From: a virus
IMG/VR virus record: IMGVR_UViG_3300032236_000971
Coordinates: 43,890-107,889 of that record
Direction: 5' to 3' (one strand)
DNA: 64,000 nt
Positions 1-64,000 of this stretch are shown piece by piece (within the stretch, counting starts at the first letter, position 1; each line of letters starts with the position of its first letter). The notes under the pieces were generated by a model. That model did no database searches. It saw nothing but the letters and a program-made list of their open reading frames with translations, and had not been told where the DNA came from. The translations under genes and the position numbers were made by a program.

Positions 1-171
1 GGTGGTATTATGGAAATGAAGCAGACTATTGCTAATTTAGAAAAGTACCGTGATCTTGTAGAGTATATCAATAGCGACTATGTCGAGTTAAGTTACGAGA
101 AAGCGCAATGGCAACGTGATGATTGGCGCAAACGTTGTACTAAACTTATTATTGAGGATCATACTAAATGA
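1..171 (+). CDS. Small hypothetical protein, 5' end at the window edge
   Basis: An open frame enters from the window edge and stops at 169-171. The first in-frame ATG is at 10, giving about 53 residues, but the true start could lie upstream. The product is charged and probably helical. Its C-terminal part (W-R-K-R then L-I-I-E-D) resembles the C-terminal part of the 50-residue protein at 10859-11011, so the two may be paralogues. The stop overlaps the ATG of the next gene (ATGA), which suggests translational coupling. Function unknown. Confidence 0.6.
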   Translation, partial: GGIMEMKQTIANLEKYRDLVEYINSDYVELSYEKAQWQRDDWRKRCTKLIIEDHTK

Positions 172-449
172 CTGGGTATCAATCAAAGAAGTTGATGGCT
201 GAAATGCGATTTGAAAACGAAGATCCTAATATGTTCTACAACCTACGTCACCTGAAGCAGTTTCAGGAACGTACCAACTCGGACAAAACAAAATGGTTTT
301 GTTCTTGGGATAAAGAAAATATCATTATCTACGATAACAAAAACAATATCATTTGTAAGCTTGACGATATTGTTTTAGCCGAGTATATTACAAGCCTACA
401 TAATATGTCTATTAGAATGATCAAAGAAGTGGAATCAAAATATGAATAA
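168..449 (+). CDS. Hypothetical protein, 93 aa
   Basis: Complete small ORF with an ATG that overlaps the previous stop and an end that overlaps the thyX start at 442. It is rich in charged and aromatic residues, with no signal peptide, membrane segment or motif I recognise. The packing just ahead of thyX implies co-transcription with nucleotide-metabolism genes. Function unknown. Confidence 0.7.
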   Translation: MTGYQSKKLMAEMRFENEDPNMFYNLRHLKQFQERTNSDKTKWFCSWDKENIIIYDNKNNIICKLDDIVLAEYITSLHNMSIRMIKEVESKYE

Positions 450-1158
450 TGCTAAAATTATTGCTATCACACAACCATTGTTGCATAAAGGTGGTGATGT
501 TATCTATGACGAATCTGGATTTATTATTGGCGAGGCTGATGGACCAAAACTTACTGTAGATGAGTTTATTGCTTATGTTGCTCGTGTATCTAATCCATCA
601 AACCAAAACAACACATTGACTGCACCAAAGCTGCTTCGTTATCTAGCCAAGCATAAGCACTGGTCGCCATTTGAGATGGTCAATGTGGTTATGGAAATAA
701 ATACTACTAGAGACATTGGTCGTCAGATCCTTCGTCACCGTTCCTTTACCTTTCAGGAGTTTAGTCAGCGCTATGCGGATCCAACCAAAGATATGGGTTT
801 CGTCACTCGTGCCGCCCGTTTGCAAGATACAGCCAATCGCCAGAATTCCATCGAAACTACCGATGAAATACTACAGCAAAAGTGGACTGAGTATCAAGAC
901 TTCTTGTCGCAACACTCACAGCAAGTTTACCAGTGGGCTATCAATAACGGTATAGCAAAGGAGCAAGCACGTGCGGTATTACCTGAAGGACTTATTCTTA
1001 GCCGCATGTATATGGCTGGCAGTCTTCGCTCTTGGATTCATTATTGCCAACTGAGGTCTGGCGTTGAGACTCAGAAAGAGCATCGCGAGATTGCTATTGA
1101 TGCTTGGTATCAGATTATCGAGCATTTCCCATCTCTTAAAGATGCCCTCGATCTATAA
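442..1158 (+). CDS. thyX: FAD-dependent thymidylate synthase ThyX
   Basis: ThyX makes dTMP from dUMP using methylene-tetrahydrofolate and FAD, supplying precursors for phage DNA synthesis. The signature is RHRSFTFQEFSQRY near residues 98-111, which fits the RHRxxSxxxxSxR ThyX motif. A later block with EQARAVLP and a downstream R-S-W segment also fits the family, as does the length of 238 residues. It overlaps the preceding ORF by 8 bp. T4 itself uses the unrelated ThyA-type Td, so this is a flavin-dependent replacement, as in many marine and alphaproteobacterial T4-like phages. It probably works with the ribonucleotide reductase genes at 8580-12488. Confidence 0.95.
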   Translation: MNNAKIIAITQPLLHKGGDVIYDESGFIIGEADGPKLTVDEFIAYVARVSNPSNQNNTLTAPKLLRYLAKHKHWSPFEMVNVVMEINTTRDIGRQILRHRSFTFQEFSQRYADPTKDMGFVTRAARLQDTANRQNSIETTDEILQQKWTEYQDFLSQHSQQVYQWAINNGIAKEQARAVLPEGLILSRMYMAGSLRSWIHYCQLRSGVETQKEHREIAIDAWYQIIEHFPSLKDALDL

Positions 1159-1161
1159 ATA
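1154..1161 (+). promoter_or_regulatory. T4-type late promoter TATAAATA ahead of the curli operon
   Basis: A perfect TATAAATA octamer begins inside the last codons of thyX, 20 bp before the csgF start codon. In T4-type phages this octamer is read by polymerase carrying the gp55 sigma factor with the gp33 coactivator. Predicted initiation near 1167 leaves a short leader containing a GGAG ribosome-binding site. It implies that the curli genes are expressed with the virion and lysis genes. Confidence 0.7.
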
Positions 1162-1181
1162 GCGGGTAATGGAGATTAAAG

Positions 1182-1619
1182 ATGAAGAAATTAGCGTTTA
1201 TACTATGCCTAATTTCTTCTGCTTCTTTTGCTACTGAAGTTCAATTTGGGTTTAAGAGTCCGTCGTTTAACGGTAATGGTTACTCTTCTCATGTACTTAC
1301 TATTGAGAATCTCGAAGCAACAAGAAAACAGAAGATATTAGACGACGCAAAGGCAGCGGCTGAGAAGGCAGCTTCCGATGCTAAGAACACGAACCTTGCT
1401 AAGTTTTTAAACAACTTAGAGAGCCGTATTTACGCTACTATTTCTCAGAACATTGCTTCAGAGCTATTTAAGTCTGGTGGAGCTACTACGGGAGCGTTTG
1501 ATATTCAGGGTAATCATTTACAGTGGGTATCAGACGGTTCAACTATAACATTAAACATTACAGATCCGGGTGGAAGTGTGACGCAGGTGGTTGTTCCTTA
1601 TGGGAGTTTAGCATGGTAA
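1182..1619 (+). CDS. csgF: Curli assembly protein CsgF
   Basis: CsgF is a periplasmic/outer-surface partner that plugs into the CsgG pore and couples secretion to nucleation of curli fibres. The protein has 145 residues, with a cleavable signal peptide (MKKLAFILCLISSASFA). The mature N-terminus QFGFKSPSFNGNG matches the FQFRNPNFGGNP segment that inserts into the CsgG channel. The C-terminal LNITDPGG strand matches the LNVTDRKTG region of E. coli CsgF. The middle is a long Ala/Lys-rich helix, more charged than in E. coli. It is the first gene of the late operon and its end overlaps the csgG start. Confidence 0.88.
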   Translation: MKKLAFILCLISSASFATEVQFGFKSPSFNGNGYSSHVLTIENLEATRKQKILDDAKAAAEKAASDAKNTNLAKFLNNLESRIYATISQNIASELFKSGGATTGAFDIQGNHLQWVSDGSTITLNITDPGGSVTQVVVPYGSLAW

Positions 1620-2422
1620 AGTATGCGGCATTAGCATTAGCATTGTTACTTGGTGGGTGCACGGGTAAGCAGGTAACTCAGGCTGAGATTGAAAAGCAGA
1701 TTGACGAGCCAGAGATCATTACGCACAAGCGTTTTAATGAGATAGTAAACATCACCCCTCCAGCCGAAGATCCTATTCCTATTGCTGTTTATCGCTTTCA
1801 GGATCTAACAGGTCAACGTAAGCCTAATAATAATTATGCTTCACTTAGCTCGGCAGTAACACAGGGCGCTGAAGTATTCCTTATTAAGGCATTAAAGGAT
1901 GCAGGTAACGGTAAGTGGTTCCTTCCAGTTGAGCGTGTAGGACTTGAAAACCTAGTAAAGGAACGTCAGCTTATCCGTTCACAAAGAGAAACATATGAAA
2001 AGGATCAGGCAAAGCCTCTAGTTCCTTTAATTGTAGCAGGGAGTATGATTGATGGCGGTATTGTGGGATATGATACTGATATTGGGACTGGTGGTATTGG
2101 CGCTCGTTTTCTTGGTATTGGAGCCGATCAACAGTATAGAAAAGACGAAATCACGGTCATGGTCCGATTGATATCTGTAAATACAGGTGAAATACTACTA
2201 TCTACAGGGGCTACTAAAACAATTTATTCTACTGGTACTAATTTAAATGTATTGAAGTTTGTTGATGCTGGTACTAAGTCAGTAGAGTTTGAAGCTGGTT
2301 CGTCTATTAATGAACCTACTACCTATGCTGTAAGAATTGCTATTGAAGCAGCGATTGTTGATATGATTAAAGAGGGCGCAAAGAAGAAAATATGGTCGTT
2401 TAAAAAGGAAAAAAAGAAATGA
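1613..2422 (+). CDS. csgG: Curli secretion channel lipoprotein CsgG
   Basis: CsgG forms the nonameric outer-membrane pore of type VIII secretion, through which curlin subunits leave the periplasm. I start at 1613, not at an earlier in-frame codon, because this gives a lipoprotein signal peptide with lipobox LLGGC and Cys16. Family blocks follow: VYRFQDLTGQ, ALKDAGNGKWFLPVER, NLVKERQLIRS, GGIVGYDTDIGTGGIGARFLGIGAD, VNTGEIL and the C-terminal NEP...AIE. At 269 residues it matches family length. The constriction loop differs from E. coli (Y/N/F positions read as N/S/L by my alignment). The C-terminus is lysine-rich. It overlaps csgF by 7 bp and the next gene by 4 bp. Confidence 0.95.
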   Translation: MVKYAALALALLLGGCTGKQVTQAEIEKQIDEPEIITHKRFNEIVNITPPAEDPIPIAVYRFQDLTGQRKPNNNYASLSSAVTQGAEVFLIKALKDAGNGKWFLPVERVGLENLVKERQLIRSQRETYEKDQAKPLVPLIVAGSMIDGGIVGYDTDIGTGGIGARFLGIGADQQYRKDEITVMVRLISVNTGEILLSTGATKTIYSTGTNLNVLKFVDAGTKSVEFEAGSSINEPTTYAVRIAIEAAIVDMIKEGAKKKIWSFKKEKKK

Positions 2423-3096
2423 AACTAGTAGCAAGGATGATCGCGTTTTTGACATTCTTGGTTATGATTCAGTATGCGCATGCGGGAAGTAATAATAGTA
2501 TCTATATTGATCAAATTGGTGATGGTTCTAATATAACTTTGACGCAAACTGGTAGTGGAAACGGAATCGGTTCATCATCAAATCGATCTTCGTTTAATGG
2601 CAATAACTTAACGGTAACAGTATCTCAAATAGGTAATCAAAATAACCAACTAATCAACGTGGTTGGTGATGGTGTAACATTGAATTCAACTATCACTGGA
2701 AATACGAACCAGGTTGATATTGATTGTACATCTTGTACGGCTTCGTCTATAACTAGTTCGGTAACAGGTAGCAGTAACCTTGTTACTATAACTAATGAGA
2801 ATTTAAACAATACAGCTTTAACAATTGAATCTGATAATAACACTGTAACATTAACTAATAATTCCACAGCGGTTGCTGGCGTGAATAATGTCATCAATAT
2901 CTCTGGGGGTAACGGTAACCAATTGATTTTAAGTCAGACTGGTCCAGCTGGCGCTCTTGGTCACAAAGTTGATTTAGCAGTAACTGGTGCACTTAATAAT
3001 GTTCAAATAGGACAAGGTGGATCAGTTGACTCAGTCGTTAATAGTACGATCACTGGCTCTAGCAACACTCTTATTATTAAGTCTAACCACAACTAA
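2419..3096 (+). CDS. Curlin-repeat secreted protein (CsgA/CsgB-like)
   Basis: A predicted amyloid subunit for the adjacent CsgG channel. The 225-residue protein has a signal peptide ending near AHA. A Ser/Thr/Asn/Gln-rich body follows, with repeats of curlin type such as IDQIGDGSNITLTQTG, VSQIGNQNN and LSQTGPAG, in which Q-x-G-x-x-N alternates with beta-prone residues. A Cys pair (DCTSC) sits near the middle, which is unusual for curlin. The repeats are looser than in E. coli CsgA. Its ATG overlaps the csgG stop, and its last 80 bp overlap the fecR-like gene in another frame. Whether it is the major subunit or the nucleator cannot be told. Confidence 0.85.
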   Translation: MKLVARMIAFLTFLVMIQYAHAGSNNSIYIDQIGDGSNITLTQTGSGNGIGSSSNRSSFNGNNLTVTVSQIGNQNNQLINVVGDGVTLNSTITGNTNQVDIDCTSCTASSITSSVTGSSNLVTITNENLNNTALTIESDNNTVTLTNNSTAVAGVNNVINISGGNGNQLILSQTGPAGALGHKVDLAVTGALNNVQIGQGGSVDSVVNSTITGSSNTLIIKSNHN

Positions 3097-4132
3097 CGCT
3101 GAGGTTGGCAAGGTCACAGAGCAATCTGGACCTACTGAAATACGCAGAGATAAGAATTCTTTACCTAGCTCTATCTCTTCTGAGGTGGAGATGAACGACG
3201 TTATAACTACAGCTAATGCAAAAGCTGGTATTACGTTTAAAGACGATACAAAGGTACAGATAACCGAGCAGAGTAAACTTGTTATTGATACGTTTGTTTA
3301 TGATGGTGAAAAGAAAACGGGTAAGCTCGGTATAAAAATGGCGCTTGGCACTATTAAGTACGCCAGTGGCCAAATAGCAAAGAATGATCCAACTCAGGTT
3401 ATGGTTGAAACGCCAACAGCAACGATTGGTGTAAGAGGCACAGATTTTTCAGGAACTGTAGATGAAACAGGAAGATCAACTATTATATTGCTACCTTCTT
3501 GCCCAAGCGGCTGGAAGAATATTGATCGCGATTGTGTCACTGGGAATATTAGCGTTACTACTATCATGGGTACTGTCTGGTTAACTAAACCGTTTGAGTC
3601 AGTTACAGTTAATACAACTATCGCTCAACCTAAGTCAGCTATACTAAATCTTAGTTTAGATCAAATCAATAATATGCTGATCGTTACGCCGCCTAAAGAA
3701 GTAAGGGAAGAAAGAACTAGAACACAAACTAAAGCATTTAACTTCCTCGATCAAAACTTTCTTGATAAAGATTTATTAAAATATGATGGCCTTGATAATA
3801 ATGCGTTGGATAAACCGAATGTATTAGATAGAAACGCATTAGATAGTGATTACCTAATGAACGCATTAGACGTTATAGCTAATCAGTTTCTTAGTAACGA
3901 GCTTGATCAATATAACGCACTGCTGCCTAAATACGATAAATCAACTGGTTTGAAATTTACTGTTGATAGTGAAGTTTTAAATTTATATCGTGAAACAGTA
4001 AGTAACTACTATGATATCAATTTAAATATCTATAGAAGTTTAACACTGAATCTTACTCAAGATAATTTGACAATTAAACAATTAGTAAATGGACCTGGTA
4101 CTACTACGATAACAATAAAGCAGGGCAACTGA
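3017..4132 (+). CDS. FecR-domain secreted protein
   Basis: FecR domains are periplasmic or surface sensory/structural modules. The GTG start at 3017 lies 80 bp inside the curlin gene. I accept it because only the segment from here supplies a signal peptide (LALATLLLLSLTTTNAEVG). A TTG at 3026 is an alternative. Residues about 30-200 show the FecR fold: VGKVTEQSGPTEIRR, SSEVEMNDVITTANAKAGITFKDDTKVQI, then MALGTIKYASG and the hallmark VETPTATIGVRGTDF. An insert holds two Cys, possibly a disulfide. After about residue 230 come Asp/Asn/Leu-rich approximate repeats (LDQNFLDKD, ALDKPNVLDRNALD) of unknown role. It is encoded directly before a second curlin-like gene and a CHASE2 cyclase. Confidence 0.85.
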   Translation: MDQLTQSLIVRSLALATLLLLSLTTTNAEVGKVTEQSGPTEIRRDKNSLPSSISSEVEMNDVITTANAKAGITFKDDTKVQITEQSKLVIDTFVYDGEKKTGKLGIKMALGTIKYASGQIAKNDPTQVMVETPTATIGVRGTDFSGTVDETGRSTIILLPSCPSGWKNIDRDCVTGNISVTTIMGTVWLTKPFESVTVNTTIAQPKSAILNLSLDQINNMLIVTPPKEVREERTRTQTKAFNFLDQNFLDKDLLKYDGLDNNALDKPNVLDRNALDSDYLMNALDVIANQFLSNELDQYNALLPKYDKSTGLKFTVDSEVLNLYRETVSNYYDINLNIYRSLTLNLTQDNLTIKQLVNGPGTTTITIKQGN

Positions 4133-4395
4133 TGAAAACATTACTCGCACTTCTATTAATGACAACACCTGCTTTCTCGCAGACAGTAAATAATGCAACC
4201 GTGAATTTACAAGGAGCTAATCAAAGTGTTAGTATTACTCAGTTTGGCAGTGATAAATCTGCTACCGTTACTTTTAATGGGTATGGGCTTAATGCAATTA
4301 TCAGTCAATCGGGTTCTAATCCTCAGTCTTTTTCTTTATCTGTTACTTGTACTAGCTCTTGTCCTACTTCACCTTACATCATTAACCAATACTGA
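4132..4395 (+). CDS. Short curlin-like secreted protein
   Basis: An 87-residue protein with signal peptide MKTLLALLLMTTPAFSQ and about two curlin-type repeats (NQSVSITQFGSDKSATVTF, NAIISQSGSN). A Cys pair (CTSSC) near the C-terminus resembles the DCTSC pair in the larger curlin protein. Its small size suggests a nucleator (CsgB-like) or capping subunit, which is inference. It overlaps the FecR gene by one base and the cyclase gene by one base (TGATG), so all are probably translationally coupled. Confidence 0.75.
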   Translation: MKTLLALLLMTTPAFSQTVNNATVNLQGANQSVSITQFGSDKSATVTFNGYGLNAIISQSGSNPQSFSLSVTCTSSCPTSPYIINQY

Positions 4396-6452
4396 TGGAA
4401 ACGCTAGGCAAATATCTTACAAGCACATGGGCAGCTGCTATCAGCGCCTGTCTCCTGTTGATATTGTATGTAATCAATCCAAGCTTCATCCAAACACTAC
4501 AATTGAAGACATTCGATTACCTGATAACTTCGCTTGACAAAAAGCAATCAGAAGAGATTGTAATTGTTAACTTTGGCGAAAAGTCAGTAAAGCAATTTGG
4601 TCAGTGGCCATTTGATCGCCGAGATATTGCTAAGACAATTGAAAAGCTTAAAGAACACGAAGCAGCCGTTATAGTTGCTCCTATATTATTTTCTGAAAAA
4701 GACAGAGCAGGTGGTGATGATGAATTGGCTAATAGTCTCGGAGGTGTTGTTATTGCTCAAACACCTACTACGCAAAATGTTCCACCTGACGCTGTACGTC
4801 GTGGGTTTGCTGCTATTGGTCCTGTTGATCCTATCAGCTATGTCTATCGTTGGAATGGTGGATTACGCCCTATTAATAAGCTGGCAGAATCTGCTGAAGG
4901 AGTCGGCGTTCTCGCCACTATCCCTGAAATCGATGGCGTTGTCCGTCGTGTCCCTCTACTTGTTAATATTGCAGGTAATCTTTATCCATCATTACCTCTT
5001 GAAACCCTTCGTGTCGCTGCTGGTGATCCTTCCTATCAAATTAAAACAGGTGATGCTGGGCTTGAGTTTGTGCGCATACCTGCTTTTCCTGCTGTTCCTG
5101 TCGACGAAAGAGGGCGTGTTTGGGCAACATGGAATACAAAGTTCGAAGAGGTAGAAGCAACGGAAATTGATGACAGAGTCAAAGGTAAGATAGTAGTTCT
5201 TGGCTTGACTATTGAAGGCGTTGGCGGTATAATCAGTACTGCAATGGGTGAAAAATGGGCGCATTCGATACAGGCTAGTACGCTTCAAACACTTATTGAT
5301 GGAACTTCTATTTCTCGCCTATCCGTAGCAAGGCTATTAGAAGGAATACTAATACTAGGAATACTGCTCCTATTTCTGTATAGCGTTCCAAAAGTGTCTG
5401 TAAAGATGACAGTTCCATTTTATGCTCTCTTTATTGCGAGTATATCTTATGGCTCGTATTATTTATTTCAAACCCAGCTTCAGCTGTGGGATCCTAGCTA
5501 TCTAATTCTATCTGGATCAATACTATTTGCTCACCTAATATTCAATAACTTTGCTCGTGAGTTTAGATTAAAGCAACAGATCAAGAAGCAATTTGGTACA
5601 TACTTATCGCCAGCATTAGTTGAAAAACTTCAAAAGAACCCTGAATTACTTAAATTGGGAGGAGAGACCCGTGAGTTATCGATCATGTTCACAGACGTTC
5701 GCGGCTTTACTAATATTAGTGAGCATTATGGAGCTGACGTACAAGGTCTTACTCAAATAATGAATCGCTATATGACAGCGATGACTGCTAAGATTATTCA
5801 GAACGAGGGCACACTAGATAAGTATATCGGTGACGCTCAGATGGCATTTTGGAATGCGCCACTTGATGATAAAGAACACGCTAAACATGCAGTTAAAACA
5901 GCATTGGAGATGTTAGATGACCTCAAAAGATTTAACACCGAGATTTTGGCTGAAGGTATCCCTGCCTTTGGTATGGGTCTTGGCATTAATACAGGTAGTG
6001 TCGTTGTGGGGAACATGGGATCTTCTCAGCGTTTTGATTACACCTGTCTTGGCGATTCTGTTAACCTGGCAAGTCGTTTGGAAGGACAATCAAAACCATA
6101 CCATGTGAAAATGGTTATTGGTCCTGAAACATATGAGTATGTTAAGGATGAATATCTATGCTTAGAGCTTGATTGTCTCGCTGTTAAGGGTAAGGCAATA
6201 GGTGTTAAAATATACACTATTGTTAATAAGAATGGTTTGAATATTGCAGCTTCGCGTTCGCATGCACAGTTTTTAGAATACTATCGTCAGATGGCATGGG
6301 GTAAAGCTCTTGAGTATATTCCTTACATAGAAAGAGCTTTTGAAGGTGAAATGAAAGAATACTATAAGATGATGGCTGAACGTATTGAAGAGTATAAAGT
6401 TAATCCGTTACCAAAAGATTGGGATGGCGTATATAGGACAAACTCAAAATGA
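4395..6452 (+). CDS. CHASE2-domain class III adenylate cyclase, membrane bound
   Basis: It should convert ATP to cAMP under control of an extracytoplasmic sensor. The 685-residue protein has an N-terminal membrane helix (about 13-33), a CHASE2 sensor (about 35-290, including FDYLITSLDKKQSEEIVIV and WPFDRRDIAKTIEKL), three membrane helices (about 308-385) and a cytoplasmic cyclase domain (about 420-600). Catalytic residues appear intact: metal Asp in FTDVRGFT, Lys and the second metal Asp in DKYIGD, and the substrate Thr plus transition-state Asn and Arg in FDYTCLGDSVNLASRLEG. FecR-CHASE2-cyclase neighbours are known in bacterial genomes. Here the pair follows curli genes in a phage. Confidence 0.93.
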   Translation: METLGKYLTSTWAAAISACLLLILYVINPSFIQTLQLKTFDYLITSLDKKQSEEIVIVNFGEKSVKQFGQWPFDRRDIAKTIEKLKEHEAAVIVAPILFSEKDRAGGDDELANSLGGVVIAQTPTTQNVPPDAVRRGFAAIGPVDPISYVYRWNGGLRPINKLAESAEGVGVLATIPEIDGVVRRVPLLVNIAGNLYPSLPLETLRVAAGDPSYQIKTGDAGLEFVRIPAFPAVPVDERGRVWATWNTKFEEVEATEIDDRVKGKIVVLGLTIEGVGGIISTAMGEKWAHSIQASTLQTLIDGTSISRLSVARLLEGILILGILLLFLYSVPKVSVKMTVPFYALFIASISYGSYYLFQTQLQLWDPSYLILSGSILFAHLIFNNFAREFRLKQQIKKQFGTYLSPALVEKLQKNPELLKLGGETRELSIMFTDVRGFTNISEHYGADVQGLTQIMNRYMTAMTAKIIQNEGTLDKYIGDAQMAFWNAPLDDKEHAKHAVKTALEMLDDLKRFNTEILAEGIPAFGMGLGINTGSVVVGNMGSSQRFDYTCLGDSVNLASRLEGQSKPYHVKMVIGPETYEYVKDEYLCLELDCLAVKGKAIGVKIYTIVNKNGLNIAASRSHAQFLEYYRQMAWGKALEYIPYIERAFEGEMKEYYKMMAERIEEYKVNPLPKDWDGVYRTNSK

Positions 6453-7150
6453 TTTCATTTGTAATACCTTGCTATAACGAAGAAGCACATATTAAAGATT
6501 GTATTCGCTCTATCAGAAAACATATATGGTATATACCTTATGAAATTATTGTAGTTGATAATAACTGTACAGATAGAACTGCTGAAATTGCGGAAGAAGA
6601 GCTTGCGAAAGTTGTTAAAGAAACACGTAAGGGTGTTGTATTTGCAAGACAAGCTGGTTACGAAGCTGCAACTGGTTGGCTGATTGCTAATATCGATGCT
6701 GATTCTAAGATAACCGATGGATGGGTTTGGGAAGCAATGAGTATGTTATCAAACCATGATACTGTCGCAGTAACTGGTCCATTAGAATACGAAGGTGCTG
6801 GTTTAGGTTTACGTATAATGACGAAGCTGTATTACCTGCTTGCTAAGTTTAGTAACGATCATATTGGCGTGTTTCTTCAAGGAGGCAACTGCATGATCAA
6901 GAAGAAAGCTTTAGATGAAGTTGGTGGTTACGATGGTACTATTATTTTCTACGGCGAAGATACGATGACTGCAAAACGCATACAGCACCTCGGTAAAGTT
7001 GTATTCAATATGTATATGGTAACAACAACGTCACCAAGAAGGCTTAAAGAGCAAGGCGTCATAAAAACTACATGGTTATATCTTACTAATTATTTTTCTG
7101 TGACTTTCAAAAATAAATCTACAACTAACGACTATAAGGATTTTAGATGA
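6449..7150 (+). CDS. Family 2 glycosyltransferase
   Basis: Transfers a sugar from a nucleotide-sugar donor to an unknown acceptor. The 233-residue protein has a GT-A fold start (MISFVIPCYNEEAHIKDCI), VDNNCTDRT, the metal-binding DAD motif (NIDADSK, about residue 83) and a downstream GGNCMIKKKAL...GGYD...GEDTMTAKRI region with the ED pair typical of GT2 acceptor sites. It overlaps the cyclase by 4 bp and the phosphoesterase by 4 bp. There is no clear membrane anchor. It may decorate surface glycans or the exported fibre; that is inference. Confidence 0.88.
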   Translation: MISFVIPCYNEEAHIKDCIRSIRKHIWYIPYEIIVVDNNCTDRTAEIAEEELAKVVKETRKGVVFARQAGYEAATGWLIANIDADSKITDGWVWEAMSMLSNHDTVAVTGPLEYEGAGLGLRIMTKLYYLLAKFSNDHIGVFLQGGNCMIKKKALDEVGGYDGTIIFYGEDTMTAKRIQHLGKVVFNMYMVTTTSPRRLKEQGVIKTTWLYLTNYFSVTFKNKSTTNDYKDFR

Positions 7151-7875
7151 AGTCATACAAAACAGTATTCATATCAGATTTACATCTGGGTACAAAAATG
7201 AGTCAAGCAAATAAGCTGCTTGATTTTATGAAAACATTCGAATGTGAAAAGATATATCTAGTAGGCGATATTGTTGATTGTTGGGCTATGTCAAGAAAAA
7301 TGATATGGTCTCAATTTCATAATGACGTAATTCAAAAGCTACTCCGTAGAGCTAGAAAAGGTACTGAAATTGTTTATATTCCCGGAAATCACGATGACGT
7401 TATGCGCAACTATTGTGATAACGAATTTGGTCATATTATCATGGTTAGGGAAGCCGTACATGTGGGAGTCGATGGCAGGATATATCTTGTTACTCATGGT
7501 GATCAGTTTGATGTTGTAATTCGTAATGCCGAATGGCTTGCTCACCTTGGCGGCTGGGCATATGACCTTAGTATAAACATGAGTCGTTTCATCAATAAAA
7601 TTAGGACCGTGTTTGGTTTAAAATACTGGTCATTGTCAGCTTATCTAAAGAACACAGTAAAAGAATCTGTAAACTTTATCGGTAATTATGAAGAAACACT
7701 ATCGAAGTATGTGAAAGGTAAGAAGCTAGATGGAATTATATGCGGTCATATTCATCATGCTAACATTCGTGATATTGGCGGTATTAGATATATGAACTGC
7801 GGCGATTGGGTAGAGTCATGTACCGCCTTAGTAGAAAACCATGACGGTACATTTGAAATAGTTAAGTGGGTATAA
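7147..7875 (+). CDS. LpxH-like calcineurin-type metallophosphoesterase
   Basis: A binuclear-metal phosphoesterase of the UDP-2,3-diacylglucosamine pyrophosphatase type. All five metal-binding blocks are visible: SDLHLG (residues 10-15), GDIVDCW, GNHDD, THGDQFD and CGHIHHA. At 242 residues it is of usual length. This group often sits beside glycosyltransferases in alphaproteobacteria, so a role in lipid or surface-polysaccharide modification is likely, but the substrate is not shown by sequence. It is the last gene of the operon. Its stop codon abuts the stop of the convergent minus-strand gene with no room for a terminator. Confidence 0.88.
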   Translation: MKSYKTVFISDLHLGTKMSQANKLLDFMKTFECEKIYLVGDIVDCWAMSRKMIWSQFHNDVIQKLLRRARKGTEIVYIPGNHDDVMRNYCDNEFGHIIMVREAVHVGVDGRIYLVTHGDQFDVVIRNAEWLAHLGGWAYDLSINMSRFINKIRTVFGLKYWSLSAYLKNTVKESVNFIGNYEETLSKYVKGKKLDGIICGHIHHANIRDIGGIRYMNCGDWVESCTALVENHDGTFEIVKWV

Positions 7876-8229
7876 TTACTTGTGTTTGCTGGCTAGTTCT
7901 TCAGCAGCCTTAACTTGTTTATCAGCAGCTTCAAGTTCGCGTTGTTGAGCTTTGGCTGCTGTTTCTACGTCATGTAAATGACGCTCTGATTCAATTTCTT
8001 TACCACGTAGCTGTAGTACAATATTAATTTTTTGATTAAGACGGATTAAATCATTGTCAAGCATGCGAATACGATCTATAAGAGCAATAAGTACCGTACT
8101 AGCTTCGCTGGTGACTGGTTTGATTTCTTTGGTTGCCCATGTCCATACATAATAAATCATATACCCCATACCGCCAGCGGCTACAATAGGGAATCCGTAT
8201 TTGTTAATAAGTTCTGCTAACCCACCCAT
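7876..8229 (-). CDS. Small membrane protein with coiled coil, paralogue of the next gene
   Basis: The 117-residue protein has one N-terminal membrane helix (YGFPIVAAGGMGYMIYYVWTW, about residues 11-31) followed by a long charged, probably coiled-coil helix. The N-terminal GFPI-A-A-GY pattern also occurs in the upstream 93-residue protein, so the two are paralogues. Single-helix-plus-coil proteins of this kind in phages are often holin-like or membrane scaffolds. Expression from the minus-strand late promoter at 8553-8560 would fit a lysis or late role. Function not proven. Confidence 0.7.
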   Translation of the reverse strand: MGGLAELINKYGFPIVAAGGMGYMIYYVWTWATKEIKPVTSEASTVLIALIDRIRMLDNDLIRLNQKINIVLQLRGKEIESERHLHDVETAAKAQQRELEAADKQVKAAEELASKHK

Positions 8230-8510
8230 TAGTCTCTCCTTGCATCATTTTTGCCGTCAGCTCGGGCAATTCTATCAACGTCTGGCTTTACACCAAGCGC
8301 ATTTGAAACTAATGTGTCAATACGAATAACGTCATGATTCATTGTCTTCACACGATTATCAAGAGCAGTAATGATACCAGAAAGACTTTTAACAGAGCTC
8401 ATAACACCAGCAAGGATAAACTTCATTGTAAGAAACACGAAATATCCACCAGCACACGCAGCTGCAATAGGGAAACCTACTTCTGCGACTAATTTAAACC
8501 ATTCATCCAT
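8229..8510 (-). CDS. Small membrane protein, holin-like, paralogue
   Basis: The 93-residue protein has a hydrophobic N-terminal segment (VGFPIAAACAGGYFVFLTMKFILAGVM, about 11-37) followed by a helical, charged tail. It resembles the 117-residue neighbour in the GFPIxAA...GY motif. The stop of this gene overlaps the start of the neighbour. It is the first gene after the minus-strand TATAAATA element, 43 bp upstream. Holin or holin partner is a reasonable guess only. Confidence 0.7.
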   Translation of the reverse strand: MDEWFKLVAEVGFPIAAACAGGYFVFLTMKFILAGVMSSVKSLSGIITALDNRVKTMNHDVIRIDTLVSNALGVKPDVDRIARADGKNDARRD

Positions 8511-8527
8511 AGTAACACCTTTTTAGT

Positions 8528-8556
8528 TTGACTAATTAGTAAAAATATAGTATATT
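8528..8556 (+). promoter_or_regulatory. Sigma70-like early promoter for nrdA
   Basis: TTGACT (8528-8533), a 17-bp spacer and TATATT (8551-8556) precede nrdA. A strong AGGAG ribosome-binding site follows before the ATG at 8580. The same TTGACT-17-TAxxxT layout recurs before other early genes here. The -10 box overlaps the opposing late promoter. Confidence 0.8.
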
Positions 8557-8560
8557 TATA
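8553..8560 (-). promoter_or_regulatory. T4-type late promoter, minus strand
   Basis: TATTTATA on the plus strand reads TATAAATA on the minus strand, directed toward the two small membrane proteins (first start at 8510). It physically overlaps the plus-strand -10 box of nrdA, so early rightward and late leftward initiation should exclude each other. Confidence 0.65.
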
Positions 8561-8579
8561 ATCAAGAGGAGAGATAACA

Positions 8580-10871
8580 ATGATGGCAAGTATTAATGTA
8601 ACAAAGCGTAACGGTAGCAGAGAACCTCTTGATCTGAATAAATTTCATAAAGTTGTAGCTTGGGCTTGTGAAGGGTTGAATTCTGTTTCAGAATCTGAAA
8701 TTGAAATCAAGTCGCATATTCAGTTTTATGACGGTATCAAGACAACCGACATTCAAGAAACCTTGATCAAGGCGGCTGCTGATTTGATTAGCGAAGATTA
8801 CCCTGCGTATCAGTATGTTGCTGGTCGCCTTATCAACTATCATCTAAGAAAGCAAGTTTATGGTGACTATAACATTCCTACTCTCGTTGCTCATATTGAT
8901 CGTGTTATTGATGCAGGATATTACGACAAGGATATTAAAGAATGGTATTCTGTTGACGATATGGTTATTCTTAATTCTTATATTGATCACAAGCGAGACT
9001 TTTCAATCGCTTATGTTGGTATGGAGCAGTTTCGCGGCAAATATCTAATTAAGAACAGAGCTACTGGTAAAATCTACGAAACACCTCAGTTTGCGTACAT
9101 GCTTATAGCGATGGTTCTCTTCCGCAATTATCCAAAAGAAACAAGACTAAAATGGGTAAAGGACTTATATGACGCAACTTCTACTTTTGAAATTTCGCTG
9201 CCGACTCCTATTATGGCAGGTCTCCGCTCGCCTCAGAAGCAATTCTCTTCGTGCGTCCTTATCGAAACAGATGACAGCCTTGATTCAATTAATGCTACAG
9301 CTTCCGCAATCGTTAAGTATGTTTCTCAAAAAGCTGGTATCGGTATTAATGCTGGGCGTATTCGTGCTCTCGGCTCTCCTATTCGCGCTGGCGATACTAC
9401 ACATACTGGTGTTATTCCTTTCTACAAGCACTTTCAGTCTGCGGTTAAATCGTGCTCACAAGGCGGTGTCAGAGGCGGTGCAGCTACTCTTTACTACCCT
9501 ATCTGGCATTTGGAAGTCGAAGATCTACTGGTACTAAAGAATAACAAGGGCACAGAAGATAATCGTATCCGTGGTCTTGACTATGGTGTTCAATTTAATA
9601 AGGTGATGTATGAACGACTACTTTGCGGAGGTAATATCAGCCTCTTTTCGCCAAATGACGTTCCTGCTCTTTATGATGCTTTCTTTGTGGACGTGGATAA
9701 GTTTCGAACTCTTTACTTGGCAGCAGAAGCAGACCCAACAATCAGAAGAAAGTCAATCCCAGCCGTTGACCTCTTTTCAGCTTTTATGCAAGAGAGAAAA
9801 GACACAGGACGAATTTATCTGCAAAATGTAGATCACGCAAACGACCATGGAGCGTTCATCAAAGAACTAGCTCCTATTCATCAGTCTAATCTTTGCTGTG
9901 AGATTGATCTTCCTACAAAGCCACTAAATGATATTAATGATGAGAATGGAGAAATTTCACTATGCACACTAGCTGCCATCAACTGGGGGAAGATTCGTGA
10001 AACTTCTGATTTCGAGCGTCCTTGCACTCTTGCCGTACGTGCTTTGGATGAGTTACTTGACTATCAAGACTACCCAGTCCTCGCCGCAAAAAACTCCACA
10101 ATGGCAAGGCGTCCTCTTGGCGTGGGTATTATTAATTTGGCTTATTGGCTTGCTCGTAATGATCTGAGTTACCAAGATATCGATCACGATGGGTTGAGTA
10201 AGCTTCATTCGTTTGCGGAGGCTTGGTCTTATTATCTTATCAAAGCATCAGTCGATCTAGCGGAGGAAAAAGGTGCGTGCCCGAAAAGTAATGAAACAAA
10301 ATACAGCCAAGGTGCGTTCCCCATACACACCTACAAGAGAGAACTGGACGAAATCGTATCGCCTACGTATCGGATGGACTGGGTTTCGTTGGGCAATAAA
10401 GTTCAGCTTCACGGCATCAGAAACTCAACGCTCATGGCTCTTATGCCATCAGAAACATCAGCACAGATTAGCAACGCAACGAATGGTATTGAACCGCCAA
10501 GATCGCTTGTATCTGTTAAACAGAGTAAGGATGGAGTCCTTAAGCAAGTTGTACCCGAAGTTCGCAAACTTAAGAAAAAGTATGATCTTCTTTGGGATCA
10601 ACAATCGCCAGAAGGATATCTTAAAATATGTGCCGTACTTCAGAAGTTCATCGATCAAGGAATATCCGTTAACACCTCGTACAACCCTAAGTTCTACGAA
10701 GATGAAAAGATACCGATGAGTGATATGATTGGGCATCTGTTGATGTTCTATAAGTATGGTGGAAAGCAGCTATACTACTTCAACACCAATGATGGTGCTG
10801 GAGAATATGAAGAAGCACCTTTGGCTGCTGGTGTTGTTGAAGATGAGGATTGCGAGTCATGCAAAATTTAA
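8580..10871 (+). CDS. nrdA: Ribonucleoside-diphosphate reductase, large subunit
   Basis: Catalytic alpha subunit of class Ia ribonucleotide reductase, reducing NDPs to dNDPs with NrdB. The 763-residue protein has an N-terminal ATP-cone (about 5-95), the first redox Cys in FSSCVLIETDD (about 223) and the radical-site block SNLCCEIDLPTKP (about 436, with Cys and Glu as in E. coli C439/E441). The C-terminal CESCKI tail is the pair re-reduced by a redoxin; the glutaredoxin at 16297 could serve. Two start codons are adjacent (ATGATG). The gene overlaps a 50-residue ORF at its 3' end. No intron or intein was seen. Confidence 0.97.
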   Translation: MMASINVTKRNGSREPLDLNKFHKVVAWACEGLNSVSESEIEIKSHIQFYDGIKTTDIQETLIKAAADLISEDYPAYQYVAGRLINYHLRKQVYGDYNIPTLVAHIDRVIDAGYYDKDIKEWYSVDDMVILNSYIDHKRDFSIAYVGMEQFRGKYLIKNRATGKIYETPQFAYMLIAMVLFRNYPKETRLKWVKDLYDATSTFEISLPTPIMAGLRSPQKQFSSCVLIETDDSLDSINATASAIVKYVSQKAGIGINAGRIRALGSPIRAGDTTHTGVIPFYKHFQSAVKSCSQGGVRGGAATLYYPIWHLEVEDLLVLKNNKGTEDNRIRGLDYGVQFNKVMYERLLCGGNISLFSPNDVPALYDAFFVDVDKFRTLYLAAEADPTIRRKSIPAVDLFSAFMQERKDTGRIYLQNVDHANDHGAFIKELAPIHQSNLCCEIDLPTKPLNDINDENGEISLCTLAAINWGKIRETSDFERPCTLAVRALDELLDYQDYPVLAAKNSTMARRPLGVGIINLAYWLARNDLSYQDIDHDGLSKLHSFAEAWSYYLIKASVDLAEEKGACPKSNETKYSQGAFPIHTYKRELDEIVSPTYRMDWVSLGNKVQLHGIRNSTLMALMPSETSAQISNATNGIEPPRSLVSVKQSKDGVLKQVVPEVRKLKKKYDLLWDQQSPEGYLKICAVLQKFIDQGISVNTSYNPKFYEDEKIPMSDMIGHLLMFYKYGGKQLYYFNTNDGAGEYEEAPLAAGVVEDEDCESCKI

Positions 10872-11011
10872 TTGAGAAATATGCAATCATTATGGCTCTT
10901 GGTAATAATGGTGGTGAATGGGCTACTCATTATACTGAGGAACAGAAAAATGTTTGGCGCAAACGTGTTGAACAACTTATTGAAGATATCAAGTTAGAGT
11001 TGGTTAAATGA
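10859..11011 (+). CDS. Small hypothetical protein, 50 aa
   Basis: An ATG at 10859, inside the last codons of nrdA, opens a 50-residue frame that ends in an ATGA overlap with the next gene. The sequence is charged, with EEQKNVWRKRVEQLIED near the C-terminus, like the end of the ORF at 1-171. Overlap on both sides and the shared motif argue that it is a real gene in the nrd operon. Function unknown. Confidence 0.6.
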   Translation: MQNLIEKYAIIMALGNNGGEWATHYTEEQKNVWRKRVEQLIEDIKLELVK

Positions 11012-11196
11012 AAGCTAAGAAAATGAAGTTGACTTTTGAAGAAATTTTCAGTAAGATAGAAAAATGCGAGTTTGTTATTGTGCATACAAAAGAGGAGATG
11101 AAACCTTACCTCCTCAATGCCAACGATAACACAATTTATACGATGCCAGAAGGATACCTTGAATATGACAAAAGGTTTTACTATCGCAAGTATTGA
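11008..11196 (+). CDS. Hypothetical protein, 62 aa
   Basis: Small ORF between nrdA and nrdB, coupled to the preceding ORF by an ATGA overlap. It is lysine-rich at the N-terminus (MKAKKMKLTFEEIFSKIEKCEF). No motif or membrane segment is seen. Its end overlaps the next gene by 32 bp. Confidence 0.55.
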   Translation: MKAKKMKLTFEEIFSKIEKCEFVIVHTKEEMKPYLLNANDNTIYTMPEGYLEYDKRFYYRKY

Positions 11197-11380
11197 TGGT
11201 CTAGGAATTGGTAAAAACGATAGAATCTATCACGATATGACAACTATGATAGATTCAAAATACAACGATAAGTATTTTGTTCATAGAGTGATTAGGTTTC
11301 TTCGCGATTATCCTGAAAGAGCGCCAGACTATATAGATTTCGTGCCAGATTGGGAAACAAGGAATATAGATGACGTATAG
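11165..11380 (+). CDS. Hypothetical protein, 71 aa
   Basis: I choose the ATG at 11165 (MTKGFTIASIDGLG) because it has an AAGGA ribosome-binding site about 10 bp upstream. An in-frame ATG at 11117 would overlap the previous gene much more. The product is acidic at the C-terminus and has no recognised domain. It overlaps nrdB by 11 bp. Confidence 0.55.
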   Translation: MTKGFTIASIDGLGIGKNDRIYHDMTTMIDSKYNDKYFVHRVIRFLRDYPERAPDYIDFVPDWETRNIDDV

Positions 11381-12488
11381 TGTATTCGATTCAAATAACA
11401 AGAAAGATGCAACACAGGTAAGAGCATTCTTCGATGATGCTCCTACAATCGCACGTTATGATAAGCAGAAGTATGCTTGGATTGAAAAGCTTACAGATAA
11501 GCAGCTGGGTTTCTTCTGGCGACCTGAAGAGGTTGATATCTATAAAGATGCTAAAGATTTTAAGGATTTAACAGTTCATGAACAACACATATTCACATCA
11601 AACCTCAAGCGTCAGATACTCCTTGATTCTGTACAAGGAAGAGCACCAACAGCGGCATTTGGACCTATTTGTTCATTACCTGAACTCGAAACCTGGATCA
11701 CAACTTGGGCTTTTTCAGAAACCATACACTCTAGATCATATACACACATCATACGAAACATATATCCCAACCCTTCTAAGATTTTCGACGAAATTACTGA
11801 CATCCCAGAGATCGTAGAATGTGCTGGTGATATCAGTAAGTATTATGATAATCTTATTTGGTGTAATACTAACTACAAGTACTCCGATGAATATGGTACT
11901 GGTCTACAGAATGATTTGACTAGATATAATCATAAGAAAGCTCTCTGGCTCGCCTTAATGTCTGTTAATGTTCTTGAAGGAGTTAGGTTCTATGTATCTT
12001 TTGCATGCTCATGGGCATTTGCGGAGGTCAAGAGGATGGAAGGTAATGCGAAAATCATTAAGTTTATCGCTCGTGACGAAAACTTGCATCTCGCTGGAAC
12101 ACAACAGCTACTCAAGGCGCTACCGAAAGAAGATGCAGACTTCGCTAGAATTGCAGAAGAAACAAAAGATGGATGCATCAGTCTATTTGTGGGCGCTGTT
12201 GAACAAGAAAAGGCATGGGCAAGTTATCTATTCAGGGACGGGTCGATGGTTGGTCTCAACCAAGTCCTACTCTCAGAATACATCGAGTGGATCGCCAATA
12301 AGCGAATGACCGCTGTTGGATTGCCAACTACATATAAGGGTGGATCTAATCCATTGCCTTGGACGCAAAAGTGGATTTCTGGTGCAGAAGTTCAGGTAGC
12401 GCCGCAGGAAACTGAAATTACCAGCTATGTTAATGGTGGTGTTAAGAAGGATGTTAATGGTGATACATTTAAGGGGTTCTCGCTATGA
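11370..12488 (+). CDS. nrdB: Ribonucleoside-diphosphate reductase, small subunit
   Basis: The beta subunit holds the di-iron centre and tyrosyl radical. The iron ligands and radical Tyr are visible. They are Asp in LLDSVQGR (about 85), Glu/His/Tyr in WAFSETIHSRSYTHI (about 115-127), Glu in NVLEGVRFYVSF (about 202), and Glu/His in RDENLHL (about 236). This matches E. coli NrdB (D84, E115, H118, Y122, E204, E238, H241), so it is a Tyr-radical class Ia enzyme. At 372 residues it is of normal length. It is separated from nrdA by three small ORFs and overlaps the next gene by 4 bp. Confidence 0.97.
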   Translation: MTYSVFDSNNKKDATQVRAFFDDAPTIARYDKQKYAWIEKLTDKQLGFFWRPEEVDIYKDAKDFKDLTVHEQHIFTSNLKRQILLDSVQGRAPTAAFGPICSLPELETWITTWAFSETIHSRSYTHIIRNIYPNPSKIFDEITDIPEIVECAGDISKYYDNLIWCNTNYKYSDEYGTGLQNDLTRYNHKKALWLALMSVNVLEGVRFYVSFACSWAFAEVKRMEGNAKIIKFIARDENLHLAGTQQLLKALPKEDADFARIAEETKDGCISLFVGAVEQEKAWASYLFRDGSMVGLNQVLLSEYIEWIANKRMTAVGLPTTYKGGSNPLPWTQKWISGAEVQVAPQETEITSYVNGGVKKDVNGDTFKGFSL

Positions 12489-12772
12489 GTGATGTAAGAA
12501 ATGATGCAAAAATGGCTCTTGCCAGATATGAGTCATCTTATGCTGCGTTCGGTGCAGAAGCTTGCTTTACACTGAAAGGTTTACGTGATGTGCAAAGATA
12601 CATCGAAAAGCTGGAGGCGGCGCTGCGGGAGATTGAAGGCAAACTAAACGTCCTGCGCGACAACATAATAGATGATTACGAGCCTAAGTATCCGTACACC
12701 ATAAGGTACGCCCAAAACACAGAGAGATGCGCAAAGATCGCCCGCAAAGCACTGGAGGGGAAAGATGACTGA
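12485..12772 (+). CDS. Hypothetical protein, 95 aa
   Basis: Coupled to nrdB by an ATGA overlap. It is probably all-helical, with a coiled-coil-like centre (RDVQRYIEKLEAALREIEGKL). The codons in 12600-12770 are richer in G and C than in neighbouring genes, hinting at recent acquisition. Similar helical small proteins are common in phages. Function unknown. Confidence 0.65.
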   Translation: MSDVRNDAKMALARYESSYAAFGAEACFTLKGLRDVQRYIEKLEAALREIEGKLNVLRDNIIDDYEPKYPYTIRYAQNTERCAKIARKALEGKDD

Positions 12773-13130
12773 AGATTACAAACATAAGTATGATGCGCTT
12801 ATGGAGCGTTGTGCTAAATTTATGTCAGAGTTTGCGCCACCATCACCTTATGAACTTGGTTTCAAAGCTGGTTGGGAAGCAGCAAAGCAAGAGTTTCATA
12901 AAGATAACACTTACGTTCCTGACACAACCAAGCCAGCAAAAACAATGGATATTCAATGGCCAAGAGATTACCCAAATACAACTAATCCTTGGCCACCACA
13001 AACCGTAGTTTATCAAGCTTGCGGGGTTTGTGGTATAGGTGGTGATATAAATAAGGCAATGGCGTATGTCTGTAACAACCCACAATGTCCAACAAGAGTG
13101 ACTTGTACAACAACAGGAACAGCAACATGA
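12765..13130 (+). CDS. Hypothetical protein with C-terminal zinc-ribbon-like cysteines
   Basis: The 121-residue protein has a helical N-terminal half and a Pro-rich linker. A Cys-rich end (CGVCG then CNNPQCPTRVTC) could bind one zinc ion. It overlaps the previous gene by 8 bp and the next by 4 bp. Another Cys-pair protein follows directly, so the two may be a small zinc-protein pair. Function unknown. Confidence 0.65.
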   Translation: MTEDYKHKYDALMERCAKFMSEFAPPSPYELGFKAGWEAAKQEFHKDNTYVPDTTKPAKTMDIQWPRDYPNTTNPWPPQTVVYQACGVCGIGGDINKAMAYVCNNPQCPTRVTCTTTGTAT

Positions 13131-13285
13131 GCAAAAAGTACGATATAGTTTGTGAAGAGTGCGATGCAAATTTTGATGTAATGTCTGACCTTATTGAGAG
13201 GGTTGATTATTGCCCGTTCTGTGGTGAGTTTATCCCTCTTGAAGAAGATGGATGGGATGACGAAGAGGCTGGTTTCGACGAGTAA
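13127..13285 (+). CDS. Small zinc-ribbon protein, 52 aa
   Basis: Start at 13127 (MSKKYDIVCEECDANF), chosen for its ATGA overlap with the preceding stop. Two Cys pairs (CEEC and CPFC) spaced by about 20 residues form a zinc-ribbon, followed by a strongly acidic tail (EEDGWDDEEAGFDE). Such proteins may bind nucleic acid or polymerase, but no specific function can be named. Confidence 0.65.
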   Translation: MSKKYDIVCEECDANFDVMSDLIERVDYCPFCGEFIPLEEDGWDDEEAGFDE

Positions 13286-13291
13286 TAAATA
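13284..13291 (+). promoter_or_regulatory. Near-consensus T4-type late promoter AATAAATA
   Basis: One mismatch from TATAAATA, 19 bp before the ATG of the GIY-YIG gene. Initiation about 6 bp downstream of the octamer would fall inside the 5' arm of the hairpin at 13291-13311. Late transcripts would therefore lack part of that arm. Confidence 0.4.
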
Positions 13292-13311
13292 TGGGGAGGA
13301 GGACTCCCCAT
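13291..13311 (+). promoter_or_regulatory. Hairpin occluding the start of the GIY-YIG gene
   Basis: ATGGGGAG (13291-13298) pairs perfectly with CTCCCCAT (13304-13311) around the loop GAGGA. The Shine-Dalgarno bases GGAGGA lie in the stem edge and loop, and the A and T of the start codon lie in the 3' arm. Read-through transcripts should be poorly translated. Confidence 0.7.
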
Positions 13312-13720
13312 GTGGTTTTATAATGGTGAATATATTGACAAACCAGGCGATTACGTTGGGTTTGTATACATAATAACAAATCAGCTTACAAACCGAAAAT
13401 ATATCGGTAAAAAGAACTTTTACTTTTCAAGGTCAAAGCAAGTCAAGGGAAAAAAGAAACGTTTTAAGGTTGAGTCGGATTGGCTTGATTACTACGGTTC
13501 GAACAAAGAGCTACAACAAGACGTAGAAAAACTCGGTAAAGAAAACTTTAAACGGGAAATCGTCAGACTCTGTAAAACAAAAGCTGAGTTCGGCTACTAT
13601 GAAGCCAAGCTACAGTTTGATAATAACGTACTAGAATCAGATGACTGGTACAATACATGGATAATGTGCAGAGTGCATAAAAAACACTTGACTTTCCTCC
13701 GAAATGAGCGTAGTATATAA
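13310..13720 (+). CDS. SegE-like GIY-YIG endonuclease
   Basis: The 136-residue protein resembles small GIY-YIG proteins of T4-type phages. GFVYIITNQLTNRKYIGKKNF supplies the VYI...YIG core. A basic segment (KKRFKVESDWLDYYGS) and FKREIVRLCKTKAEFGYYEAKL, with the Glu expected of the family, follow. The first motif is VYI rather than GIY. It is probably a free-standing homing endonuclease or relative. It sits beside a tRNA gene, and its translation start is enclosed in a hairpin, as known for T4-type endonuclease genes. Confidence 0.75.
   Translation: MWFYNGEYIDKPGDYVGFVYIITNQLTNRKYIGKKNFYFSRSKQVKGKKKRFKVESDWLDYYGSNKELQQDVEKLGKENFKREIVRLCKTKAEFGYYEAKLQFDNNVLESDDWYNTWIMCRVHKKHLTFLRNERSI
13688..13716 (+). 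promoter_or_regulatory. Sigma70-like promoter for tRNA-Leu
   Basis: TTGACT (13688-13693), a 17-bp spacer and TAGTAT (13711-13716) lie within the end of the endonuclease gene. Initiation near 13723 would begin transcripts just before the tRNA at 13726. Confidence 0.55.
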
Positions 13721-13725
13721 CTATT

Positions 13726-13803
13726 GCCCCAGTAGGCCAACAGGTTAGAGTCAACGGACTTAAAATCCGTACAGTGTCGGTTCGAATCCGACTTGGGGCA
13801 CCA
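13726..13803 (+). tRNA. tRNA with UAA anticodon (Leu by codon), class I shape
   Basis: The acceptor GCCCCAG pairs with TTGGGGC (one G-U pair) and is followed by discriminator A and an encoded CCA (13801-13803). The anticodon stem is ACGGA/TCCGT and the loop CTTAAAA puts UAA at 13761-13763. The T arm is GTCGG-TTCGAAT-CCGAC. The variable region is only 5 nt, although bacterial tRNA-Leu normally has a long variable arm. The D stem is weak (three pairs including G-U). The decoding assignment (UUA) is clear; the amino acid charged is less certain. Confidence 0.85.
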
Positions 13804-13822
13804 AACAACAAATAGGTGAAAT

Positions 13823-14296
13823 ATGTCAAGAGAGTTTAATCTCGATGAAGTTAAAGAATTTATCCGTAGCACTTCAGATTCATCCAATATTTACATTGGA
13901 GCCGATTCTGAGCGGTATCGTGGTCGCGATAACCAGTGGTATGCTGACTACACAGTTGCTGTCGTTATTCATATTGATGGCTCACGTGGATGTAAGGTAT
14001 TCGGACAAGTCACTACTGAGCGCGATTATGACAAAAGGCATGACCGCCCAGCGTATCGCCTAATGAATGAAGTCTATAAAGCATCTCAGATGTACATTGA
14101 CTTGTTCGAGGATATCGGTGATCGTCATTGTGAAGTTCATCTTGACATTAACCCTGACGAAATGCACGGATCTTCTTGCGTTATTCAACAGGCAACTGGC
14201 TATATTCGTGGTATGTGTGGGTTTGCTCCCAAAGTGAAGCCAGAAGCTTTTGCAGCATCATACGCTGCTGATAGACTCAAGGAAATCCTTGCTTAA
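13823..14296 (+). CDS. RNase H-like fold protein (YkuK/DUF458 type)
   Basis: The 157-residue protein has an opening acidic motif, IYIGADSERY (about residue 25). Hydrophobic strands (TVAVVIHIDGSRGCKVF), CEVHLDINPDE and a C-terminal AFAASYAADRL helix follow. This pattern resembles the predicted RNase H-like nucleases of the YkuK family. The acidic residues could form a metal site, but activity is not established. It is flanked by tRNA-Leu and a small membrane protein gene. Confidence 0.7.
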   Translation: MSREFNLDEVKEFIRSTSDSSNIYIGADSERYRGRDNQWYADYTVAVVIHIDGSRGCKVFGQVTTERDYDKRHDRPAYRLMNEVYKASQMYIDLFEDIGDRHCEVHLDINPDEMHGSSCVIQQATGYIRGMCGFAPKVKPEAFAASYAADRLKEILA

Positions 14297-14298
14297 AG

Positions 14299-14502
14299 AT
14301 GAAAGAAAATACCCTCATCTTAGTTAAAACTATAACGTATAGGGTAACATCTAGCCTAGCAACGTTTATCATTGCTTGGTTAGCTACTGGTTCATATACA
14401 ACTGGTGGTATTGTAGCGATTTCTCGTGGATTGTTTGGTACTGTTTGGTACGCAGTTCACGAGAAAATTTGGTCAGTGATTAAAAAGAATAAGTGCTGGT
14501 AG
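14299..14502 (+). CDS. DUF2061-type small membrane protein
   Basis: The 67-residue protein has two hydrophobic segments (SSLATFIIAWLATGSYT and GGIVAISRGLFGTVWYAV) and the pattern KTITYRVTSSLATF...VHEKIW typical of DUF2061 proteins, whose function is unknown. Its last codons overlap the following tRNA gene by 10 bp, so a full transcript cannot serve intact as both mRNA and mature tRNA. Confidence 0.7.
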   Translation: MKENTLILVKTITYRVTSSLATFIIAWLATGSYTTGGIVAISRGLFGTVWYAVHEKIWSVIKKNKCW

Positions 14503-14568
14503 CTTAGTGGCCAAAGCCGACCGCTCATAACGGTCCTATCGGGGGTTCGAGTCCCTCCCGGCACACCA
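14493..14568 (+). tRNA. tRNA with CAU anticodon (Met or lysidine-type Ile)
   Basis: The acceptor GTGCTGG pairs with CCGGCAC, followed by discriminator A and an encoded CCA (14566-14568). The D stem is GCTT/AAGC. The anticodon stem is GACCG/CGGTC, with loop CTCATAA placing CAU at 14526-14528. The T arm is GGGGG-TTCGAGT-CCCTC. G1-C72 is paired and the anticodon stem lacks three consecutive GC pairs, so it is not an initiator. Elongator Met and tRNA-Ile2 cannot be separated by eye. Confidence 0.9.
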
Positions 14569-14584
14569 CTTTCTGAGGTGTATA

Positions 14585-14791
14585 ATGGAAGATATCGAAA
14601 AACATTTTGATAGAATGGAAGAGTTGTTTCAACCAATTGAACAACAAATATTAATGACTGACGATAAGAATGACCTTTTACTTCTATCAACAATTATGTT
14701 AACGACTGCTAAGAGAATATTTGAAGAACAATATGGTGAACAAGTTGGTCATATATTGATTGACAGAATCCTAAACACAAGGAGTACATAA
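14585..14791 (+). CDS. Hypothetical protein, 68 aa
   Basis: A helical, acidic small protein (MEDIEKHFDRMEELFQPIEQQIL) that begins 17 bp after the tRNA and ends in a TAATG overlap with the next gene. It has no cysteines or membrane segment. Similar short proteins occur in T4-like marine phages. Function unknown. Confidence 0.65.
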   Translation: MEDIEKHFDRMEELFQPIEQQILMTDDKNDLLLLSTIMLTTAKRIFEEQYGEQVGHILIDRILNTRST

Positions 14792-14880
14792 TGGCACATC
14801 CGCATAAGAATCGCCCTCGTAAGGGTCGTCGTAAGCTTGGTTCTAAGAAGCGTAAGCAGAGAAATAAGCGTAAGAAGTGA
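14791..14880 (+). CDS. Tiny, extremely basic protein, 29 aa
   Basis: Coupled by a TAATG overlap upstream and a GTGA overlap downstream, so it is very likely translated. Of 29 residues, 19 are Lys, Arg or His, with no acidic residue (MAHPHKNRPRKGRRKLGSKK...). It resembles ribosomal-protein tails and protamine-like peptides. It may bind nucleic acid. It is too short for routine gene calling. Confidence 0.6.
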   Translation: MAHPHKNRPRKGRRKLGSKKRKQRNKRKK

Positions 14881-15224
14881 GACTACTAGTAACCTTGTTT
14901 GCCCTGATACTTTCCACCAGTGCTATTGCTGATGATAAGTATCAGGGCAAAGCGTCTTGGTACAAAGGCGGAAAGAAAACAGCTCAGGGTAAAAAATTCG
15001 ATCCAACTAAATATTCAGTAGCACATCGTACTCTTCCTTTCGGTACGATGTTAAGATTAACGAATGTAAAAAACGGTAACACAATCGAAGCCGTTGTAAA
15101 CGATAGAGGACCATTCGTTAGAACAAGAGAACTCGATGTTTCGAGTAGTGCAGCGCAAGCATTAGGTTTTTTTCATAGCGGCACAGCGAAACTAGTAATC
15201 GAAGTTCTTGACGGGAGAAAATAA
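14877..15224 (+). CDS. RlpA-like double-psi beta-barrel protein, secreted
   Basis: RlpA proteins are lytic transglycosylases acting on peptidoglycan. A GTG start (GTGA overlap) gives a signal peptide MRLLVTLFALILSTSAIA. The mature domain shows the family pattern: GKASWYKGGKKTAQGKKFD, SVAHRTLPFGTMLRLTNVKNG, VVNDRGPF (with the active-site Asp) and RELDVSSSAAQALGF. At 115 residues it is a single domain without the SPOR domain of cellular RlpA. It is followed by a secreted amidase-like protein and a small membrane protein, which suggests a wall-degradation or lysis group. Confidence 0.85.
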   Translation: MRLLVTLFALILSTSAIADDKYQGKASWYKGGKKTAQGKKFDPTKYSVAHRTLPFGTMLRLTNVKNGNTIEAVVNDRGPFVRTRELDVSSSAAQALGFFHSGTAKLVIEVLDGRK

Positions 15225-15225
15225 A

Positions 15226-16023
15226 ATGTATAGATTTATTCTAGCTTTTATAGTTGCGTTAGGCATTATGGTTCCAGCTGCTTCTATAGCAGCACCAACT
15301 ACCGAACAAACTGTTCAGGTTAAGAAACAAACAGTCAAGAAGCATAAACGAAAGAGAACAAAGAAAAAACCTGTTAAGGTTGAAGAAGCTCGTAATCCTT
15401 TTGTTCGTTGTGAAAATGCTGACTGTAGCCCAAAGCCTGTTGTTACAGCTACGAATAATACTCAAGAGCAATCAGCTGCTGAGTTTTTTAGAGAAGATCA
15501 AGCTCGTACGCTTCAGCAGAAACTTATTCATAGCCCACTTCAATTAACACGTGATGAAAAGCGTCAACAGGTAGCCAGAGGATGCTCATGGTTTTCTTGT
15601 GATAATAAAGTTGTAATGGAAGCAAAACAATGGGAAGGTAAAACAGCAAAGAACGACCGTAAAGAGCTACGGAACTTATTCGCTAACGGTAATATGCCTC
15701 CTATTGATCCAGTAAGAACACCTTGGTGCGCTGCGTTTGCTAATGCTATTCTTTCGCGTAGTGGATACGAAACAACCAATAGCTTAATGGCTCGTTCATT
15801 TCTTTCTTGGGGCGTGAAGACAAAAGATCCTAAAGAAGGTGATATTGTTGTTCTAAAGCGTGGACGTGGTGGTACATTCGGTCATGTTGGTTTCTTTCAA
15901 GGATATGAAGTTATCGATGGCATAACGTATGTAAAGGTTCTTGGCGGTAATACAGATCATGCTGTCCAAGTAGGTTACTATCCAATTCAGAAAGTATTAG
16001 GTTTTAGAACAGCGGTAGTATAA
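15226..16023 (+). CDS. Secreted CHAP-like peptidoglycan hydrolase (TIGR02594 type)
   Basis: I use the ATG at 15226, which has a GGGAG site upstream and opens on a signal peptide (MYRFILAFIVALGIMVPAASIAAP), rather than the codon 18 bp earlier. A Lys/Arg-rich linker (about 30-55) leads to a C-terminal papain-like domain. That domain has TPWCAAFANAIL (catalytic Cys about 167), ARSFLSWG, GDIVVLKRG, GHVGFFQG (catalytic His about 218) and VLGGN. This matches phage endolysin-type CHAP proteins. Sec-dependent export would make lysis less dependent on large holin holes. It may be the endolysin. Confidence 0.82.
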   Translation: MYRFILAFIVALGIMVPAASIAAPTTEQTVQVKKQTVKKHKRKRTKKKPVKVEEARNPFVRCENADCSPKPVVTATNNTQEQSAAEFFREDQARTLQQKLIHSPLQLTRDEKRQQVARGCSWFSCDNKVVMEAKQWEGKTAKNDRKELRNLFANGNMPPIDPVRTPWCAAFANAILSRSGYETTNSLMARSFLSWGVKTKDPKEGDIVVLKRGRGGTFGHVGFFQGYEVIDGITYVKVLGGNTDHAVQVGYYPIQKVLGFRTAVV

Positions 16024-16178
16024 TGTGGAGATTATGGGCTAAGGCGCTTGGTGAAAAATTTGGTAATACGAATGAAGAAGCTGATAAAATTGCTTGTATT
16101 CGCACCATTATTGTAGTATCATATATAATAACAAATTTGTTCATAGTTGCAGGTGTAATACGTCATTGGAACAGCTAA
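16023..16178 (+). CDS. Small single-pass membrane protein, 51 aa
   Basis: The ATG overlaps the amidase stop (TAATG). It has a charged N-terminus (MWRLWAKALGEKFGNTNEEADK) and one membrane helix (IIVVSYIITNLFIVAGVI, about 29-46). Its position right after two secreted wall enzymes suggests a holin, antiholin or spanin-type role, which is inference from context. Confidence 0.6.
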   Translation: MWRLWAKALGEKFGNTNEEADKIACIRTIIVVSYIITNLFIVAGVIRHWNS

Positions 16179-16189
16179 AGGAGAAAAGT

Positions 16190-16300
16190 ATGAGTGATAT
16201 ATACTTAGAAGATATGATTATGGCTGATATGATTATCAACGGCTATGATCCAACAGACCCACTAGATATTGAAACTTACTGGGATATGAGGTTGTCATGA
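16190..16300 (+). CDS. Hypothetical protein, 36 aa
   Basis: The start at 16190 is preceded by AAAGGAG. It is a very acidic peptide (MSDIYLEDMIMADMIINGYD...), ending in an ATGA overlap with the glutaredoxin gene. The good ribosome-binding site and the overlap support it being real. No function can be given. Confidence 0.55.
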   Translation: MSDIYLEDMIMADMIINGYDPTDPLDIETYWDMRLS

Positions 16301-16569
16301 TTGGTCACGTAGAAATCTGGTCTAAGCCAGACTGTCCTTATTGCTCTAGAGCAAAGAACGTATTGCGTTCGAATAATATCAATTTCACGGAAAAGATGTT
16401 GAACCGTGACTTTACGAGAGAAATTCTTCAGGAAACATACCCATCCGCCAAAACGTTTCCTGTTGTAGTAGTTGATGGTTTTTATATTGGCGGATACACA
16501 CAACTAGCTGAAAAGCTAAACCAGCAAAACAACTCAACTCAACAACTTCTAAATGAACAGGTGATGTAA
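16297..16569 (+). CDS. Glutaredoxin
   Basis: A thiol-disulfide oxidoreductase that can re-reduce class Ia ribonucleotide reductase. The 90-residue protein shows the thioredoxin fold with active site CPYC (residues 14-17), the cis-Pro motif TFPVVVVDG (about 53-61) and GGYTQLAEKL, the glutathione-binding GG motif. It is a likely electron donor to NrdA, whose C-terminal CESC is intact. It is coupled to both neighbours. Confidence 0.95.
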   Translation: MIGHVEIWSKPDCPYCSRAKNVLRSNNINFTEKMLNRDFTREILQETYPSAKTFPVVVVDGFYIGGYTQLAEKLNQQNNSTQQLLNEQVM

Positions 16570-16844
16570 TGTTATATGATCGCGCAACACTAATGGAAGA
16601 CCTTCGGCATTCGGTCGCTGAAGTAACATTCACTAAGGTAAATGGCGAACGCCGTATTATGCGTTGTACTCTTGACCCTCGTTATCTTCCTAAGATGACA
16701 ACTGAACAAACGGATCATTTGGAAGAACAACACAAGCGTGTAGAAAATCAGGAAGTTATCGCTTGTTGGGATCTTCAGGCTAATGGTTGGCGTTCTTTCA
16801 GAGTTGATTCGGTTCAATACGTTCAGCAAATCGACGGATACTAA
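16569..16844 (+). CDS. WYL_2/DUF2693-type SH3-like phage protein
   Basis: The 91-residue protein carries the pattern MEDLRHSVAEVTFTKVNGERRIMRCTLDPRYLP...VIACWDLQANGWRSFRVDSVQ. This matches a small phage family (WYL_2/DUF2693) found in many T4-like genomes, with a conserved trailing WRSFR. It is thought to be regulatory; the ligand and target are unknown. It overlaps the glutaredoxin gene by one base. Confidence 0.75.
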   Translation: MLYDRATLMEDLRHSVAEVTFTKVNGERRIMRCTLDPRYLPKMTTEQTDHLEEQHKRVENQEVIACWDLQANGWRSFRVDSVQYVQQIDGY

Positions 16845-16845
16845 A

Positions 16846-17154
16846 ATGAAAAAGCTTGTTATGGTTGACTGTCTCTCGCAGTTTCGTATTCGTTACTGTG
16901 TTGAGGTAGAAGATGATATTGATCATGCTCTTGATGAGATCGTTTGTAACTATGGTGAAATGGAGTTTCATGAGTTTTCACAAGAACATTTACTTCCTAG
17001 TCCTATCTTTATCTCGCATAGAGAGATAACCAAGGAAGAGTATCTTCGTATGTTTGATGAAGATAACAACTACCTAAAGGATTGGACTGAAGAACAAAAG
17101 TTGAAGTTCATCAATAAAGTAAACTATGAAAAGCCAGAACTCGCTGGCGGTTGA
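16846..17154 (+). CDS. Hypothetical protein, 102 aa
   Basis: The start at 16846 is placed directly after the previous stop. An earlier in-frame codon would overlap the WYL_2 gene for 60 bp. It is an acidic, mixed alpha/beta protein (MKKLVMVDCLSQFRIRYCVEVEDDIDHALDEIV). The alternating strand-helix opening resembles small phage proteins of unknown function. No motif recognised. Confidence 0.65.
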   Translation: MKKLVMVDCLSQFRIRYCVEVEDDIDHALDEIVCNYGEMEFHEFSQEHLLPSPIFISHREITKEEYLRMFDEDNNYLKDWTEEQKLKFINKVNYEKPELAGG

Positions 17155-17165
17155 AGGGATATACA

Positions 17166-17981
17166 ATGGGTGTGACATACACTATTATCGAACATGAAGA
17201 AAATAACGAAAATGCTTTTTGGACAGAAACCAAAAAGAAGTTGATGGCTGAAACTGATTTGTCAGTTTTTAAAACTTGGGCTACTGTTCGTAGTATTCCT
17301 ATCTATAATCCAAATGAGTTTTTTGAAAATTATTGCCCTGAAGTCGAAGCTTTGATTGATGGGCGTACTGATGTTGACCTTTGGAAATCTATTCTCAAGG
17401 AACCTTTCTATGGTCATACTGAAGAAAGTTATGAGGAAGCTAAACAGTTCTCGTTTGAGGGAACGGTTGAATGCACCCCTTGGACCCTTAAGTCGGCTCA
17501 TCATATACTTACATTTGAGAAGATTATGGGTAAAAGCATTCTTGATTACGATCAGATTGTAGACTTTGGTTCAGGTATCGGCGAAACAGCAAGAATGATC
17601 CTTGACTTAGGCTTCAAAGGGGAGTATTATTTGTATGACCTTCCCGAGACAGTTCGTATTCCGTTAGCATATTTGAAGAACTATTCAAATGTTAAAGCTG
17701 TAGAAAATTATGATGATATTCCTTGGGGTAAAAAGACTCTGTTCATCGGTACTTGGAGTCTATCAGAAGTTCCTTACAAGTATCGCGCAGAGATTGCTAA
17801 ATATTTTGCTGGTCAAGATTTTCTAATTATCTTTCAGAACCAGGTATTCAAGTACAACAACCTAAACTACTTCCTGTTCGATTTTCCAATCGAGTCAGAA
17901 ACGTTCATTCGCCTTGAGCAGATTAAGTGGCATGGCGGCGGTAACGGAAACTTCTATCTAATCGGCACTAAGCCATACTGA
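17166..17981 (+). CDS. Putative SAM-dependent methyltransferase
   Basis: I choose the ATG at 17166, with GAAGGGA just upstream, over a TTG at 17151. The 271-residue protein has the glycine-rich SAM motif I (VDFGSGIGETARMILDLG, about 135-152), a motif-II-like YLYDLPE and WSLSEVP at motif-IV position. The N-terminal 100 residues are not recognised. The pattern is like small sugar or metabolite methyltransferases. The substrate is unknown. It sits beside a SpeD-like gene, but no link is shown. Confidence 0.7.
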   Translation: MGVTYTIIEHEENNENAFWTETKKKLMAETDLSVFKTWATVRSIPIYNPNEFFENYCPEVEALIDGRTDVDLWKSILKEPFYGHTEESYEEAKQFSFEGTVECTPWTLKSAHHILTFEKIMGKSILDYDQIVDFGSGIGETARMILDLGFKGEYYLYDLPETVRIPLAYLKNYSNVKAVENYDDIPWGKKTLFIGTWSLSEVPYKYRAEIAKYFAGQDFLIIFQNQVFKYNNLNYFLFDFPIESETFIRLEQIKWHGGGNGNFYLIGTKPY

Positions 17982-17993
17982 GGAGAATATAGA

Positions 17994-18359
17994 ATGGCAT
18001 ACTGGGGTTTTCATCTAATGCTTGATTGCGCTGAACTTGATCATGCGTGTATCACTAGCGAAAATACTATCTACAACTTCGTGAAGCGTCTTGTTGCTGA
18101 TATCGACATGGTCGCTTATGGAGAACCGCAGATTGTAAACTTTGGGTCTGGCAATAAGGCTGGCTACACTCTTGTCCAGCTCATTGAAACATCTAACATC
18201 TGCGCTCACTTTGTGCCTGATGATGGAATGGGCGGCAACGCTATGTATCTCGATGTGTTTTCTTGTAAGGAATATGATGATCAAGTAGTCATCAAGCTTG
18301 TCAAGGAATTCTTTGGTGCTAAGTACATTCGTCCTAACTATCTAACTCGACAGGCTTAA
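17994..18359 (+). CDS. S-adenosylmethionine decarboxylase-like protein (SpeD family)
   Basis: SpeD makes decarboxylated SAM for spermidine synthesis through a self-generated pyruvoyl group. The 121-residue protein resembles the family: GFHLMLDC at the N-terminus, the central INFGSG-like segment with GYTLVQLIETSNICAHFVPDD (about 60-80), and YLDVFSCKEYDD with the conserved Cys. The usual processing segment is LSxHTWPE, with Ser becoming pyruvoyl. Here the aligned segment reads NICAHFVPD, with Cys at the Ser position. It may process differently or be a neofunctionalised paralogue. Phage SpeD homologues are known. Confidence 0.68.
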   Translation: MAYWGFHLMLDCAELDHACITSENTIYNFVKRLVADIDMVAYGEPQIVNFGSGNKAGYTLVQLIETSNICAHFVPDDGMGGNAMYLDVFSCKEYDDQVVIKLVKEFFGAKYIRPNYLTRQA

Positions 18360-18363
18360 TACA

Positions 18364-18945
18364 ATGATTAATTATGTAAGTTCAGCAACGTTCGTTGGAG
18401 CTGCGGTTCCTTTCGTGACGTTTAAGACTCGTGTTCGTGATGACTCTATTGGTGGTCCTAATCCCTATCGCTGGCAGGATGTAACCACTGACGATTACTT
18501 TCATGGCAAGCGAGTAATTCTTTTCTCGCTTCCTGGCGCTTTCACTCCTACTTGTTCAACGTTTCAGCTTCCTGGCTTTGAAGAAATGTTTAATGAGTTT
18601 CAAGAAATTCATGGGATCGACGAAATTTACTGTATGTCAGTAAATGATGCGTTTGTTATGAATGCCTGGGCAAAGCAGCAGGAAATCAAGAACATCAAGG
18701 TTATTCCTGACGGTAACGGTCAGTTCACCATGGCGATGGGTATGCTTGTGAACAAGTACAACCTTGGTTTCGGTCGTCGTTCTTGGCGTTATGCTGCGGT
18801 TGTTAATGATGGATTGATTGAAGCTTGGTTTGAAGAGCCAGGTTATGTTGATAACGCAGAAGATGATCCATATGGTGTTTCTTCTCCAGAAAATATTATG
18901 GCGTACCTTAACGCAAAGGCGACTGAACAGGAGCGTGGTCAGTGA
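18364..18945 (+). CDS. Peroxiredoxin (Prx5-like redoxin)
   Basis: A thiol peroxidase reducing hydrogen peroxide or organic peroxides. The 193-residue protein contains the active-site block PGAFTPTCSTFQLPGF (peroxidatic Cys about residue 64). VNDAFVMNAWAK and FGRRSWRYAAVVNDG follow, typical of the Prx5 group. There is no obvious second, resolving Cys in the usual place, so it is probably 1-Cys type and reduced by glutaredoxin or glutathione. It could protect the infected cell from oxidative stress. Its end overlaps the next gene. Confidence 0.88.
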   Translation: MINYVSSATFVGAAVPFVTFKTRVRDDSIGGPNPYRWQDVTTDDYFHGKRVILFSLPGAFTPTCSTFQLPGFEEMFNEFQEIHGIDEIYCMSVNDAFVMNAWAKQQEIKNIKVIPDGNGQFTMAMGMLVNKYNLGFGRRSWRYAAVVNDGLIEAWFEEPGYVDNAEDDPYGVSSPENIMAYLNAKATEQERGQ

Positions 18946-19937
18946 GTGGTTTTGAAGAGAACGAAATCTCTATTAACTCTAATGGCGGTACTGAGCTATC
19001 AAAGCGCAGTATCGCCGCTAATATTCCTGAAGAGCTTTCTAATGAGTTTCAGGTTGTTGCTTCTAGAATGCGTGACCTTCAAGAAGATAAGATTCGTGTC
19101 TATTGGATTCATGATCTTGCTGAAGACCCAGAGCTTTCTCACCTCAAGGATGAAAACAGCCGTAACAGATTTCATAAGATTGTTTTCGTTTCTCACTGGC
19201 AGATGAATGAGTTCATCACGAAGCTTGGTATTCCTTGGTCTGATCAGCTCTGTGTAATCGAAAATCCAATCGATCCTTTTCCAACACATGAAAAGCCAAC
19301 GGATAAGATCAACCTCATCTATTTTTCAACTCCTCAGCGTGGGTTGGAATTGCTTGTTCCTACTTTCGAAGCTCTTGCTAATAAGTACGATAACATTCAC
19401 TTGAATGTATACTCAAGCTTTAAAATTTATGGCTGGGCGGAAGCTGATCAGCATTTTGAACCTCTTTATGAAAAGATTCGTAATCACCCTCAGATGACGT
19501 ATCATGGATTTGCTGCTCAGAAAGAACTACGTCAAGCTGTTATTGATTCTCATATCCTAGCGTACCCATCAATGTGGGCTGAAACTTCCTGTAGAGTTTT
19601 GATGGAATCTATGTCGGGCGGTCTTATGTGTGTTCATTCGAACCTTGCTGCTCTTCCAGAAACATCTGGTGGCTTGACTACAATGTATCAATTTAACAAG
19701 GATCCGCAGATTCATGTTAATACATTCTATCAGTATTTGGAACATGCTATTAAAACTGTAGGAAATCCTGAGTCAAAGAACTACTTTAATTTTGTAAAAT
19801 CCTACGCAGATACTAGATACAATACAACCAAGATCAGCAACCATTGGGAGATCCTTATGAAAGAGCTCCTACAGAAATATCCAACAGCTGAGTCACGTAA
19901 AATTCCAGCGAAACAATTCATTTACAGAACGTCATAA
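18942..19937 (+). CDS. GT4-type glycosyltransferase
   Basis: Starts at GTG 18942, in a GTGA overlap with the peroxiredoxin stop. The 331-residue protein has a GT-B fold: an N-terminal NGGTELSKR acceptor-side motif, VYWIHDLAED, VFVSHWQMNEF, IENPID, IYFSTPQRGLELLVPTFE and the C-terminal AYPSMWAETSCRVLMESMSGG donor-site block. This is a retaining GT4-like transferase. It could modify host surface glycans or phage DNA; neither can be concluded. It ends just before an early promoter. Confidence 0.85.
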   Translation: MSGFEENEISINSNGGTELSKRSIAANIPEELSNEFQVVASRMRDLQEDKIRVYWIHDLAEDPELSHLKDENSRNRFHKIVFVSHWQMNEFITKLGIPWSDQLCVIENPIDPFPTHEKPTDKINLIYFSTPQRGLELLVPTFEALANKYDNIHLNVYSSFKIYGWAEADQHFEPLYEKIRNHPQMTYHGFAAQKELRQAVIDSHILAYPSMWAETSCRVLMESMSGGLMCVHSNLAALPETSGGLTTMYQFNKDPQIHVNTFYQYLEHAIKTVGNPESKNYFNFVKSYADTRYNTTKISNHWEILMKELLQKYPTAESRKIPAKQFIYRTS

Positions 19938-19942
19938 ATAGT

Positions 19943-19971
19943 TTGACTAATTTGTAATTTTAAGGTATAGT
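19943..19971 (+). promoter_or_regulatory. Sigma70-like promoter giving a near-leaderless mRNA
   Basis: TTGACT (19943-19948), a 17-bp spacer and TATAGT (19966-19971). The next start codon is at 19979, about where transcription should begin, so the mRNA has essentially no leader and no Shine-Dalgarno sequence. Confidence 0.72.
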
Positions 19972-19978
19972 TATCTTT

Positions 19979-20362
19979 ATGAAAAAACAGTCTGATAACG
20001 TCATTATGTTCCCGTCAAGAGGTAATCCGCCTCAACAAGTTTCCAATGAAAAAATCAAAGTTGATATGAAAATGGTTAAGTTCAACCATATCAACGAAGC
20101 GTTGGAAACAATCATCCCTATGCTGTTCAACAATATCACGATAGCTGGGTTTGATATCCTTCCTGAAGACGAGGAAGAAGACGAGAACATCAAGGACAAT
20201 GCTTTGATTGTTGAATCGATTCGCTCTATCCTCTGTAAGTATTATGGGCTGAATCACCCTCTGCAGGAAGTCGCAGAGGATTTTTTCGTTCGTAAAGAGG
20301 AAGGCGTGTTATCTGTAACTAGGCACCTAGAACTAGACCTGAGCCACTACGACAAAGAGTGA
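19979..20362 (+). CDS. Hypothetical protein, 127 aa
   Basis: First gene of a DNA-metabolism block, with its ATG at the predicted transcription start. N-terminal MKKQSDNVIMFPSRGNPPQQ is polar, followed by a mostly helical, acidic body (EDEEEDENIKDN). Related proteins occur in T4-like marine phages next to RNase H. No enzymatic motif seen. Confidence 0.7.
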   Translation: MKKQSDNVIMFPSRGNPPQQVSNEKIKVDMKMVKFNHINEALETIIPMLFNNITIAGFDILPEDEEEDENIKDNALIVESIRSILCKYYGLNHPLQEVAEDFFVRKEEGVLSVTRHLELDLSHYDKE

Positions 20363-20368
20363 AACATT

Positions 20369-21241
20369 ATGATTATCGTTGACTTGTCACAAGTTATGCT
20401 TTCCAACCTCATGATGCAGATTGGAAATCATACGAATGCTAAGATCGAAGAGAATATGGTTCGTCATATGGTATTGAACTCTCTTCGCTCGTACAACTCA
20501 AAATTCTCCGAAGAGTTCGGTGAAATGGTTATTGCCTGCGACAATACTAATTACTGGCGTAAGCAACTGTTTCCTTACTACAAGGCAAACCGCAAAAAAA
20601 ACCAAGAAAAGTCGGAAATGGATTGGAAGGCGGTGTTTGAATGCCTTAACAAGATCCGTGCCGAGCTTAAAGAGTTCTTTCCTTATCGTGTAATTGATAT
20701 TGAAACTGCCGAGGCAGATGATATCATTGCTACATTGGTTGTTAATCACCCTGCTTCTATTGAAAGTTTTATCGATGCGTCCGACGACGTATTGATTCTT
20801 TCTGGTGATAAGGACTTCATTCAGCTCCACAAGCATTCATATGTAAAGCAGTATGATCCTGTACACAAGAAGTGGATCACTCACGAAGATCCAAAGCGTT
20901 ACCTAGCAGAACATATTCTTAAAGGGGATAGCGGTGATGGCGTTCCTAACATACTTTCTCCTGACAATTGTTTTGTTATTGGCGAACGTCAGAAGCCGAT
21001 GACACAAAAGAAAATCGATGCGTTGATTGAACTTGGTTTGGAAGGTAAGTTTGATCACCCTATGGCTCGTAACTACTACCGCAATAAACAATTGATTGAC
21101 CTAAGTATGATACCTAACGAAGTGAAAGAAAAGATATTAGAGTCATATGAGGCTCAGGCAAACAAGGGTCGGGATAAGATGTTCAACTATTTTATCTCAA
21201 ACAAACTTAAAAATTTGATGGAACATTTAGGAGATTTTTAA
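20369..21241 (+). CDS. rnh: T4 RNase H-like 5'-3' flap exonuclease
   Basis: Removes RNA primers during lagging-strand synthesis. The 290-residue FEN/PIN-type protein has the acidic residues of the family: MIIVDLSQVM at the N-terminus, IACDNTNYWRK, the AEADDIIATL block (about 111-120) and LSGDKDFIQL, then KGDSGDGVPN of the helix-hairpin-helix region. The same order is found in T4 Rnh (305 residues). It acts with gp32, gp59 and the replisome, and overlaps the next gene by one base (TAATG). Confidence 0.92.
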   Translation: MIIVDLSQVMLSNLMMQIGNHTNAKIEENMVRHMVLNSLRSYNSKFSEEFGEMVIACDNTNYWRKQLFPYYKANRKKNQEKSEMDWKAVFECLNKIRAELKEFFPYRVIDIETAEADDIIATLVVNHPASIESFIDASDDVLILSGDKDFIQLHKHSYVKQYDPVHKKWITHEDPKRYLAEHILKGDSGDGVPNILSPDNCFVIGERQKPMTQKKIDALIELGLEGKFDHPMARNYYRNKQLIDLSMIPNEVKEKILESYEAQANKGRDKMFNYFISNKLKNLMEHLGDF

Positions 21242-21678
21242 TGGGTATGCGAATCGGTATTGCTGAGTTCCTTGAAAAGGTCAGCAAGCTAAAGAAGAAA
21301 GAAGATAAGGTTGAAGCATTGAAAATGAATGATAGCTACGTATTGCGTACTATCCTTCAGGGAGCTTTTGATCCCCGTATTGTATGGGCTATCCCGCCAG
21401 GCGTTCCCCCATATAAGGTCAACCAGCTTGTTGATCAAGAAAACGTTTTGATCAAGGACGCACGTAAGCTAGTTTATTTTGTTGAGGGCGCAGGATATGA
21501 TTTGAAGCCACTCAAGCGTGAAACGATGTTTATCGAGTTTCTTGAATCGCTCGCTCCAGCAGACGCTGAGATGATTTGTACTATTAAAGAAAAGAAATTA
21601 CCTTGGAAGGGCATCACCATTGACATTATCAACGAAGCTTTTCCTAACTTTATTCCAGTAGAGGAGAAGACGGAATAA
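21241..21678 (+). CDS. Conserved T4-like phage protein (DUF6433 type)
   Basis: The 145-residue protein has the pattern LQGAFDPRIVWAIPPGVPPYK, RKLVYFVEGAGYDLKPLKRETMFIEFLESLAPADAEMI and KKLPWKGITIDIINEAFP. I recognise this as a widespread protein of T4-like marine phages, placed beside RNase H. The role is unknown; its genomic position suggests a link to replication. It is coupled to rnh by a TAATG overlap. Confidence 0.75.
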   Translation: MGMRIGIAEFLEKVSKLKKKEDKVEALKMNDSYVLRTILQGAFDPRIVWAIPPGVPPYKVNQLVDQENVLIKDARKLVYFVEGAGYDLKPLKRETMFIEFLESLAPADAEMICTIKEKKLPWKGITIDIINEAFPNFIPVEEKTE

Positions 21679-21679
21679 C

Positions 21680-21910
21680 ATGAATAAAAATAGATATTAT
21701 CTCGAGGATAGAGATTATATTGACGGTGCTGAAGTTGATGCTCGAAAGCAGAAGAACAAGCATAAGGAAAAGCGTTTTGAACGTGCGCTGAAAACAAAAG
21801 ATATATCAGCTTTGCTTGAAGACGAGGAAAGCGATTACGCCTATGATAGTATCTATGATGAAATGGCTGACGAGGACAGTTGGCCAGATGAACGTGAGGA
21901 ATACCGATAA
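21680..21910 (+). CDS. Hypothetical acidic protein, 76 aa
   Basis: A highly charged protein with a basic middle (ARKQKNKHKEKRFERA) and a strongly acidic C-terminal half (LLEDEESDYAYD...DEDSWPDEREEY). It is probably partly disordered. It is joined to the next gene by a one-base overlap. Function unknown. Confidence 0.7.
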   Translation: MNKNRYYLEDRDYIDGAEVDARKQKNKHKEKRFERALKTKDISALLEDEESDYAYDSIYDEMADEDSWPDEREEYR

Positions 21911-22152
21911 TGCCAACGTATAATTTCATAAATAATGATACTGGTGAAGAGTTCACTGAGTTCATGAGCATCTCAGCTCTTGATCAGTACCTAAAAGATA
22001 ACCCTAACGTAACTCAACTCGTTAGCGGTGCTCCGCTTATTCATTCTGGTAGGGGTCTGGGCAAGCCAGATCAAGGTTTCCGCGATCTACTAAAAGATAT
22101 GAAGAAAAAGCATTCACAGGGGTTTACTAGGAGTACCATTAACACACATTAG
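21910..22152 (+). CDS. Conserved small phage protein, FmdB-like without cysteines
   Basis: The 80-residue protein opens MPTYNFINNDTGEEF, like FmdB-type zinc ribbons, but lacks the Cys pairs. It continues with GLGKPDQGFRDLLKDMKKKHSQG, like the C-terminal DNA-binding-type tail of that group. Similar proteins occur between the RNase H and phoH genes in T4-like marine phages. Role unknown. Confidence 0.65.
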   Translation: MPTYNFINNDTGEEFTEFMSISALDQYLKDNPNVTQLVSGAPLIHSGRGLGKPDQGFRDLLKDMKKKHSQGFTRSTINTH

Positions 22153-22166
22153 TAAGAAAGTATTAA

Positions 22167-22904
22167 ATGAGCGAACAGAGACTGACTAGAAAACAAAGAA
22201 GACAAAGACAGAATCTCAAGCCAGAGGAAACAAATTTAAGATTAAATTTCAAACTAAAAAACGTTGAACCTTTAACTGAAAATCAAAAGTTAACATTTGA
22301 GCAATATGACCAAGGAAAAAACCTCCTACTACACGGTATTGCAGGAACTGGCAAATCTTTTTTGTCCATCTATCTTTCCCTCAAAACCATCCTCCAAGAC
22401 AATTGTAGATATAAGAAGCTGGTCATCGTACGCTCCGTCGTCCCTACCAGAGATATGGGATTCCTCCCTGGAAACAACAAAGAAAAAGCCAAGGTCTACG
22501 AAGCCCCATACCTAGCTATCTTTTCTGAGTTGTTCGAACGTGGTGATGCTTATGACTACCTCAAAAATAAAAATATTGTTGAATTCATCAGTACTAGTTT
22601 CATACGTGGCATTACTATTAACGATTCTATTATCGTTGTAGATGAAATAGCCAATATGACCCTACACGAACTTGATTCAGTTATCACTCGTGTTGGTAAA
22701 AATTGTAAGATCATTTTTTGCGGTGATTTCCGCCAGTCTGATTTTACAAAAGAACACGAGAAAAACGGTTTGACAGATTTCATGCGAATTATCGAACGTA
22801 TGAAATCATTTTCCTTTGTGGACTTTACCGAACAGGATATCGTTCGCTCATCAATGGTGAAAGAGTATATTATCATGAAAGATAGGTTGAAAATTGTCGC
22901 GTAA
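22167..22904 (+). CDS. phoH: PhoH-like ATPase
   Basis: A P-loop ATPase related to the helicase half of RecD-type proteins, common in phages. The 245-residue protein has Walker A GIAGTGKSF (about 57-65), Walker B-like DSIIVVDEIANMT and a sensor-type IIFCGDFRQSD. An N-terminal basic stretch (RLTRKQRRQRQ) may bind nucleic acid. Its link to phosphate stress is by name only. It overlaps the nuclease gene by 11 bp. Confidence 0.92.
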   Translation: MSEQRLTRKQRRQRQNLKPEETNLRLNFKLKNVEPLTENQKLTFEQYDQGKNLLLHGIAGTGKSFLSIYLSLKTILQDNCRYKKLVIVRSVVPTRDMGFLPGNNKEKAKVYEAPYLAIFSELFERGDAYDYLKNKNIVEFISTSFIRGITINDSIIVVDEIANMTLHELDSVITRVGKNCKIIFCGDFRQSDFTKEHEKNGLTDFMRIIERMKSFSFVDFTEQDIVRSSMVKEYIIMKDRLKIVA

Positions 22905-23547
22905 AATATTCGAACATTCTTTCTTTCCAAAAATTCAATTGGAGAGGGTGAACATTAACGGTGCCCGACATTATGCTACACCCGAAGGGAAAAAGTATAA
23001 GTCGGTCACCACTATCATAAGCGAACGTACTGATAAGACGCATTTGCTTGAATGGCGCAAACGAGTTGGCGAGGCTGAGGCTACAAAGATATCGGTTCAA
23101 GCAGCCAACCGTGGTACAGCCATTCATAATATCGCCGAGCATTACCTTCTAAACGAACCAAACTACCCAAAGGGTGTGATGCCAGCGAACGTTGATACGT
23201 TCAAAAAGCTGAGACCAATCATCGACGACAACATTGGCACGATATATGGGTTGGAGCATTTTATGTACTCTGACTTGTTACAGACCGCTGGTGCTACTGA
23301 CTGTATCGCTGAGTTCAACGGCGTGATGTCGGTTGTTGACTTCAAAACGTCAACAAAGCTCAAAAAGGAAGAGTGGATTCAAAACTATTTCCTACAGGCT
23401 ACAGCCTATGCGCTTATGGCGGAAGAGCGTCATGGCGTTGAAGTTCCTCAAATTGCTATTTTGATCGCCGTTGATCACGAAGAGCCTCAAGTGTTTGTCA
23501 AGCCCAAGTACCTTTATGTTGATGAAGTTCGTGAACTTTTTGCTTGA
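22894..23547 (+). CDS. RecB/Cas4-family PD-(D/E)XK exonuclease
   Basis: The 217-residue protein starts at a TTG inside the phoH end. It holds the nuclease core: RGTAIHNIAEHYL (His motif, about 70), then GATDCIAEFNGVMSVVDFKTS (Asp and the D-x-K pair, about 130-150) and the following QNYFLQATAYALM motif. It lacks the Cys residues of Cas4 iron-sulfur clusters. It is likely a recombination nuclease acting with the neighbouring replication genes. Confidence 0.82.
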   Translation: MSRKIFEHSFFPKIQLERVNINGARHYATPEGKKYKSVTTIISERTDKTHLLEWRKRVGEAEATKISVQAANRGTAIHNIAEHYLLNEPNYPKGVMPANVDTFKKLRPIIDDNIGTIYGLEHFMYSDLLQTAGATDCIAEFNGVMSVVDFKTSTKLKKEEWIQNYFLQATAYALMAEERHGVEVPQIAILIAVDHEEPQVFVKPKYLYVDEVRELFA

Positions 23548-23572
23548 CTTTTTTTAAAAACTAGGGTAGAAT
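23544..23572 (+). promoter_or_regulatory. Sigma70-like early promoter
   Basis: TTGACT (23544-23549), 17 bp, TAGAAT (23567-23572), overlapping the end of the nuclease gene. The short leader carries ACAGGAG. The leader text GGTTGAACAGGAG is repeated before the gene at 24014. Confidence 0.75.
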
Positions 23573-23601
23573 ATAGGTCTTGGTTGAACAGGAGCTATGA
23601 A

Positions 23602-23886
23602 ATGTCTAAGCTTTCTATACTCGTGAAACGCTACACTTCTACTTCTAAAACTAAAGGTTTCTCGGCTTATGATGAAATAGACGCTTCTAAAAAGTGGGCT
23701 GAATATAGTGTAGATGAATATAAAATTCGCCAGCTTATGCAAGGTGTTGATTTTACTGAGAAATTCGACGCTGAGAAAGCTTTAACTATAGTTCGTCGAA
23801 AAATAGAGTGGATGTATAAGCACCGGAACTTCGACGTCTCTGAAGCGACTCTCTACTATAAAAAACTGAAACGTCTAGTCGGTTGA
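23602..23886 (+). CDS. Hypothetical early protein, 94 aa
   Basis: Start at 23602, chosen for the AGGAG 7 bp upstream. An in-frame TTG at 23584 lies upstream of that site. The product is basic (MSKLSILVKRYTSTSKTKGF...KLKRLVG). A strong promoter before it and a terminator after it make it a single-gene early unit, typical of host-takeover genes. No recognised domain. Confidence 0.65.
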   Translation: MSKLSILVKRYTSTSKTKGFSAYDEIDASKKWAEYSVDEYKIRQLMQGVDFTEKFDAEKALTIVRRKIEWMYKHRNFDVSEATLYYKKLKRLVG

Positions 23887-23892
23887 AATTTA

Positions 23893-23920
23893 AGGGGAAC
23901 TTCGGTTCCTCTTTTTTTTT
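23893..23920 (+). terminator. Rho-independent terminator
   Basis: AGGGGAAC (23893-23900), loop TTCG, GTTCCTCT (23905-23912), then a run of T to 23920. An 8-bp stem with a stable UUCG tetraloop. It ends the 23602 transcription unit. Confidence 0.9.
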
Positions 23921-23925
23921 GAAAA

Positions 23926-23959
23926 AATTTGTTGTCTAGCTACGAAAGCTGGTTGACTT
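23926..23959 (+). repeat. Direct repeat copy 1 (promoter module)
   Basis: 34 bp identical to 24186-24219, containing AGCT-ACGAA-AGCT (a short inverted repeat) and the TTGACT box. A 13-base piece (AGCTGGTTGACTT) recurs at 25561-25573. Confidence 0.9.
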
Positions 23960-23981
23960 ATTTTAAAAGCAAGCGTATACT
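23953..23981 (+). promoter_or_regulatory. Sigma70-like early promoter
   Basis: TTGACT (23953-23958), 17 bp, TATACT (23976-23981). Drives the gene at 24014. Confidence 0.85.
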
Positions 23982-24013
23982 ATATGTATGGTTGGTTGAA
24001 CAGGAGAACTAGA

Positions 24014-24187
24014 ATGGACTACACGAACTTAACAATAGGCGTCCAGTTAGCTATTGCTAACCTTAAGGACCAGGCGATCGCGCTTGGGTTTGATTTTCCG
24101 AATCAGGATATTGCTAAGGTTGAGCCGAAGGTACTTTATGACTTTTACCTTGAGCTAGAGAATTACGTTGAAAATAATTCAAAATAA
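24014..24187 (+). CDS. Hypothetical early protein, 57 aa
   Basis: Start at 24014, with ACAGGAG upstream. A small, mostly helical acidic protein (MDYTNLTIGVQLAIANLKDQ...). It stands as a single gene between two copies of the same promoter module, which suggests it was gained or duplicated with its own promoter. Function unknown. Confidence 0.6.
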   Translation: MDYTNLTIGVQLAIANLKDQAIALGFDFPNQDIAKVEPKVLYDFYLELENYVENNSK

Positions 24188-24219
24188 TTTGTTGTCTAGC
24201 TACGAAAGCTGGTTGACTT
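24186..24219 (+). repeat. Direct repeat copy 2 (promoter module)
   Basis: 34 bp identical to 23926-23959, at an offset of exactly 260 bp. The copy begins at the stop region of the 57-residue gene. Confidence 0.9.
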
Positions 24220-24241
24220 GTTTCTGAATCGGGCGTATACT
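24213..24241 (+). promoter_or_regulatory. Sigma70-like early promoter
   Basis: TTGACT (24213-24218), 17 bp, TATACT (24236-24241). The leader holds a GGGGA-ATGG-TCCCC hairpin (24259-24272) and AAGGAAGAGG before the ATG at 24299. Confidence 0.85.
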
Positions 24242-24298
24242 AATAGCATGGTTGAGAAGGGGAATGGTCCCCGAAGTGAAAAAGGAAGAGGTTATAAA

Positions 24299-24856
24299 AT
24301 GGCTACTCAGGTTGCTCTCGCTCTCGAAATCTACACCGCTAACCCCTCTATCGGTCACGAGGACTTCGTGGCTTCGTTCTTGAAGGTTTTCCCCGCGCAG
24401 TCGCCTAAGATTGCTGCGCTCTACTGGCAGAATAAAGCTCGTCGGGCTTCTTTCGGTCTCGCCCCGGTCGCTCTCCCGGCGATCTATAAGGACTCTACCT
24501 CGGCTAAGGAGCCGAAGGCAGTAAAGGCAACGGTCAAGCGTATGGCTAAGGAAGTCGTTTCTAAGGTCAAGCTTGAAAAGTCGGTTCGTTCGATTAATGC
24601 AGCCCACAAAGCTAAGGTTGAGTTGAACGTCGACGAGATTGCTAAGATCAAGGAAGCGAACCTGGCTCGCATGAAGGAAGTTTCTTCTAAGCTTAAGCCT
24701 AAGAATGTTCGTGACTTCGGCGGTCGCGTCGCTAACCCTGAAGGCGAGGGTGTGACTGACTTTGATCCTACCTTGGCTCGCGAGGAAGTCCAGGCTATCC
24801 TCCGTGACGAGCGTCTGATCGACGTTTGCCCCAAGTTCGTCCGTGAGGATATTTGA
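24299..24856 (+). CDS. Hypothetical abundant early protein, 185 aa
   Basis: Start at 24299, behind AAGGAAGAGG. The protein is Ala/Lys-rich and basic. It has a compact N-terminal half (VALALEIYTANPSIGHEDFVASFLKVFPAQSPKIAALYWQNKAR) that could be helical and DNA-binding, a Lys/Ala linker and an acidic C-terminus. Codons are strongly C-ending (CTC, ATC, TTC, GAG, CGT), unlike the A/T-ending structural genes. With a strong promoter, a leader hairpin and a good ribosome-binding site, it is probably made at very high level early. Function unknown. Confidence 0.72.
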   Translation: MATQVALALEIYTANPSIGHEDFVASFLKVFPAQSPKIAALYWQNKARRASFGLAPVALPAIYKDSTSAKEPKAVKATVKRMAKEVVSKVKLEKSVRSINAAHKAKVELNVDEIAKIKEANLARMKEVSSKLKPKNVRDFGGRVANPEGEGVTDFDPTLAREEVQAILRDERLIDVCPKFVREDI

Positions 24857-24936
24857 TAAGTTTGGGTTCGGACCTACGGGTCCGTTCCTTTCAAGCTGAT
24901 TACGGTCGGCTTCAACGGAACGGTTTCTAGGAGATT

Positions 24937-25122
24937 ATGATGACTTCACTTGATGAACGTATGAACGAGGGTATTGATAGGCTGATTGCTCAGCTTGAAG
25001 CTATCAAAGCACAAGAAGGTGGCTATAGCAAGAAAGTTATAGCTGTCGATAAAGTGGCTGAGGAAGCCAAGAACTACGCTGATTTTTGGGACTACAAGCT
25101 TACCGATTGGGCTAACGACTGA
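24937..25122 (+). CDS. Hypothetical protein, 61 aa
   Basis: Two adjacent ATGs (24937, 24940); the second is better spaced from AGGAG. A helical, charged protein (DERMNEGIDRLIAQLEAIKAQ). The 80-bp gap before it holds a CGGACC-TACG-GGTCCG hairpin and complementary CCGTTCC/GGAACGG segments, but no T-run, so it is an RNA structure rather than a clear terminator. Function unknown. Confidence 0.6.
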   Translation: MMTSLDERMNEGIDRLIAQLEAIKAQEGGYSKKVIAVDKVAEEAKNYADFWDYKLTDWAND

Positions 25123-25133
25123 GGAGAATGTTG

Positions 25134-25298
25134 ATGAATCCGGAAAAAGAAGCTTTGAAAGCGGTAGTGGAAATCTTGATTGGGCTTGGTAGCTTGATCG
25201 CTGGTATCACGTTGATCAGCTTAGGTACCAATCTGTATATCGGGTTGGGCGTGTTCTTCCTGATCATGTACTACAACTCAACTCGTGGAGAAAAATGA
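25134..25298 (+). CDS. Small membrane protein, 54 aa
   Basis: The ATG at 25134 is well spaced from GAGGAG. It has a polar N-terminus (MNPEKEALKAV) and two hydrophobic segments (VEILIGLGSLIAGITLISLG and LYIGLGVFFLIMYY), with short basic ends. It overlaps the next gene by 4 bp. It is an early-region membrane protein; a role at the host envelope is possible but unproven. Confidence 0.6.
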   Translation: MNPEKEALKAVVEILIGLGSLIAGITLISLGTNLYIGLGVFFLIMYYNSTRGEK

Positions 25299-25561
25299 TG
25301 GTTATCAACCCTATCGATATCGCTGGCGCAAGCCAAACTGGTCGCCTCTATGATATTAACGTTGATACGATCAATGAGGTGCTCGGCTTCGGACCTAACA
25401 TTGATGATGATCCAGCCAAGGTAGTCAACTCTTGGGGCTTTGAAATCGACGGCAAACGGTTCGGTATCTGGGACTATAAGGGTTCTCACCATCTCGGACA
25501 GTTTTCAACCTACGGTGACAGTGATGTGTTGTCAAAACTTTTCCCCGCACACTATGTGTGA
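25295..25561 (+). CDS. Hypothetical protein, 88 aa
   Basis: Start at 25295 or 25298 (ATGATG). It is a globular-looking protein with many Gly, Asp and aromatic residues (GFEIDGKRFGIWDYKGSHHLGQFSTYGDSDVL). Its repeated G-x-W/F pattern suggests beta structure. Similar small proteins are found in phages. Function unknown. Confidence 0.65.
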   Translation: MMVINPIDIAGASQTGRLYDINVDTINEVLGFGPNIDDDPAKVVNSWGFEIDGKRFGIWDYKGSHHLGQFSTYGDSDVLSKLFPAHYV

Positions 25562-25566
25562 GCTGG

Positions 25567-25595
25567 TTGACTTTGTGACAACTCTGCGCTATAAT
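25567..25595 (+). promoter_or_regulatory. Strong sigma70-like promoter for the DUF932 gene
   Basis: TTGACT (25567-25572), 17 bp, TATAAT (25590-25595), the best -10 in the window. It carries the AGCTGGTTGACTT piece of the repeated module. AGAAGGAAG precedes the ATG at 25626. Confidence 0.9.
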
Positions 25596-25625
25596 TAACT
25601 ATAGATTGAAAGAAGGAAGCAAACA

Positions 25626-26585
25626 ATGGCACACAATATCGAGTTCGTTAACGGTAAAGCTCAAATGGCTTATGCAGGCGATACGCCTTGGCATGGGCTT
25701 GGTGTAAAGGTTCCCGCTGATTTGACCCCTACTCAAATGCTTGAGGCTGCTGGGCTTGATTGGACGGTTTCGAAGGCTCCTGCCTTTGCTATGGTTGCCG
25801 ACGAGCCTGTAGCTATCGGTCAGTCGGCTCTTGTTCGCTCTATGGATAATGCTATCCTAGACGTTGTTTCTGATGACTGGAATCCTGTCCAAAACGAAGA
25901 GGCTTTTGACTTCTTCAACGAGTTTGTAGCGGCTGGTGATATGGAAATGCATACCGCTGGTTCACTTCAAGACGGTAAGATCGTCTGGGGCTTGGCGAAG
26001 ATCAAGGAAAGCTTTGAGCTCTTTAAGGGTGATAAGATTGATTCCTACCTGCTGTTCTCCAACTTTCACAAGTACGGTCACTCAACTGATGTGCGCTTCA
26101 CGCCCATCCGCGTAGTGTGTAACAATACGCTTACGCTCTCACTCAACTCTAAGGTTGAGCGTATGGCGAAGATCAGCCATCGTAAGGTGTTTGAGCCGAC
26201 CGCTGTGAAGGAAATGCTCGGTATTGCTACCGACAAACTTGCTAAGTACAAGGATATGGCTTCGTTCCTTGGCTCTAAGAAGGCTAAGGAAGAGAACATC
26301 GTCGAGTACTTTACTCGCGTCTTCCCTGTTTCTGGTTCTAATGAAACCAAGAAGAAGGAAGTGTCGAAGAGCGCACAGCTCGCTATGGATATTCTTCACA
26401 CTCAGCCTGGTGCTGAATTCGCTGAGGGTACTTGGTGGCAGCCATTCAACGCTGTTACCTTCTTGACCGATCACCTTGCTGGTCGTTCAGCTGACTCTCG
26501 CCTTACCTCTGCTTGGTACGGTTCTAACAAGGGTGTAAAGACCCGTGCGCTTGAACTCGCAATCGAAATGGCGGAGGCTGCGTGA
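25626..26585 (+). CDS. DUF932 phage/plasmid-like protein
   Basis: The 319-residue protein opens MAHNIEFVNGKAQMAYAGDTPWHGLGVKVP, characteristic of the DUF932/TIGR03299 family found in phages and plasmids. The central FRNxxTxRVVCNNT-like segment (VRFTPIRVVCNNTLTLS) and the C-terminal WWQPFNAVTFLTDHLAG...SAWYG block also fit. The family's function is unknown; a link to plasmid or phage DNA handling has been suggested. It has the strongest consensus promoter here and C-ending codons, so it is probably abundant early. Confidence 0.9.
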   Translation: MAHNIEFVNGKAQMAYAGDTPWHGLGVKVPADLTPTQMLEAAGLDWTVSKAPAFAMVADEPVAIGQSALVRSMDNAILDVVSDDWNPVQNEEAFDFFNEFVAAGDMEMHTAGSLQDGKIVWGLAKIKESFELFKGDKIDSYLLFSNFHKYGHSTDVRFTPIRVVCNNTLTLSLNSKVERMAKISHRKVFEPTAVKEMLGIATDKLAKYKDMASFLGSKKAKEENIVEYFTRVFPVSGSNETKKKEVSKSAQLAMDILHTQPGAEFAEGTWWQPFNAVTFLTDHLAGRSADSRLTSAWYGSNKGVKTRALELAIEMAEAA

Positions 26586-27127
26586 TGTCGAAGAACGAAG
26601 TTGAATCGTTGATCAAGTCCCGGATTGATTGGATGCGTTTAGATACGATCTTTCCGGGGCGTATGGATGACATTATCGAAGAACACGGAACGATTGGCGT
26701 ATATCAAGTCGTCAAAACAGAAAACAAAACTGACGACTTGATATCAAAAGATATCGGTTATATCGGTAAAAGTCGTTCTATCTTCGGTCGTGTTTGGTGT
26801 TTGAGAGCTAACAAGCACAATGCTTGTAATTATATCAAGCACAACAATATTGCTTACTCTGATATTTGGGTTCGGTTTCTATTTACCGATCTCGAAAATC
26901 GAAGCAAGCTTGAAAGAATCCTTCATAGCCAAATGAAGGAAAAGTATGGTTACACATTTCAATGGCGCGAAGCTTCGGCTGGCACTGATGGCTCTATGTT
27001 ACGCCTCTACGAAATGATAGATAAGCTATCAACAAGAGAAGACGCCGAGAACATTTACATCTATGCGAGAGAGCGTTGTGTTCAGCTCTATCTAGAGACT
27101 CTTGGTAACGAAACAGAAAAGGACTAA
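26585..27127 (+). CDS. GIY-YIG domain protein
   Basis: I use the ATG at 26585 (TGATG overlap; GGAGG about 8 bp upstream) rather than the GTG at 26582. Residues about 35-130 show a GIY-YIG nuclease core: IGVYQVV, then DIGYIGKSRSIFGRV with the Arg, and a Glu in RSKLERILHSQM. The first motif is GVY, and the spacing between GVY and YIG is long. It may be a homing or host-DNA-degrading endonuclease. It carries no separate DNA-binding domain that I can see. Confidence 0.7.
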   Translation: MSKNEVESLIKSRIDWMRLDTIFPGRMDDIIEEHGTIGVYQVVKTENKTDDLISKDIGYIGKSRSIFGRVWCLRANKHNACNYIKHNNIAYSDIWVRFLFTDLENRSKLERILHSQMKEKYGYTFQWREASAGTDGSMLRLYEMIDKLSTREDAENIYIYARERCVQLYLETLGNETEKD

Positions 27128-27130
27128 TGT

Positions 27131-28261
27131 ATGGCTCGTCGTGCAGCACTTATAGCTAAGAAGCAGAAGACGGTTCGCATCTCACGTAGCGAATCCTATC
27201 TGGTCAACCGTAAGTATATGGGCGACGAGCCAGAGTTCCTTGGAGCAATGACTGACGGCGAATATGGGGTGGCGCTCAACTGGTACAACACAATGTGTGA
27301 TACAACGGATGCCCGTCAGTACATCACTGATTACCTAGTCAAACGCAACCGTAAAGCAGAGGCCAAGCTGTTAGCGAAGCTAGACAATTGCTGGGTTCCA
27401 ACAACTGTAGCTTGGCGTTGTCGTATGCTAGACCGTGGCTATGAAGTACCGCCAGAGGGAGGCTTTCTAGAGGCTAAACTTGCCGAGGCGCTAGGGCGAG
27501 TCACCCGAGCCGACGAGCAGCCGTTAGAGGGAGCCCTCTCGCCCTCTAAACGGTCAATCCAAGACCGTATGAGGGAGCGCCAGAGCGATATCATCGGCGA
27601 CATCGAAGAGCTACTAGACCAAAACAATAACGAGCTAGAGCTTTACGATTGGTTGAAGGCGAACGCTATACCCGCTACCTACTGTCAAGCTATAGTTGAT
27701 TATTACGCTCCTTGCCTAGACGAGCTGATTCAGGCGTACGAAGGGTCAGACCCGCAACTCAAGGAAGCCTATAAGCATATGAGCCGTAAAGAGCTCAAAG
27801 AGCGAGTTGTATTCTTTAACAAGCTGATTGATGACGTACAACGTTACGGCAACGTCACGAAGAAGGTTCGTAAACCGAGCAAGCCACGAACAGTCTCAGT
27901 TGAGAAGAAGCTTAAGAATTTTAAGTACCAGAAAGAGAACAACGAGTTCAAGATCGCCTCTATCAATCCTGAAAAGATTATCGGGGCACAAGAGCTTTGG
28001 ACGTTCAATACAAAGTACAAGATCCTAACGGTGTTTCGTGCTATTGATCGTGGTGGGCTTCAAGTTAAGGGTACGAGTATCATAGGTTATGATGAGGCTA
28101 GTAGCTTGAGTAAGGGAGTTGGACGTAAGCCAGAGTTAGTGCTTGACAAATTACAGAAATCAGGTAAAATAATATTAAAGAAGTTGATGGATGAATTGAA
28201 GACGGATAAGCCTCTTCAAGTTCGTATAAACGAGAACACCGTACTGATGAAGGTGACATGA
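27131..28261 (+). CDS. Conserved hypothetical phage protein, 376 aa
   Basis: Begins MARRAALIAKKQKTVRIS, a basic leader, with a mainly helical body rich in Glu, Lys and Arg. The segment SVEKKLKNFKYQKENNEFKIASINPEKIIGAQELWTFNTKYKILTVF looks like the most conserved part. I recall similar proteins in T4-like cyanophages and related phages, without known function. Codons in 27350-27750 include several rare CTA and CCG runs. It is probably nucleic-acid binding. Confidence 0.7.
   Translation: MARRAALIAKKQKTVRISRSESYLVNRKYMGDEPEFLGAMTDGEYGVALNWYNTMCDTTDARQYITDYLVKRNRKAEAKLLAKLDNCWVPTTVAWRCRMLDRGYEVPPEGGFLEAKLAEALGRVTRADEQPLEGALSPSKRSIQDRMRERQSDIIGDIEELLDQNNNELELYDWLKANAIPATYCQAIVDYYAPCLDELIQAYEGSDPQLKEAYKHMSRKELKERVVFFNKLIDDVQRYGNVTKKVRKPSKPRTVSVEKKLKNFKYQKENNEFKIASINPEKIIGAQELWTFNTKYKILTVFRAIDRGGLQVKGTSIIGYDEASSLSKGVGRKPELVLDKLQKSGKIILKKLMDELKTDKPLQVRINENTVLMKVT
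28143..28170 (+). promoter_or_regulatory. Possible internal sigma70-like promoter
   Basis: TTGACA (28143-28148), 16 bp, TAAAAT (28165-28170), inside the 376-residue gene. It could feed the small genes from 28261 onward. The spacing and coding position make it uncertain. Confidence 0.35.
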
Positions 28262-28410
28262 TGGAAATGGATGATAAAGATCAGCTGATCGAGTTTCTTG
28301 AAGACAAGATCGAGGATATGGCAATCACGATCTTTGATCTTAGGTTAGAGGTCAAGATCCTTACAGACGTTGTTCGTGATTTGGAAAATGAACTGAGGGC
28401 TAAAGAATGA
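28261..28410 (+). CDS. Small coiled-coil protein, 49 aa
   Basis: Overlaps the previous stop (ATGATG) and the next start (ATGA). It is acidic with heptad-like leucines and isoleucines (LIEFLEDKIEDMAITIFDLRLEVKILTDVVRDLENEL), so probably a coiled coil. Coupling on both sides supports a real gene. Function unknown. Confidence 0.6.
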   Translation: MEMDDKDQLIEFLEDKIEDMAITIFDLRLEVKILTDVVRDLENELRAKE

Positions 28411-28850
28411 TTGATTGTTGGATCTTTGATATGGATGGCACGCTATGTAATAGCGATCACAGGATGCATTACCTCGCCAACGGTAAACGAGACTGGGCTG
28501 GATGGTTCAAAGATATTCATCTTGATCCACCTCATCTAGATGTAGTGCAGTTTTATCATTATGCTGTAGAGAAAAACATTCCTGTGTTTATTTGTACTGG
28601 GCGTGATGATAGTTCTAGACCAGCTTCTCAAAAGTGGCTTGATGATCACGGGGTCACTGAAATCGAAGCATTGTATATGCGTCACACAGGTGATACACGT
28701 GATGATTCTATTGCGAAGAAAGAAATGCTTGAACAAATCCGTGCACTAGGGTATAATCCAGTGTTGGCTTTTGATGATCGTGATCGAGTAGTAAAAATGT
28801 GGCGTGAGAATGGTGTGCGTTGCTTTCAGGTAGCTCCAGGAGATTTCTGA
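28407..28850 (+). CDS. HAD phosphatase, polynucleotide kinase 3'-phosphatase type
   Basis: The 147-residue protein has the HAD motif I CWIFDMDGTLC (about 4-14), motif II FICTGRDD, a Lys in KKEMLEQIRALG and motif III FDDRDRVVKMWRENGVRCFQVAPGDF. This is the phosphatase half of T4 polynucleotide kinase (Pnk). The N-terminal kinase P-loop is absent from this protein. It probably repairs RNA or DNA 3'-phosphates, for example after tRNA cleavage. Confidence 0.85.
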   Translation: MIDCWIFDMDGTLCNSDHRMHYLANGKRDWAGWFKDIHLDPPHLDVVQFYHYAVEKNIPVFICTGRDDSSRPASQKWLDDHGVTEIEALYMRHTGDTRDDSIAKKEMLEQIRALGYNPVLAFDDRDRVVKMWRENGVRCFQVAPGDF

Positions 28851-29080
28851 TGACACCAAGTATAGAAGAACGTCAAGCCTATGTAGAAGGCTATTCGGCT
28901 GTTAATCATTACAACCTTAAATCTAATAAGTTCCTTCCTAATCCATATGCTATGTTCACTGAGCCATTACTTTGGGAAGCTTGGGAAGTTGGTTTTAATG
29001 ATGCTTTCGACGACGAAATACAGGTACTCTCTATCATAGAGGAATTGACTAATGGCCAAGAAAACAGTAATGATGATTGA
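28850..29080 (+). CDS. Hypothetical protein, 76 aa
   Basis: Start at 28850 in a TGATG overlap. The motif RQAYVEGYSAVNHYN...PLLWEAWEVGFNDAF resembles small phage proteins with a helix-turn-helix-like 'EGY...AWxxG' pattern (ribosome-modulation-factor-like). No firm assignment. It overlaps the next gene by 29 bp. Confidence 0.6.
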   Translation: MTPSIEERQAYVEGYSAVNHYNLKSNKFLPNPYAMFTEPLLWEAWEVGFNDAFDDEIQVLSIIEELTNGQENSNDD

Positions 29081-29252
29081 TCCACCTTCGGGTTGGAAGT
29101 ATGGATTCCCTATGCCGATTGACCTCAAAGAGTCACAGGGTCGTGTACTTGAGTGGTTGGTTGAACATGGGTATCCTCAAAAAGAAATTGATGCTTGCGG
29201 CGGGTATTTCTATTGCCGCTACTATGAACAGGAGATTGAAGATGCAGATTGA
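29052..29252 (+). CDS. Hypothetical protein, 66 aa
   Basis: A small acidic protein with SGWKYGFPMPIDLKESQGRVLEWLVEHGYPQKEID, which looks helical and globular. Two Cys lie near the C-terminus. Both ends overlap neighbours. Function unknown. Confidence 0.6.
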   Translation: MAKKTVMMIDPPSGWKYGFPMPIDLKESQGRVLEWLVEHGYPQKEIDACGGYFYCRYYEQEIEDAD

Positions 29253-29478
29253 AATTGATGACACACTTCTTGATAAGCTTATTGTTGATACGCTGAAGCG
29301 AGATTATATCTCACAACAGAACGATATCAATCGTTTATTAAGTAAAGGCGAACTCCGCGATTTTGAACGTGAAGATCTTTGGATGCATAAGGAAACTGCT
29401 GAAGGTCTTGCGACCGTTCTTAGGTACTACATGTATCGTCCTGATGCTGATGCTTTCATTGCGGAGCATACTGTATGA
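29242..29478 (+). CDS. Hypothetical protein, 78 aa
   Basis: Start at 29242 (MQIEIDDTLLDKLIVDTLKRDYISQQNDINRLL), chosen for the short overlap with the previous gene and GGAG upstream. It is helical and charged. Proteins with the opening 'IEIDDxLxDxIVxxxLKxDY' are common in T4-like phages, with unknown role. It overlaps the next gene by 4 bp. Confidence 0.65.
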   Translation: MQIEIDDTLLDKLIVDTLKRDYISQQNDINRLLSKGELRDFEREDLWMHKETAEGLATVLRYYMYRPDADAFIAEHTV

Positions 29479-29894
29479 ACCGTAGAGCATTCTTTGGTTT
29501 GCTACCTGCAGCTCCTATCGGTATGGTGATGGCTGCTGAGGCTATGGCAAAAGCACCGCCAGCGTCAATGGCTCCTGATAAGGCGTTGATGACTATGGCT
29601 GCTCATAAGCCTCCGCCACCTCCTCCCCCACCACCGAAGTATCCGCAGTGGGGATCATTTACTGTATATGATAAGGGTGATCAAGAGTGGTATAAAGATA
29701 TTGTATCAAAGCATCGATCAACCAACTTTGTTACGACTACTCAACCATCTAATATCATCCTTGGTGAGGGATTCAAGGTTGAATCAGCGCCCGGCCAATT
29801 TGATAGTGAAATAAAAGTTGATATGTCTGTCGGTAAAGACGGTCATCTTTGGCTGAAGATTAATGATGAGTGGAAGCGGATTGTCACCGAATAA
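29475..29894 (+). CDS. Tat-signal protein with poly-proline linker
   Basis: The 139-residue protein opens with a twin-arginine-like signal (MNRRAFFGLLPAAPIGMVMA: RR-x-F-F then a hydrophobic stretch). A nine-proline run (about 46-54) follows, then a beta-rich C-terminal domain (GSFTVYDKGDQEWYKDI...GHLWLKINDEWKRI). It is probably exported folded. It is coupled to the previous gene by ATGA. The role is unknown. Confidence 0.65.
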   Translation: MNRRAFFGLLPAAPIGMVMAAEAMAKAPPASMAPDKALMTMAAHKPPPPPPPPPKYPQWGSFTVYDKGDQEWYKDIVSKHRSTNFVTTTQPSNIILGEGFKVESAPGQFDSEIKVDMSVGKDGHLWLKINDEWKRIVTE

Positions 29895-29896
29895 AC

Positions 29897-29925
29897 TTGA
29901 CTTTCAGTAGATGTTCCGCTATACT
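29897..29925 (+). promoter_or_regulatory. Sigma70-like promoter for tmRNA and tRNA-Arg
   Basis: TTGACT (29897-29902), 17 bp, TATACT (29920-29925), beginning right after the stop of the Tat-signal gene. Expected start near 29932, the 5' side of the tmRNA acceptor piece. Confidence 0.85.
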
Positions 29926-29931
29926 AAATAT

Positions 29932-30200
29932 ATTGCTTGGTTGTTGAGGCGTTAGGAATAAACGATCCAGACTGGGGGGCAGTACCCCACGCCTCCACCA
30001 TAAGCAGATTGTGTCACACTTTATTGAGGTTGACGACCTCAAGTCTGCTTTTGATGGGGGCGAAATAGGCTCGATGGGTTGTAGTAAAGTTACGATTAGA
30101 CTAAGTAAACTCGTAAATGCAAACGATAACAATGCATCTCGTTTGGCTCTAGCAGCCTAACATGAGTCCGGTGGGAACTTGGAAACAGAATCCCACCACC
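29932..30200 (+). ncRNA. ssrA: Circularly permuted (two-piece type) tmRNA
   Basis: The acceptor piece comes first and ends GCCTCC-A-CCA at 29991-30000. It contains a stem TGGGG/CCCCA with a 7-nt loop. A processed spacer (30001-30055) with nested hairpins follows. The coding piece starts GGGGGC at 30056-30061, which pairs with GCCTCC and includes the G3-U70 pair recognised by alanyl-tRNA synthetase. GGCTCGATGGG matches the conserved tmRNA D-loop region. The tag frame at 30119-30160 reads ANDNNASRLALAA then stop. This gene order is that of alphaproteobacterial tmRNA. The 5' and 3' ends are approximate. It should rescue stalled ribosomes and tag products for degradation. Confidence 0.93.
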
Positions 30201-30207
30201 TTTCCAT

Positions 30208-30284
30208 GGTTCCTTAGCTCAGCTGGATAGAGCATCAGACTTCTAATCTGAGGGTCGTTGGTTCGAGTCCAACAGGAATCGCCA
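30208..30284 (+). tRNA. tRNA-Arg (UCU)
   Basis: The acceptor GGTTCCT pairs with AGGAATC, followed by discriminator G and an encoded CCA (30282-30284). The anticodon stem is TCAGA/TCTGA, with loop CTTCTAA placing UCU at 30242-30244. The T loop is TTCGAGT. It reads AGA and AGG, useful for AGA-rich phage genes. It is probably co-transcribed with the tmRNA. Confidence 0.95.
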
Positions 30285-30299
30285 TTCTCTGGAGACAAT

Positions 30300-30500
30300 A
30301 TGAAGAAGATTAAAGATGTTCCTGTGGGCGTTTTAATACTTGTCCTTTCCCAATTTGTCTTCTATGGTGTAATATATCTGACCAAGTTTCCTCCTTTCTG
30401 GGAACTAGCTGGTATTGTATTTTGTACGCTTATAGCAAGCGATATGGTTCATTTTGGTATTAGATTAATCAAAGGTTATGAATATGATCCCGACGAATAA
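30300..30500 (+). CDS. Small membrane protein, 66 aa
   Basis: Start at 30300, after CTGGAG. Two hydrophobic helices (VGVLILVLSQFVFYGVIYLTKF and ELAGIVFCTLIASDMVHFGI) and an acidic C-terminus. It overlaps the gp33-like gene by 23 bp. No known family recognised. Confidence 0.65.
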   Translation: MKKIKDVPVGVLILVLSQFVFYGVIYLTKFPPFWELAGIVFCTLIASDMVHFGIRLIKGYEYDPDE

Positions 30501-30702
30501 TGCGATTGAAGCCATTGAGAACCTTCGTTTCACAAAGAACATTGACTACATTGATGCAGTTGTTTTATGGTGCGAGACAAATAAAATTGAAATTGAATTT
30601 ATTGCTGCTCTAATTAAAAAAGATCCAGTAATGAAGTCAAAGCTTCAGGTTGAGGCTGAGAATTTAAATATCCTCAAGAGAGGAGCTCGGCTTCCCATAT
30701 AA
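30478..30702 (+). CDS. 33: Late-transcription coactivator, gp33-like
   Basis: gp33 bridges RNA polymerase and the sliding clamp to activate late transcription with gp55. The 74-residue protein has IDYIDAVVLWCETNKIEIEFIAALIKKDPVMKSKLQVEAENLNILKRGA, which resembles the gp33/'Trans_coact' family of T4-like phages. Several TATAAATA elements in this window fit a gp33-gp55 system. The sequence is short, so the call is moderate. Confidence 0.62.
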   Translation: MNMIPTNNAIEAIENLRFTKNIDYIDAVVLWCETNKIEIEFIAALIKKDPVMKSKLQVEAENLNILKRGARLPI

Positions 30703-30705
30703 ATA
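30698..30705 (+). promoter_or_regulatory. T4-type late promoter TATAAATA
   Basis: Perfect octamer overlapping the stop of the gp33-like gene, 26 bp before the metallopeptidase start. Downstream lie gp59 and gp32, which also have their own early promoter, so this could add late expression. Confidence 0.5.
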
Positions 30706-30730
30706 TTATTGGACAAGATGGGAGAACTGT

Positions 30731-31183
30731 ATGCTATTAAAGACAGCAGGTAAACCCAAGAAGGTACCAATAAAATTATGTAAAGAAGCTGTTAAGTGGT
30801 ACGGTAGATACCTTCTCGGAGACAGGCTTTATCACAAAGTCGAAGTATTAATTGAGTTCGACGACTCAGATTTAAACACAAACGTATATGGCTTTTGCGA
30901 TTGGAATGATACCAATGATCGCGCCAGAGATTTCACCATAACAGTTGATCCTAACTTAGGCAAGCGTAACATGTTACTTGTGCTTGCTCATGAAATGGTT
31001 CACATCAAACAGTACGCAAAAGGTGAACTAAAAGATTATGTGCGTGTAAACAAAGTCAAATGGAAAGGCAAAGTTTACAATGATAGCAAAATTGATTACT
31101 GGGAACAGCCATGGGAAATTGAAGCGCATGGTCGAGAAAAAGGTTTGTACTACAAGTTCACTGATTATATGAGGAGGTTGTGA
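30731..31183 (+). CDS. Zinc metallopeptidase-like protein (HExxH)
   Basis: The 150-residue protein has AHEMVHIKQYAKGEL (HExxH at about 86-90) and a downstream WEIEAHGREKG with a Glu suited as the third zinc ligand, like SprT/M48-like small phage metalloproteins. A basic N-terminus precedes it. A similar gene is found in many T4-like marine phages near gp59/gp32. Substrate unknown. Confidence 0.75.
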   Translation: MLLKTAGKPKKVPIKLCKEAVKWYGRYLLGDRLYHKVEVLIEFDDSDLNTNVYGFCDWNDTNDRARDFTITVDPNLGKRNMLLVLAHEMVHIKQYAKGELKDYVRVNKVKWKGKVYNDSKIDYWEQPWEIEAHGREKGLYYKFTDYMRRL

Positions 31184-31449
31184 TGGGTTATAGTACAAGA
31201 AGAACTGCTTGCGTTGAGGTTGATGTTGATTTTGACCTCGATGATTTCGCCGAAGATGATTTGATTGACTATCTCGAAGATAAAGGCTATACCGTCGTCG
31301 AAGGTAAAGTCGATAACAAAGATATGAAAGAAGTTGACGCTATGATTTGGGAGCTTTACCAAACATGGAAACTTCCTTGCAATGAAATGGATTTTTGGAG
31401 AGCAATGCATAAATTTTTCTCCGATTACTACAACAAAGTTAGTGCATGA
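31183..31449 (+). CDS. Hypothetical acidic protein, 88 aa
   Basis: I choose the ATG at 31183, spaced 6 bp from AGGAGG, over GTG 31180. It is an acidic N-terminal domain (VDVDFDLDDFAEDDLIDYLEDKGYTVVEG) followed by a helical tail. The V-E-V-D-V-D pattern suggests a small beta-alpha fold. It overlaps the gp59 gene. Function unknown. Confidence 0.65.
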   Translation: MGYSTRRTACVEVDVDFDLDDFAEDDLIDYLEDKGYTVVEGKVDNKDMKEVDAMIWELYQTWKLPCNEMDFWRAMHKFFSDYYNKVSA

Positions 31450-32027
31450 TGTCTGCTTTTGAATGCTACAAAGAGTATATTGCTCTTAAGAATCATTTCA
31501 CCAAACCTTCATATAATTATTTCAAATACAATGGCAAGAGCAAGCTGAACATCAGTTCGTTTGATGCTAGAAAAGATAAGCTATACTTTATGAAGGTGGC
31601 CAAACACCCCGATCCACGAAACTATATTTTATCAAATTTGGTTAAAAACCCCAAAATTTGGATAAAGGAAATTGCATATTCCCAGAGCTCTGAAGGGGTT
31701 TATAGGGATTGGGCTAAACGTCAGCAGTCGTTGATGTACCTGTTTAAAGAAGAATTGTCCAAGTTGAATGCGGATTTTGATTCCAATTTCAAAGTGCTGG
31801 ACCAAACGCATCCATACGTTATAAAGCTTTTCATCCGCGAGGAGATTAGTCTTGAAACGTTGGTACTCCTCGTTGACCTTGTTAAATGTTCTGCTTACTG
31901 GGCAAAGAGGTTTGAATATGATCCTACAGTCGAAGATGTCTTGAACAAGATTATGAAGTACCGACCATTTATACAATATGACCGTGAGAAGGTAAAAAAT
32001 ATTGTACTTGACAAATTCGGCTCGTAG
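31446..32027 (+). CDS. 59: Helicase loader gp59
   Basis: gp59 loads the gp41 replicative helicase onto gp32-coated forked DNA. The 193-residue protein begins FECYKEYIALKNHFTKPSYNYFKYNGK and continues RKDKLYFMKVAKHPDPRNYILSNLVKNPKIWIKEI. These match the T4 gp59 N-terminal pattern (YxLYxxIKxHxxxKYDxxKYN, RRDKYFFxKL, FISNLVANxxAWI). A C-terminal all-helical domain follows. The following gene is gp32, as expected. Confidence 0.88.
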   Translation: MMSAFECYKEYIALKNHFTKPSYNYFKYNGKSKLNISSFDARKDKLYFMKVAKHPDPRNYILSNLVKNPKIWIKEIAYSQSSEGVYRDWAKRQQSLMYLFKEELSKLNADFDSNFKVLDQTHPYVIKLFIREEISLETLVLLVDLVKCSAYWAKRFEYDPTVEDVLNKIMKYRPFIQYDREKVKNIVLDKFGS

Positions 32028-32036
32028 GGTTATACT
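32008..32036 (+). promoter_or_regulatory. Sigma70-like promoter for gp32
   Basis: TTGACA (32008-32013), 17 bp, TATACT (32031-32036), inside the end of gene 59. The roughly 70-nt leader has a weak hairpin (GAGCG/CGCTC, 32048-32068) and CGGAG before the ATG at 32114. Confidence 0.85.
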
Positions 32037-32113
32037 AAATAATGTTGGAGCGTTTCTTTGATTCGCTCTTCATACAAACAATACTATTAATACTAACAAT
32101 ACGGAGAATACAT

Positions 32114-33016
32114 ATGGTAGATTTTGCTAAACTTAAGGCTAATTCAGGTAAGAAGTCACTTGAAGCCCTCACCGCTGAACTCACAAAGATCTCAGGCGGA
32201 CAATTCGATAACTCCAAAGATGACAGGCAGTGGTATCCAAACGTCGACAAGGCGGGTAATGGTTACGCTGTTATTCGTTTTCTCCCTGCTCCTGGTGATG
32301 AAGACATGCCGTTCATTCGCATGTTCAATCATGGGTTCAAAGGTCCGACTGGTTCTTGGTTGATTGAGAATTGCCCTACTTCAAAGGGTCAGTCGCATAA
32401 GTGCCCTGTCTGTGAAGCTAACTCTGAACTTTGGAACAGTGGTCTTGAATCAGATAAGACAATCGCACGTGAACGTAAGCGCAAGCTAACTTTCATTTCA
32501 AACGTGTATGTGATTACTGATCAGCAGAATCCAGAAAACGAAGGTAAGGTGTTCTTGTTCAAGTATGGCAAGAAGATCTTTGATAAGCTTAACGAGGCTA
32601 TGAATCCTCAGTTTGCTGATGAAGACGCTATGAACCCATTTGATCTTTGGGCTGGTGCTAACTTCAAGCTTAAGATTCGTAATGTCGAAGGCTATCGCAA
32701 CTATGATAAGTCAGAGTTTGCTAAGTCTGGTCCTATGCTTGATGATGATTCTGAAATGGAATCAATCTGGAAGCAGGCTCATTCTCTTCAGGAGTTCCTT
32801 GCTCCTTCTAACTTCAAGTCATATGATGAACTGAAGGGTAAGATGGTTAAGGTTCTTGCTTCTGGTTCGGCTGCAGCTGCTCGTGCTACAGCAGCTGTTG
32901 AGGAAGATGAAGCCCCATGGGAAGCTCCTGCGCCAAAACTTAAGGCAGCAGCTGCTCCTAAGTTTGATGAAGACGATGACGATATGGACAGCTTCTTCGA
33001 TAAGCTTAAGGCATAA
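32114..33016 (+). CDS. 32: Single-stranded DNA-binding protein gp32
   Basis: Coats ssDNA during replication and recombination. Start at 32114, where the basic MVDFAKLKANSGKKSLEALTAEL leader begins. An earlier in-frame ATG lies at the promoter start and is ignored. The core holds the OB region and zinc-binding HKCPVC (about 96-101). WYPNVDKAGNGYAVIRFLPAPGDEDMPF and YGKKIFDKLNEAMNPQF also fit T4 gp32. An Ala-rich linker leads to the acidic tail EDDDDMDSFFDKLKA, the protein-interaction domain. At 300 residues it is the size of T4 gp32. Confidence 0.95.
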   Translation: MVDFAKLKANSGKKSLEALTAELTKISGGQFDNSKDDRQWYPNVDKAGNGYAVIRFLPAPGDEDMPFIRMFNHGFKGPTGSWLIENCPTSKGQSHKCPVCEANSELWNSGLESDKTIARERKRKLTFISNVYVITDQQNPENEGKVFLFKYGKKIFDKLNEAMNPQFADEDAMNPFDLWAGANFKLKIRNVEGYRNYDKSEFAKSGPMLDDDSEMESIWKQAHSLQEFLAPSNFKSYDELKGKMVKVLASGSAAAARATAAVEEDEAPWEAPAPKLKAAAAPKFDEDDDDMDSFFDKLKA

Positions 33017-33020
33017 GATT

Positions 33021-33044
33021 AAGGGGGCGAAAGCCCCCTTTTTT
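33021..33044. terminator. Bidirectional rho-independent terminator
   Basis: AAGGGGGC (33021-33028), loop GAAA, GCCCCCTT (33033-33040) with flanking T/A runs, between the convergent gp32 and holin-like genes. The 3' T-run overlaps the end of the minus-strand gene. Confidence 0.9.
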
Positions 33045-33528
33045 ATTGCTTGCTCTGTACTTTTTCTTGCGTACGACCATAAGCAGTAACGCCGAGAATA
33101 GCACCAAATGATAGGTGAATCAATCCACCATTTGATAACGTTAGTGATTGCCAAGCGACATATGGCATCTTAGTTATAATTGGTATAAAGATTGATATGA
33201 TTGGGAACGCGACAAAGTCGCAAAAACACATAATCATATATAACCAACCCATTGCTGGACGCCAGTATGCTTTCATCCAGTGTTCTTCTTCTTTTTTCTC
33301 AGCTGGCTCTTGAACAGTGAACGTAACTTCTGGTTGCGGTGCAGGAGTAGGAGTTACTGGAGCTGGTGGCGGAGGAGGCGGAGGTTGAACTGTCTGTGCT
33401 ACAGGTGCTGGTTGAGGGGTAGGTGGCGGAGCAATTTTAGAAAGCTCTGCCATCATTGCTTTTGGAGCTACTCTTTCTACAGGAGGAGCAATATCGTCAT
33501 CATCAGTTGGTTTTGCAAATTTAGCCAT
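33043..33528 (-). CDS. Holin-like multi-pass membrane protein with proline-rich N-terminus
   Basis: The 161-residue protein has a disordered N-terminal half (PPPTPQPAPVAQTVQPPPP) followed by WRPAMGWLYMIMCFCDFVAFP, a second segment (IISIFIPIITK) and LTLSNGGLIHLSFGAILGVTAYGRTQE. The W-R-P start and G-Y-G-R-T-x-E end resemble 3-TM phage/GTA holins. The long Pro-rich head is unusual for a holin. It lies at the 3' end of the minus-strand tail-enzyme cluster, downstream of the two giant wall-degrading tail proteins. Confidence 0.68.
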   Translation of the reverse strand: MAKFAKPTDDDDIAPPVERVAPKAMMAELSKIAPPPTPQPAPVAQTVQPPPPPPPAPVTPTPAPQPEVTFTVQEPAEKKEEEHWMKAYWRPAMGWLYMIMCFCDFVAFPIISIFIPIITKMPYVAWQSLTLSNGGLIHLSFGAILGVTAYGRTQEKVQSKQ

Positions 33529-33542
33529 TGTTATTCCTTTTC

Positions 33543-36395
33543 TTATGCAGCTACTGTTAAATATGCTTTTAACAATTCATTTGATGGAGCGCCAAGCGAC
33601 CCAGGGTTACTTAGTCCTGGATTGTTTACACCTTTTGGTCTTGGGCTAGGATTAGGACTTTGAGTTGGAGTACTTGTCTGTTTAGGAGCAGACGGTGTAT
33701 CGGTAGCTGGTGTTAAGTTTTCAGCAACTTGTTTGGGGGCTGTATTTTCTTGTTCAGCCGTTTGATTTGATGGCGCTGATGGCGTTTCACCAGCTGGTTT
33801 ATTTTCAGCTACAGCTTCTCTTTGTTTTTCAAGATACTGTTGATATGGGTTATTTGTGCCTAATGCAACTCTTTGACCATCTTTACCTTCTTGTTCAATA
33901 GCATGATAGTTTGATGCATTCTTTTCACCAAAACCTTGACCAGCTGGATATGTTTTTAATCTTGGTCCGCCAGAGCCAGTATATTGTTCCCAAACTTGCA
34001 TTCCAGTAATTTTACCATCTTTATCTTTTACATAACCAGCAACGGTAGCGGCATGAGTTGTCATAGTCCCTGGTGAACCAGTACCACCAGCATCATATCT
34101 TTCAGAAGCTCCGCCTTGTCTATTCATAAATGTAGCAACTGGGGTGCCAACAGGTAATTCATTCTCAGTTGCATTAGCTCCTTTACGCCAAGTTGTAACA
34201 CTATCAGTGCTACCTACTGCGGCTTTTGCTAATGTAACACACTGCTGGTTTTTAAGATGCGGTGCTACTGATTTAATACGGTTAGCAAGCTCTTGTTGAG
34301 TTTCACCTTGTATCGGCGGAACAGAAGGTAAAGCTGAACCAGAAGCTCCAGCAGGGGTTGCTTGAGGCGTAGTACCTGGGCTTGTTATAGCCCCATTACT
34401 TTGTTGTTCGGCAGCAGGTGTTGGTGCGTTTTGTCTACCGTTTGATGGAGTATACGTTGGCGCTACAGTTGGCGTATTAGAAGTAACTCCTGCGCTGCTT
34501 TGATAATTAGCTAATCCAGCACCAGTAGTTGACGGCGCTTGACTCATATCTGTTTTTGTAGCGTCAGCTTTCGCTGGTTGAGCTCCGCCAGCTGGAGCAG
34601 CGCCGCCTTGTACCTCACCTGCTGCTATACTACCTCTTTTAATATCAAAGCTACCTTGTTCAGCTTTTGCGGCTGAGAAGTGCATTGGATCTTTTACAGA
34701 TTTCCAATTCATACCCCACCCAAGACCGTGAGCAGCTGCTATAGTGCCTGTTTGTGGAGGTAAATCTGTCTTAGTTGACTTATTAGGATTGCTTCCTGGG
34801 TTGATATCAATAGCAGCACCCATAGCATGGAAGCTCTTTACGCTTGGATTATTGACATTAGCACGATCAGCATATCCACCGATGCTGTTAATTTTATATC
34901 CAGTTGCTTCAAGGTCATTAATGAAGCCTTGGAAATTAGAAGCGTAAGCAGCACCGACTTTAGTTGACTTACCGCTTTTAGTTTTAACTTCAGTTAATCC
35001 ACCTGCTGCTGCTTTATCCCCGCCCGCCTCTGCCGCTGTCGCGCCTGCTGGCGGCGCTCCCGCTGGTGCTGATGGAGTTGGTGTTGCTTGAGGAGTCGCT
35101 CCTGCTGCTGAAGGGGTAACACCAAGAACCTGCGCACCATTTGATGTAGGAACTCCATTAACTTTAAGCTCTTCTGTTTTAATAGTCATTTCTTTAGCAG
35201 AGAATAAAATTTCTCTTGCTTTAAATTCTATTATTTGAGCAGTTGTTTCTTTCTGACCTGTTTGTATTTTTTCTTTAACAGGATTACCATTCCCCCCATC
35301 GGCACTATCAACTCCTGTGGGTGAAGGTGTATCTGATTTTTTATCTTCTTTCTCAGCGTCTTTATTGAGACCAGGCACATTACTGTAAACATAATCTTTT
35401 ACTGCTTCTGCGACCTTTTTTAAATTTTCAACAGATTCAGGATCATCATCAGGAAGCTTGCCGTAAACTGCCTGATAAACATCTCTTGCTAACAATCCAG
35501 CTTGAATTGCTACAGAACCAGCTGATGCTGCTACAGCTGCTGGCGTTCCAATACCTAATGTACCTGCTGCAGCTGCGCCACCAGCCGCACTTAATGCGCC
35601 GCTGGTTACTTCTGCGGCTGCGCCTTTAAAGTCTCCCTCCATTGCTCTCCAAATACCGAAACCAATACCTGTAACCAATCCAACACCAGGTACTGCGGCT
35701 GCTGCTATTTTAGGTAGCTTTGGACCAACAATTTTTACTATAGCTTCTTTAATTGCTTTCTCACCGACAGCAACGCCAGCACCAACTACTGCGCCTTCGG
35801 CTGCTCCTGCTGCTATTTGTCCAGCATTACCGCCACCAGCAGCCGCTAATCCTCCTCCAACAAGAGCGCCAACTTTACCAGCACCTTTTGCCTCACTATG
35901 AGGTGTTTCAACAATAGGAGCTTTTTTCTCAGCAACTGCGTCAATTTTAGCTTTTGCTTCCTTTGATGTCATCTCAGGATTTTTAGCTTTTTCTTCAGCA
36001 ATCTTTTTAGCTTTTTCTTTTAAAGCTGCTTTACGTTCTTCTTCTGTTTGTGCTTTCTTAGGCTCTTCTTTAGATTTGTTTTTGTTTTCGGTATTTAAAT
36101 TTCTATCTAATATATCATTTGATGAAGATTTGTTCTTATCAGTAAGTAATTTTAATATCTTATCAAGAATAATATTCTGTTCTTTTTGAATATCAATTGA
36201 CTGAGATAGAAGTTCGTTGTTTTGAATTATACCTGCGCCAAATGTACCGAACTCACCACTTTCAGGTTTTACATTAGATAATGGTTTGTTCGCGGTTCTT
36301 TTTTTATCACCGCTGAACATTCCTGAAAATACACTTTTGATTGCTTCTTTGCCGAGCTTTCCTGCACCAGAAGCTATTGTTCCTGCTATACCCAT
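33543..36395 (-). CDS. Giant tail protein with M15 peptidase and CHAP-like (BPSL0067) domains
   Basis: The 950-residue protein has an Ala/Gly-rich, partly membrane-like region (about 170-320). It then has the module IIEFKAREILFSAKEMTIKTEELKV (about 390) and an M15/VanY-type D,D-carboxypeptidase domain (about 480-590; SFHAMGAAIDI and DPMHFS supply the zinc ligands). Low-complexity Pro/Ala/Gly linkers follow, then a CHAP-like domain (about 715-835; QQCVTLAKAAVG with Cys, and HAATVAGYV). Several linkers match its 1030-residue neighbour. It probably digests peptidoglycan during DNA entry and sits in the tail. Its start overlaps the upstream stop. Confidence 0.8.
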   Translation of the reverse strand: MGIAGTIASGAGKLGKEAIKSVFSGMFSGDKKRTANKPLSNVKPESGEFGTFGAGIIQNNELLSQSIDIQKEQNIILDKILKLLTDKNKSSSNDILDRNLNTENKNKSKEEPKKAQTEEERKAALKEKAKKIAEEKAKNPEMTSKEAKAKIDAVAEKKAPIVETPHSEAKGAGKVGALVGGGLAAAGGGNAGQIAAGAAEGAVVGAGVAVGEKAIKEAIVKIVGPKLPKIAAAAVPGVGLVTGIGFGIWRAMEGDFKGAAAEVTSGALSAAGGAAAAGTLGIGTPAAVAASAGSVAIQAGLLARDVYQAVYGKLPDDDPESVENLKKVAEAVKDYVYSNVPGLNKDAEKEDKKSDTPSPTGVDSADGGNGNPVKEKIQTGQKETTAQIIEFKAREILFSAKEMTIKTEELKVNGVPTSNGAQVLGVTPSAAGATPQATPTPSAPAGAPPAGATAAEAGGDKAAAGGLTEVKTKSGKSTKVGAAYASNFQGFINDLEATGYKINSIGGYADRANVNNPSVKSFHAMGAAIDINPGSNPNKSTKTDLPPQTGTIAAAHGLGWGMNWKSVKDPMHFSAAKAEQGSFDIKRGSIAAGEVQGGAAPAGGAQPAKADATKTDMSQAPSTTGAGLANYQSSAGVTSNTPTVAPTYTPSNGRQNAPTPAAEQQSNGAITSPGTTPQATPAGASGSALPSVPPIQGETQQELANRIKSVAPHLKNQQCVTLAKAAVGSTDSVTTWRKGANATENELPVGTPVATFMNRQGGASERYDAGGTGSPGTMTTHAATVAGYVKDKDGKITGMQVWEQYTGSGGPRLKTYPAGQGFGEKNASNYHAIEQEGKDGQRVALGTNNPYQQYLEKQREAVAENKPAGETPSAPSNQTAEQENTAPKQVAENLTPATDTPSAPKQTSTPTQSPNPSPRPKGVNNPGLSNPGSLGAPSNELLKAYLTVAA

Positions 36396-39300
36396 TAGCG
36401 TCTAGCCTTCAAATGTTGATTTTGAGAGTGTAGTGCTTGTTGCTGTCCTGTAATAACAGCCATAGCAAGATACGGTAATGTTTTAGCAAGCTTGCCAATA
36501 AATTCTTCACCAGCAGTATTTGGTTTATGCGCAGGTCTATCTTGTGATACTTTAGATGTATCTGAACCACTAGTTTTAGCTGCTGGCGCTGGCGCTGCTG
36601 CTTGCGTTGATTCTGCTGTTGGTGAAGTAAGTTCAGCTGGCTTTGTTGGAGGCATAGGTATTGACTCAGCGACAGGTTGTAAATCCTGAGACCCTGTTCC
36701 TACATCAAACGACGTTTCATACCCAGCTATTTCACTTGATGCTAAAGCAGCTGCTGACTCTTCTTTTTCTACAGTGTTAGAAACATTCATCATATTAGCA
36801 GAACGAATATCTCTATCTTTTAATCCTTCGTCCCCGCCAGGAAGTTTAGTTGCATCTGGTTCTGGTTTAGTTAAATCTTCACCAGCAAGAGCTTTTTTAT
36901 CTTCTTCAGTCATTGCTGGTCTAGCATTTCCACCAGCAGCTATAATAATAGGAGGAGTGGATAGTTGTTTTGCTGCTCTTGTTTGTTCAGTTCCTGATGT
37001 AGCAGCTACAGCAACTTTCGCTTTAGCTGCTGGAGTTTCCGTTTGAGCATCTAATTTTTTAGCAACCTCTGGCGGTGGCGCTGGTGGCGTTTGATTAGGT
37101 GTAGTTTTAGAAGCTTTGGTTGCCTCAGCTTGTTGTTGCTGAACAACTGCGGGAGCAGAAGTGGTTCCTGCAGGTTCAACAGATTCTTTTTTCTCTGCGT
37201 CTTTTTGAGCAACCTGAGCCTTTGCTTCTTCAGTTGTTTTTTTCTTTTCAGCTTCATCCGTTGCTTTTACAGCCTGGTTAGCATATTTAATTCTGCTATC
37301 CATATGCTTAATTCCAGCAGCTTCATAATGCTTTTCAACAGCTACAGTAGCATCAGTAACATTATTTGTTTTCTTTACAGCAGCAATCGTACTCTTATGA
37401 GTTGTTTCTAACTCTTTCTTTAAGAAGCCATAGTTAGCATTTGGATCAGTTGCTTCTTGTCCTGTTTCTTTTAAATACTTTTCAAACTCTTTTCTACGAG
37501 GGCCAGTCCACTGCGCCCATCCAAGCCCACCACGACCTTGTTTTACACCTTTTTCCTGAATACCTGCTTGTAACCCTGCTGACTCGTGACCTAAGTTACC
37601 AACAACACCAGCTGCTTGTTCTTTTGATAAGCCAAAGTCTTTCTGAAGTTTCGCCATAACATCTGGCGCTTGTTCAGTAAATGATTTACCGCCAGCTAAT
37701 GGTTTATTGCTACCTGATGATGGCGCTGCCTCTGGTGATGCTTCTGGTGCTGCGCTAGGAGCATTTTGTCTACCATTTGATGGCGCATATGTTGGGGCTT
37801 GTTGTTGTGTAGACGAAGTAACACCAGGACCGCCAGTATAATTTGGCATTCCAGCGCCAGCACTAGGAGCAGCTTGTTGACCAGCTGGACCAGCTACACT
37901 TGGTGCGCCAGTTTGTGCTGCTTGAGGTACTCCAGGAGCTCCACCAGGACTTTCACCAGTTCCTCCGGAACCTCCAGTACCAGTCCCGCCAGTAGATGGC
38001 GCTGCTGCGGAGGGTCCGCCTTCATTACCCCCAGTAGCACCAACTTGCTGACCAGTGGTTGGTTTCATTTCTACATTTAATGACTGAACTTCAAATGTTA
38101 GTTTATCAGCATTAAATTTAATCTGATCAGCTTTATAAGAAATAAGTTCTGGCGTTACTGTTGCTTCCGGACCTCTATTTCTAGCCTCTTCAATATTAGA
38201 AGTTTCAGCTTTCTGTGCTAAACTTTCACCAGTTGTTGCTGGCGGCGGAGCAGATGGAGTTGCTTGTGGTGTAGTTGGAGCTGGAGTTGCGATTGCTTGA
38301 ACTGGAGCCGTAGGAATAGGAGGACGATTTTGTTCCTCTTTAGTTTCTTTCTTTTTTTCAACAACAGGAACAGTAGCTTCTTGTGGAGTTGTATACTTTG
38401 ACAATGGATCGGGATTACCCATATCCATAGCCATTTTTCTAGCTGCTTGAACTTTAGGATCTTTCAACGCTTCAGGTATAACTTGCCCATTGCGTTCAAC
38501 TACTACGCCACCAACTTTAACTTCTTCATTTTCATCTTCAAGTTTTTTCTTTTCGGGCTTATCTGGATTAAGGAATGTATCAACATTATCTTTATCAATA
38601 GTTGGGAGAGCCATCAAAGCAGATGCTGTACCTAATACACCTCTACCTTTACCTAATAGTTTCTTCCAGTCATAACCTTTATTACCACCAGTATCATTAC
38701 CTGTTGTAGTATCACCCTTACCTATCTTAGCAGCGATCTGAGATAATAATTCAGATGAACGTTCTTGAATAGAGATAACATCACGTAATAGATCAGCGTT
38801 ATCTTTTAAGCTATCTTCTACTCTTGTATATTGGAAACGCTTTTCAGTAGCTTGGCGCTTTTGTTCTGACTTTTCGTTTTGTTCTTTATCATCACCCTTC
38901 CAAAGCTTTTTGACTGCTTCTGTTTTATCATAAATGCCAGGAAGAGTGCTTTTAAGCGCAGCTTTGCCGAACCTAGCAAGTCTACCAGGCTCTTTGTTTT
39001 TACCTTCTACAGGTTCTTTAGTATTGTCTTCTGTTTTTAATGGCTTGTAGTTAAATGGATTGACGCTAAGATCTTTTCTATCTTTACCAGTCCATAACTC
39101 ACGAAAGCTTTCTGCCTTCTCATAAAGACCAGGAAATGAATCTTTAAGAATAGCTCTACTGAATCTACCTAATCTAGTAGTTTTTTCTTTTGGCTCTTCT
39201 TCTTTTTTCTTTCTGCCTCTTTTCTTTGGCTTCTTTTCAGCTTCAGCTTGCTCAGGCGTAGGTTTAGCATCGTCAGTTGATACTTTAGCTTTCTTTTTTG

Positions 39301-39487
39301 GCTTCTTTTCAAGCTCTACAGGCGCAACAATAGGATACTGCTCGTTGATAATTTGATTAAACTTATCACCGGCATAATTACCTTCTTCGTTCGTGATCTT
39401 TCCTTGATCATCACGAAACCACTCTGTACCGAGCCATTCACAGACAAAAGCATGACCAAACTTATTTTGTTTTCTTTTCTTAGCCAT
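36395..39487 (-). CDS. Giant tail protein with phage tail lysozyme domain
   Basis: The 1030-residue protein has a basic N-terminus with two copies of a helical motif (RLGRFSRAILKDSFPGLYEKAE and RLARFGKAALKSTLPGIYDKTE). It then has ISYKADQIKFNADKLTFEVQSLNV (about 450), Gly/Ala/Pro linkers and a Phage_lysozyme2-type domain (about 605-735; VGNLGHESAGL with catalytic Glu and GLGWAQWTGPRR). A long low-complexity C-terminal region ends in a membrane-like segment. It and the 950-residue protein share the scaffold motifs but carry different enzymes. Likely role: local wall digestion at injection. Confidence 0.78.
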   Translation of the reverse strand: MAKKRKQNKFGHAFVCEWLGTEWFRDDQGKITNEEGNYAGDKFNQIINEQYPIVAPVELEKKPKKKAKVSTDDAKPTPEQAEAEKKPKKRGRKKKEEEPKEKTTRLGRFSRAILKDSFPGLYEKAESFRELWTGKDRKDLSVNPFNYKPLKTEDNTKEPVEGKNKEPGRLARFGKAALKSTLPGIYDKTEAVKKLWKGDDKEQNEKSEQKRQATEKRFQYTRVEDSLKDNADLLRDVISIQERSSELLSQIAAKIGKGDTTTGNDTGGNKGYDWKKLLGKGRGVLGTASALMALPTIDKDNVDTFLNPDKPEKKKLEDENEEVKVGGVVVERNGQVIPEALKDPKVQAARKMAMDMGNPDPLSKYTTPQEATVPVVEKKKETKEEQNRPPIPTAPVQAIATPAPTTPQATPSAPPPATTGESLAQKAETSNIEEARNRGPEATVTPELISYKADQIKFNADKLTFEVQSLNVEMKPTTGQQVGATGGNEGGPSAAAPSTGGTGTGGSGGTGESPGGAPGVPQAAQTGAPSVAGPAGQQAAPSAGAGMPNYTGGPGVTSSTQQQAPTYAPSNGRQNAPSAAPEASPEAAPSSGSNKPLAGGKSFTEQAPDVMAKLQKDFGLSKEQAAGVVGNLGHESAGLQAGIQEKGVKQGRGGLGWAQWTGPRRKEFEKYLKETGQEATDPNANYGFLKKELETTHKSTIAAVKKTNNVTDATVAVEKHYEAAGIKHMDSRIKYANQAVKATDEAEKKKTTEEAKAQVAQKDAEKKESVEPAGTTSAPAVVQQQQAEATKASKTTPNQTPPAPPPEVAKKLDAQTETPAAKAKVAVAATSGTEQTRAAKQLSTPPIIIAAGGNARPAMTEEDKKALAGEDLTKPEPDATKLPGGDEGLKDRDIRSANMMNVSNTVEKEESAAALASSEIAGYETSFDVGTGSQDLQPVAESIPMPPTKPAELTSPTAESTQAAAPAPAAKTSGSDTSKVSQDRPAHKPNTAGEEFIGKLAKTLPYLAMAVITGQQQALHSQNQHLKARR

Positions 39488-39675
39488 TACCCAGCCTGTT
39501 GTTGACGCCTCTTTTCTTCTAACTCTTTCAAATATGCTATAAGCATTTCTACATAGATATCACGCTCGAAGATTATCCAGTTTTCTATCTCGGATATTGA
39601 ATATTTATGATGCTGAGCCAGAGAAAAATTAGTTTGATAATAATTCTCTAGATTATTGTGACTCAGCGCAAGGTA
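39487..39675 (-). CDS. 51: gp51-like C-terminal extension reached by -1 frameshift from gp26
   Basis: This frame opens just after an in-frame stop and has no ATG, GTG or TTG until 44 codons in, so it is unlikely to have its own start. Read by -1 slippage from gp26 at 39675-39681 it adds 62 residues. These include LSHNNLENYYQTNFSLAQHHKYSISEIENW and ERDIYVEMLIAYLKELEEKRRQQ, which resemble the gp51 and tail-chaperone C-terminal pattern of T4-like phages. It ends in overlap with the start of the 1030-residue gene. Confidence 0.72.
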   Translation of the reverse strand, partial: YLALSHNNLENYYQTNFSLAQHHKYSISEIENWIIFERDIYVEMLIAYLKELEEKRRQQQAG

Positions 39676-40376
39676 AAAAAATCAGAGAGTGATTTCAACT
39701 CAATGGTTCTTTTATTCTTCATAGCATTAGTATATTCAATTTTATAATATAGAGTTGGCATATTGCTCATGAAGTTTCTAACCTTATCGAAGCTAGGAAT
39801 ATCTAGAAATTCTAGGAACTCAAGAATAGCTTCCTCTTCGAAATCTTTACCTTCATATACCGCATCAGCATCATAGATCTGATCAATACAACGCACAACC
39901 AACTTATAAAATGTTTCTTCGCCCTCTGCTTTGAGAAATGACTTATCATCATAGATAGATGCAGGTGGATACTTCATTACAATTCCAGACTTATCTGTTA
40001 CCTTGATAAGCTTTTCAACATTCTCAGGATATTTAATCTCGATCTTAGGTAGCTCGATAGTAAAAGTGTAGCTCTTATTGTCTTCTAGATCGCGATATGA
40101 AACTTCAATCTCGTTACCGATAGAGTTACCACGCAACTGAACAAACAAATACTCAAGAGCATAGATAGGCAACTTATCAATATCAAGTGTTTGATCCAAA
40201 CAGCAGTTGTTTACAACTTGTTTGATAGCCTGTAGGATATCTGTTTCTTCTTCGCTCTGCTTTGCCATAAGAAGAAGCTTTTCCTCTTTAACAAGCATTG
40301 GGCGAAACATATATTGCTTCTTGTCTGGGGGGATAGAAAGATTCAAAATAGGGTAATCAATTTTAGGTAGTGCCAT
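39663..40376 (-). CDS. 26: Baseplate hub / assembly chaperone gp26
   Basis: I use the ATG at 40376, with GGAG upstream; a TTG 12 bp earlier is weaker. The 237-residue protein begins MALPKIDYPILNLSIPPDKKQYMFRPMLVKEEKLLLMA, characteristic of the T4 gp26 family. It has CIDQIYDADAVYEGKDFEEEAILEFLEFLDIPSFDKVRNFM centrally and ends ELKSLSDFFTLR. T4 gp26 is needed for hub assembly. The last codons contain a T-rich slippery site leading to the gp51-like extension. Two products, short and long, are expected. Confidence 0.88.
   Translation of the reverse strand: MALPKIDYPILNLSIPPDKKQYMFRPMLVKEEKLLLMAKQSEEETDILQAIKQVVNNCCLDQTLDIDKLPIYALEYLFVQLRGNSIGNEIEVSYRDLEDNKSYTFTIELPKIEIKYPENVEKLIKVTDKSGIVMKYPPASIYDDKSFLKAEGEETFYKLVVRCIDQIYDADAVYEGKDFEEEAILEFLEFLDIPSFDKVRNFMSNMPTLYYKIEYTNAMKNKRTIELKSLSDFFTLR
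39675..39681 (-). promoter_or_regulatory. Predicted -1 ribosomal frameshift site (T TTT TTT)
   Basis: Seven A on the plus strand read as seven T on the minus strand, at codons Asp-Phe-Phe near the gp26 end. Slippage by -1 keeps TTT in both P and A sites and bypasses the TGA at 39663-39665. A weak AATAAT/ATTATT hairpin lies about 17 nt downstream (39639-39657). Confidence 0.68.
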
Positions 40377-40399
40377 GTTATACTCCAATGGTTATCATA

Positions 40400-41086
40400 T
40401 TATTTAAGTGTGAGTGGTGTTTCCGGTGTTCCGTAGACCCATTCTCTAAACGTAACGGTAGTTGTCAACTTAATCAAACTATTATTATCTGTCCAGTTCA
40501 AAGCAATATCGTTTATAGATATAGGATATGCCTTAACTAATGTTGCAACGATTTGTGGTTTGCCTGTTGTATCATATACAGTTATAGTGATATCAGCAGC
40601 GTAATTATCTTTATACTCTGCAGTATAGAACGAACGGTATTGATCGCCTCTATTTAATACGTAATTGTTATCTGCTACGTTATAATTTCCATAGATATTA
40701 TTTACGTTCTCTTCGCCATTCGTACCAAATACGAAATTAATCCATGAATACCAGAACTTATAAACGTCGCCAGTGCGATCCATTAAAAAGGTTAATGTAA
40801 CGTCTGTATAGTTTCCGGTGAATGGCATCTTTTCAGATATACCGATGCCGTAACGATTGATATCAGCTGTTCTTAAAGCAATACCAGGTAATGAAGCACT
40901 AATACAACGGTATTGTAGGTCTCTTGTATTGCTTATAGCATTACCGATATTACTATCATTTGTTGTTATAGTTTTTGTAGCAAATGGAGAATTTGTCGGA
41001 AACGAAATCAATACGTCGTACTTGTTTGACTGAAGTACGCCTTTTTTACTGATATTAGTTCTAAATTCTTCTATATTTAATGCCAT
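40400..41086 (-). CDS. 54: Tail-tube-fold baseplate protein (gp19/gp54 family)
   Basis: The 228-residue protein has the tail-tube pattern: VLQSNKYDVLISFP, a central YRCISASLPGIAL, MPFTGNYTDVTLTFLMDRTGDVYKFWYSWINFVFG, and a C-terminal ITITVYDTTGKP...LVKAYPISINDIALNWTDN. These are typical of gp19-like proteins. From its place beside gp26 it is likely gp54, the tube initiator on the baseplate, but gp48 or a second tube protein is possible. Confidence 0.72.
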   Translation of the reverse strand: MALNIEEFRTNISKKGVLQSNKYDVLISFPTNSPFATKTITTNDSNIGNAISNTRDLQYRCISASLPGIALRTADINRYGIGISEKMPFTGNYTDVTLTFLMDRTGDVYKFWYSWINFVFGTNGEENVNNIYGNYNVADNNYVLNRGDQYRSFYTAEYKDNYAADITITVYDTTGKPQIVATLVKAYPISINDIALNWTDNNSLIKLTTTVTFREWVYGTPETPLTLK

Positions 41087-41088
41087 TT

Positions 41089-41685
41089 TTATATCTTTGT
41101 TAAAGAGTCTTTGAACACTTGTTGCTTTGTTGCGCCTTGGAATCGTTCAGTTGGTAACATCAAAGCAAAGTCCCACTCGTCTGGCGCTATATAAATGAAC
41201 TGCGAACCTACATGAGTAAACAGATACTTGTGAATGCATGGTTTGAAATACTTAAATCTAGATGCGCTCGCTAGTATATTATATGCTATTCTTAACTTTG
41301 TTGTCTTATCATACTTCTTGTTATTTATTGTCCCATACAGAGCGTCCATAAGCTTTGCTCTAAGTACAGGAGATAGATAGTGAAGGTTGATACCCAAGAA
41401 TGAATCGCCATAGAACTCAATAGGGAATATCAATGGAAACGTATCATAGAATGGAAGAGTGTCTTTATGCTTAGGATCATAGACAAACATATACATCTTG
41501 CCGATAGAGTTAGGTGAAAGCATCTGTAAACGTCTAAATGGTTCTGATGTCTGAGTTATCTTATTATCTTGAACACGTCTAACGGATAGAGCTTTTGTAC
41601 GAAACCAATCGCGTGCTTCCCTTGAACCTGGTTTAAGTTTATCAGGCGGTGATTTCTTTAGATAATCTGAAAATATTGTTGCCAT
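41089..41685 (-). CDS. 2: DNA end protector gp2-like protein
   Basis: The 198-residue protein has KMYMFVYDPKHKDTLPFYDTFPLIFPIEFYGDSFLGINLHYLSPVLRAKLMDALYG. Then ASRFKYFKPCIHKYLFTHVGSQFIYIAPDEWDFALMLPTERFQ follows. I recall this as a T4-like conserved protein annotated gp2 (DNA end protector). Position next to gp4 fits the T4 order 2-4-53. It is coupled to gp4 by overlapping stop and start. Confidence 0.62.
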   Translation of the reverse strand: MATIFSDYLKKSPPDKLKPGSREARDWFRTKALSVRRVQDNKITQTSEPFRRLQMLSPNSIGKMYMFVYDPKHKDTLPFYDTFPLIFPIEFYGDSFLGINLHYLSPVLRAKLMDALYGTINNKKYDKTTKLRIAYNILASASRFKYFKPCIHKYLFTHVGSQFIYIAPDEWDFALMLPTERFQGATKQQVFKDSLTKI

Positions 41686-42131
41686 TAAAACTTAATATCC
41701 AGTTCTTTCTCAGTAAATATTAGAAACTTCCATTTACGATCATTACAATATTCTGTTGCTGCTTTCCACTTTGCTTCATTCACACCCCAAGTCATAACCT
41801 CTTGGATATATCTATTTTTCTTTTTGTTTTCAGTAAGCACTGGCGGTCTAGTTTGAGCAGCTGGTTTCACTTCAATCAACGAAGTTTCTCTGATACCATC
41901 TTTATTTATAGTTGTAACAATAAAGTCAACAAAGTATCTATGCATTCTATTGTCGATTGGAGAGCGATAAGGTATTACAACTTCTTCTGATCCCCAACTA
42001 ATAACATCAGAGCGATTATCTAAATAGTTCATTAGCTTGAGTTCCCAACGAGACCGATAAATAATATTCGTTGGGTCTCCTCTATATTTTTTTGGGTTTC
42101 TTGGTTTGAAATAACCTTTGTATGTTTTCAT
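41685..42131 (-). CDS. 4: Head completion protein gp4
   Basis: I start at 42131, because MKTYKGYFKPRNPKKYRGDPTNIIYRSRWELK is exactly the T4 gp4 N-terminal pattern; the upstream in-frame region runs into the divergent promoters. It carries a PD-(D/E)XK-like core (RYFVDFIVTTINKDGIRETSLIEVKPAAQTRPP) and VMTWGVNEAKWKAATEYCNDRKWKFLIFTEKEL. 148 residues, like T4 gp4. It completes filled heads. The start is preceded by a divergent late promoter. Confidence 0.9.
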   Translation of the reverse strand: MKTYKGYFKPRNPKKYRGDPTNIIYRSRWELKLMNYLDNRSDVISWGSEEVVIPYRSPIDNRMHRYFVDFIVTTINKDGIRETSLIEVKPAAQTRPPVLTENKKKNRYIQEVMTWGVNEAKWKAATEYCNDRKWKFLIFTEKELDIKF

Positions 42132-42139
42132 AGAGCACT

Positions 42140-42147
42140 CATAAATA
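42140..42147 (+). promoter_or_regulatory. Near-consensus T4-type late promoter (CATAAATA), plus strand
   Basis: One mismatch from TATAAATA, 30 bp before the gp48 start at 42178. Expected to drive the plus-strand baseplate block. Confidence 0.5.
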
Positions 42148-42156
42148 ATAAAAAGA

Positions 42157-42164
42157 TATTTATA
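42157..42164 (-). promoter_or_regulatory. T4-type late promoter, minus strand
   Basis: TATTTATA on the plus strand reads TATAAATA on the minus strand, 25 bp before the gp4 start. With the opposite element it forms a divergent late promoter pair of only 25 bp. Confidence 0.7.
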
Positions 42165-42177
42165 AAAGGCATAATAG

Positions 42178-42981
42178 ATGGCACTTACTAGTTCGGCTGG
42201 CCAATATACAATAGGTTCTGTAGCAGGAGCTGCGTTTAATAACAAAAACGGTAGTTTGATATTTCCGCTCGACTTAGTAAAGCAGCCATTTTGGATGTCG
42301 TTTTCGTTTTACGAATACAAAATGCCTTCGCCTTTAATGAATCAGCAAAACGAATATTATATAGACAAAGGAACGATTAGATTACCTTTGCCGAATTCTA
42401 TGGTTGATGATCAGCATGTTCAGTTTAGTCCTGATTCAGTAGTTCCTAGTGTTGCGTTAGGTGGAATGGCAACAGCTGCTGGTAAAGCTGTAGGAGCATT
42501 GACCGGAACAGCAATGAACCCTATGTTGACGGTAATGTTTAAACAACCAACGTTCAAGCAACATTCATTAGAATGGAAGTTAACGCCATCAAATCAAAAT
42601 GAATCACAGACGCTTAATTCTATAGTAAACAGCTTTAAGTATAATATGTTACCTGACAGCGCTGGTGCGGGAGTATTATTATCTTATCCAAACATTGTAC
42701 AGATTAGAGTTAGCGCAGCTGATCCTGATTTTTTCACTTATGTATTTAAGCCAGCAGTGATTGAATCGTTTAGCGTTAACTATACACCATCAGGAACACC
42801 TTCATTCTTTGGCACTACAAAAGCGCCAACGGAAGTTCAGATTCGTTTAGGGCTTATGGAAATTGAATACTGGCTTGCAAGTCATTATGGTTCGCCAAGA
42901 GATAGTGTTTTAGATAGCACCAAGAACGCTGCTACAGCTATTTTAAATGGAGTCAAAGGTTATTTCGGGTTAGGCGGTTAA
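42178..42981 (+). CDS. 48: Baseplate tail-tube cap gp48
   Basis: The 267-residue protein is the first gene of the plus-strand late block. PFWMSFSFYEYKMPS, then QPTFKQHSLEWKLTPSNQNESQTLNSIVNSFKYNMLPD and YVFKPAVIESFSVNYTPSGTPSFF...TEVQIRLGLMEIEYW resemble T4-like gp48, which caps the tube at the baseplate. A Gly/Ala-rich segment (ALGGMATAAGKAVGAL) is typical. The ribosome-binding site is weak. Confidence 0.75.
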   Translation: MALTSSAGQYTIGSVAGAAFNNKNGSLIFPLDLVKQPFWMSFSFYEYKMPSPLMNQQNEYYIDKGTIRLPLPNSMVDDQHVQFSPDSVVPSVALGGMATAAGKAVGALTGTAMNPMLTVMFKQPTFKQHSLEWKLTPSNQNESQTLNSIVNSFKYNMLPDSAGAGVLLSYPNIVQIRVSAADPDFFTYVFKPAVIESFSVNYTPSGTPSFFGTTKAPTEVQIRLGLMEIEYWLASHYGSPRDSVLDSTKNAATAILNGVKGYFGLGG

Positions 42982-42982
42982 A

Positions 42983-43897
42983 ATGGCAATGGAAACGTAT
43001 TTTAAAAACTTTAACAAGATACAATATGGTGGCGACACGGTAATTGATATTACAGAGCGTGTTGTTACGTTGAGCAACGTTCAGAAGAACCCTATTGCGT
43101 ATTATCCTTATGATATATCAATGGGCGACCGTCCAGATCAAATTGCATATGATTTATACAAAGACCCATACACAAGCTGGATTCTTTATCTATCCAACGA
43201 CATATTAGACCCGTATTATGATTGGTATTTGAGTCAGGAGCAGTTTAATCAGTTTATTGTTTTCAAATATGGATCATTATCAAACGCAACTCAAAAGATA
43301 GCATATTGGAGAAACGATTGGGTAGACAAGCCTAATATTTCTACATTAGAATATGATTCAGAGATAGTAAACAATCCAGCAAGATTAAAGTATTGGACAC
43401 CAAACTATAACGCATACAACGGTATTATAGATTACTCTAGAGTAAAAGAGGATTGGGTATCTAATACAAACAGAACGGTTGAGTATAATATAGTTTCAGC
43501 AAACCCTAATTTTATACTTGGCGAGTTTGTTGATATTGCGTTCAATGATGAGGATCAAAATACAGGCAGAGGCCAGATTGTTGCGTTTAGCGATTCTGTA
43601 GTTACTATAAATCAAACTATTGGTCATGTTGTTCCAGGAATGGAAGGCACATTACAGTTTTATGAAGGTATTCCATTTTCTACTCTAATAGGCAGGGAAA
43701 GCGGAGCCTTCTCTAGAATTATGTCTGGTCAAGTAACAATGACTAATATATCAAATGATGAAATAGCTTATTGGAAGCCAGTGTCTTATTATGATATGGA
43801 GAATGAAAAGAATGAAGGTAATAAGTTTATTCAGACTCTACAACCTCAGTTTGCACCAAAGTATGTTAAGAATGTTAAAGATCTGTTGAGATTATAA
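42983..43897 (+). CDS. 53: Baseplate wedge gp53
   Basis: The 304-residue protein begins METYFKNFNKIQYGGDTVIDITERVVTL and contains YYPYDISMGDRPDQIAYDLYKDPYTSWILYLSNDILDPYYDWYLS. This is the gp53 signature (LysM-like domain). gp53 clamps the wedges around the hub. It lies next to gp48 and gp27, in agreement with T4-like order. Confidence 0.92.
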   Translation: MAMETYFKNFNKIQYGGDTVIDITERVVTLSNVQKNPIAYYPYDISMGDRPDQIAYDLYKDPYTSWILYLSNDILDPYYDWYLSQEQFNQFIVFKYGSLSNATQKIAYWRNDWVDKPNISTLEYDSEIVNNPARLKYWTPNYNAYNGIIDYSRVKEDWVSNTNRTVEYNIVSANPNFILGEFVDIAFNDEDQNTGRGQIVAFSDSVVTINQTIGHVVPGMEGTLQFYEGIPFSTLIGRESGAFSRIMSGQVTMTNISNDEIAYWKPVSYYDMENEKNEGNKFIQTLQPQFAPKYVKNVKDLLRL

Positions 43898-43898
43898 A

Positions 43899-45125
43899 AT
43901 GACTTCGTTTAATCCGGGTGATGTTGAAATACAAGACTTAACTATCAGCTCTCCAAGAAATGGATCTTGGCAGGCAGCATTTAATTGTCTAACAGTAGAT
44001 ATCTTTGAGTCTATTTTTGCTCCTACTGTTATGGCTACTATAGTTATCTTTGATGATCTAGATAATATAGGACGAATGCAAATAGCAGGTGATGAAACGG
44101 TTAGCCTATACATATACAATCCTAATGGAGAATCGTTCGGATATGAATTCCATTTAAATAGCGTAAAAAATATTGAATCCAAAGGAGCATTGAAGTCAAA
44201 ACAATACTCTATCGAATGTGTTTCTCGTGAAGCATTGACTGGACAGAGCAATCAAGTTCAAAAAGCATATAATGATACTGTTGATGGAATTGTTGCTGAT
44301 CTTCATTATAGTTATAGTAACAGCAATCTACCTATATTCACTGAGACAACAAAGGGTGTTCGTAACTATGTTGTAACCAGTCAGCCATCATTTCATGCTA
44401 TTGAAACGCTAAGACAAGAAGCTGTATCTGAACAAAACAAAGGTTCTAACTATATGTTTTGGCAGACTTGGAGAGGCTTTTATTTCCAATCGTTAGAATA
44501 TATGATTACTCAGGGTGACGTTAGAGAATTTACACAAGACAACACAGTTGGAAGTTCGTTATCTAAATCTCCTTACAATAATATAATTAACTGGGACGTA
44601 AAACAAAGCATGGACGCCACTAATCGAATTCATGCTGGTGTTCTTAATCAGCGTGTAACGTCATATGATCCTCATACACATAAGTATGTCTCTCAAGATT
44701 TTAAACTAGGCGATAGTGATACTTCTTCGCTTGGTGCTAGTGTTACAGCTTCATCAACGTTTGCTGCTTTATTTCCTGATGCTGTACGTACAATACATAG
44801 AGTAAACAATCCAAGTGCTACAATTAATGTTGGAAAGGCGTATGTAGCAGCTGCTATTCCTTACAAGCAACTCAATCTAGCTCAGATGCAAGAACAGTTA
44901 ATGAATATGACTGTTATTGGAGACCCTAATTTAGAGCCAGGTAAGACTGTTAATAATGTTGTATATAAGATTACTGCTGAAACAGACTCTATGGAATTAG
45001 ATTCTAGAATAAGTGGACGTTGGTTAATTGCTAAAACGCATCATCAAATACAAATGATGGATGTTAAGCCAAGATATATTTGTCAATTGGAATGTTTAAA
45101 GGGTGGATATGAGGAATCAGTATAA
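43899..45125 (+). CDS. 27: Baseplate hub gp27-like protein
   Basis: The 408-residue protein has a tube-like domain pattern: VDIFESIFAPTVMATIVIFDDLDNIGRMQI, YEFHLNSVKNIESKGALKSKQYSIECVSREALTG, a WQTWRGFYFQSLEYM core and ITAETDSMELDSRISGRWLIAKTHHQIQMMD. These fit gp27, whose trimer joins the six-fold tube to the three-fold spike. It is followed by the gp5 OB domain, overlapping by one base. Confidence 0.82.
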   Translation: MTSFNPGDVEIQDLTISSPRNGSWQAAFNCLTVDIFESIFAPTVMATIVIFDDLDNIGRMQIAGDETVSLYIYNPNGESFGYEFHLNSVKNIESKGALKSKQYSIECVSREALTGQSNQVQKAYNDTVDGIVADLHYSYSNSNLPIFTETTKGVRNYVVTSQPSFHAIETLRQEAVSEQNKGSNYMFWQTWRGFYFQSLEYMITQGDVREFTQDNTVGSSLSKSPYNNIINWDVKQSMDATNRIHAGVLNQRVTSYDPHTHKYVSQDFKLGDSDTSSLGASVTASSTFAALFPDAVRTIHRVNNPSATINVGKAYVAAAIPYKQLNLAQMQEQLMNMTVIGDPNLEPGKTVNNVVYKITAETDSMELDSRISGRWLIAKTHHQIQMMDVKPRYICQLECLKGGYEESV

Positions 45126-45439
45126 TGACTAATAGTTCGCTTGGTTCAAATATGGAATACTTTGTTGCTGAGGTTAGGGACATTCGTGACCCTGACGAGG
45201 GCGGCGGTAAAATAAAGATTATTGTTCACGGTCAACACAATGCTGGTGAAGAACGTATTGAAGACGATAAACTTCCATGGGCGCATTGCTTAATGAATAA
45301 TACGCCATCATTAAACGGCGTTGGTGATTCAGTTAATTATCTAGCAGGTAGCACTGTTATTGGGTTCTGGTTAGATCCAAAAACAAAACAAATACCAATT
45401 ATTATTGGTTCACTTCATCGTTCAGCACTTCCAAAATAG
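45125..45439 (+). CDS. 5: gp5 N-terminal OB-fold protein
   Basis: The 104-residue protein shows the gp5 OB domain: FVAEVRDIRDPDEGGGKIKIIVHGQHNAGEERIEDDKLPWAHCLMNN, GSTVIGFWLDPKTKQIPIIIGSLHR. In T4, gp5 joins this domain to a lysozyme and a beta-helix in one protein. Here the OB domain stands alone, and the spike lies two genes downstream (46993-47718). No lysozyme domain is attached; the wall enzymes are on the minus strand instead. Confidence 0.85.
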   Translation: MTNSSLGSNMEYFVAEVRDIRDPDEGGGKIKIIVHGQHNAGEERIEDDKLPWAHCLMNNTPSLNGVGDSVNYLAGSTVIGFWLDPKTKQIPIIIGSLHRSALPK

Positions 45440-45448
45440 AGATAAAAT

Positions 45449-46993
45449 ATGGCAGGTCAACCAGATAACGTAGAAGGCGAAGGCGATTGGACAGCAAACC
45501 CATCTAGATTTGGGTTTATGGGTTCTGCTAAAAGCGCATCTGTAATGAACGATGACGGTAGTCCGGTAAAGCCTCCTGCTGTTAGCGGCGCATTAACTTT
45601 TAAAACAGATACAAACTGGGGAACCAACCCAGAAATAGCTCGTGAGAAAACATCTGAAGTAAGTAAAGAAGCTAGTGCTGTTGATCATTCTAGAAAAGTA
45701 AAGAAAGAACAGTCTAACGGTAAGTTAGATCCGGATCATCCGTCAGCTGTATCTCAAGATCAATCTATGAGCATTCTTGACGCAGGTATGGCAGCTAACC
45801 CAGCAGCATTAGGTAACGTGCTTCAAAAAGCAATGCAATCTATGGTTATGCTAAAGATGATGGACAAGCTTACAAGTCCAGCTGGTATTTTATCTATGGC
45901 TTCTGGTGGTATGGGAGGCGCATTACAGGGATTAGCTGGTTCCGTTGGTCTTGGCTCTATGCTTGGCGCTTTAAATCAAGTTATGCCAAAGCTATCTACA
46001 TCTGGATTATTAAATGGTTCAGCAACAGATATGCTTCATACTGGAATGATGGGTATGATGAACAACGTTGCTGTTGGTGCATTGGCTGCTCATGAAGTTG
46101 CGGCTGCTCATTCAAGAGCTTCAACTATTAAAGGAGCAATGACTGCTATTCATTCGGCTAACGGTATTGACGCAATTGATGCGGTATTAGATTTTGGTGG
46201 TCCGGCATTCGGTTTAACACCAGGATCATTAGCATCTAAAATAGCAGTTACATTACCTAATAATACTCTTAGAACAAGTGGTGTTTATAAAGGCGTTAGA
46301 GTTGATACTACTATAGTAGCTTCACCTAATCCTCATTCAACTGCTAGAATTCCTAAGCTTACAGGATTAGAGCACGTAGAGATAGCAACAACTGCGGTAA
46401 GTAATATAACGGGCGACCTTAGTCATACATTAGGCGTTAATACAACTATTGGTGGAGCATTAGGTTCAATCAGTGATATTACTTCTGGCGTTTCGTCAGG
46501 TATTGGCGGCGCATTAACAAAGCTATCTGCGTTTAGTCATACAGACCTTGGTGGTATTGTTAATGGGGGTATGGCGGGAGTTGCTAGTGGCGGTATACAG
46601 AAAATCCTTGGCTTTTCGATGGACAGTTTATTAAGTAACGCAACTTCTTTATTACCTGGTATTGGTGGAAGCATTACAAGCACACTAGCGGCATTACCTG
46701 CGGCGGGAGCTAATGCTGGCAATCTAACTAAAGGATTAACAAACGCGACTAAGGCGTTAGGATTATCAAAGGCAGCTCATAACGTAGCGTCAAATATATT
46801 TGGTCAGGCAAGATCAGAAGCTGTTGCGAGCGCAGTTGATTCTACAGCCAATTTAGCAGCGGCTGTTAATGGACCAATCACTATGGTTACGGCGTTTGGG
46901 GATAGAATAACATCAGCACCAGTAACCAATAAGCTTAAATCAGCGATTCAGGTTGGCGCTCAACATATTATTGGTAGTGGACAGAGGATATAA
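45449..46993 (+). CDS. Ala/Gly-rich baseplate-associated protein, 514 aa
   Basis: Lies between the two halves of gp5. It has a charged N-terminus, then long hydrophobic Ala/Gly/Ser-rich stretches (MASGGMGGALQGLAGSVGLGSMLGALNQVMP) that could form membrane-active helices, and a central LTGLEHVEIATTAVSNITGDLSHTLGVNTTIGG. No enzyme motif recognised. It might be a hub-internal or membrane-puncture-aid protein; that is inference from position. Confidence 0.65.
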   Translation: MAGQPDNVEGEGDWTANPSRFGFMGSAKSASVMNDDGSPVKPPAVSGALTFKTDTNWGTNPEIAREKTSEVSKEASAVDHSRKVKKEQSNGKLDPDHPSAVSQDQSMSILDAGMAANPAALGNVLQKAMQSMVMLKMMDKLTSPAGILSMASGGMGGALQGLAGSVGLGSMLGALNQVMPKLSTSGLLNGSATDMLHTGMMGMMNNVAVGALAAHEVAAAHSRASTIKGAMTAIHSANGIDAIDAVLDFGGPAFGLTPGSLASKIAVTLPNNTLRTSGVYKGVRVDTTIVASPNPHSTARIPKLTGLEHVEIATTAVSNITGDLSHTLGVNTTIGGALGSISDITSGVSSGIGGALTKLSAFSHTDLGGIVNGGMAGVASGGIQKILGFSMDSLLSNATSLLPGIGGSITSTLAALPAAGANAGNLTKGLTNATKALGLSKAAHNVASNIFGQARSEAVASAVDSTANLAAAVNGPITMVTAFGDRITSAPVTNKLKSAIQVGAQHIIGSGQRI

Positions 46994-47718
46994 TGGCAGC
47001 TCCTAAGACAGAAAACAAAGCGATAGATAAACAGCCTAATTCGGGTAGCAATCATGCGGTACAGACAAAGGTAACGCTTTCTACATTTGAGGCTTTATCT
47101 CATGATCCAGATAATTTAGGTATACTTCGTGGTACTATGAATGGCGATGGGTCTTGGTCAACGGTACATATAGATCATAACGGTAATCAGACGGCGATTA
47201 CTCATGGAGCTAATAAGGCAGCAGCACAAGCTTCTCATAGAGATGTTTCTGGTGGGCATGACGTTGAGCGTGTAGCTGGTGGGTCTCATAGTCAAAAAGC
47301 TAACGGAAGCAACGAGGAGAATGGCGAAGCAGACACTAAGAGTGTTGATGGACCGAATATAAAGGGAGCATCAGCTTCCGATAAGATATATTCTAAGGGT
47401 GGCGACGGAAACTTTCATCATAAGGGCGATATGACTATGATGGTCGAGGAGGGCGGATTACATTACAGTTGCGCTCAGGATTTCACTGTTGCTGCATTAG
47501 GCAGTTTAATTAAGCTTACTGCGCAGGGCGACGTAGCGGTAGAGTCAAAAGGTTCTAACATCACAGCAACATCACCGACTCAGATTAAGATGACGTGTGG
47601 CGCTGCTATTATTCAAATGACGCCAACTATGATTAAAGCATCGGTTGGCGGATCTTATATATTGATTGAGGGCGGTAAGATAACTATTCAGGCAGGAAGA
47701 GTGGACATCAATCCATGA
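46993..47718 (+). CDS. gp5 C-terminal spike (beta-helix) protein
   Basis: The 241-residue protein begins with a Ser/Asn-rich linker (DPDNLGILRGTMNGDGSWSTVHIDHNGNQTAIT). It ends in a beta-helix: FHHKGDMTMMVEEGGLHYSCAQDFTVAALGSLIKLTAQGDVAVESKG...IKMTCGAAIIQMTPTMIKASVGGSYILIEGGKITIQAG. This is the needle of the cell-puncturing device, as in T4 gp5 C-terminus or gpV. A PAAR tip follows at 48369. It is coupled to both neighbours. Confidence 0.82.
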   Translation: MAAPKTENKAIDKQPNSGSNHAVQTKVTLSTFEALSHDPDNLGILRGTMNGDGSWSTVHIDHNGNQTAITHGANKAAAQASHRDVSGGHDVERVAGGSHSQKANGSNEENGEADTKSVDGPNIKGASASDKIYSKGGDGNFHHKGDMTMMVEEGGLHYSCAQDFTVAALGSLIKLTAQGDVAVESKGSNITATSPTQIKMTCGAAIIQMTPTMIKASVGGSYILIEGGKITIQAGRVDINP

Positions 47719-47912
47719 GTCATAAGTTTGTTATATTAAATAAAGGTATTTTAGAAACTTACACTAAATATGAAGATATACCTGAATCTTTTGACAATGT
47801 AATAGAGTTTTTACCTGAGATTCCTGATGGTCCACACGCTGATGATGAGCATGATATAATTGATCAGTGGAACGATAAGTTAAGGGAGCTTATGAAGAGG
47901 GAAACGAATTGA
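47715..47912 (+). CDS. Hypothetical protein, 65 aa
   Basis: Small acidic protein (FVILNKGILETYTKYEDIPESFDNVIEFLPEIPDGPHADDEHD), coupled by ATGA with the spike gene and by TTGA with the next gene. Its place within the hub cluster suggests an assembly role. No known domain. Confidence 0.65.
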   Translation: MSHKFVILNKGILETYTKYEDIPESFDNVIEFLPEIPDGPHADDEHDIIDQWNDKLRELMKRETN

Positions 47913-48367
47913 TTACATTATCTCCTACGACATTATCTGCTATTAGAAGAAACACTTCTTTCAGCACTGTTATAACGATAACACCAGAAGAAGGCGAGAC
48001 GATAAACACTATATCAGTAACACCTTCAGTTGTTGACAATCATATAACAATAACGACATCAGCCGAAGATTCTACAGTAACTTTAAGTGGCATGTATGTT
48101 AGTGGGTTTCATGATACAGCAAAGTATGTAAGCAAGGGCAGTAGCAACAGATTAGAAGTACCAACAGTTGTTACTAGTTTAGATTTATTACCGCCGCATA
48201 AGGATTTATTTGAGTTTAATCAGGATGGAGCGTCAAGTATAACGATAGATTATGTTATTAGTGTAAAGTATGATTCTGAGGTGATTGATACAGAGACTAT
48301 ATCACAGACAGTTCAAAACAGCCCAACATTAGGGTATAACATATTAAATAGTTATTTCGGGAGTTAG
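47909..48367 (+). CDS. Hypothetical beta-rich protein, 152 aa
   Basis: Starts at TTG 47909, overlapping the previous stop. Very high Thr/Ser/Ile content (ITITPEEGETINTISVTPSVVDNHITITT), consistent with an Ig-like or beta-sandwich virion protein. It lies between the spike and the PAAR tip. Function unknown. Confidence 0.65.
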   Translation: MITLSPTTLSAIRRNTSFSTVITITPEEGETINTISVTPSVVDNHITITTSAEDSTVTLSGMYVSGFHDTAKYVSKGSSNRLEVPTVVTSLDLLPPHKDLFEFNQDGASSITIDYVISVKYDSEVIDTETISQTVQNSPTLGYNILNSYFGS

Positions 48368-48368
48368 A

Positions 48369-48662
48369 ATGCCAGCAGCAACAAGAATAGGCGACGCAGA
48401 TATACCGCATTGTTCCGGAATGTGTAGAGCACAGGGCTCTGGTAACGTATTTGTAAACGGTCGTCCGTGGAGTTTACAGGGACACAACAACACAGTTCAT
48501 TTGAAGCCAGGCGGCAGATTTTGTATTGCTCATTCGGCAGCTATAACAACAGGATCAACATCAGTGTTTGTTAATGGCGTAGGGGCAGGAAGAGTTGGAG
48601 ACGCTATTTCTGGTTGCACTTCAGTAGCAGCTGGTTCTCCAAACGTATTTGCAGGCGGATAA
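48369..48662 (+). CDS. PAAR-repeat spike tip protein (gp5.4-like)
   Basis: The 97-residue protein begins MPAATRIGDADIPHC, with a zinc-binding PAAR fold: His/Cys at about 14-18, FVNGRPWSLQGH (about 28-40), HSAAITTGSTSVFVNGVGAGRVGD, CTSVAAGSPNVFAGG. PAAR proteins cap and sharpen the spike of contractile tails. 97 residues is the normal size. Confidence 0.93.
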   Translation: MPAATRIGDADIPHCSGMCRAQGSGNVFVNGRPWSLQGHNNTVHLKPGGRFCIAHSAAITTGSTSVFVNGVGAGRVGDAISGCTSVAAGSPNVFAGG

Positions 48663-48667
48663 AGTAA

Positions 48668-49090
48668 ATGGTAACAAGAGCAGACACAATAACAGAACTA
48701 GCAACTAAGGTAGAGACATATTCTGATTTCTCCAACAGTTTCGCCAAGCATCCAATAACTTATGAGTTAGTAACATTAAAGAACGAAGACAGCGTCAAAC
48801 AGGCATTAAAGAACCTTATACTAACAAACATAGGCGAAAGACCATTCAATCCATTCTTTGGTTCTAATGTAAGAAGAACTCTATTCGAAAACTTCTCTGT
48901 ATTTACAAGAGAAGATATCGTTCGTTATGTTCAAATGGCTGCTCGTCAGTTCGAACGTAGAATTAATCTAAAAGATATTACTGTTATTGATGATGTTGAT
49001 AAACAGGGTGTAAAAGTAAACGTCACTTTCTCCCTAATAAATAGACCAGAGCCTATTAATTTAAATATATTCCTTAAGAGAGTCAGATAA
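48668..49090 (+). CDS. 25: Baseplate wedge gp25 (lysozyme-like fold)
   Basis: The 140-residue protein has NEDSVKQALKNLILTNIGERPFNPFFGSNVRRTLFENF, VRYVQMAARQFERRINLKDITV and VTFSLINRPEPINLNIFLKR. These are the gp25 signature found in all contractile tails. It overlaps gp6 by one base, as in other T4-type phages. Confidence 0.94.
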   Translation: MVTRADTITELATKVETYSDFSNSFAKHPITYELVTLKNEDSVKQALKNLILTNIGERPFNPFFGSNVRRTLFENFSVFTREDIVRYVQMAARQFERRINLKDITVIDDVDKQGVKVNVTFSLINRPEPINLNIFLKRVR

Positions 49091-51084
49091 TGGCAAATAC
49101 TTCACTATCATTAACAGCACTAGATTTTGATAGTTTAAAAGCAAATTTTAAAAACTATTTGACGTCTCAATCGATCTTTAAAGATTATAACTTTGAAGGT
49201 TCGAATATGAATGTGCTGCTTGATGTGATGTCATATAATACCCATTTAAATGCCTTTTATTTAAATATGCTCGCATCGGAAATGTTTCTAGATTCTGCGC
49301 AGAAATATGATTCTGTCGTATCGCATGCTAAAGAATTGAATTATGTTCCTAAATCAGCAAAGTCATCGTCTGCAACTGTGAGTATTAATGTAGAATATGA
49401 TGGTGGTTCACCGTTATCTATTCTAAAAGGAACAAGATTCACTGGTCAAAATTCAAATGGTTCATTCACATTCACCACTGATACTAATCAAAACTTCGTT
49501 TCCGCAAACAACACTTATTCAAATTGCGTATTAAAGATATACGAAGGCGATTATTTCAACGATACATTCGTTATGGACTATACTCAAACCAGTCAGAAAT
49601 TTATTCTATCCAATCCCAATATCGATACAGATAGTTTATCAATAACCGTTATTGAAAACGGTGTTAATACTCATTTTACCCCTACAGTATCTCTATTTGA
49701 AACCACAAGTTCATCGAATGTATATTTTCTACAGGCAGCGCAAAAGGGTCAATATGAAATAGTATTTGGTGATGGATTGCTAGGTAGAATTCCAAATAAC
49801 CTTGCTACTATTGTTGCTAACTATAGAATAACTAATGGCGATAGATCTCTAGGTATTTCAAAGTTTGTTTTATCTTCCGCTATAGGTAATCCAAGAACAG
49901 TCGTTGGGCCAACAACAACAATAACATCAGCTATTGGTGGTTTGCCTGTCGAAGGTATTGAATCTATACGCAAGCTAGCTCCTAAGTCATTTTCGACTCA
50001 GCAAAGAGCTGTAGCATCTGACGATTATTCTTCGCTTATACTTGATCAGTTTAGAGGTCAGGTTGAGGCTGTTAACGTATATGGCGGCGAACTATTAAAT
50101 CCAAAGCAGTATGGTAGAGTTGCGGTATGTATTAAGCCTTCTGGTGGTACTATTGCTCCTAACTATATTAAGAATCAAGTATCTCTTTATCTTCAAAAGT
50201 ATATTGCGTTACCTACAAGAGTTATCATTACTGATCCTGATTATTTGTACATCGGTATTAACTCAGAGGTTCAGTATAACGTAACTGGAACTACAAAGTA
50301 TGCCTATCAGATCGAAGGTTTAATTAACGATACAATTAAACAGTATAGCAAGGCGCATCTAGAAACATTCCAAGGTGATTTCCGTTATAGTCAGTTTGTA
50401 GCACACATCGACGAAACAGATACTAGTATAACAAGTAATAACACTAAAATCGTGATGATCAAAAGAATCACGCCTCTATTGAATTACGCTTCATCATTCG
50501 TCCTTGACTATAATAACCCTACGGAAGCGGAAGGTTCAGCTAGCGATAACAATATATCTGCTGGATCATTCATTACTGGCGTTACTTACATAATTGTTAC
50601 TGTAGGTACAACTAACTATAGATTGATCGGCGCTGATTCAAATACAGTAGGTACAATATTCACTGCTACAGGACCAGGCGCAGGTACAGGAACTGCTAGC
50701 GTATATAATAGCGGTATTTCTAAATCCGGCTATACTAAGGGTGTAAGATTCTATGACGAGCCAATGGTTACTTCGTCAGCATTTACTTACGTTGACTCGA
50801 AAGGTGCAAAGTACGAAAACTGCTACATGCGCGACGATAACTACGGTATTATTGTAGTCTATCAAATTATCGACAGTAAATTTATTATTATTCAAGATGC
50901 TATAGGTAGCATAGACTACAACTTAGGTATAGTTACATTAACTAACTTTGTAACATCATATTATGGAAATTATATTGCTATTCAGGTTGAGCCTAAGAAT
51001 AAAGATATCATCGTAAGTAGAGATAAAATATTGTTGATTGACCTAGCCGACGTCAACATTAATATGATACCAACTCAGAAGTAG
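49090..51084 (+). CDS. 6: Baseplate wedge gp6
   Basis: The 664-residue protein is T4 gp6-like: LDVMSYNTHLNAFYLNMLASEMFLDSA, the GVNTHFTP segment, GDGLLGRIPNNLATIVANYRITNG and IRKLAPKSFSTQQRAVASDDYSSLI. At about residues 480-545 it carries an inserted module AGSFITGVTYIIVTVGTTNYRLIGADSNTVGTIFTATGPGAGTGTA. I recognise this as a domain scattered through marine-phage structural proteins. gp6 forms the iris ring of the baseplate. It is coupled with gp25. Confidence 0.92.
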   Translation: MANTSLSLTALDFDSLKANFKNYLTSQSIFKDYNFEGSNMNVLLDVMSYNTHLNAFYLNMLASEMFLDSAQKYDSVVSHAKELNYVPKSAKSSSATVSINVEYDGGSPLSILKGTRFTGQNSNGSFTFTTDTNQNFVSANNTYSNCVLKIYEGDYFNDTFVMDYTQTSQKFILSNPNIDTDSLSITVIENGVNTHFTPTVSLFETTSSSNVYFLQAAQKGQYEIVFGDGLLGRIPNNLATIVANYRITNGDRSLGISKFVLSSAIGNPRTVVGPTTTITSAIGGLPVEGIESIRKLAPKSFSTQQRAVASDDYSSLILDQFRGQVEAVNVYGGELLNPKQYGRVAVCIKPSGGTIAPNYIKNQVSLYLQKYIALPTRVIITDPDYLYIGINSEVQYNVTGTTKYAYQIEGLINDTIKQYSKAHLETFQGDFRYSQFVAHIDETDTSITSNNTKIVMIKRITPLLNYASSFVLDYNNPTEAEGSASDNNISAGSFITGVTYIIVTVGTTNYRLIGADSNTVGTIFTATGPGAGTGTASVYNSGISKSGYTKGVRFYDEPMVTSSAFTYVDSKGAKYENCYMRDDNYGIIVVYQIIDSKFIIIQDAIGSIDYNLGIVTLTNFVTSYYGNYIAIQVEPKNKDIIVSRDKILLIDLADVNINMIPTQK

Positions 51085-51088
51085 TAAT

Positions 51089-53413
51089 ATGGAATTTTCA
51101 GTAGAAAAGAAAATATCTAATTTCATCTCGGATCAATTTCCACAGTTCTACTTGGAAGAAGGTGAAAACTTCGTTCTATTCGTCAAGGCGTATTACGAAT
51201 GGATGGAAAGTGGTTATGCTGTTAGTAAAGCAAATAATTCAGTTATTTCCACTAATGATTATACTGCATTATCAGCCGATGATCAAGCAAAATATGACCT
51301 TCAGCTGAATCCAATATATCAGGCTCGTAGAATTTTCGATTTACGTGATCTAGATAATACACTGGAAAGCTTTCTTGAGCATTTCCAGCAGAAGTATTTG
51401 TACGGTATTCCATTCAACGTTATTATCAATAAACGTTTCTTGCTTAAGCATATTCTTGACGTATATCGCTCTAAGGGGAATATACAGTGTTTTAAACTAC
51501 TCTTCAAGTTAATCTATAATCAAAACGTAGAAGTATACTTACCAGGCATCGATATACTAAAACCATCCGACGGCTCATGGGTAGAAAACCGTTATATCGA
51601 AGTAACCGGAAATACAACACTTCAAAGTATAGTAGGTAAAAGTATTGTTGGCGTTTCATCTAATACACACGCTATTGTTGAAAGCTATATTACCGAAGCG
51701 ATCAATCAAAATATTATTTCTTCATTGTTCATCAGTCATATCAATCCAAGAGGCGGTGAGTTTTTAACTGGTGAAAAAATAGTTACACTTAGCGATCAGG
51801 CTAACTCTCAGGCTATATTGAATGCTCCGACAGTATATGGCTCCGTAGATAAACTTCATATTCTAAACGGCGGTCAAGACTTTAAAGTCGGCGATATTAT
51901 TAAGCTTACTCATAGAGATATTATAACGAACGAGCTCGTTTCTAAGGGTGTGAATTCAAAGCTTAAAGTAACAGGAACTACATCAGTTACTGGTACAATT
52001 GATTTTAATATTGAAAGAGGTGGCTTTGGTTACTTGGCTAATGCTCAAGTATACATGTATAGAGGCGAAGGTGATACAACTGGTCAAGATGCGTTTTTTC
52101 AAGTAGATCAGCTATCATACAATAAAGTAATATCATATAATACTGATATCATTATTGACTTTAGAGATATAACGTTAGATGCAACAGCGTTTGGCTTCCC
52201 TGCGAACCCATCAGGTAATGTTACTAGTACAATGCGAAGTGTAGAAACGCACTTATCAAATACATTCGGTACAATAGCGACGCTAACTAATATATTCACT
52301 GGTTCTGACTATACTCAAAATATGAATATATTTGTACGATCAAATCAGTTGACTCGATTTACACTACCTGGAACACCAAGCTATAATACAGGATCAAATA
52401 CTGTTACAGGCGTAAGTACTGTATATCAAGGTAATACAGGAACAGTATTTTTTGCTAACGGTGATATCATTTTCCTACAGGCAAATACTACTGATCCGAA
52501 TACTGGTGAATATCAGATCATCAAAGAAGTCGTAAGTAATACAGAAATTACATTATACGGTCCACCAAAGCATAATTCAACTGACTCCGCCAAGTATAAA
52601 GCAATGCCTGTTACGTTGCCTTCTAACTACGCCGTCAACGAACCACTTATGCTTAGAAGCGACGGAACAGTTAACGGTAAAAACGAATATATTTCCGCTA
52701 TACCTATTGTTGCTAATAACGCTATTTCTTCCGCTGTTGCTATTGACTCCGGTAAAGGTTATGACGAGGGCGAAAAGGTTTATGCCTATCTATATAACGG
52801 ACTAGCTCCAATAACTATCATTAACGGTGGTAGTGGATATGCCAATGGTGAGCAACTTATCTTCCAAGGCGGTAATACATCAACTCCTGCAAAAGGTTAT
52901 ATAACGACCGATGAAGATGGTGTTATTGTTTCCGCAGTATTGAGTTATAAAGGGTCTAACTATGTTGATTTACCAGTAATCAAAGTTAGAACTATAGCGG
53001 GTTCAGGCGCTGTATTGATTTCCGAAGTCTTAGAATTTAATACTTACTGTAAAATTTCCGGTAATATTATGAAGACTGGTGTAGGTAGAAAAGAAGGTTA
53101 TTGGCCAACCACTAAAGGTTTCTTGAATTCAAATAAATACATTCAGGACAGTCATTTTTATCAGGATTATTCATATCAGATAAAAGCTGGTTTGACTCTA
53201 GATAAGTATAAAGATATTCTTTATAATACGTTTCATATCGCTGGCGCTGAGATGTTTGGTGAATTTTATTTACCCGTTGAAGAACAATCGAATAAGCAAA
53301 TACTACATAATTCCACACAGGCGCTTTACATAAGTGATGATTTATTACCTACATTCGATTCTACATTAATTAAGTCTGATAATAGAAGAATAAGAATGGA
53401 TAGAGCACCATAA
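51089..53413 (+). CDS. 7: Baseplate wedge gp7-like protein
   Basis: The 774-residue protein has an N-terminal domain FPQFYLEEGENFVLFVKAYYEWMESG, LFKLIYNQNVEVYLPGIDILKPSDGSWVENRYIEV and RRIFDLRDLDNTLESFLEHFQQKYLYGIPF. I associate this with marine T4-like gp7 (baseplate wedge). The central part contains VTGVSTVYQGNTGTVFFANGDIIFLQ, a 'VGD'-type strand module also found in the 1403-residue protein. It follows gp6 directly. The exact T4 correspondence is less certain than for gp6. Confidence 0.72.
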   Translation: MEFSVEKKISNFISDQFPQFYLEEGENFVLFVKAYYEWMESGYAVSKANNSVISTNDYTALSADDQAKYDLQLNPIYQARRIFDLRDLDNTLESFLEHFQQKYLYGIPFNVIINKRFLLKHILDVYRSKGNIQCFKLLFKLIYNQNVEVYLPGIDILKPSDGSWVENRYIEVTGNTTLQSIVGKSIVGVSSNTHAIVESYITEAINQNIISSLFISHINPRGGEFLTGEKIVTLSDQANSQAILNAPTVYGSVDKLHILNGGQDFKVGDIIKLTHRDIITNELVSKGVNSKLKVTGTTSVTGTIDFNIERGGFGYLANAQVYMYRGEGDTTGQDAFFQVDQLSYNKVISYNTDIIIDFRDITLDATAFGFPANPSGNVTSTMRSVETHLSNTFGTIATLTNIFTGSDYTQNMNIFVRSNQLTRFTLPGTPSYNTGSNTVTGVSTVYQGNTGTVFFANGDIIFLQANTTDPNTGEYQIIKEVVSNTEITLYGPPKHNSTDSAKYKAMPVTLPSNYAVNEPLMLRSDGTVNGKNEYISAIPIVANNAISSAVAIDSGKGYDEGEKVYAYLYNGLAPITIINGGSGYANGEQLIFQGGNTSTPAKGYITTDEDGVIVSAVLSYKGSNYVDLPVIKVRTIAGSGAVLISEVLEFNTYCKISGNIMKTGVGRKEGYWPTTKGFLNSNKYIQDSHFYQDYSYQIKAGLTLDKYKDILYNTFHIAGAEMFGEFYLPVEEQSNKQILHNSTQALYISDDLLPTFDSTLIKSDNRRIRMDRAP

Positions 53414-53427
53414 ATTGGAGAATTTAA

Positions 53428-54390
53428 TTGGTTAAACAAGTTATAAATGTTGGTGATACACCGAACGATGGAACAGGCGATTCGATCCGCGAAGGTATGA
53501 TCAAAGTAAATGAAAACTTTACTGATCTTTATGATAATTATCAAACCGAAGCTGGATTATCAGCTAACGTAGCAAAGCTTACTTCAAATAGTACTTCATA
53601 CGTTGGTTCTGTATCGGCGGCAAACGTTGTATCTAATGCGCAGCTTATTGCTAACCTAGCTAACTATACAACCACTACTGGCTTAGGGTCATATCAGCTT
53701 AGAGGCGATTTAAACGCAAATCTTATTACGCTTGGTGTTCAGTTTAATGCTACATTATCAGCTAACGTTGTTAAACTTACTGCTAACCTAGCTAATTATA
53801 TTGTTGCTAATACTGGCTTGATTTCAAACTCAAGCGGCGTGTTTGTTGATCCTACATATATTTCTAGCATAGCACCTACTGTAGACTTATCTGGTTATCA
53901 GGCAACTTCTACACTATCCGCTAACGTAGCAAAGCTTACTGCTAATGCTGCTGGTTATTTGAATAGTAAAACCGAAGGTAATCTAAACGTTAATAGCGCA
54001 TGTACTGCTGTTTATGCGAATGGTTCTTCTACTAATGCGTTTTCTATAGGTACAGCATTAAACTCATATACAAACGGTAATATCGGTATTGCTAATACAA
54101 CGCCAGCTAATCCGCTTGTTGTTAAAGGTATTATTCAAACCACTTATACTTCTGGTTCTACTGGAGGCGGTATTAAGTTTCCTGACGGTACAACACAAAC
54201 AACTGCTGCTTGTACTAGCGTTGGTGCTGTTGGTGGCGGTACTGATAGAATCTTTTGGCAGAATGATCAGACCGTAACTAGCAACTTTACAGTTACAACA
54301 GGTCAAAATGCCGGTACATTCGGTCCAGTTACAATAAATAGTGGTGTAACTGTAACTGTCCCATCTGGAAGTGTCTGGAGTATTATCTAA
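53428..54390 (+). CDS. Tail fibre protein with coiled repeats
   Basis: Starts at TTG 53428, with GGAG upstream. The 320-residue protein begins MVKQVINVGDTPNDGTGDSIREGMIKVNENF, an N-terminal attachment motif common to tail/baseplate fibre proteins. It carries at least three copies of LSANVxKLTxN with about 50-80 residue spacing. The C-terminal part (GGGIKFPDGTTQTTAA) is a common fibre-shaft element. Probably a trimeric fibre shaft. Confidence 0.75.
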   Translation: MVKQVINVGDTPNDGTGDSIREGMIKVNENFTDLYDNYQTEAGLSANVAKLTSNSTSYVGSVSAANVVSNAQLIANLANYTTTTGLGSYQLRGDLNANLITLGVQFNATLSANVVKLTANLANYIVANTGLISNSSGVFVDPTYISSIAPTVDLSGYQATSTLSANVAKLTANAAGYLNSKTEGNLNVNSACTAVYANGSSTNAFSIGTALNSYTNGNIGIANTTPANPLVVKGIIQTTYTSGSTGGGIKFPDGTTQTTAACTSVGAVGGGTDRIFWQNDQTVTSNFTVTTGQNAGTFGPVTINSGVTVTVPSGSVWSII

Positions 54391-54932
54391 TGCCTATCAA
54401 ATTAAATTCCTCTGGTGGTGGATCTGTAACACTTGACCTTGGTTCAACTGCTTCTATATACACCCAAACCCTACCTTTGTTTAATGGTTCGTTGGTTGGT
54501 GCGGATTCTGTAGGTAGAGTTTCGTTTTCTAATACAGTTACTGTTTCTTCTTACGGTATTAAGTTTTCTGATAACTCAATTCAAACGACTGCTGCGGCGG
54601 CAACTCCTAATTCACTTTCAACTGCTTCTGGTTCAGCTCCATCATACTCAGCACGTGCATGGGCAAACTATAATGGTCAAACAGATACACTCAATGGCGC
54701 TGGAAATTTAACAGTGTCAAGAACAGGTGCAGGTCAATATAGTTTTAGTTTTATAACTGCAATGCCTGACGCAAATTATGCTGTAACTGTTGGTTTAGGT
54801 GACGTTAGTGGTGTTGGCAACGAACACCATATTGTTTCATCTTTAACGACATCAGGATTTCTTGTAAAAACATCTCTTTCGGGTGATTCGTGGGGAGACG
54901 TTGCTTTCCTTGGCGTGGCTGTTTTTAGGTAA
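54390..54932 (+). CDS. Small tail fibre protein, receptor-binding type
   Basis: The 180-residue protein begins MPIKLNSSGGGSVTLDLGSTASIYTQTLPLFNG, with GIKFSDNSIQTTAAAA shared with the preceding protein. A C-terminal beta-rich domain (SARAWANYNGQTDTLNGAGNLTVSRTGAGQYSFSFITAMPDANYAVTV) is like a known phage fibre-tip domain. Coupled by a one-base overlap with the upstream fibre gene. A likely receptor-binding tip. Confidence 0.7.
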   Translation: MPIKLNSSGGGSVTLDLGSTASIYTQTLPLFNGSLVGADSVGRVSFSNTVTVSSYGIKFSDNSIQTTAAAATPNSLSTASGSAPSYSARAWANYNGQTDTLNGAGNLTVSRTGAGQYSFSFITAMPDANYAVTVGLGDVSGVGNEHHIVSSLTTSGFLVKTSLSGDSWGDVAFLGVAVFR

Positions 54933-54946
54933 TAGGAAATATTTAA

Positions 54947-55972
54947 ATGTCAACGATTAAAGTTATAAACGCTATTCATCCCTCTGGTTCGACAACTAAC
55001 ATTGTTAATGATAACGCTGGTAATGTCACCGTTGGAAATAATTTGACTGTTACTGGTGGTATTATTCCTTCGTCATCATTTAAACGTAACCATTTGATTA
55101 ACGGTAATATGGTTATTTGGCAACGTGGTACTACAGGATTTATAAGCGGATATTCTGCGGATAGATGGTTAATAAATTGTAACGGAACTGGTTCATACGC
55201 TTTATCAACAGATGTTCCTGATGGATTTAAAAGTTCAATGAGTATGTCAGCCACATCAAGTACAGTTTGTGGTATTACTCAAAGAATCGAAAGTTTTAAC
55301 GTATTCGATTTAATGTCTAAAAATGTTACTGTAAGTTTTTGGTTTAAGAAAACCAGTGGTGCTGGCGATCTTCGAGTAAATCTAGATTATCCAACTTCAA
55401 CGAATAATTATGACGCTACAGCAGGTATAGCGCAGGTTATAGTTGCTGCTTCGCCTTCTAGTTCTTGGGCTTACTATACGTATACATTTAATGCTATGCC
55501 AGCAAATGTTGTTAAAGGTTTAAGCGTTTCTATTTTTCTAACTAATAGTTCAAGCACAACTCTTAATGGTTTATTGACAGGTGTTCAGTTAGAAACTGGT
55601 TCAGTCGCTACGCCATATGAATACCAAACATTTAGTGAACAATTAGCACAGTGTCAGAGGTATTATTATAATTCAGCCTCATCAAGAGGTAATGGAAATG
55701 GTCCCGCTTATTGGTATGGGACTGTAGACGGATTGTCCATTGCGGGAAGAACAACATATCCAGTTCAAATGCGTGTTGCACCTGGTGGTGCTAATGTAGT
55801 ATTAACATCAACAAGTGGCGCCACAGGATGTGTTAGACAATGGGATTCAGCTGACATTCCAGCAGCACCATTCATATACGATGCTTTAGGAAATCAAGTA
55901 CAATTTGCAACAGGTGGTAGATCAACAACTTCATTTTACGTTTACGATTGTGCAGCATCGGCAGAACTATAA
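54947..55972 (+). CDS. Tail fibre protein with carbohydrate-binding domain
   Basis: The 341-residue protein starts with a short shaft (MSTIKVINAIHPSGSTTNIVNDNAGNVTVGNNLTVTGG). RNHLINGNMVIWQRGTTGFISGYSADRWL, a typical phage fibre carbohydrate-binding domain, follows, with GVQLETGSVATPYEYQTFSEQLAQCQRYYY. The C-terminal part has SSRGNGNGPAYWYG. It is a likely surface-glycan binder and host-range determinant. Confidence 0.76.
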   Translation: MSTIKVINAIHPSGSTTNIVNDNAGNVTVGNNLTVTGGIIPSSSFKRNHLINGNMVIWQRGTTGFISGYSADRWLINCNGTGSYALSTDVPDGFKSSMSMSATSSTVCGITQRIESFNVFDLMSKNVTVSFWFKKTSGAGDLRVNLDYPTSTNNYDATAGIAQVIVAASPSSSWAYYTYTFNAMPANVVKGLSVSIFLTNSSSTTLNGLLTGVQLETGSVATPYEYQTFSEQLAQCQRYYYNSASSRGNGNGPAYWYGTVDGLSIAGRTTYPVQMRVAPGGANVVLTSTSGATGCVRQWDSADIPAAPFIYDALGNQVQFATGGRSTTSFYVYDCAASAEL

Positions 55973-56006
55973 TGAACAATAAAATAATAGCTGAGGAACA
56001 GCAGTA

Positions 56007-56555
56007 ATGGCAATAACACTTAACGGCACAACAGGTATAACAACTCCAGGCGATACAGTATCAGGTAATTTGTCAGTTACCGGTAATATAACATCAAAAA
56101 CTACAACGACTGATAATAGTACGTATCCTATTTACATGAAAAATTCTACTGACTCTACTGTAGGATTTTTTAGATCTGATGGAAATTTAAATACCGGAAC
56201 ATTATCTAACTCACCGTATAATAATACGACCACTGCCCCGCCTAATATGTATGTTTCTTCAAGTGGTGATATTCTTCGTTCAACGTCAACTGCAGGGCAA
56301 ATATATACAGGTTCTGATGCAAATTTAACTGATTATCCAATTGGAACTGTAATTTCTGTTAACTATGGATATTCAACAGGTCGACAAAGTAATAGAAATC
56401 AAACACAAACAATATATTTGGCATCAGCTGATGCATCATATTTTACAGTTTCTGGTACTATGACAGCAGGAGCTGCACTAAGTGGAACTTGGAGAGCAAG
56501 AGGACAATGTTCTGACTTTGATAATGGATTTCAACTTTTTCAAAGAACGGCGTAA
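56007..56555 (+). CDS. Small tail fibre protein
   Basis: The 182-residue protein begins MAITLNGTTGITTPGDTVSGNLSVTGNITS, the N-terminal motif of phage fibre proteins. It ends in a beta-rich domain (LASADASYFTVSGTMTAGAALSGTWRARGQCSDFDNGFQLFQR) recurrent in T4-like marine fibre proteins. It is followed by a putative fibre assembly gene. Confidence 0.72.
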   Translation: MAITLNGTTGITTPGDTVSGNLSVTGNITSKTTTTDNSTYPIYMKNSTDSTVGFFRSDGNLNTGTLSNSPYNNTTTAPPNMYVSSSGDILRSTSTAGQIYTGSDANLTDYPIGTVISVNYGYSTGRQSNRNQTQTIYLASADASYFTVSGTMTAGAALSGTWRARGQCSDFDNGFQLFQRTA

Positions 56556-56564
56556 GGAATTATT

Positions 56565-56879
56565 ATGACAGAAATTGCAAAAAATCTCGTTGTTGAATAT
56601 CAGTGGAATGACGGTGCTTATAAGTGCATTGTTGATATATGGAATGATTTTTCCAACGTATATGACGAACAGTGTCATTATACAGCACGTGAAGGTGATC
56701 CAGCTCCTATTAACTTATGGATACTGGGACAAATTGCAACTGGTATTTTTAATCCAATAGCAGCTGAACCTGAACCAGTTGCGCCAGTTCAATCTCCAGC
56801 ACCAACATTAGAACAACTTCAAGCGCAACTTGCTGCTCTAACAGCTAAGATAAATGCGTTAGCAAACACAGGGCAATAA
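56565..56879 (+). CDS. Putative tail fibre assembly-type protein
   Basis: The 104-residue protein has an N-terminal domain (MTEIAKNLVVEYQWNDGAYKCIVDIWNDFSNVYDEQCHYTAREGDPAP). A Pro-rich linker and a C-terminal coiled-coil (LEQLQAQLAALTAKINALANTGQ) follow. The context after fibre genes suggests a chaperone or fibre attachment protein. Not closely recognised. It overlaps gp8 by one base. Confidence 0.6.
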   Translation: MTEIAKNLVVEYQWNDGAYKCIVDIWNDFSNVYDEQCHYTAREGDPAPINLWILGQIATGIFNPIAAEPEPVAPVQSPAPTLEQLQAQLAALTAKINALANTGQ

Positions 56880-58408
56880 TGGGAAAGCTACTACCGCAGT
56901 TTCAAAAGTCAATTATTGAAGACGTTGTTTATTCAATAACAAGTAACGTTGCGAATTATTATGCATTCGCTGCTAACCCTATTGCGTATTCTGGGGCTAC
57001 ACCAGATATTGCGAATAATGATTATACAACAACGTTTGTTAATGATTGGCAGATGTTATTCGGTAAGCAATTAGCTAATTCAGATGTATTACCTGTAATT
57101 ACAAATATACCTTGGACATATAATACGTTTTATAATCGTTACGATAATCTAAGTACGTATTTGACTAATTACTATGTTGTTACACCCCCAGCAGAAACAG
57201 GTGGTGATTACAACATCTATAAGTGTTTAGATAATGCTGGTGGGGTTAATTCAACTGCTATGCCAGACCAAAAGCAGCCAAATTCGTTTTATACAACTGA
57301 TGGTTATCTTTGGAGATATATTGCGACTATAACTGATTCACGTTATACTAAATTCGCAACTGATAATTATGTACCGATAGTTGCTAACGGTATTATTGTA
57401 GCTGGCGCTTATACATACAGCGGTATAGAAACAGTTGTTATTACAAATTCAGGTACGAACTATCAGTGTTACGCAAACGGTATTATTCAACAGAATCCAA
57501 ATACTACAGTAGTTCAAATCGAAAATAATAGAGCTGTTTCAGCTGATTTTTATACTGGCTGCGCTATGTATATCTATAATACTGATCAACAAAACGCTCA
57601 GTTAAAATTAATTTCAAGGTACGTTGTTAATACTTCAGGTAAATACGTTTACTTTAGTAGTCCAGCTAATACTCAAAGTATTATGGCTGGTGTAACTCAG
57701 TATGATATTGCCCCTGCTGTTATATTTGATACCGATGCCGACGTTAAACCGATAGCTCGTTGTTTTGTAAATCCATCGACAAACACTATAGCAAACGTTC
57801 AAATAATTGAGCCAGGTTATGGCGTTTCTTGGTGTAACGTATCTATTCAAAGTAATACGACTTTTGGTAGTGGTGCAAATGTTTATGCTATTATACCTCC
57901 TTCTGGCGGTCATGGTTCTAATCCAATAAATGAACTACAGGCTCAGGGTATGGCGATATCATTTACTTTCTCTAATACTGAGTATGGAACAATTTTAGGT
58001 AATACAATATACAATAAAATTGGTCTAATCAAAAACCCATATACAGCAACTGAATACGGAACTAAGAGTAATTACCTTTATTCCGCTAATGCTTTTAGTT
58101 CCGTGCTTACAGGCAACGTCACGATGCAGTTTACTGTTGGAGATACTGTAATTGGTCAAACGTCTAAAGCCCGAGGAACAGTTGCGTTCTGTAACTCAAC
58201 CATATTGTCCTTAACAGGTGATAAATACTTTGCGAATGGCGAAACTGTTATATCTGCTACAAGTATTTCAACAAATTCTCAATTGATAATAAATACACGT
58301 GGGGATGTTTATACAAAAGGTCTTCAACCTCTTTACGTCCAAAACATATCTAATGTACAACGCGACCCAAATGCGGCTGAATCGTTTAAATTGATTATTA
58401 AAATTTAA
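56879..58408 (+). CDS. 8: Baseplate wedge gp8
   Basis: The 509-residue protein has YYAFAANPIAYSGATPD, WQMLFGKQLANSDVLPVITNIPWTYNTFYNRYDNLSTYLTNYYVV and IYKCLDNAGGVNSTAMPDQ, GYLWRYIATI. This is the gp8 pattern of T4-like phages. gp8 is the outer wedge protein. It is larger than T4 gp8 (334 residues), with extra C-terminal beta modules. Confidence 0.84.
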   Translation: MGKLLPQFQKSIIEDVVYSITSNVANYYAFAANPIAYSGATPDIANNDYTTTFVNDWQMLFGKQLANSDVLPVITNIPWTYNTFYNRYDNLSTYLTNYYVVTPPAETGGDYNIYKCLDNAGGVNSTAMPDQKQPNSFYTTDGYLWRYIATITDSRYTKFATDNYVPIVANGIIVAGAYTYSGIETVVITNSGTNYQCYANGIIQQNPNTTVVQIENNRAVSADFYTGCAMYIYNTDQQNAQLKLISRYVVNTSGKYVYFSSPANTQSIMAGVTQYDIAPAVIFDTDADVKPIARCFVNPSTNTIANVQIIEPGYGVSWCNVSIQSNTTFGSGANVYAIIPPSGGHGSNPINELQAQGMAISFTFSNTEYGTILGNTIYNKIGLIKNPYTATEYGTKSNYLYSANAFSSVLTGNVTMQFTVGDTVIGQTSKARGTVAFCNSTILSLTGDKYFANGETVISATSISTNSQLIINTRGDVYTKGLQPLYVQNISNVQRDPNAAESFKLIIKI

Positions 58409-58421
58409 TTAGGAAATAAAA

Positions 58422-61400
58422 ATGCCAATCAACACTGATCTAAACGTATCTCCTTACTATGATGACTTTGATGCCAATAATCAATACTATAGAATTCTGT
58501 TTAGACCTTCAGTCCCCGTACAAGCACGCGAACTAAGTCAAGTTCAGTCTATCCTTCAGCATCAAATTGAATCATTCGCTAACTGGGCGTTTAAAAACGG
58601 TGATATTGTTCCTAATTCTGGTTGTGCTATTACAGATCAGCCAAAGGTTGATTTTGTTCGTCTTTCTGATTATCAGGCAAATGGTTTTGGGTATAATGCG
58701 CTTACACTAGCAAATCTTATGGTGTACAGTACAACGTCAAACCTTCATGCTTCTGTTCTTTATAGTTCTTTTGGTCTAGAAAAAAATTATCCCAATACAA
58801 AAGTCGTATATGTAAATTACGAAAATACAGGTGACAATGGCGAAAAGCTTTTCTCTAGTGGAGAAACTTTAACTTTCTATTATAGAAACGATCAGGCTAA
58901 CGTTGCTGCGGTTGTTAACGCATTTTCAAATTCTACAGGTCAAAACACAACTGGGTTTGGTCACGGTATCACTGTAAGTGATGGTGTTGTTTATTTAAAC
59001 GGTACATTTGTACAAGTATTAAATCGTACTTGGGGTCTTGTAAAGCCTTTTGATACTTACGCAGGTAACAATATCGTTGGCTTCCAAGCAGTTGAATCTA
59101 TTATTGACGATACTCAAGATAGTGCTCTACTTGATAACGCTCTTGGATATTCAAACGAAAATGCACCAGGCGCTCACCGTTTAAAAATTCAGCCCATTCT
59201 TACTTCTTTAGATCCAACTACTGCTGCAGGTACAAAAGATTTTGTTCCTATTGCGGTTTATCAGTATGGTAAGTTATTAACAACACAAAAATCAACAGAT
59301 CCATTTTTAGCTATTAAAGATATACTAGCTAAAAGAACATATGAAGAAGCTGGTAATTTCGTTGTAAAACCTTTCACTATGGAGAGCGTTACCGTTACTG
59401 GTTCTCCGGAAATTGACGCTGCGTTAACAGGAAATGCATTTAACGTAAGAATAAGTTCTGGTTCTGGTTATGCTCAGGGGTATGAAGTAAGTAGAGATAA
59501 TACTTCATACGTTCAAATGCGTAGAGGTACTGATACAAAAACTGTTTTAAATCAGTCAATCTCATTTAATTACGGTAACTATTACGTTGTAAATGAATTA
59601 GCAGGTAGTTTTGATTTTGATAAAGCACAATCCGTTGATCTTTATGATACTCCAATAAAGGCAGTAACAACTCGTGCTTTTAATAATTTGACTGCTTCTG
59701 GTTCTGGGTCAAATACTATTACGAACGGTTCTATTAGTTCTAATAAAATTGGAACTGCATTAGTTAAATGTTTCTCTTATGATAGCGGTATGTTGGGCGC
59801 AAATACAACCCAATATATTTTACACGTGTTTAATGTTCAGATGAAATCTGGGTATAATACTAATCAGGTCGCAGCTATTTTTAATAATAGCGGTAGCGTA
59901 AAGGGTGTAGCTGACGTAGCTGTACCTGGTATTCAGAAATCTTCTATGAGAGATCAACTATATTCATTCGGCGTGAATGGAGTAAAAAATTTAAGAGATG
60001 ATGCAAATAATATAAACACCGAATATACTTACCGTAAAAAATCTTCAACAACTATTGATAGTTATGGTCAGGCAACAGTAACTCTCACAACTTCTTCAGC
60101 TGGTGGAACAGATATTTTACCTTATCCTGTAAGTGTTCTTACGGATACAGCGGCTGCTTCTTTTATTATGGTTGTTAAACAAACAACTAATTCAACTTCA
60201 CTTGGTACTTGTCAGGTATCAAGTACAAATACAGATGTAACAGTTACAGATAGTTCAAAGTTTAAAGATAATTTTAGAGTTGGTGATTTGATTAAAGTTG
60301 GTTCTAATTTTAGAACTATTACTGCTATCGCAAACAATAGATTTTTATCTGTTGACGCAGTTTGGCCATCAACAACGTCTGGTTCATATTATAAAATGTT
60401 CCAGGCTGGTAAAGTTCTACCTATAACGCAAACATTCGGCGGACCTATTTCTTATGTTGATGTTTCAAATACAACTTCTTTCACTGTTTACACTACAGAA
60501 CAGCCAGGAGCTGCAGGTATCAACGTTGAAATCGTATACGATGTTCTTAGAAAACATACAAGCCCAGCTTCGAAAGTAATTAAAAAAGACCGTTTCGTAA
60601 AAATTAATATCACTGCTGATAATAGAAAAGGACCGTGGTGTCTTGGTGTGTCTGATATCCATAGAGTAAAAGGTATCTATGGTAATTTAAACGGCACCTA
60701 TACTATGGATAACGATATCACTAATTACTTTACATATGACACAGGTCAGAAAGACACTCATTACGATCTAGGTTATCTATATCCAAAAGCAGGGTTTAGC
60801 GATTCTATTGCTAATAATATCTTAGTTCATCTTGATTATTTTACAACGAATGTTACTGGTGGAGTTGGTTTTTATACTATTGAATCTTATCCGATAAATG
60901 ATGGTGAACCAGGTTCTGTAAACGCCGTTTCAACGGGCATTACAGGTAACGGTACTTCATTTAATACCTCATTTATTGTTGGTGATATTGTACAGATCGG
61001 TAATGAATTAAGAACAATTTCGAATATAGCCAATTCAACATATATGACTGTAAATTCAGATTTTATTAATTCATATGTTAATGCTTCTTATTTTAAATAT
61101 GATACAATACAAACAAAAGATGTTCCTCTTTATGTTGATGAATCCGGTAAAAAAATACCGTTGAGAGATTATGTAGATTTTAGACCAGTAGCGACACAGA
61201 CAGCTATTGATACTGGTTTCTGTGATATGACTAATGGTTCTCAAATAACTACAGCTATAGCATCTGCGTCTGTTAACCCTTCAAGCACTTTATCTATAAG
61301 TGCTCCAGGAACAGGTTTGAATATACCTTCTTACGGAAAAACATTAAATTCTGATTACATATATTATCTACCAAGAAAAGATTTGGTTATGATCGCGGCT

Positions 61401-62633
61401 GATCCTAATGGTCTTTCTGATGGTGTAATTAAGATAAAAGAGGGTCTTCCTGCAATTAATCCACAAACTCCATTGTATCCAGATAACGCAATGGTTATGT
61501 CAGTTGTAAATATACCCCCATATCCTTCTCTTACATCTGATCAGTTGGACGATTTCTTAGCAATTAATAAATTATCTAAAAGTCTTATACGTGATACTTC
61601 TCCTTCGATTTCTTCACAAATTGTATCAAACCGTCGTTATACAATGAAAGACGTCGGCGTTCTTGATAATAGAATTACAAACTTAGAATATTATCAGGCG
61701 CTTTCTCTTCTTGAGAAAAAAGCAGCCGATATGACGGTTACTGATTCTAATGGATTGAATAGATATAAGAACGGTATTTTCGTTGAAAACTTTAACGATT
61801 TTACGAAATCAGATGTTTCGAATCATGAATTTAGTTTAGCTATTGACGCAACTAAAGCACGTGCACGACCAAGAATTACACGTGAAATAATTGATATTGA
61901 ATTTACTTCAACACTTTCAACTAATACAGTTAAAACAGGTCGTTTGGTTACACTACCTTATACCGAAACTGTATTTTTATCTCAGCCTTATGCAACTAAA
62001 TATAGAAGTTCCGCCCACGTTTCTCTTGCATGGAACGGCACTTGCGTTCTTATTCCAAGTTATGATAATCATAACGATTACAATAATACGGGTTCTATTA
62101 GCCTTAATATCGATAATGCTACTCCTTGGAATCAGTTTGCAAAGAGTCCATTCGGTTCTGTTTGGGGCGATTGGAAAACAACGTCATCTATTACAACTTC
62201 AACAACTAATGTTGGCGGTGTTCACGGAGATGGTAAACAAGTTAATGTTGACCTTGGATTTATTGGTGGATATATTGGTGCTTCTCAACAATGGGCGGAT
62301 CAGGCTGCTGTATCAAAAATTCAAGCTATGTACGGTGATCAAGTTCAAATTGCAGGTCTTAGTGTAATACATACTGGAACATATTCAGACATTCGTCTTA
62401 AGAAAAATATTTCTCGTATTGGTAAACTACTTAATGGTCTTAATTTGTATCGTTATCGTTACCTATGGAGCGAAACTTTCTATGTTGGCGTTATGGCTCA
62501 AGAAGTTGAAAAAATTATTCCTGATGCGGTTGTTTATGATGGAAACGGTTATATGAAAGTAAATTATGCTAAAGTTGGTATTCCATTCCTTACATGGGGT
62601 CAATGGTTAACTACAAATAATTCTGCGGTTTAG
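58422..62633 (+). CDS. Large virion protein with C-terminal S74 intramolecular chaperone
   Basis: The 1403-residue protein begins MPINTDLNVSPYYDDFDANNQYYRILFRPSVPVQARELSQVQSILQHQIE, the DUF4815 pattern of marine T4-like phages. Several 'FxVGDxIxIGxxxRTI' modules follow (about 620 and 860). It ends in an S74 peptidase-chaperone domain (SDIRLKKNISRIGK at about 1320, then VGVMAQEVEKIIPDAVVYDGNGYMKVNY). The Ser of SDIRLKKN is expected to be the autocleavage residue, releasing the C-terminal chaperone after trimer folding. Probably a long fibre or baseplate protein. Confidence 0.82.
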   Translation: MPINTDLNVSPYYDDFDANNQYYRILFRPSVPVQARELSQVQSILQHQIESFANWAFKNGDIVPNSGCAITDQPKVDFVRLSDYQANGFGYNALTLANLMVYSTTSNLHASVLYSSFGLEKNYPNTKVVYVNYENTGDNGEKLFSSGETLTFYYRNDQANVAAVVNAFSNSTGQNTTGFGHGITVSDGVVYLNGTFVQVLNRTWGLVKPFDTYAGNNIVGFQAVESIIDDTQDSALLDNALGYSNENAPGAHRLKIQPILTSLDPTTAAGTKDFVPIAVYQYGKLLTTQKSTDPFLAIKDILAKRTYEEAGNFVVKPFTMESVTVTGSPEIDAALTGNAFNVRISSGSGYAQGYEVSRDNTSYVQMRRGTDTKTVLNQSISFNYGNYYVVNELAGSFDFDKAQSVDLYDTPIKAVTTRAFNNLTASGSGSNTITNGSISSNKIGTALVKCFSYDSGMLGANTTQYILHVFNVQMKSGYNTNQVAAIFNNSGSVKGVADVAVPGIQKSSMRDQLYSFGVNGVKNLRDDANNINTEYTYRKKSSTTIDSYGQATVTLTTSSAGGTDILPYPVSVLTDTAAASFIMVVKQTTNSTSLGTCQVSSTNTDVTVTDSSKFKDNFRVGDLIKVGSNFRTITAIANNRFLSVDAVWPSTTSGSYYKMFQAGKVLPITQTFGGPISYVDVSNTTSFTVYTTEQPGAAGINVEIVYDVLRKHTSPASKVIKKDRFVKINITADNRKGPWCLGVSDIHRVKGIYGNLNGTYTMDNDITNYFTYDTGQKDTHYDLGYLYPKAGFSDSIANNILVHLDYFTTNVTGGVGFYTIESYPINDGEPGSVNAVSTGITGNGTSFNTSFIVGDIVQIGNELRTISNIANSTYMTVNSDFINSYVNASYFKYDTIQTKDVPLYVDESGKKIPLRDYVDFRPVATQTAIDTGFCDMTNGSQITTAIASASVNPSSTLSISAPGTGLNIPSYGKTLNSDYIYYLPRKDLVMIAADPNGLSDGVIKIKEGLPAINPQTPLYPDNAMVMSVVNIPPYPSLTSDQLDDFLAINKLSKSLIRDTSPSISSQIVSNRRYTMKDVGVLDNRITNLEYYQALSLLEKKAADMTVTDSNGLNRYKNGIFVENFNDFTKSDVSNHEFSLAIDATKARARPRITREIIDIEFTSTLSTNTVKTGRLVTLPYTETVFLSQPYATKYRSSAHVSLAWNGTCVLIPSYDNHNDYNNTGSISLNIDNATPWNQFAKSPFGSVWGDWKTTSSITTSTTNVGGVHGDGKQVNVDLGFIGGYIGASQQWADQAAVSKIQAMYGDQVQIAGLSVIHTGTYSDIRLKKNISRIGKLLNGLNLYRYRYLWSETFYVGVMAQEVEKIIPDAVVYDGNGYMKVNYAKVGIPFLTWGQWLTTNNSAV

Positions 62634-62643
62634 GAGATAAAAA

Positions 62644-64000
62644 TTGCCAATTCAGAATATTACAACAACGACACAAACTGATTCTACATCTGCCACTCAA
62701 TATGGCATGACCGTAACTAATTCTACGACAACTCAAACAGTTGGTAGTACAGTCACTGACGTTACCGTTTCTCCTTATATCGCACCAGTAATTATTGCGT
62801 TTATAGCATATAATATGCGTCCTTTACAGAGAATGCATATTTTCTTTGACAGTGTTATAGTTGACCAATATTGCGCACCAGGAACTGTTCCTTTTGATTC
62901 AAATGGTAAACCTATAATTGCAGACCCAGGAAATTTTTGGTCAGTTACTCCAACTAATGGTTGGGGAACCCCAATTTATTCTGATGCTAATGGGTTTGTA
63001 GCAGGTTGGTTTAATATTCCAGCTGCGAAATTTAAAACAGGTGATAGACTATTAGTTATCACCGACGTTGATAGTATTACTAAAGGTACTGATGCTGCTA
63101 CAACAACATCTTCTGCTACTTTTACTGCATCGAATTTAAACGTAACAAAAGCAGCTATAACATTAACAACTGTTAATCCTCAATTATCTTTCAGCCCAAT
63201 AAGTTCAAAAACTTTTGTTACAAATGAACACGTTATTGGCACAAATGTAAACTATACATTACCAGATATCGGCGTTGTAAGTGGTTCTTGGTATGAGCCT
63301 ATTGCACAAGGTTTGACTATCAATACGCCAAACCAAGAAGCAGGAGTGTTTGTTACAGGAATCAGACTTTATTTTAAACAGAAATCTCAATTTGCTGCGA
63401 GAGGCGTTTCTGTATATATTTGCGAAACAAATAATGGTTATCCAAACGGAAGTAAAGTAATACCATTTTCACAAACATATTTACCTTATAATGCGATTAA
63501 TATAAGTCAGGATGCTTCTGTAGGATCTCTTTTCCGTTTTGATTCTCCTGTATTTTTAAATAACGGCGTTGAATATGCTTTTGTTGTTAAACCAGATGCT
63601 GGCGACCCAGATTATTTTGTTTACAGCGCAGTTCTTGGAGACCTTGATATTTTAACTGGTAAACAGATGTTCGGTCAACCAGTTCTAGGAACAGCTTTTT
63701 ACGGAGCAACAGAAGGCGAATGGACAGCATTACAAACAGAATATATTAAGTTTGATTTATTAAGAGCTGTTTTTGAAGGCGCAAATGGTGAAGCGTATTT
63801 TGTAAACTCAAATACAGATTATTTGAGTGTGTATAATGTAAATTATAGTTCAGCAAGCGCAGGTATTCAACCAGGCGATTATGCGTTCCAATCAACTAAT
63901 TCAACAGTAAATACGAATTCTTACGCTACAGGCGGTACTGTAAATACAAATGTTTATGGTCTTGTTTCTAGTTATGATGACGTTAAAGGTATACTTTATA
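62644..64000 (+). CDS. Large virion structural protein, cut by the window end
   Basis: Starts at TTG 62644, with GGAG upstream (TAGGAGATAAAAA), and stays open to 64000 (452 codons). It begins MPIQNITTTTQTDSTSATQYG. It contains YNMRPLQRMHIFFDSVIVDQYCAPGT, GVFVTGIRLYFKQKSQFAARGVSVYICETNNGYPNG and FNNGVEYAFVVKP-like beta modules. This protein often follows the DUF4815 protein in marine T4-like phages. Exact role unknown; it is probably a baseplate/fibre partner. Confidence 0.75.
   Translation, partial: MPIQNITTTTQTDSTSATQYGMTVTNSTTTQTVGSTVTDVTVSPYIAPVIIAFIAYNMRPLQRMHIFFDSVIVDQYCAPGTVPFDSNGKPIIADPGNFWSVTPTNGWGTPIYSDANGFVAGWFNIPAAKFKTGDRLLVITDVDSITKGTDAATTTSSATFTASNLNVTKAAITLTTVNPQLSFSPISSKTFVTNEHVIGTNVNYTLPDIGVVSGSWYEPIAQGLTINTPNQEAGVFVTGIRLYFKQKSQFAARGVSVYICETNNGYPNGSKVIPFSQTYLPYNAINISQDASVGSLFRFDSPVFLNNGVEYAFVVKPDAGDPDYFVYSAVLGDLDILTGKQMFGQPVLGTAFYGATEGEWTALQTEYIKFDLLRAVFEGANGEAYFVNSNTDYLSVYNVNYSSASAGIQPGDYAFQSTNSTVNTNSYATGGTVNTNVYGLVSSYDDVKGILY

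What the first reader, a model, noticed from the sequence alone, without database searches (positions are those of the whole stretch)
29932..30200. Phage-borne permuted tmRNA with a novel tag
The gene has the acceptor half first, an excised spacer and the coding half second. It has a G-U pair for alanine charging, and the tag is ANDNNASRLALAA. The permuted form belongs to alphaproteobacteria and a few other groups, so it both indicates the host and was probably captured from it. A phage copy could change tag sequence and protease targeting, or rescue ribosomes after host mRNA decay. It shares a promoter with tRNA-Arg.
Basis: partly seen in the sequence, partly recalled or inferred. Interest (0 to 1): 0.86.

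Follow-up and report, generated by a model that had tools for sequence, protein, structure and literature searches.

The report
Phage-encoded two-piece ribosome-rescue RNA
A T4-like phage carries its own ribosome-rescue RNA (tmRNA) in the rare two-piece form; phages are already known to carry such genes, but this copy belongs to an old phage-only lineage that has lost the segment where a knotted structure usually thought to be needed normally sits.

Summary
Window 29893-30200 is a circularly permuted, alpha-type tmRNA gene (RF01849 123.6 bits, E 3e-33; RF04321 108 bits) in a 108-kb T4-like virus record. It has a G3·U70 pair and the tag ANDNNASRLALAA, with tRNA-Arg(UCU) just downstream. The interpretation needs correcting. 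Phage-borne two-piece tmRNAs are already published (phage Melnitz and about 50 others), and Melnitz has its copy at the same place, upstream of genes 33-59-32. The gene is not a recent capture from the host: its nearest relatives are other phage contigs (up to 97.5% identity, against at most 67% to sampled bacteria), and 59 of 62 phage copies group together. The tag occurs in 16 viral contigs and in none of 84,980 bacterial/archaeal genomes. Selection is strong: T-stem, P2, 3' hairpin and a stem in the excised spacer covary, and all differences within this tag are synonymous. New here: this lineage lacks about 21 nt upstream of the tag (the PK1 segment) and about 46 nt downstream, which hosts keep, so it looks like a tagging tmRNA without pseudoknots. 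About half of the relatives overlay a T4 late-promoter box on the sigma-70 promoter. Most likely it works by ordinary trans-translation with host SmpB, AlaRS and ClpXP.

The parts
29897..29925 (+). sigma-70-type promoter TTGACT-N17-TATACT; in about half of the relatives a T4 late box TATAAATA is overlaid at this place (here TATACTAAATA)
   Evidence: transcription itself not shown
29932..30000 (+). acceptor piece of the tmRNA: P2 strand 29962-29968, T arm 29973-29989, acceptor 3' strand 29990-29996, A 29997, CCA 29998-30000; the 5' end is a guess from the promoter
30001..30055 (+). spacer predicted to be excised; stem 30002-30010 with 30042-30050 (covarying in relatives), then UUGAU before the coding piece
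30056..30200 (+). coding (mRNA-like) piece: acceptor 5' strand 30056-30062 (G30058·U29994 = G3·U70), P2 strand 30076-30082, tag, 3' hairpin 30170-30176/30191-30197; lacks the segments upstream and downstream of the tag that hosts keep
30119..30160 (+). tag reading frame ANDNNASRLALAA with stop TAA
30208..30284 (+). tRNA-Arg (anticodon UCU), conserved neighbour downstream of the tmRNA
30478..30702 (+). gp33-like late-transcription coactivator
   Evidence: phrog_254, E 3.5e-14
31446..32027 (+). gp59-like DNA helicase loader
   Evidence: phrog_269
32042..33016 (+). gp32-like single-strand DNA-binding protein (probable true start near 32114), anchor of the conserved locus
   Evidence: phrog_224; synteny

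Best explanation
A working, phage-inherited two-piece tmRNA. RNA polymerase reads it from a sigma-70-type promoter (with a T4 late box overlaid in about half of the relatives), together with tRNA-Arg and perhaps genes 33-59-32. The precursor folds so that the spacer forms a hairpin on top of the acceptor stem; host tRNA-processing enzymes cut the spacer out and leave two pieces held together by the acceptor and P2 helices. Host AlaRS charges it through G3·U70, and host SmpB brings it to ribosomes stalled on broken messages during infection. Translation switches to the tag ANDNNASRLALAA, the ribosome is freed, and the tagged protein goes to ClpXP through the terminal LAA. The phage gains steady rescue capacity while host DNA and mRNA decay. 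Shown: gene, fold, covariation, synonymous-only tag variation, conserved locus, phage-only lineage, loss of two segments that hosts keep. Inferred: transcription, cleavage, charging, tagging, and the benefit to the phage.
For: Two Rfam models far above threshold and ARAGORN. 95.6% of cells paired over 81 phage copies, with two-sided changes in T-stem, P2 and 3' hairpin. Spacer stem paired in 97.9% of cells against 72.6% with partners shuffled. Three variable tag sites within the same-tag genes, all synonymous; ANDN and the last two alanines invariant across 82 phage copies although their codons vary. Same locus and order in 25 of 35 relatives chosen by gp32 and in Melnitz. ClpX reads the C-terminal LAA of the tag (PMC3968760). 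Phage carries no SmpB or ClpP of its own in the held record, so host partners are needed.
Against: No RNA data. The lineage lacks the segment that corresponds to PK1, which E. coli tmRNA needs unless a stable hairpin replaces it (PMC3968760), so tagging may be weak or absent. One pair of the inner helix (29953/30091, U-U) is mismatched in the window. The purpose (rescue capacity) is not distinguished from other benefits by any test made here.
Confidence: 0.72

Rival explanations
1. Tag re-targeting: the point of the phage copy is its own tag, which changes which adaptor or protease handles stalled proteins, sparing phage proteins or speeding the recycling of host ones.
For: None of the 42 phage tags that could be read is among the 25 host tags read in the sample; the exact tag is in no bacterial genome held; the middle of the tag varies while LAA/VAA-like ends stay. 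The Melnitz authors propose selective degradation of host proteins (PMC9004378).
Against: Host tags also vary between species, and the host sample is small and skewed. The C-terminal degradation signal is kept, so the default fate should be the same as for host tags.
Confidence: 0.12
2. Decoy or inhibitor: the RNA occupies SmpB or AlaRS and blocks host trans-translation, as proposed for the tag-less tmRNA-like RNA of phage DS6A.
For: Pseudoknot segments are lost; a phage RNA limited to the tRNA-like domain inhibits tmRNA in E. coli (PMC4131195).
Against: The tag frame is kept by synonymous-only change and ends in the degradation signal, which a decoy would not need.
Confidence: 0.1
3. Passenger: a fragment of a host ssrA gene left by imprecise excision or a recent capture, without function in the phage.
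For: tmRNA genes are common integration sites, and the Melnitz authors discuss this origin (PMC9004378).
Against: The gene is complete, covaries, keeps the same place in diverse contigs and forms a phage-only group with at most 67% identity to sampled hosts.
Confidence: 0.03

Closest known systems
ssrA of Methylophilales phage Melnitz EXVC044M (MZ577097) and other phage two-piece tmRNAs (PMC9004378)
   Same: Permuted alpha-type tmRNA in a T4-like phage, at the same place upstream of gp33 and gp59, with a TTGACA-type promoter carrying TATAAATA
   Different: Melnitz has a 142-nt spacer with a small ORF, a glutamine riboswitch just downstream and another tag; pieces of the two genes align at about 83% over 28% of the query
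alpha_tmRNA (RF01849) of Alphaproteobacteria, e.g. Caulobacter and Rhizobiaceae
   Same: Gene order, G3·U70, T loop, P2, 3' hairpin, ANDN...LAA tag plan, spacer stem
   Different: Phage copy lacks about 21 nt before and about 46 nt after the tag, has a longer spacer, and is at most 67% identical to sampled host genes
One-piece tmRNAs of phages (mycobacteriophages Bxz1, Wildcat; Bacillus phage G; Streptomyces phages)
   Same: tmRNA carried by a phage
   Different: Standard gene order; other phage groups and hosts

Membership tests
Permuted (two-piece) tmRNA, RF04321/RF01849 | Covariance-model score above the curated threshold | tested here: met
   108 bits (47 needed) and 123.6 bits (50 needed)
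Permuted (two-piece) tmRNA, RF04321/RF01849 | Acceptor half first, spacer, coding half second | tested here: met
   29932-30000, 30001-30055, 30056-30200
Permuted (two-piece) tmRNA, RF04321/RF01849 | Alanine identity pair G3·U70 | tested here: met
   G30058·U29994; the U·G pair is invariant in 81 of 81 phage copies
Permuted (two-piece) tmRNA, RF04321/RF01849 | Tag frame with a proteolysis signal at the end | tested here: met
   ANDNNASRLALAA, stop TAA; synonymous-only variation
Permuted (two-piece) tmRNA, RF04321/RF01849 | Pseudoknot segment (PK1) upstream of the tag, as in alphaproteobacterial hosts | tested here: not met
   63 nt from acceptor 5' end to resume codon against 83 or more in hosts; host motif absent. 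Two-piece tmRNAs are known to have fewer pseudoknots (PMC3968760), so I treat this as a variant trait and not as a bar to membership
Permuted (two-piece) tmRNA, RF04321/RF01849 | Precursor cut into two stable pieces | not testable with these tools
   Only the covarying precursor stem is seen
Permuted (two-piece) tmRNA, RF04321/RF01849 | Alanylation, SmpB binding and tagging in cells | not testable with these tools
   experiment needed

The most novel reading that the evidence does not exclude
A widespread T4-like phage lineage has evolved a minimal, pseudoknot-free two-piece tmRNA with phage-specific tags. It is expressed early and, in many members, late from overlapping sigma-70 and T4-late promoters, and its excised spacer can carry small genes. 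It would be a natural test of whether PK1 is needed for trans-translation.
Probability: 0.4. Interest if true: 0.66.

Novelty: new variant of a known kind. Interest (0 to 1): 0.47.

Why it matters
Two-piece tmRNAs in phages are known but have been treated mostly as genes taken from hosts. Here they form an old phage lineage fixed at one place in the replication region, with reduced structure. If such an RNA tags proteins, PK1 is dispensable in nature and the minimal parts of trans-translation can be read from evolution. It also makes the question of why large phages carry ribosome-rescue RNA testable in cultured phages that carry the same kind of gene unannotated.

Tried and rejected
Megablast of the first 25 kb against phage records found nothing. 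A first DNA search was swamped by tRNA-Arg matches. Recent host capture was tested by identity, tree and tag search and rejected. A phage-specific spacer stem was considered and rejected: hosts have a spacer stem too (82% of cells in the same register), so only its length is phage-like. In some searches my acceptor pattern also caught a proline-rich gene upstream in the window, so the window's host identity there (0.62) and the window row of that helix table are wrong; both were redone. An H-type pseudoknot scan is only weak evidence because it mostly reflects region length. No SmpB or ClpP was found in the record. The primary papers on two-piece tmRNA structure are not held where I looked (PMC516066), so naming the missing segment PK1 rests on my own knowledge, and whether the spacer stem has been described before could not be checked; two searches of the held library found no description of it.

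Full report
WHAT IS THERE. Reading the sequence: T arm 29973-29989 with the GGCAGUA loop that matches the alpha consensus, acceptor 3' strand 29990-29996, CCA 29998-30000, a 55-nt spacer, then GGGGGCG 30056-30062. The third acceptor pair is G30058·U29994. The tag runs 30119-30157 with stop 30158-30160. tRNA-Arg(UCU) begins at 30208. The promoter is TTGACT-17-TATACT. The stretch folds better than every one of 200 shuffles.

CONTEXT. The window is the last 64 kb of a 107,889-base virus record. Proteins are T4-type: gp6 baseplate wedge, RNR, PhoH, thymidylate synthase, polynucleotide kinase, gp33, gp59, gp32. gp6 scores best against Caulobacter phage Cr30 and, after a Stenotrophomonas phage, Sinorhizobium phages (38-39% identity); gp32 is nearest to cyanophages (57-59%). 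No close isolate is held. The tmRNA lies upstream of gp33-gp59-gp32. The isolated phage Melnitz has its annotated ssrA at the same place, upstream of the late-transcription coactivator and the helicase loader.

HOW COMMON. One short motif of the coding half is in 107 stretches of IMG/VR. Of 35 relatives chosen by gp32 alone with at least 4.4 kb upstream, 25 carry a tmRNA upstream on the same strand, and 21 of these are followed by tRNA-Arg (some of these contigs are near-copies of each other). All 9 larger viral records searched whole gave a hit; two of these (G396, G398) had been reached through gp6 and so are not selected for the tmRNA. Cultured phages of Caulobacter (RBC63, BL57), Sinorhizobium (Phosso), Mesorhizobium (Cp1R7A-A1), Rhodobacter (RcSimone-Hastad, RcXuper) and Ruegeria (DSS3P8) carry permuted tmRNAs above threshold that are not annotated in their records.

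SELECTION. Over 81 distinct phage copies the helices of the acceptor piece and the upstream coding piece pair in 95.5% of cells and the 3' hairpin in 96.0%, with two-sided changes in T-stem, P2 and 3' hairpin. Among 13 rows read with this same tag the genes differ at three tag sites, all synonymous. Across 82 phage copies ANDN and the last two alanines never change although their codons do. The spacer, otherwise unalignable, keeps a 9-pair stem in fixed register (one base after CCA, five bases before GGGG): 97.9% of cells paired over 83 spacers, against 72.6% (maximum 75.5%) with partners shuffled and about 28-57% in registers that break the helix. In hosts the same register pairs in 82%, so the stem is a general precursor feature. 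Its most likely role is to hold the precursor's acceptor stem together for processing (inference).

ORIGIN. The copy is 97.5% identical to another phage contig and at most 67.3% identical to any of 92 distinct sampled host genes, which were chosen for similarity to it or to its tag. In the tree 59 of 62 phage rows, the window included, form one group (support 85/92); a weaker wider group holds 61. The exception, L077, carries the host-type segments. Support is moderate because only 223 columns exist. The exact tag peptide is in none of 84,980 bacterial and archaeal genomes and in 16 viral contigs. So the gene is passed down among phages. Any capture from a bacterium happened long ago, and the present host cannot be read from it with confidence; Melnitz infects a gammaproteobacterium (PMC9004378).

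STRUCTURAL DIFFERENCE. From acceptor 5' end to resume codon hosts have 83-113 nt (median 84) and phages a median of 63 (66 of 83 have 69 or fewer). The host motif CCGUUAU or a close variant is in 81 of 93 hosts and 5 of 83 phages. From stop codon to the ACAGAA motif the median is 70 in hosts and 24 in phages. In the window only 16 nt remain between the last P2 pairs and the resume codon, too little for a pseudoknot; 74% of phage and 2% of host regions admit none at all by a simple scan (partly trivial). In E. coli tagging needs PK1, although a stable hairpin can replace it (PMC3968760). A working tmRNA of this form would be informative. The loss of the segment is shown; that it is PK1 is from my knowledge of alpha tmRNA.

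PROMOTER. In 79 phage upstream regions the best sigma-70 match averages 10.1 of 12 (shuffled 8.1), mostly at one distance. TATAAATA, the T4 late box, lies at that place in 38 of 83 phages and 0 of 118 hosts. The window itself has TATACTAAATA. Early and late expression is an inference for the relatives.

WHAT IS KNOWN. The Melnitz paper of 2022 (PMC9004378) described that phage's two-piece ssrA and found 53 two-piece calls among 133 unique tmRNA structures from 402 phages, 50 of the 53 from marine or aquatic samples; it proposed maintenance of the translation machinery or selective degradation of host proteins. One-piece phage tmRNAs are older knowledge (PMC4131195). The finding is therefore a member of a known kind. 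The reduced structure, the phage-only lineage and the promoter overlay are what I did not find described in the papers held.

VERDICT. Observation confirmed, interpretation partly supported; new variant of a known kind; mechanism most likely ordinary trans-translation with host partners.

Noticed in passing
L076 (spacer 293 nt), L007 (264 nt), L022 and L067 (149 nt), L051 and L082 (159 nt); Melnitz L424 (142 nt): Some phage tmRNA spacers hold a small ORF, several with a ribosome-binding-like site, and some end in frame at the UAG of the coding piece (...GAK stop). The excised spacer may serve as a site for cargo genes. No PHROG match to the four tested.
   Followed up: partly
L516 (record G398, 202 kb): A beta-type permuted tmRNA with tag AANDSRFALAA, then a reverse-strand ORF that looks like a homing endonuclease (no Pfam match at 0.001), then what looks like the tail of an alpha-type tmRNA: possibly an endonuclease that invaded and replaced part of the gene.
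   Followed up: partly
L016, L017, L086: Alpha-type tmRNA in a phage with UvsX and DnaB-like genes where ARAGORN reads a 29-residue tag AKKSTTFASILPVKVERVSLVQEALAASA without NDN; unexplained.
   Followed up: partly
L047, L387, L063: Tags with extra residues between the first alanine and NDN (ATYASNDNVPYSAMKVAA; ANLKASNDN...).
   Followed up: no
L425 (Sinorhizobium phage Phosso): Permuted tmRNA with a 410-nt spacer, unannotated in the record; it keeps the host-type CCGUUAU segment.
   Followed up: partly
L430 (Roseobacter phage DSS3P8): A GOLLD RNA (12-445) lies directly upstream of the unannotated permuted tmRNA (616-1002).
   Followed up: no
L148 (Neorhizobium vignae), L172 (Neorhizobium tomejilense): Repeated tag matches about 390 bp apart (three and two), which suggests tandem partial copies of ssrA in the host chromosome.
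   Followed up: no
window 33543-39487, - strand: Two large adjacent reverse-strand ORFs (950 and 1030 aa) with weak endolysin and tail-protein matches.
   Followed up: no
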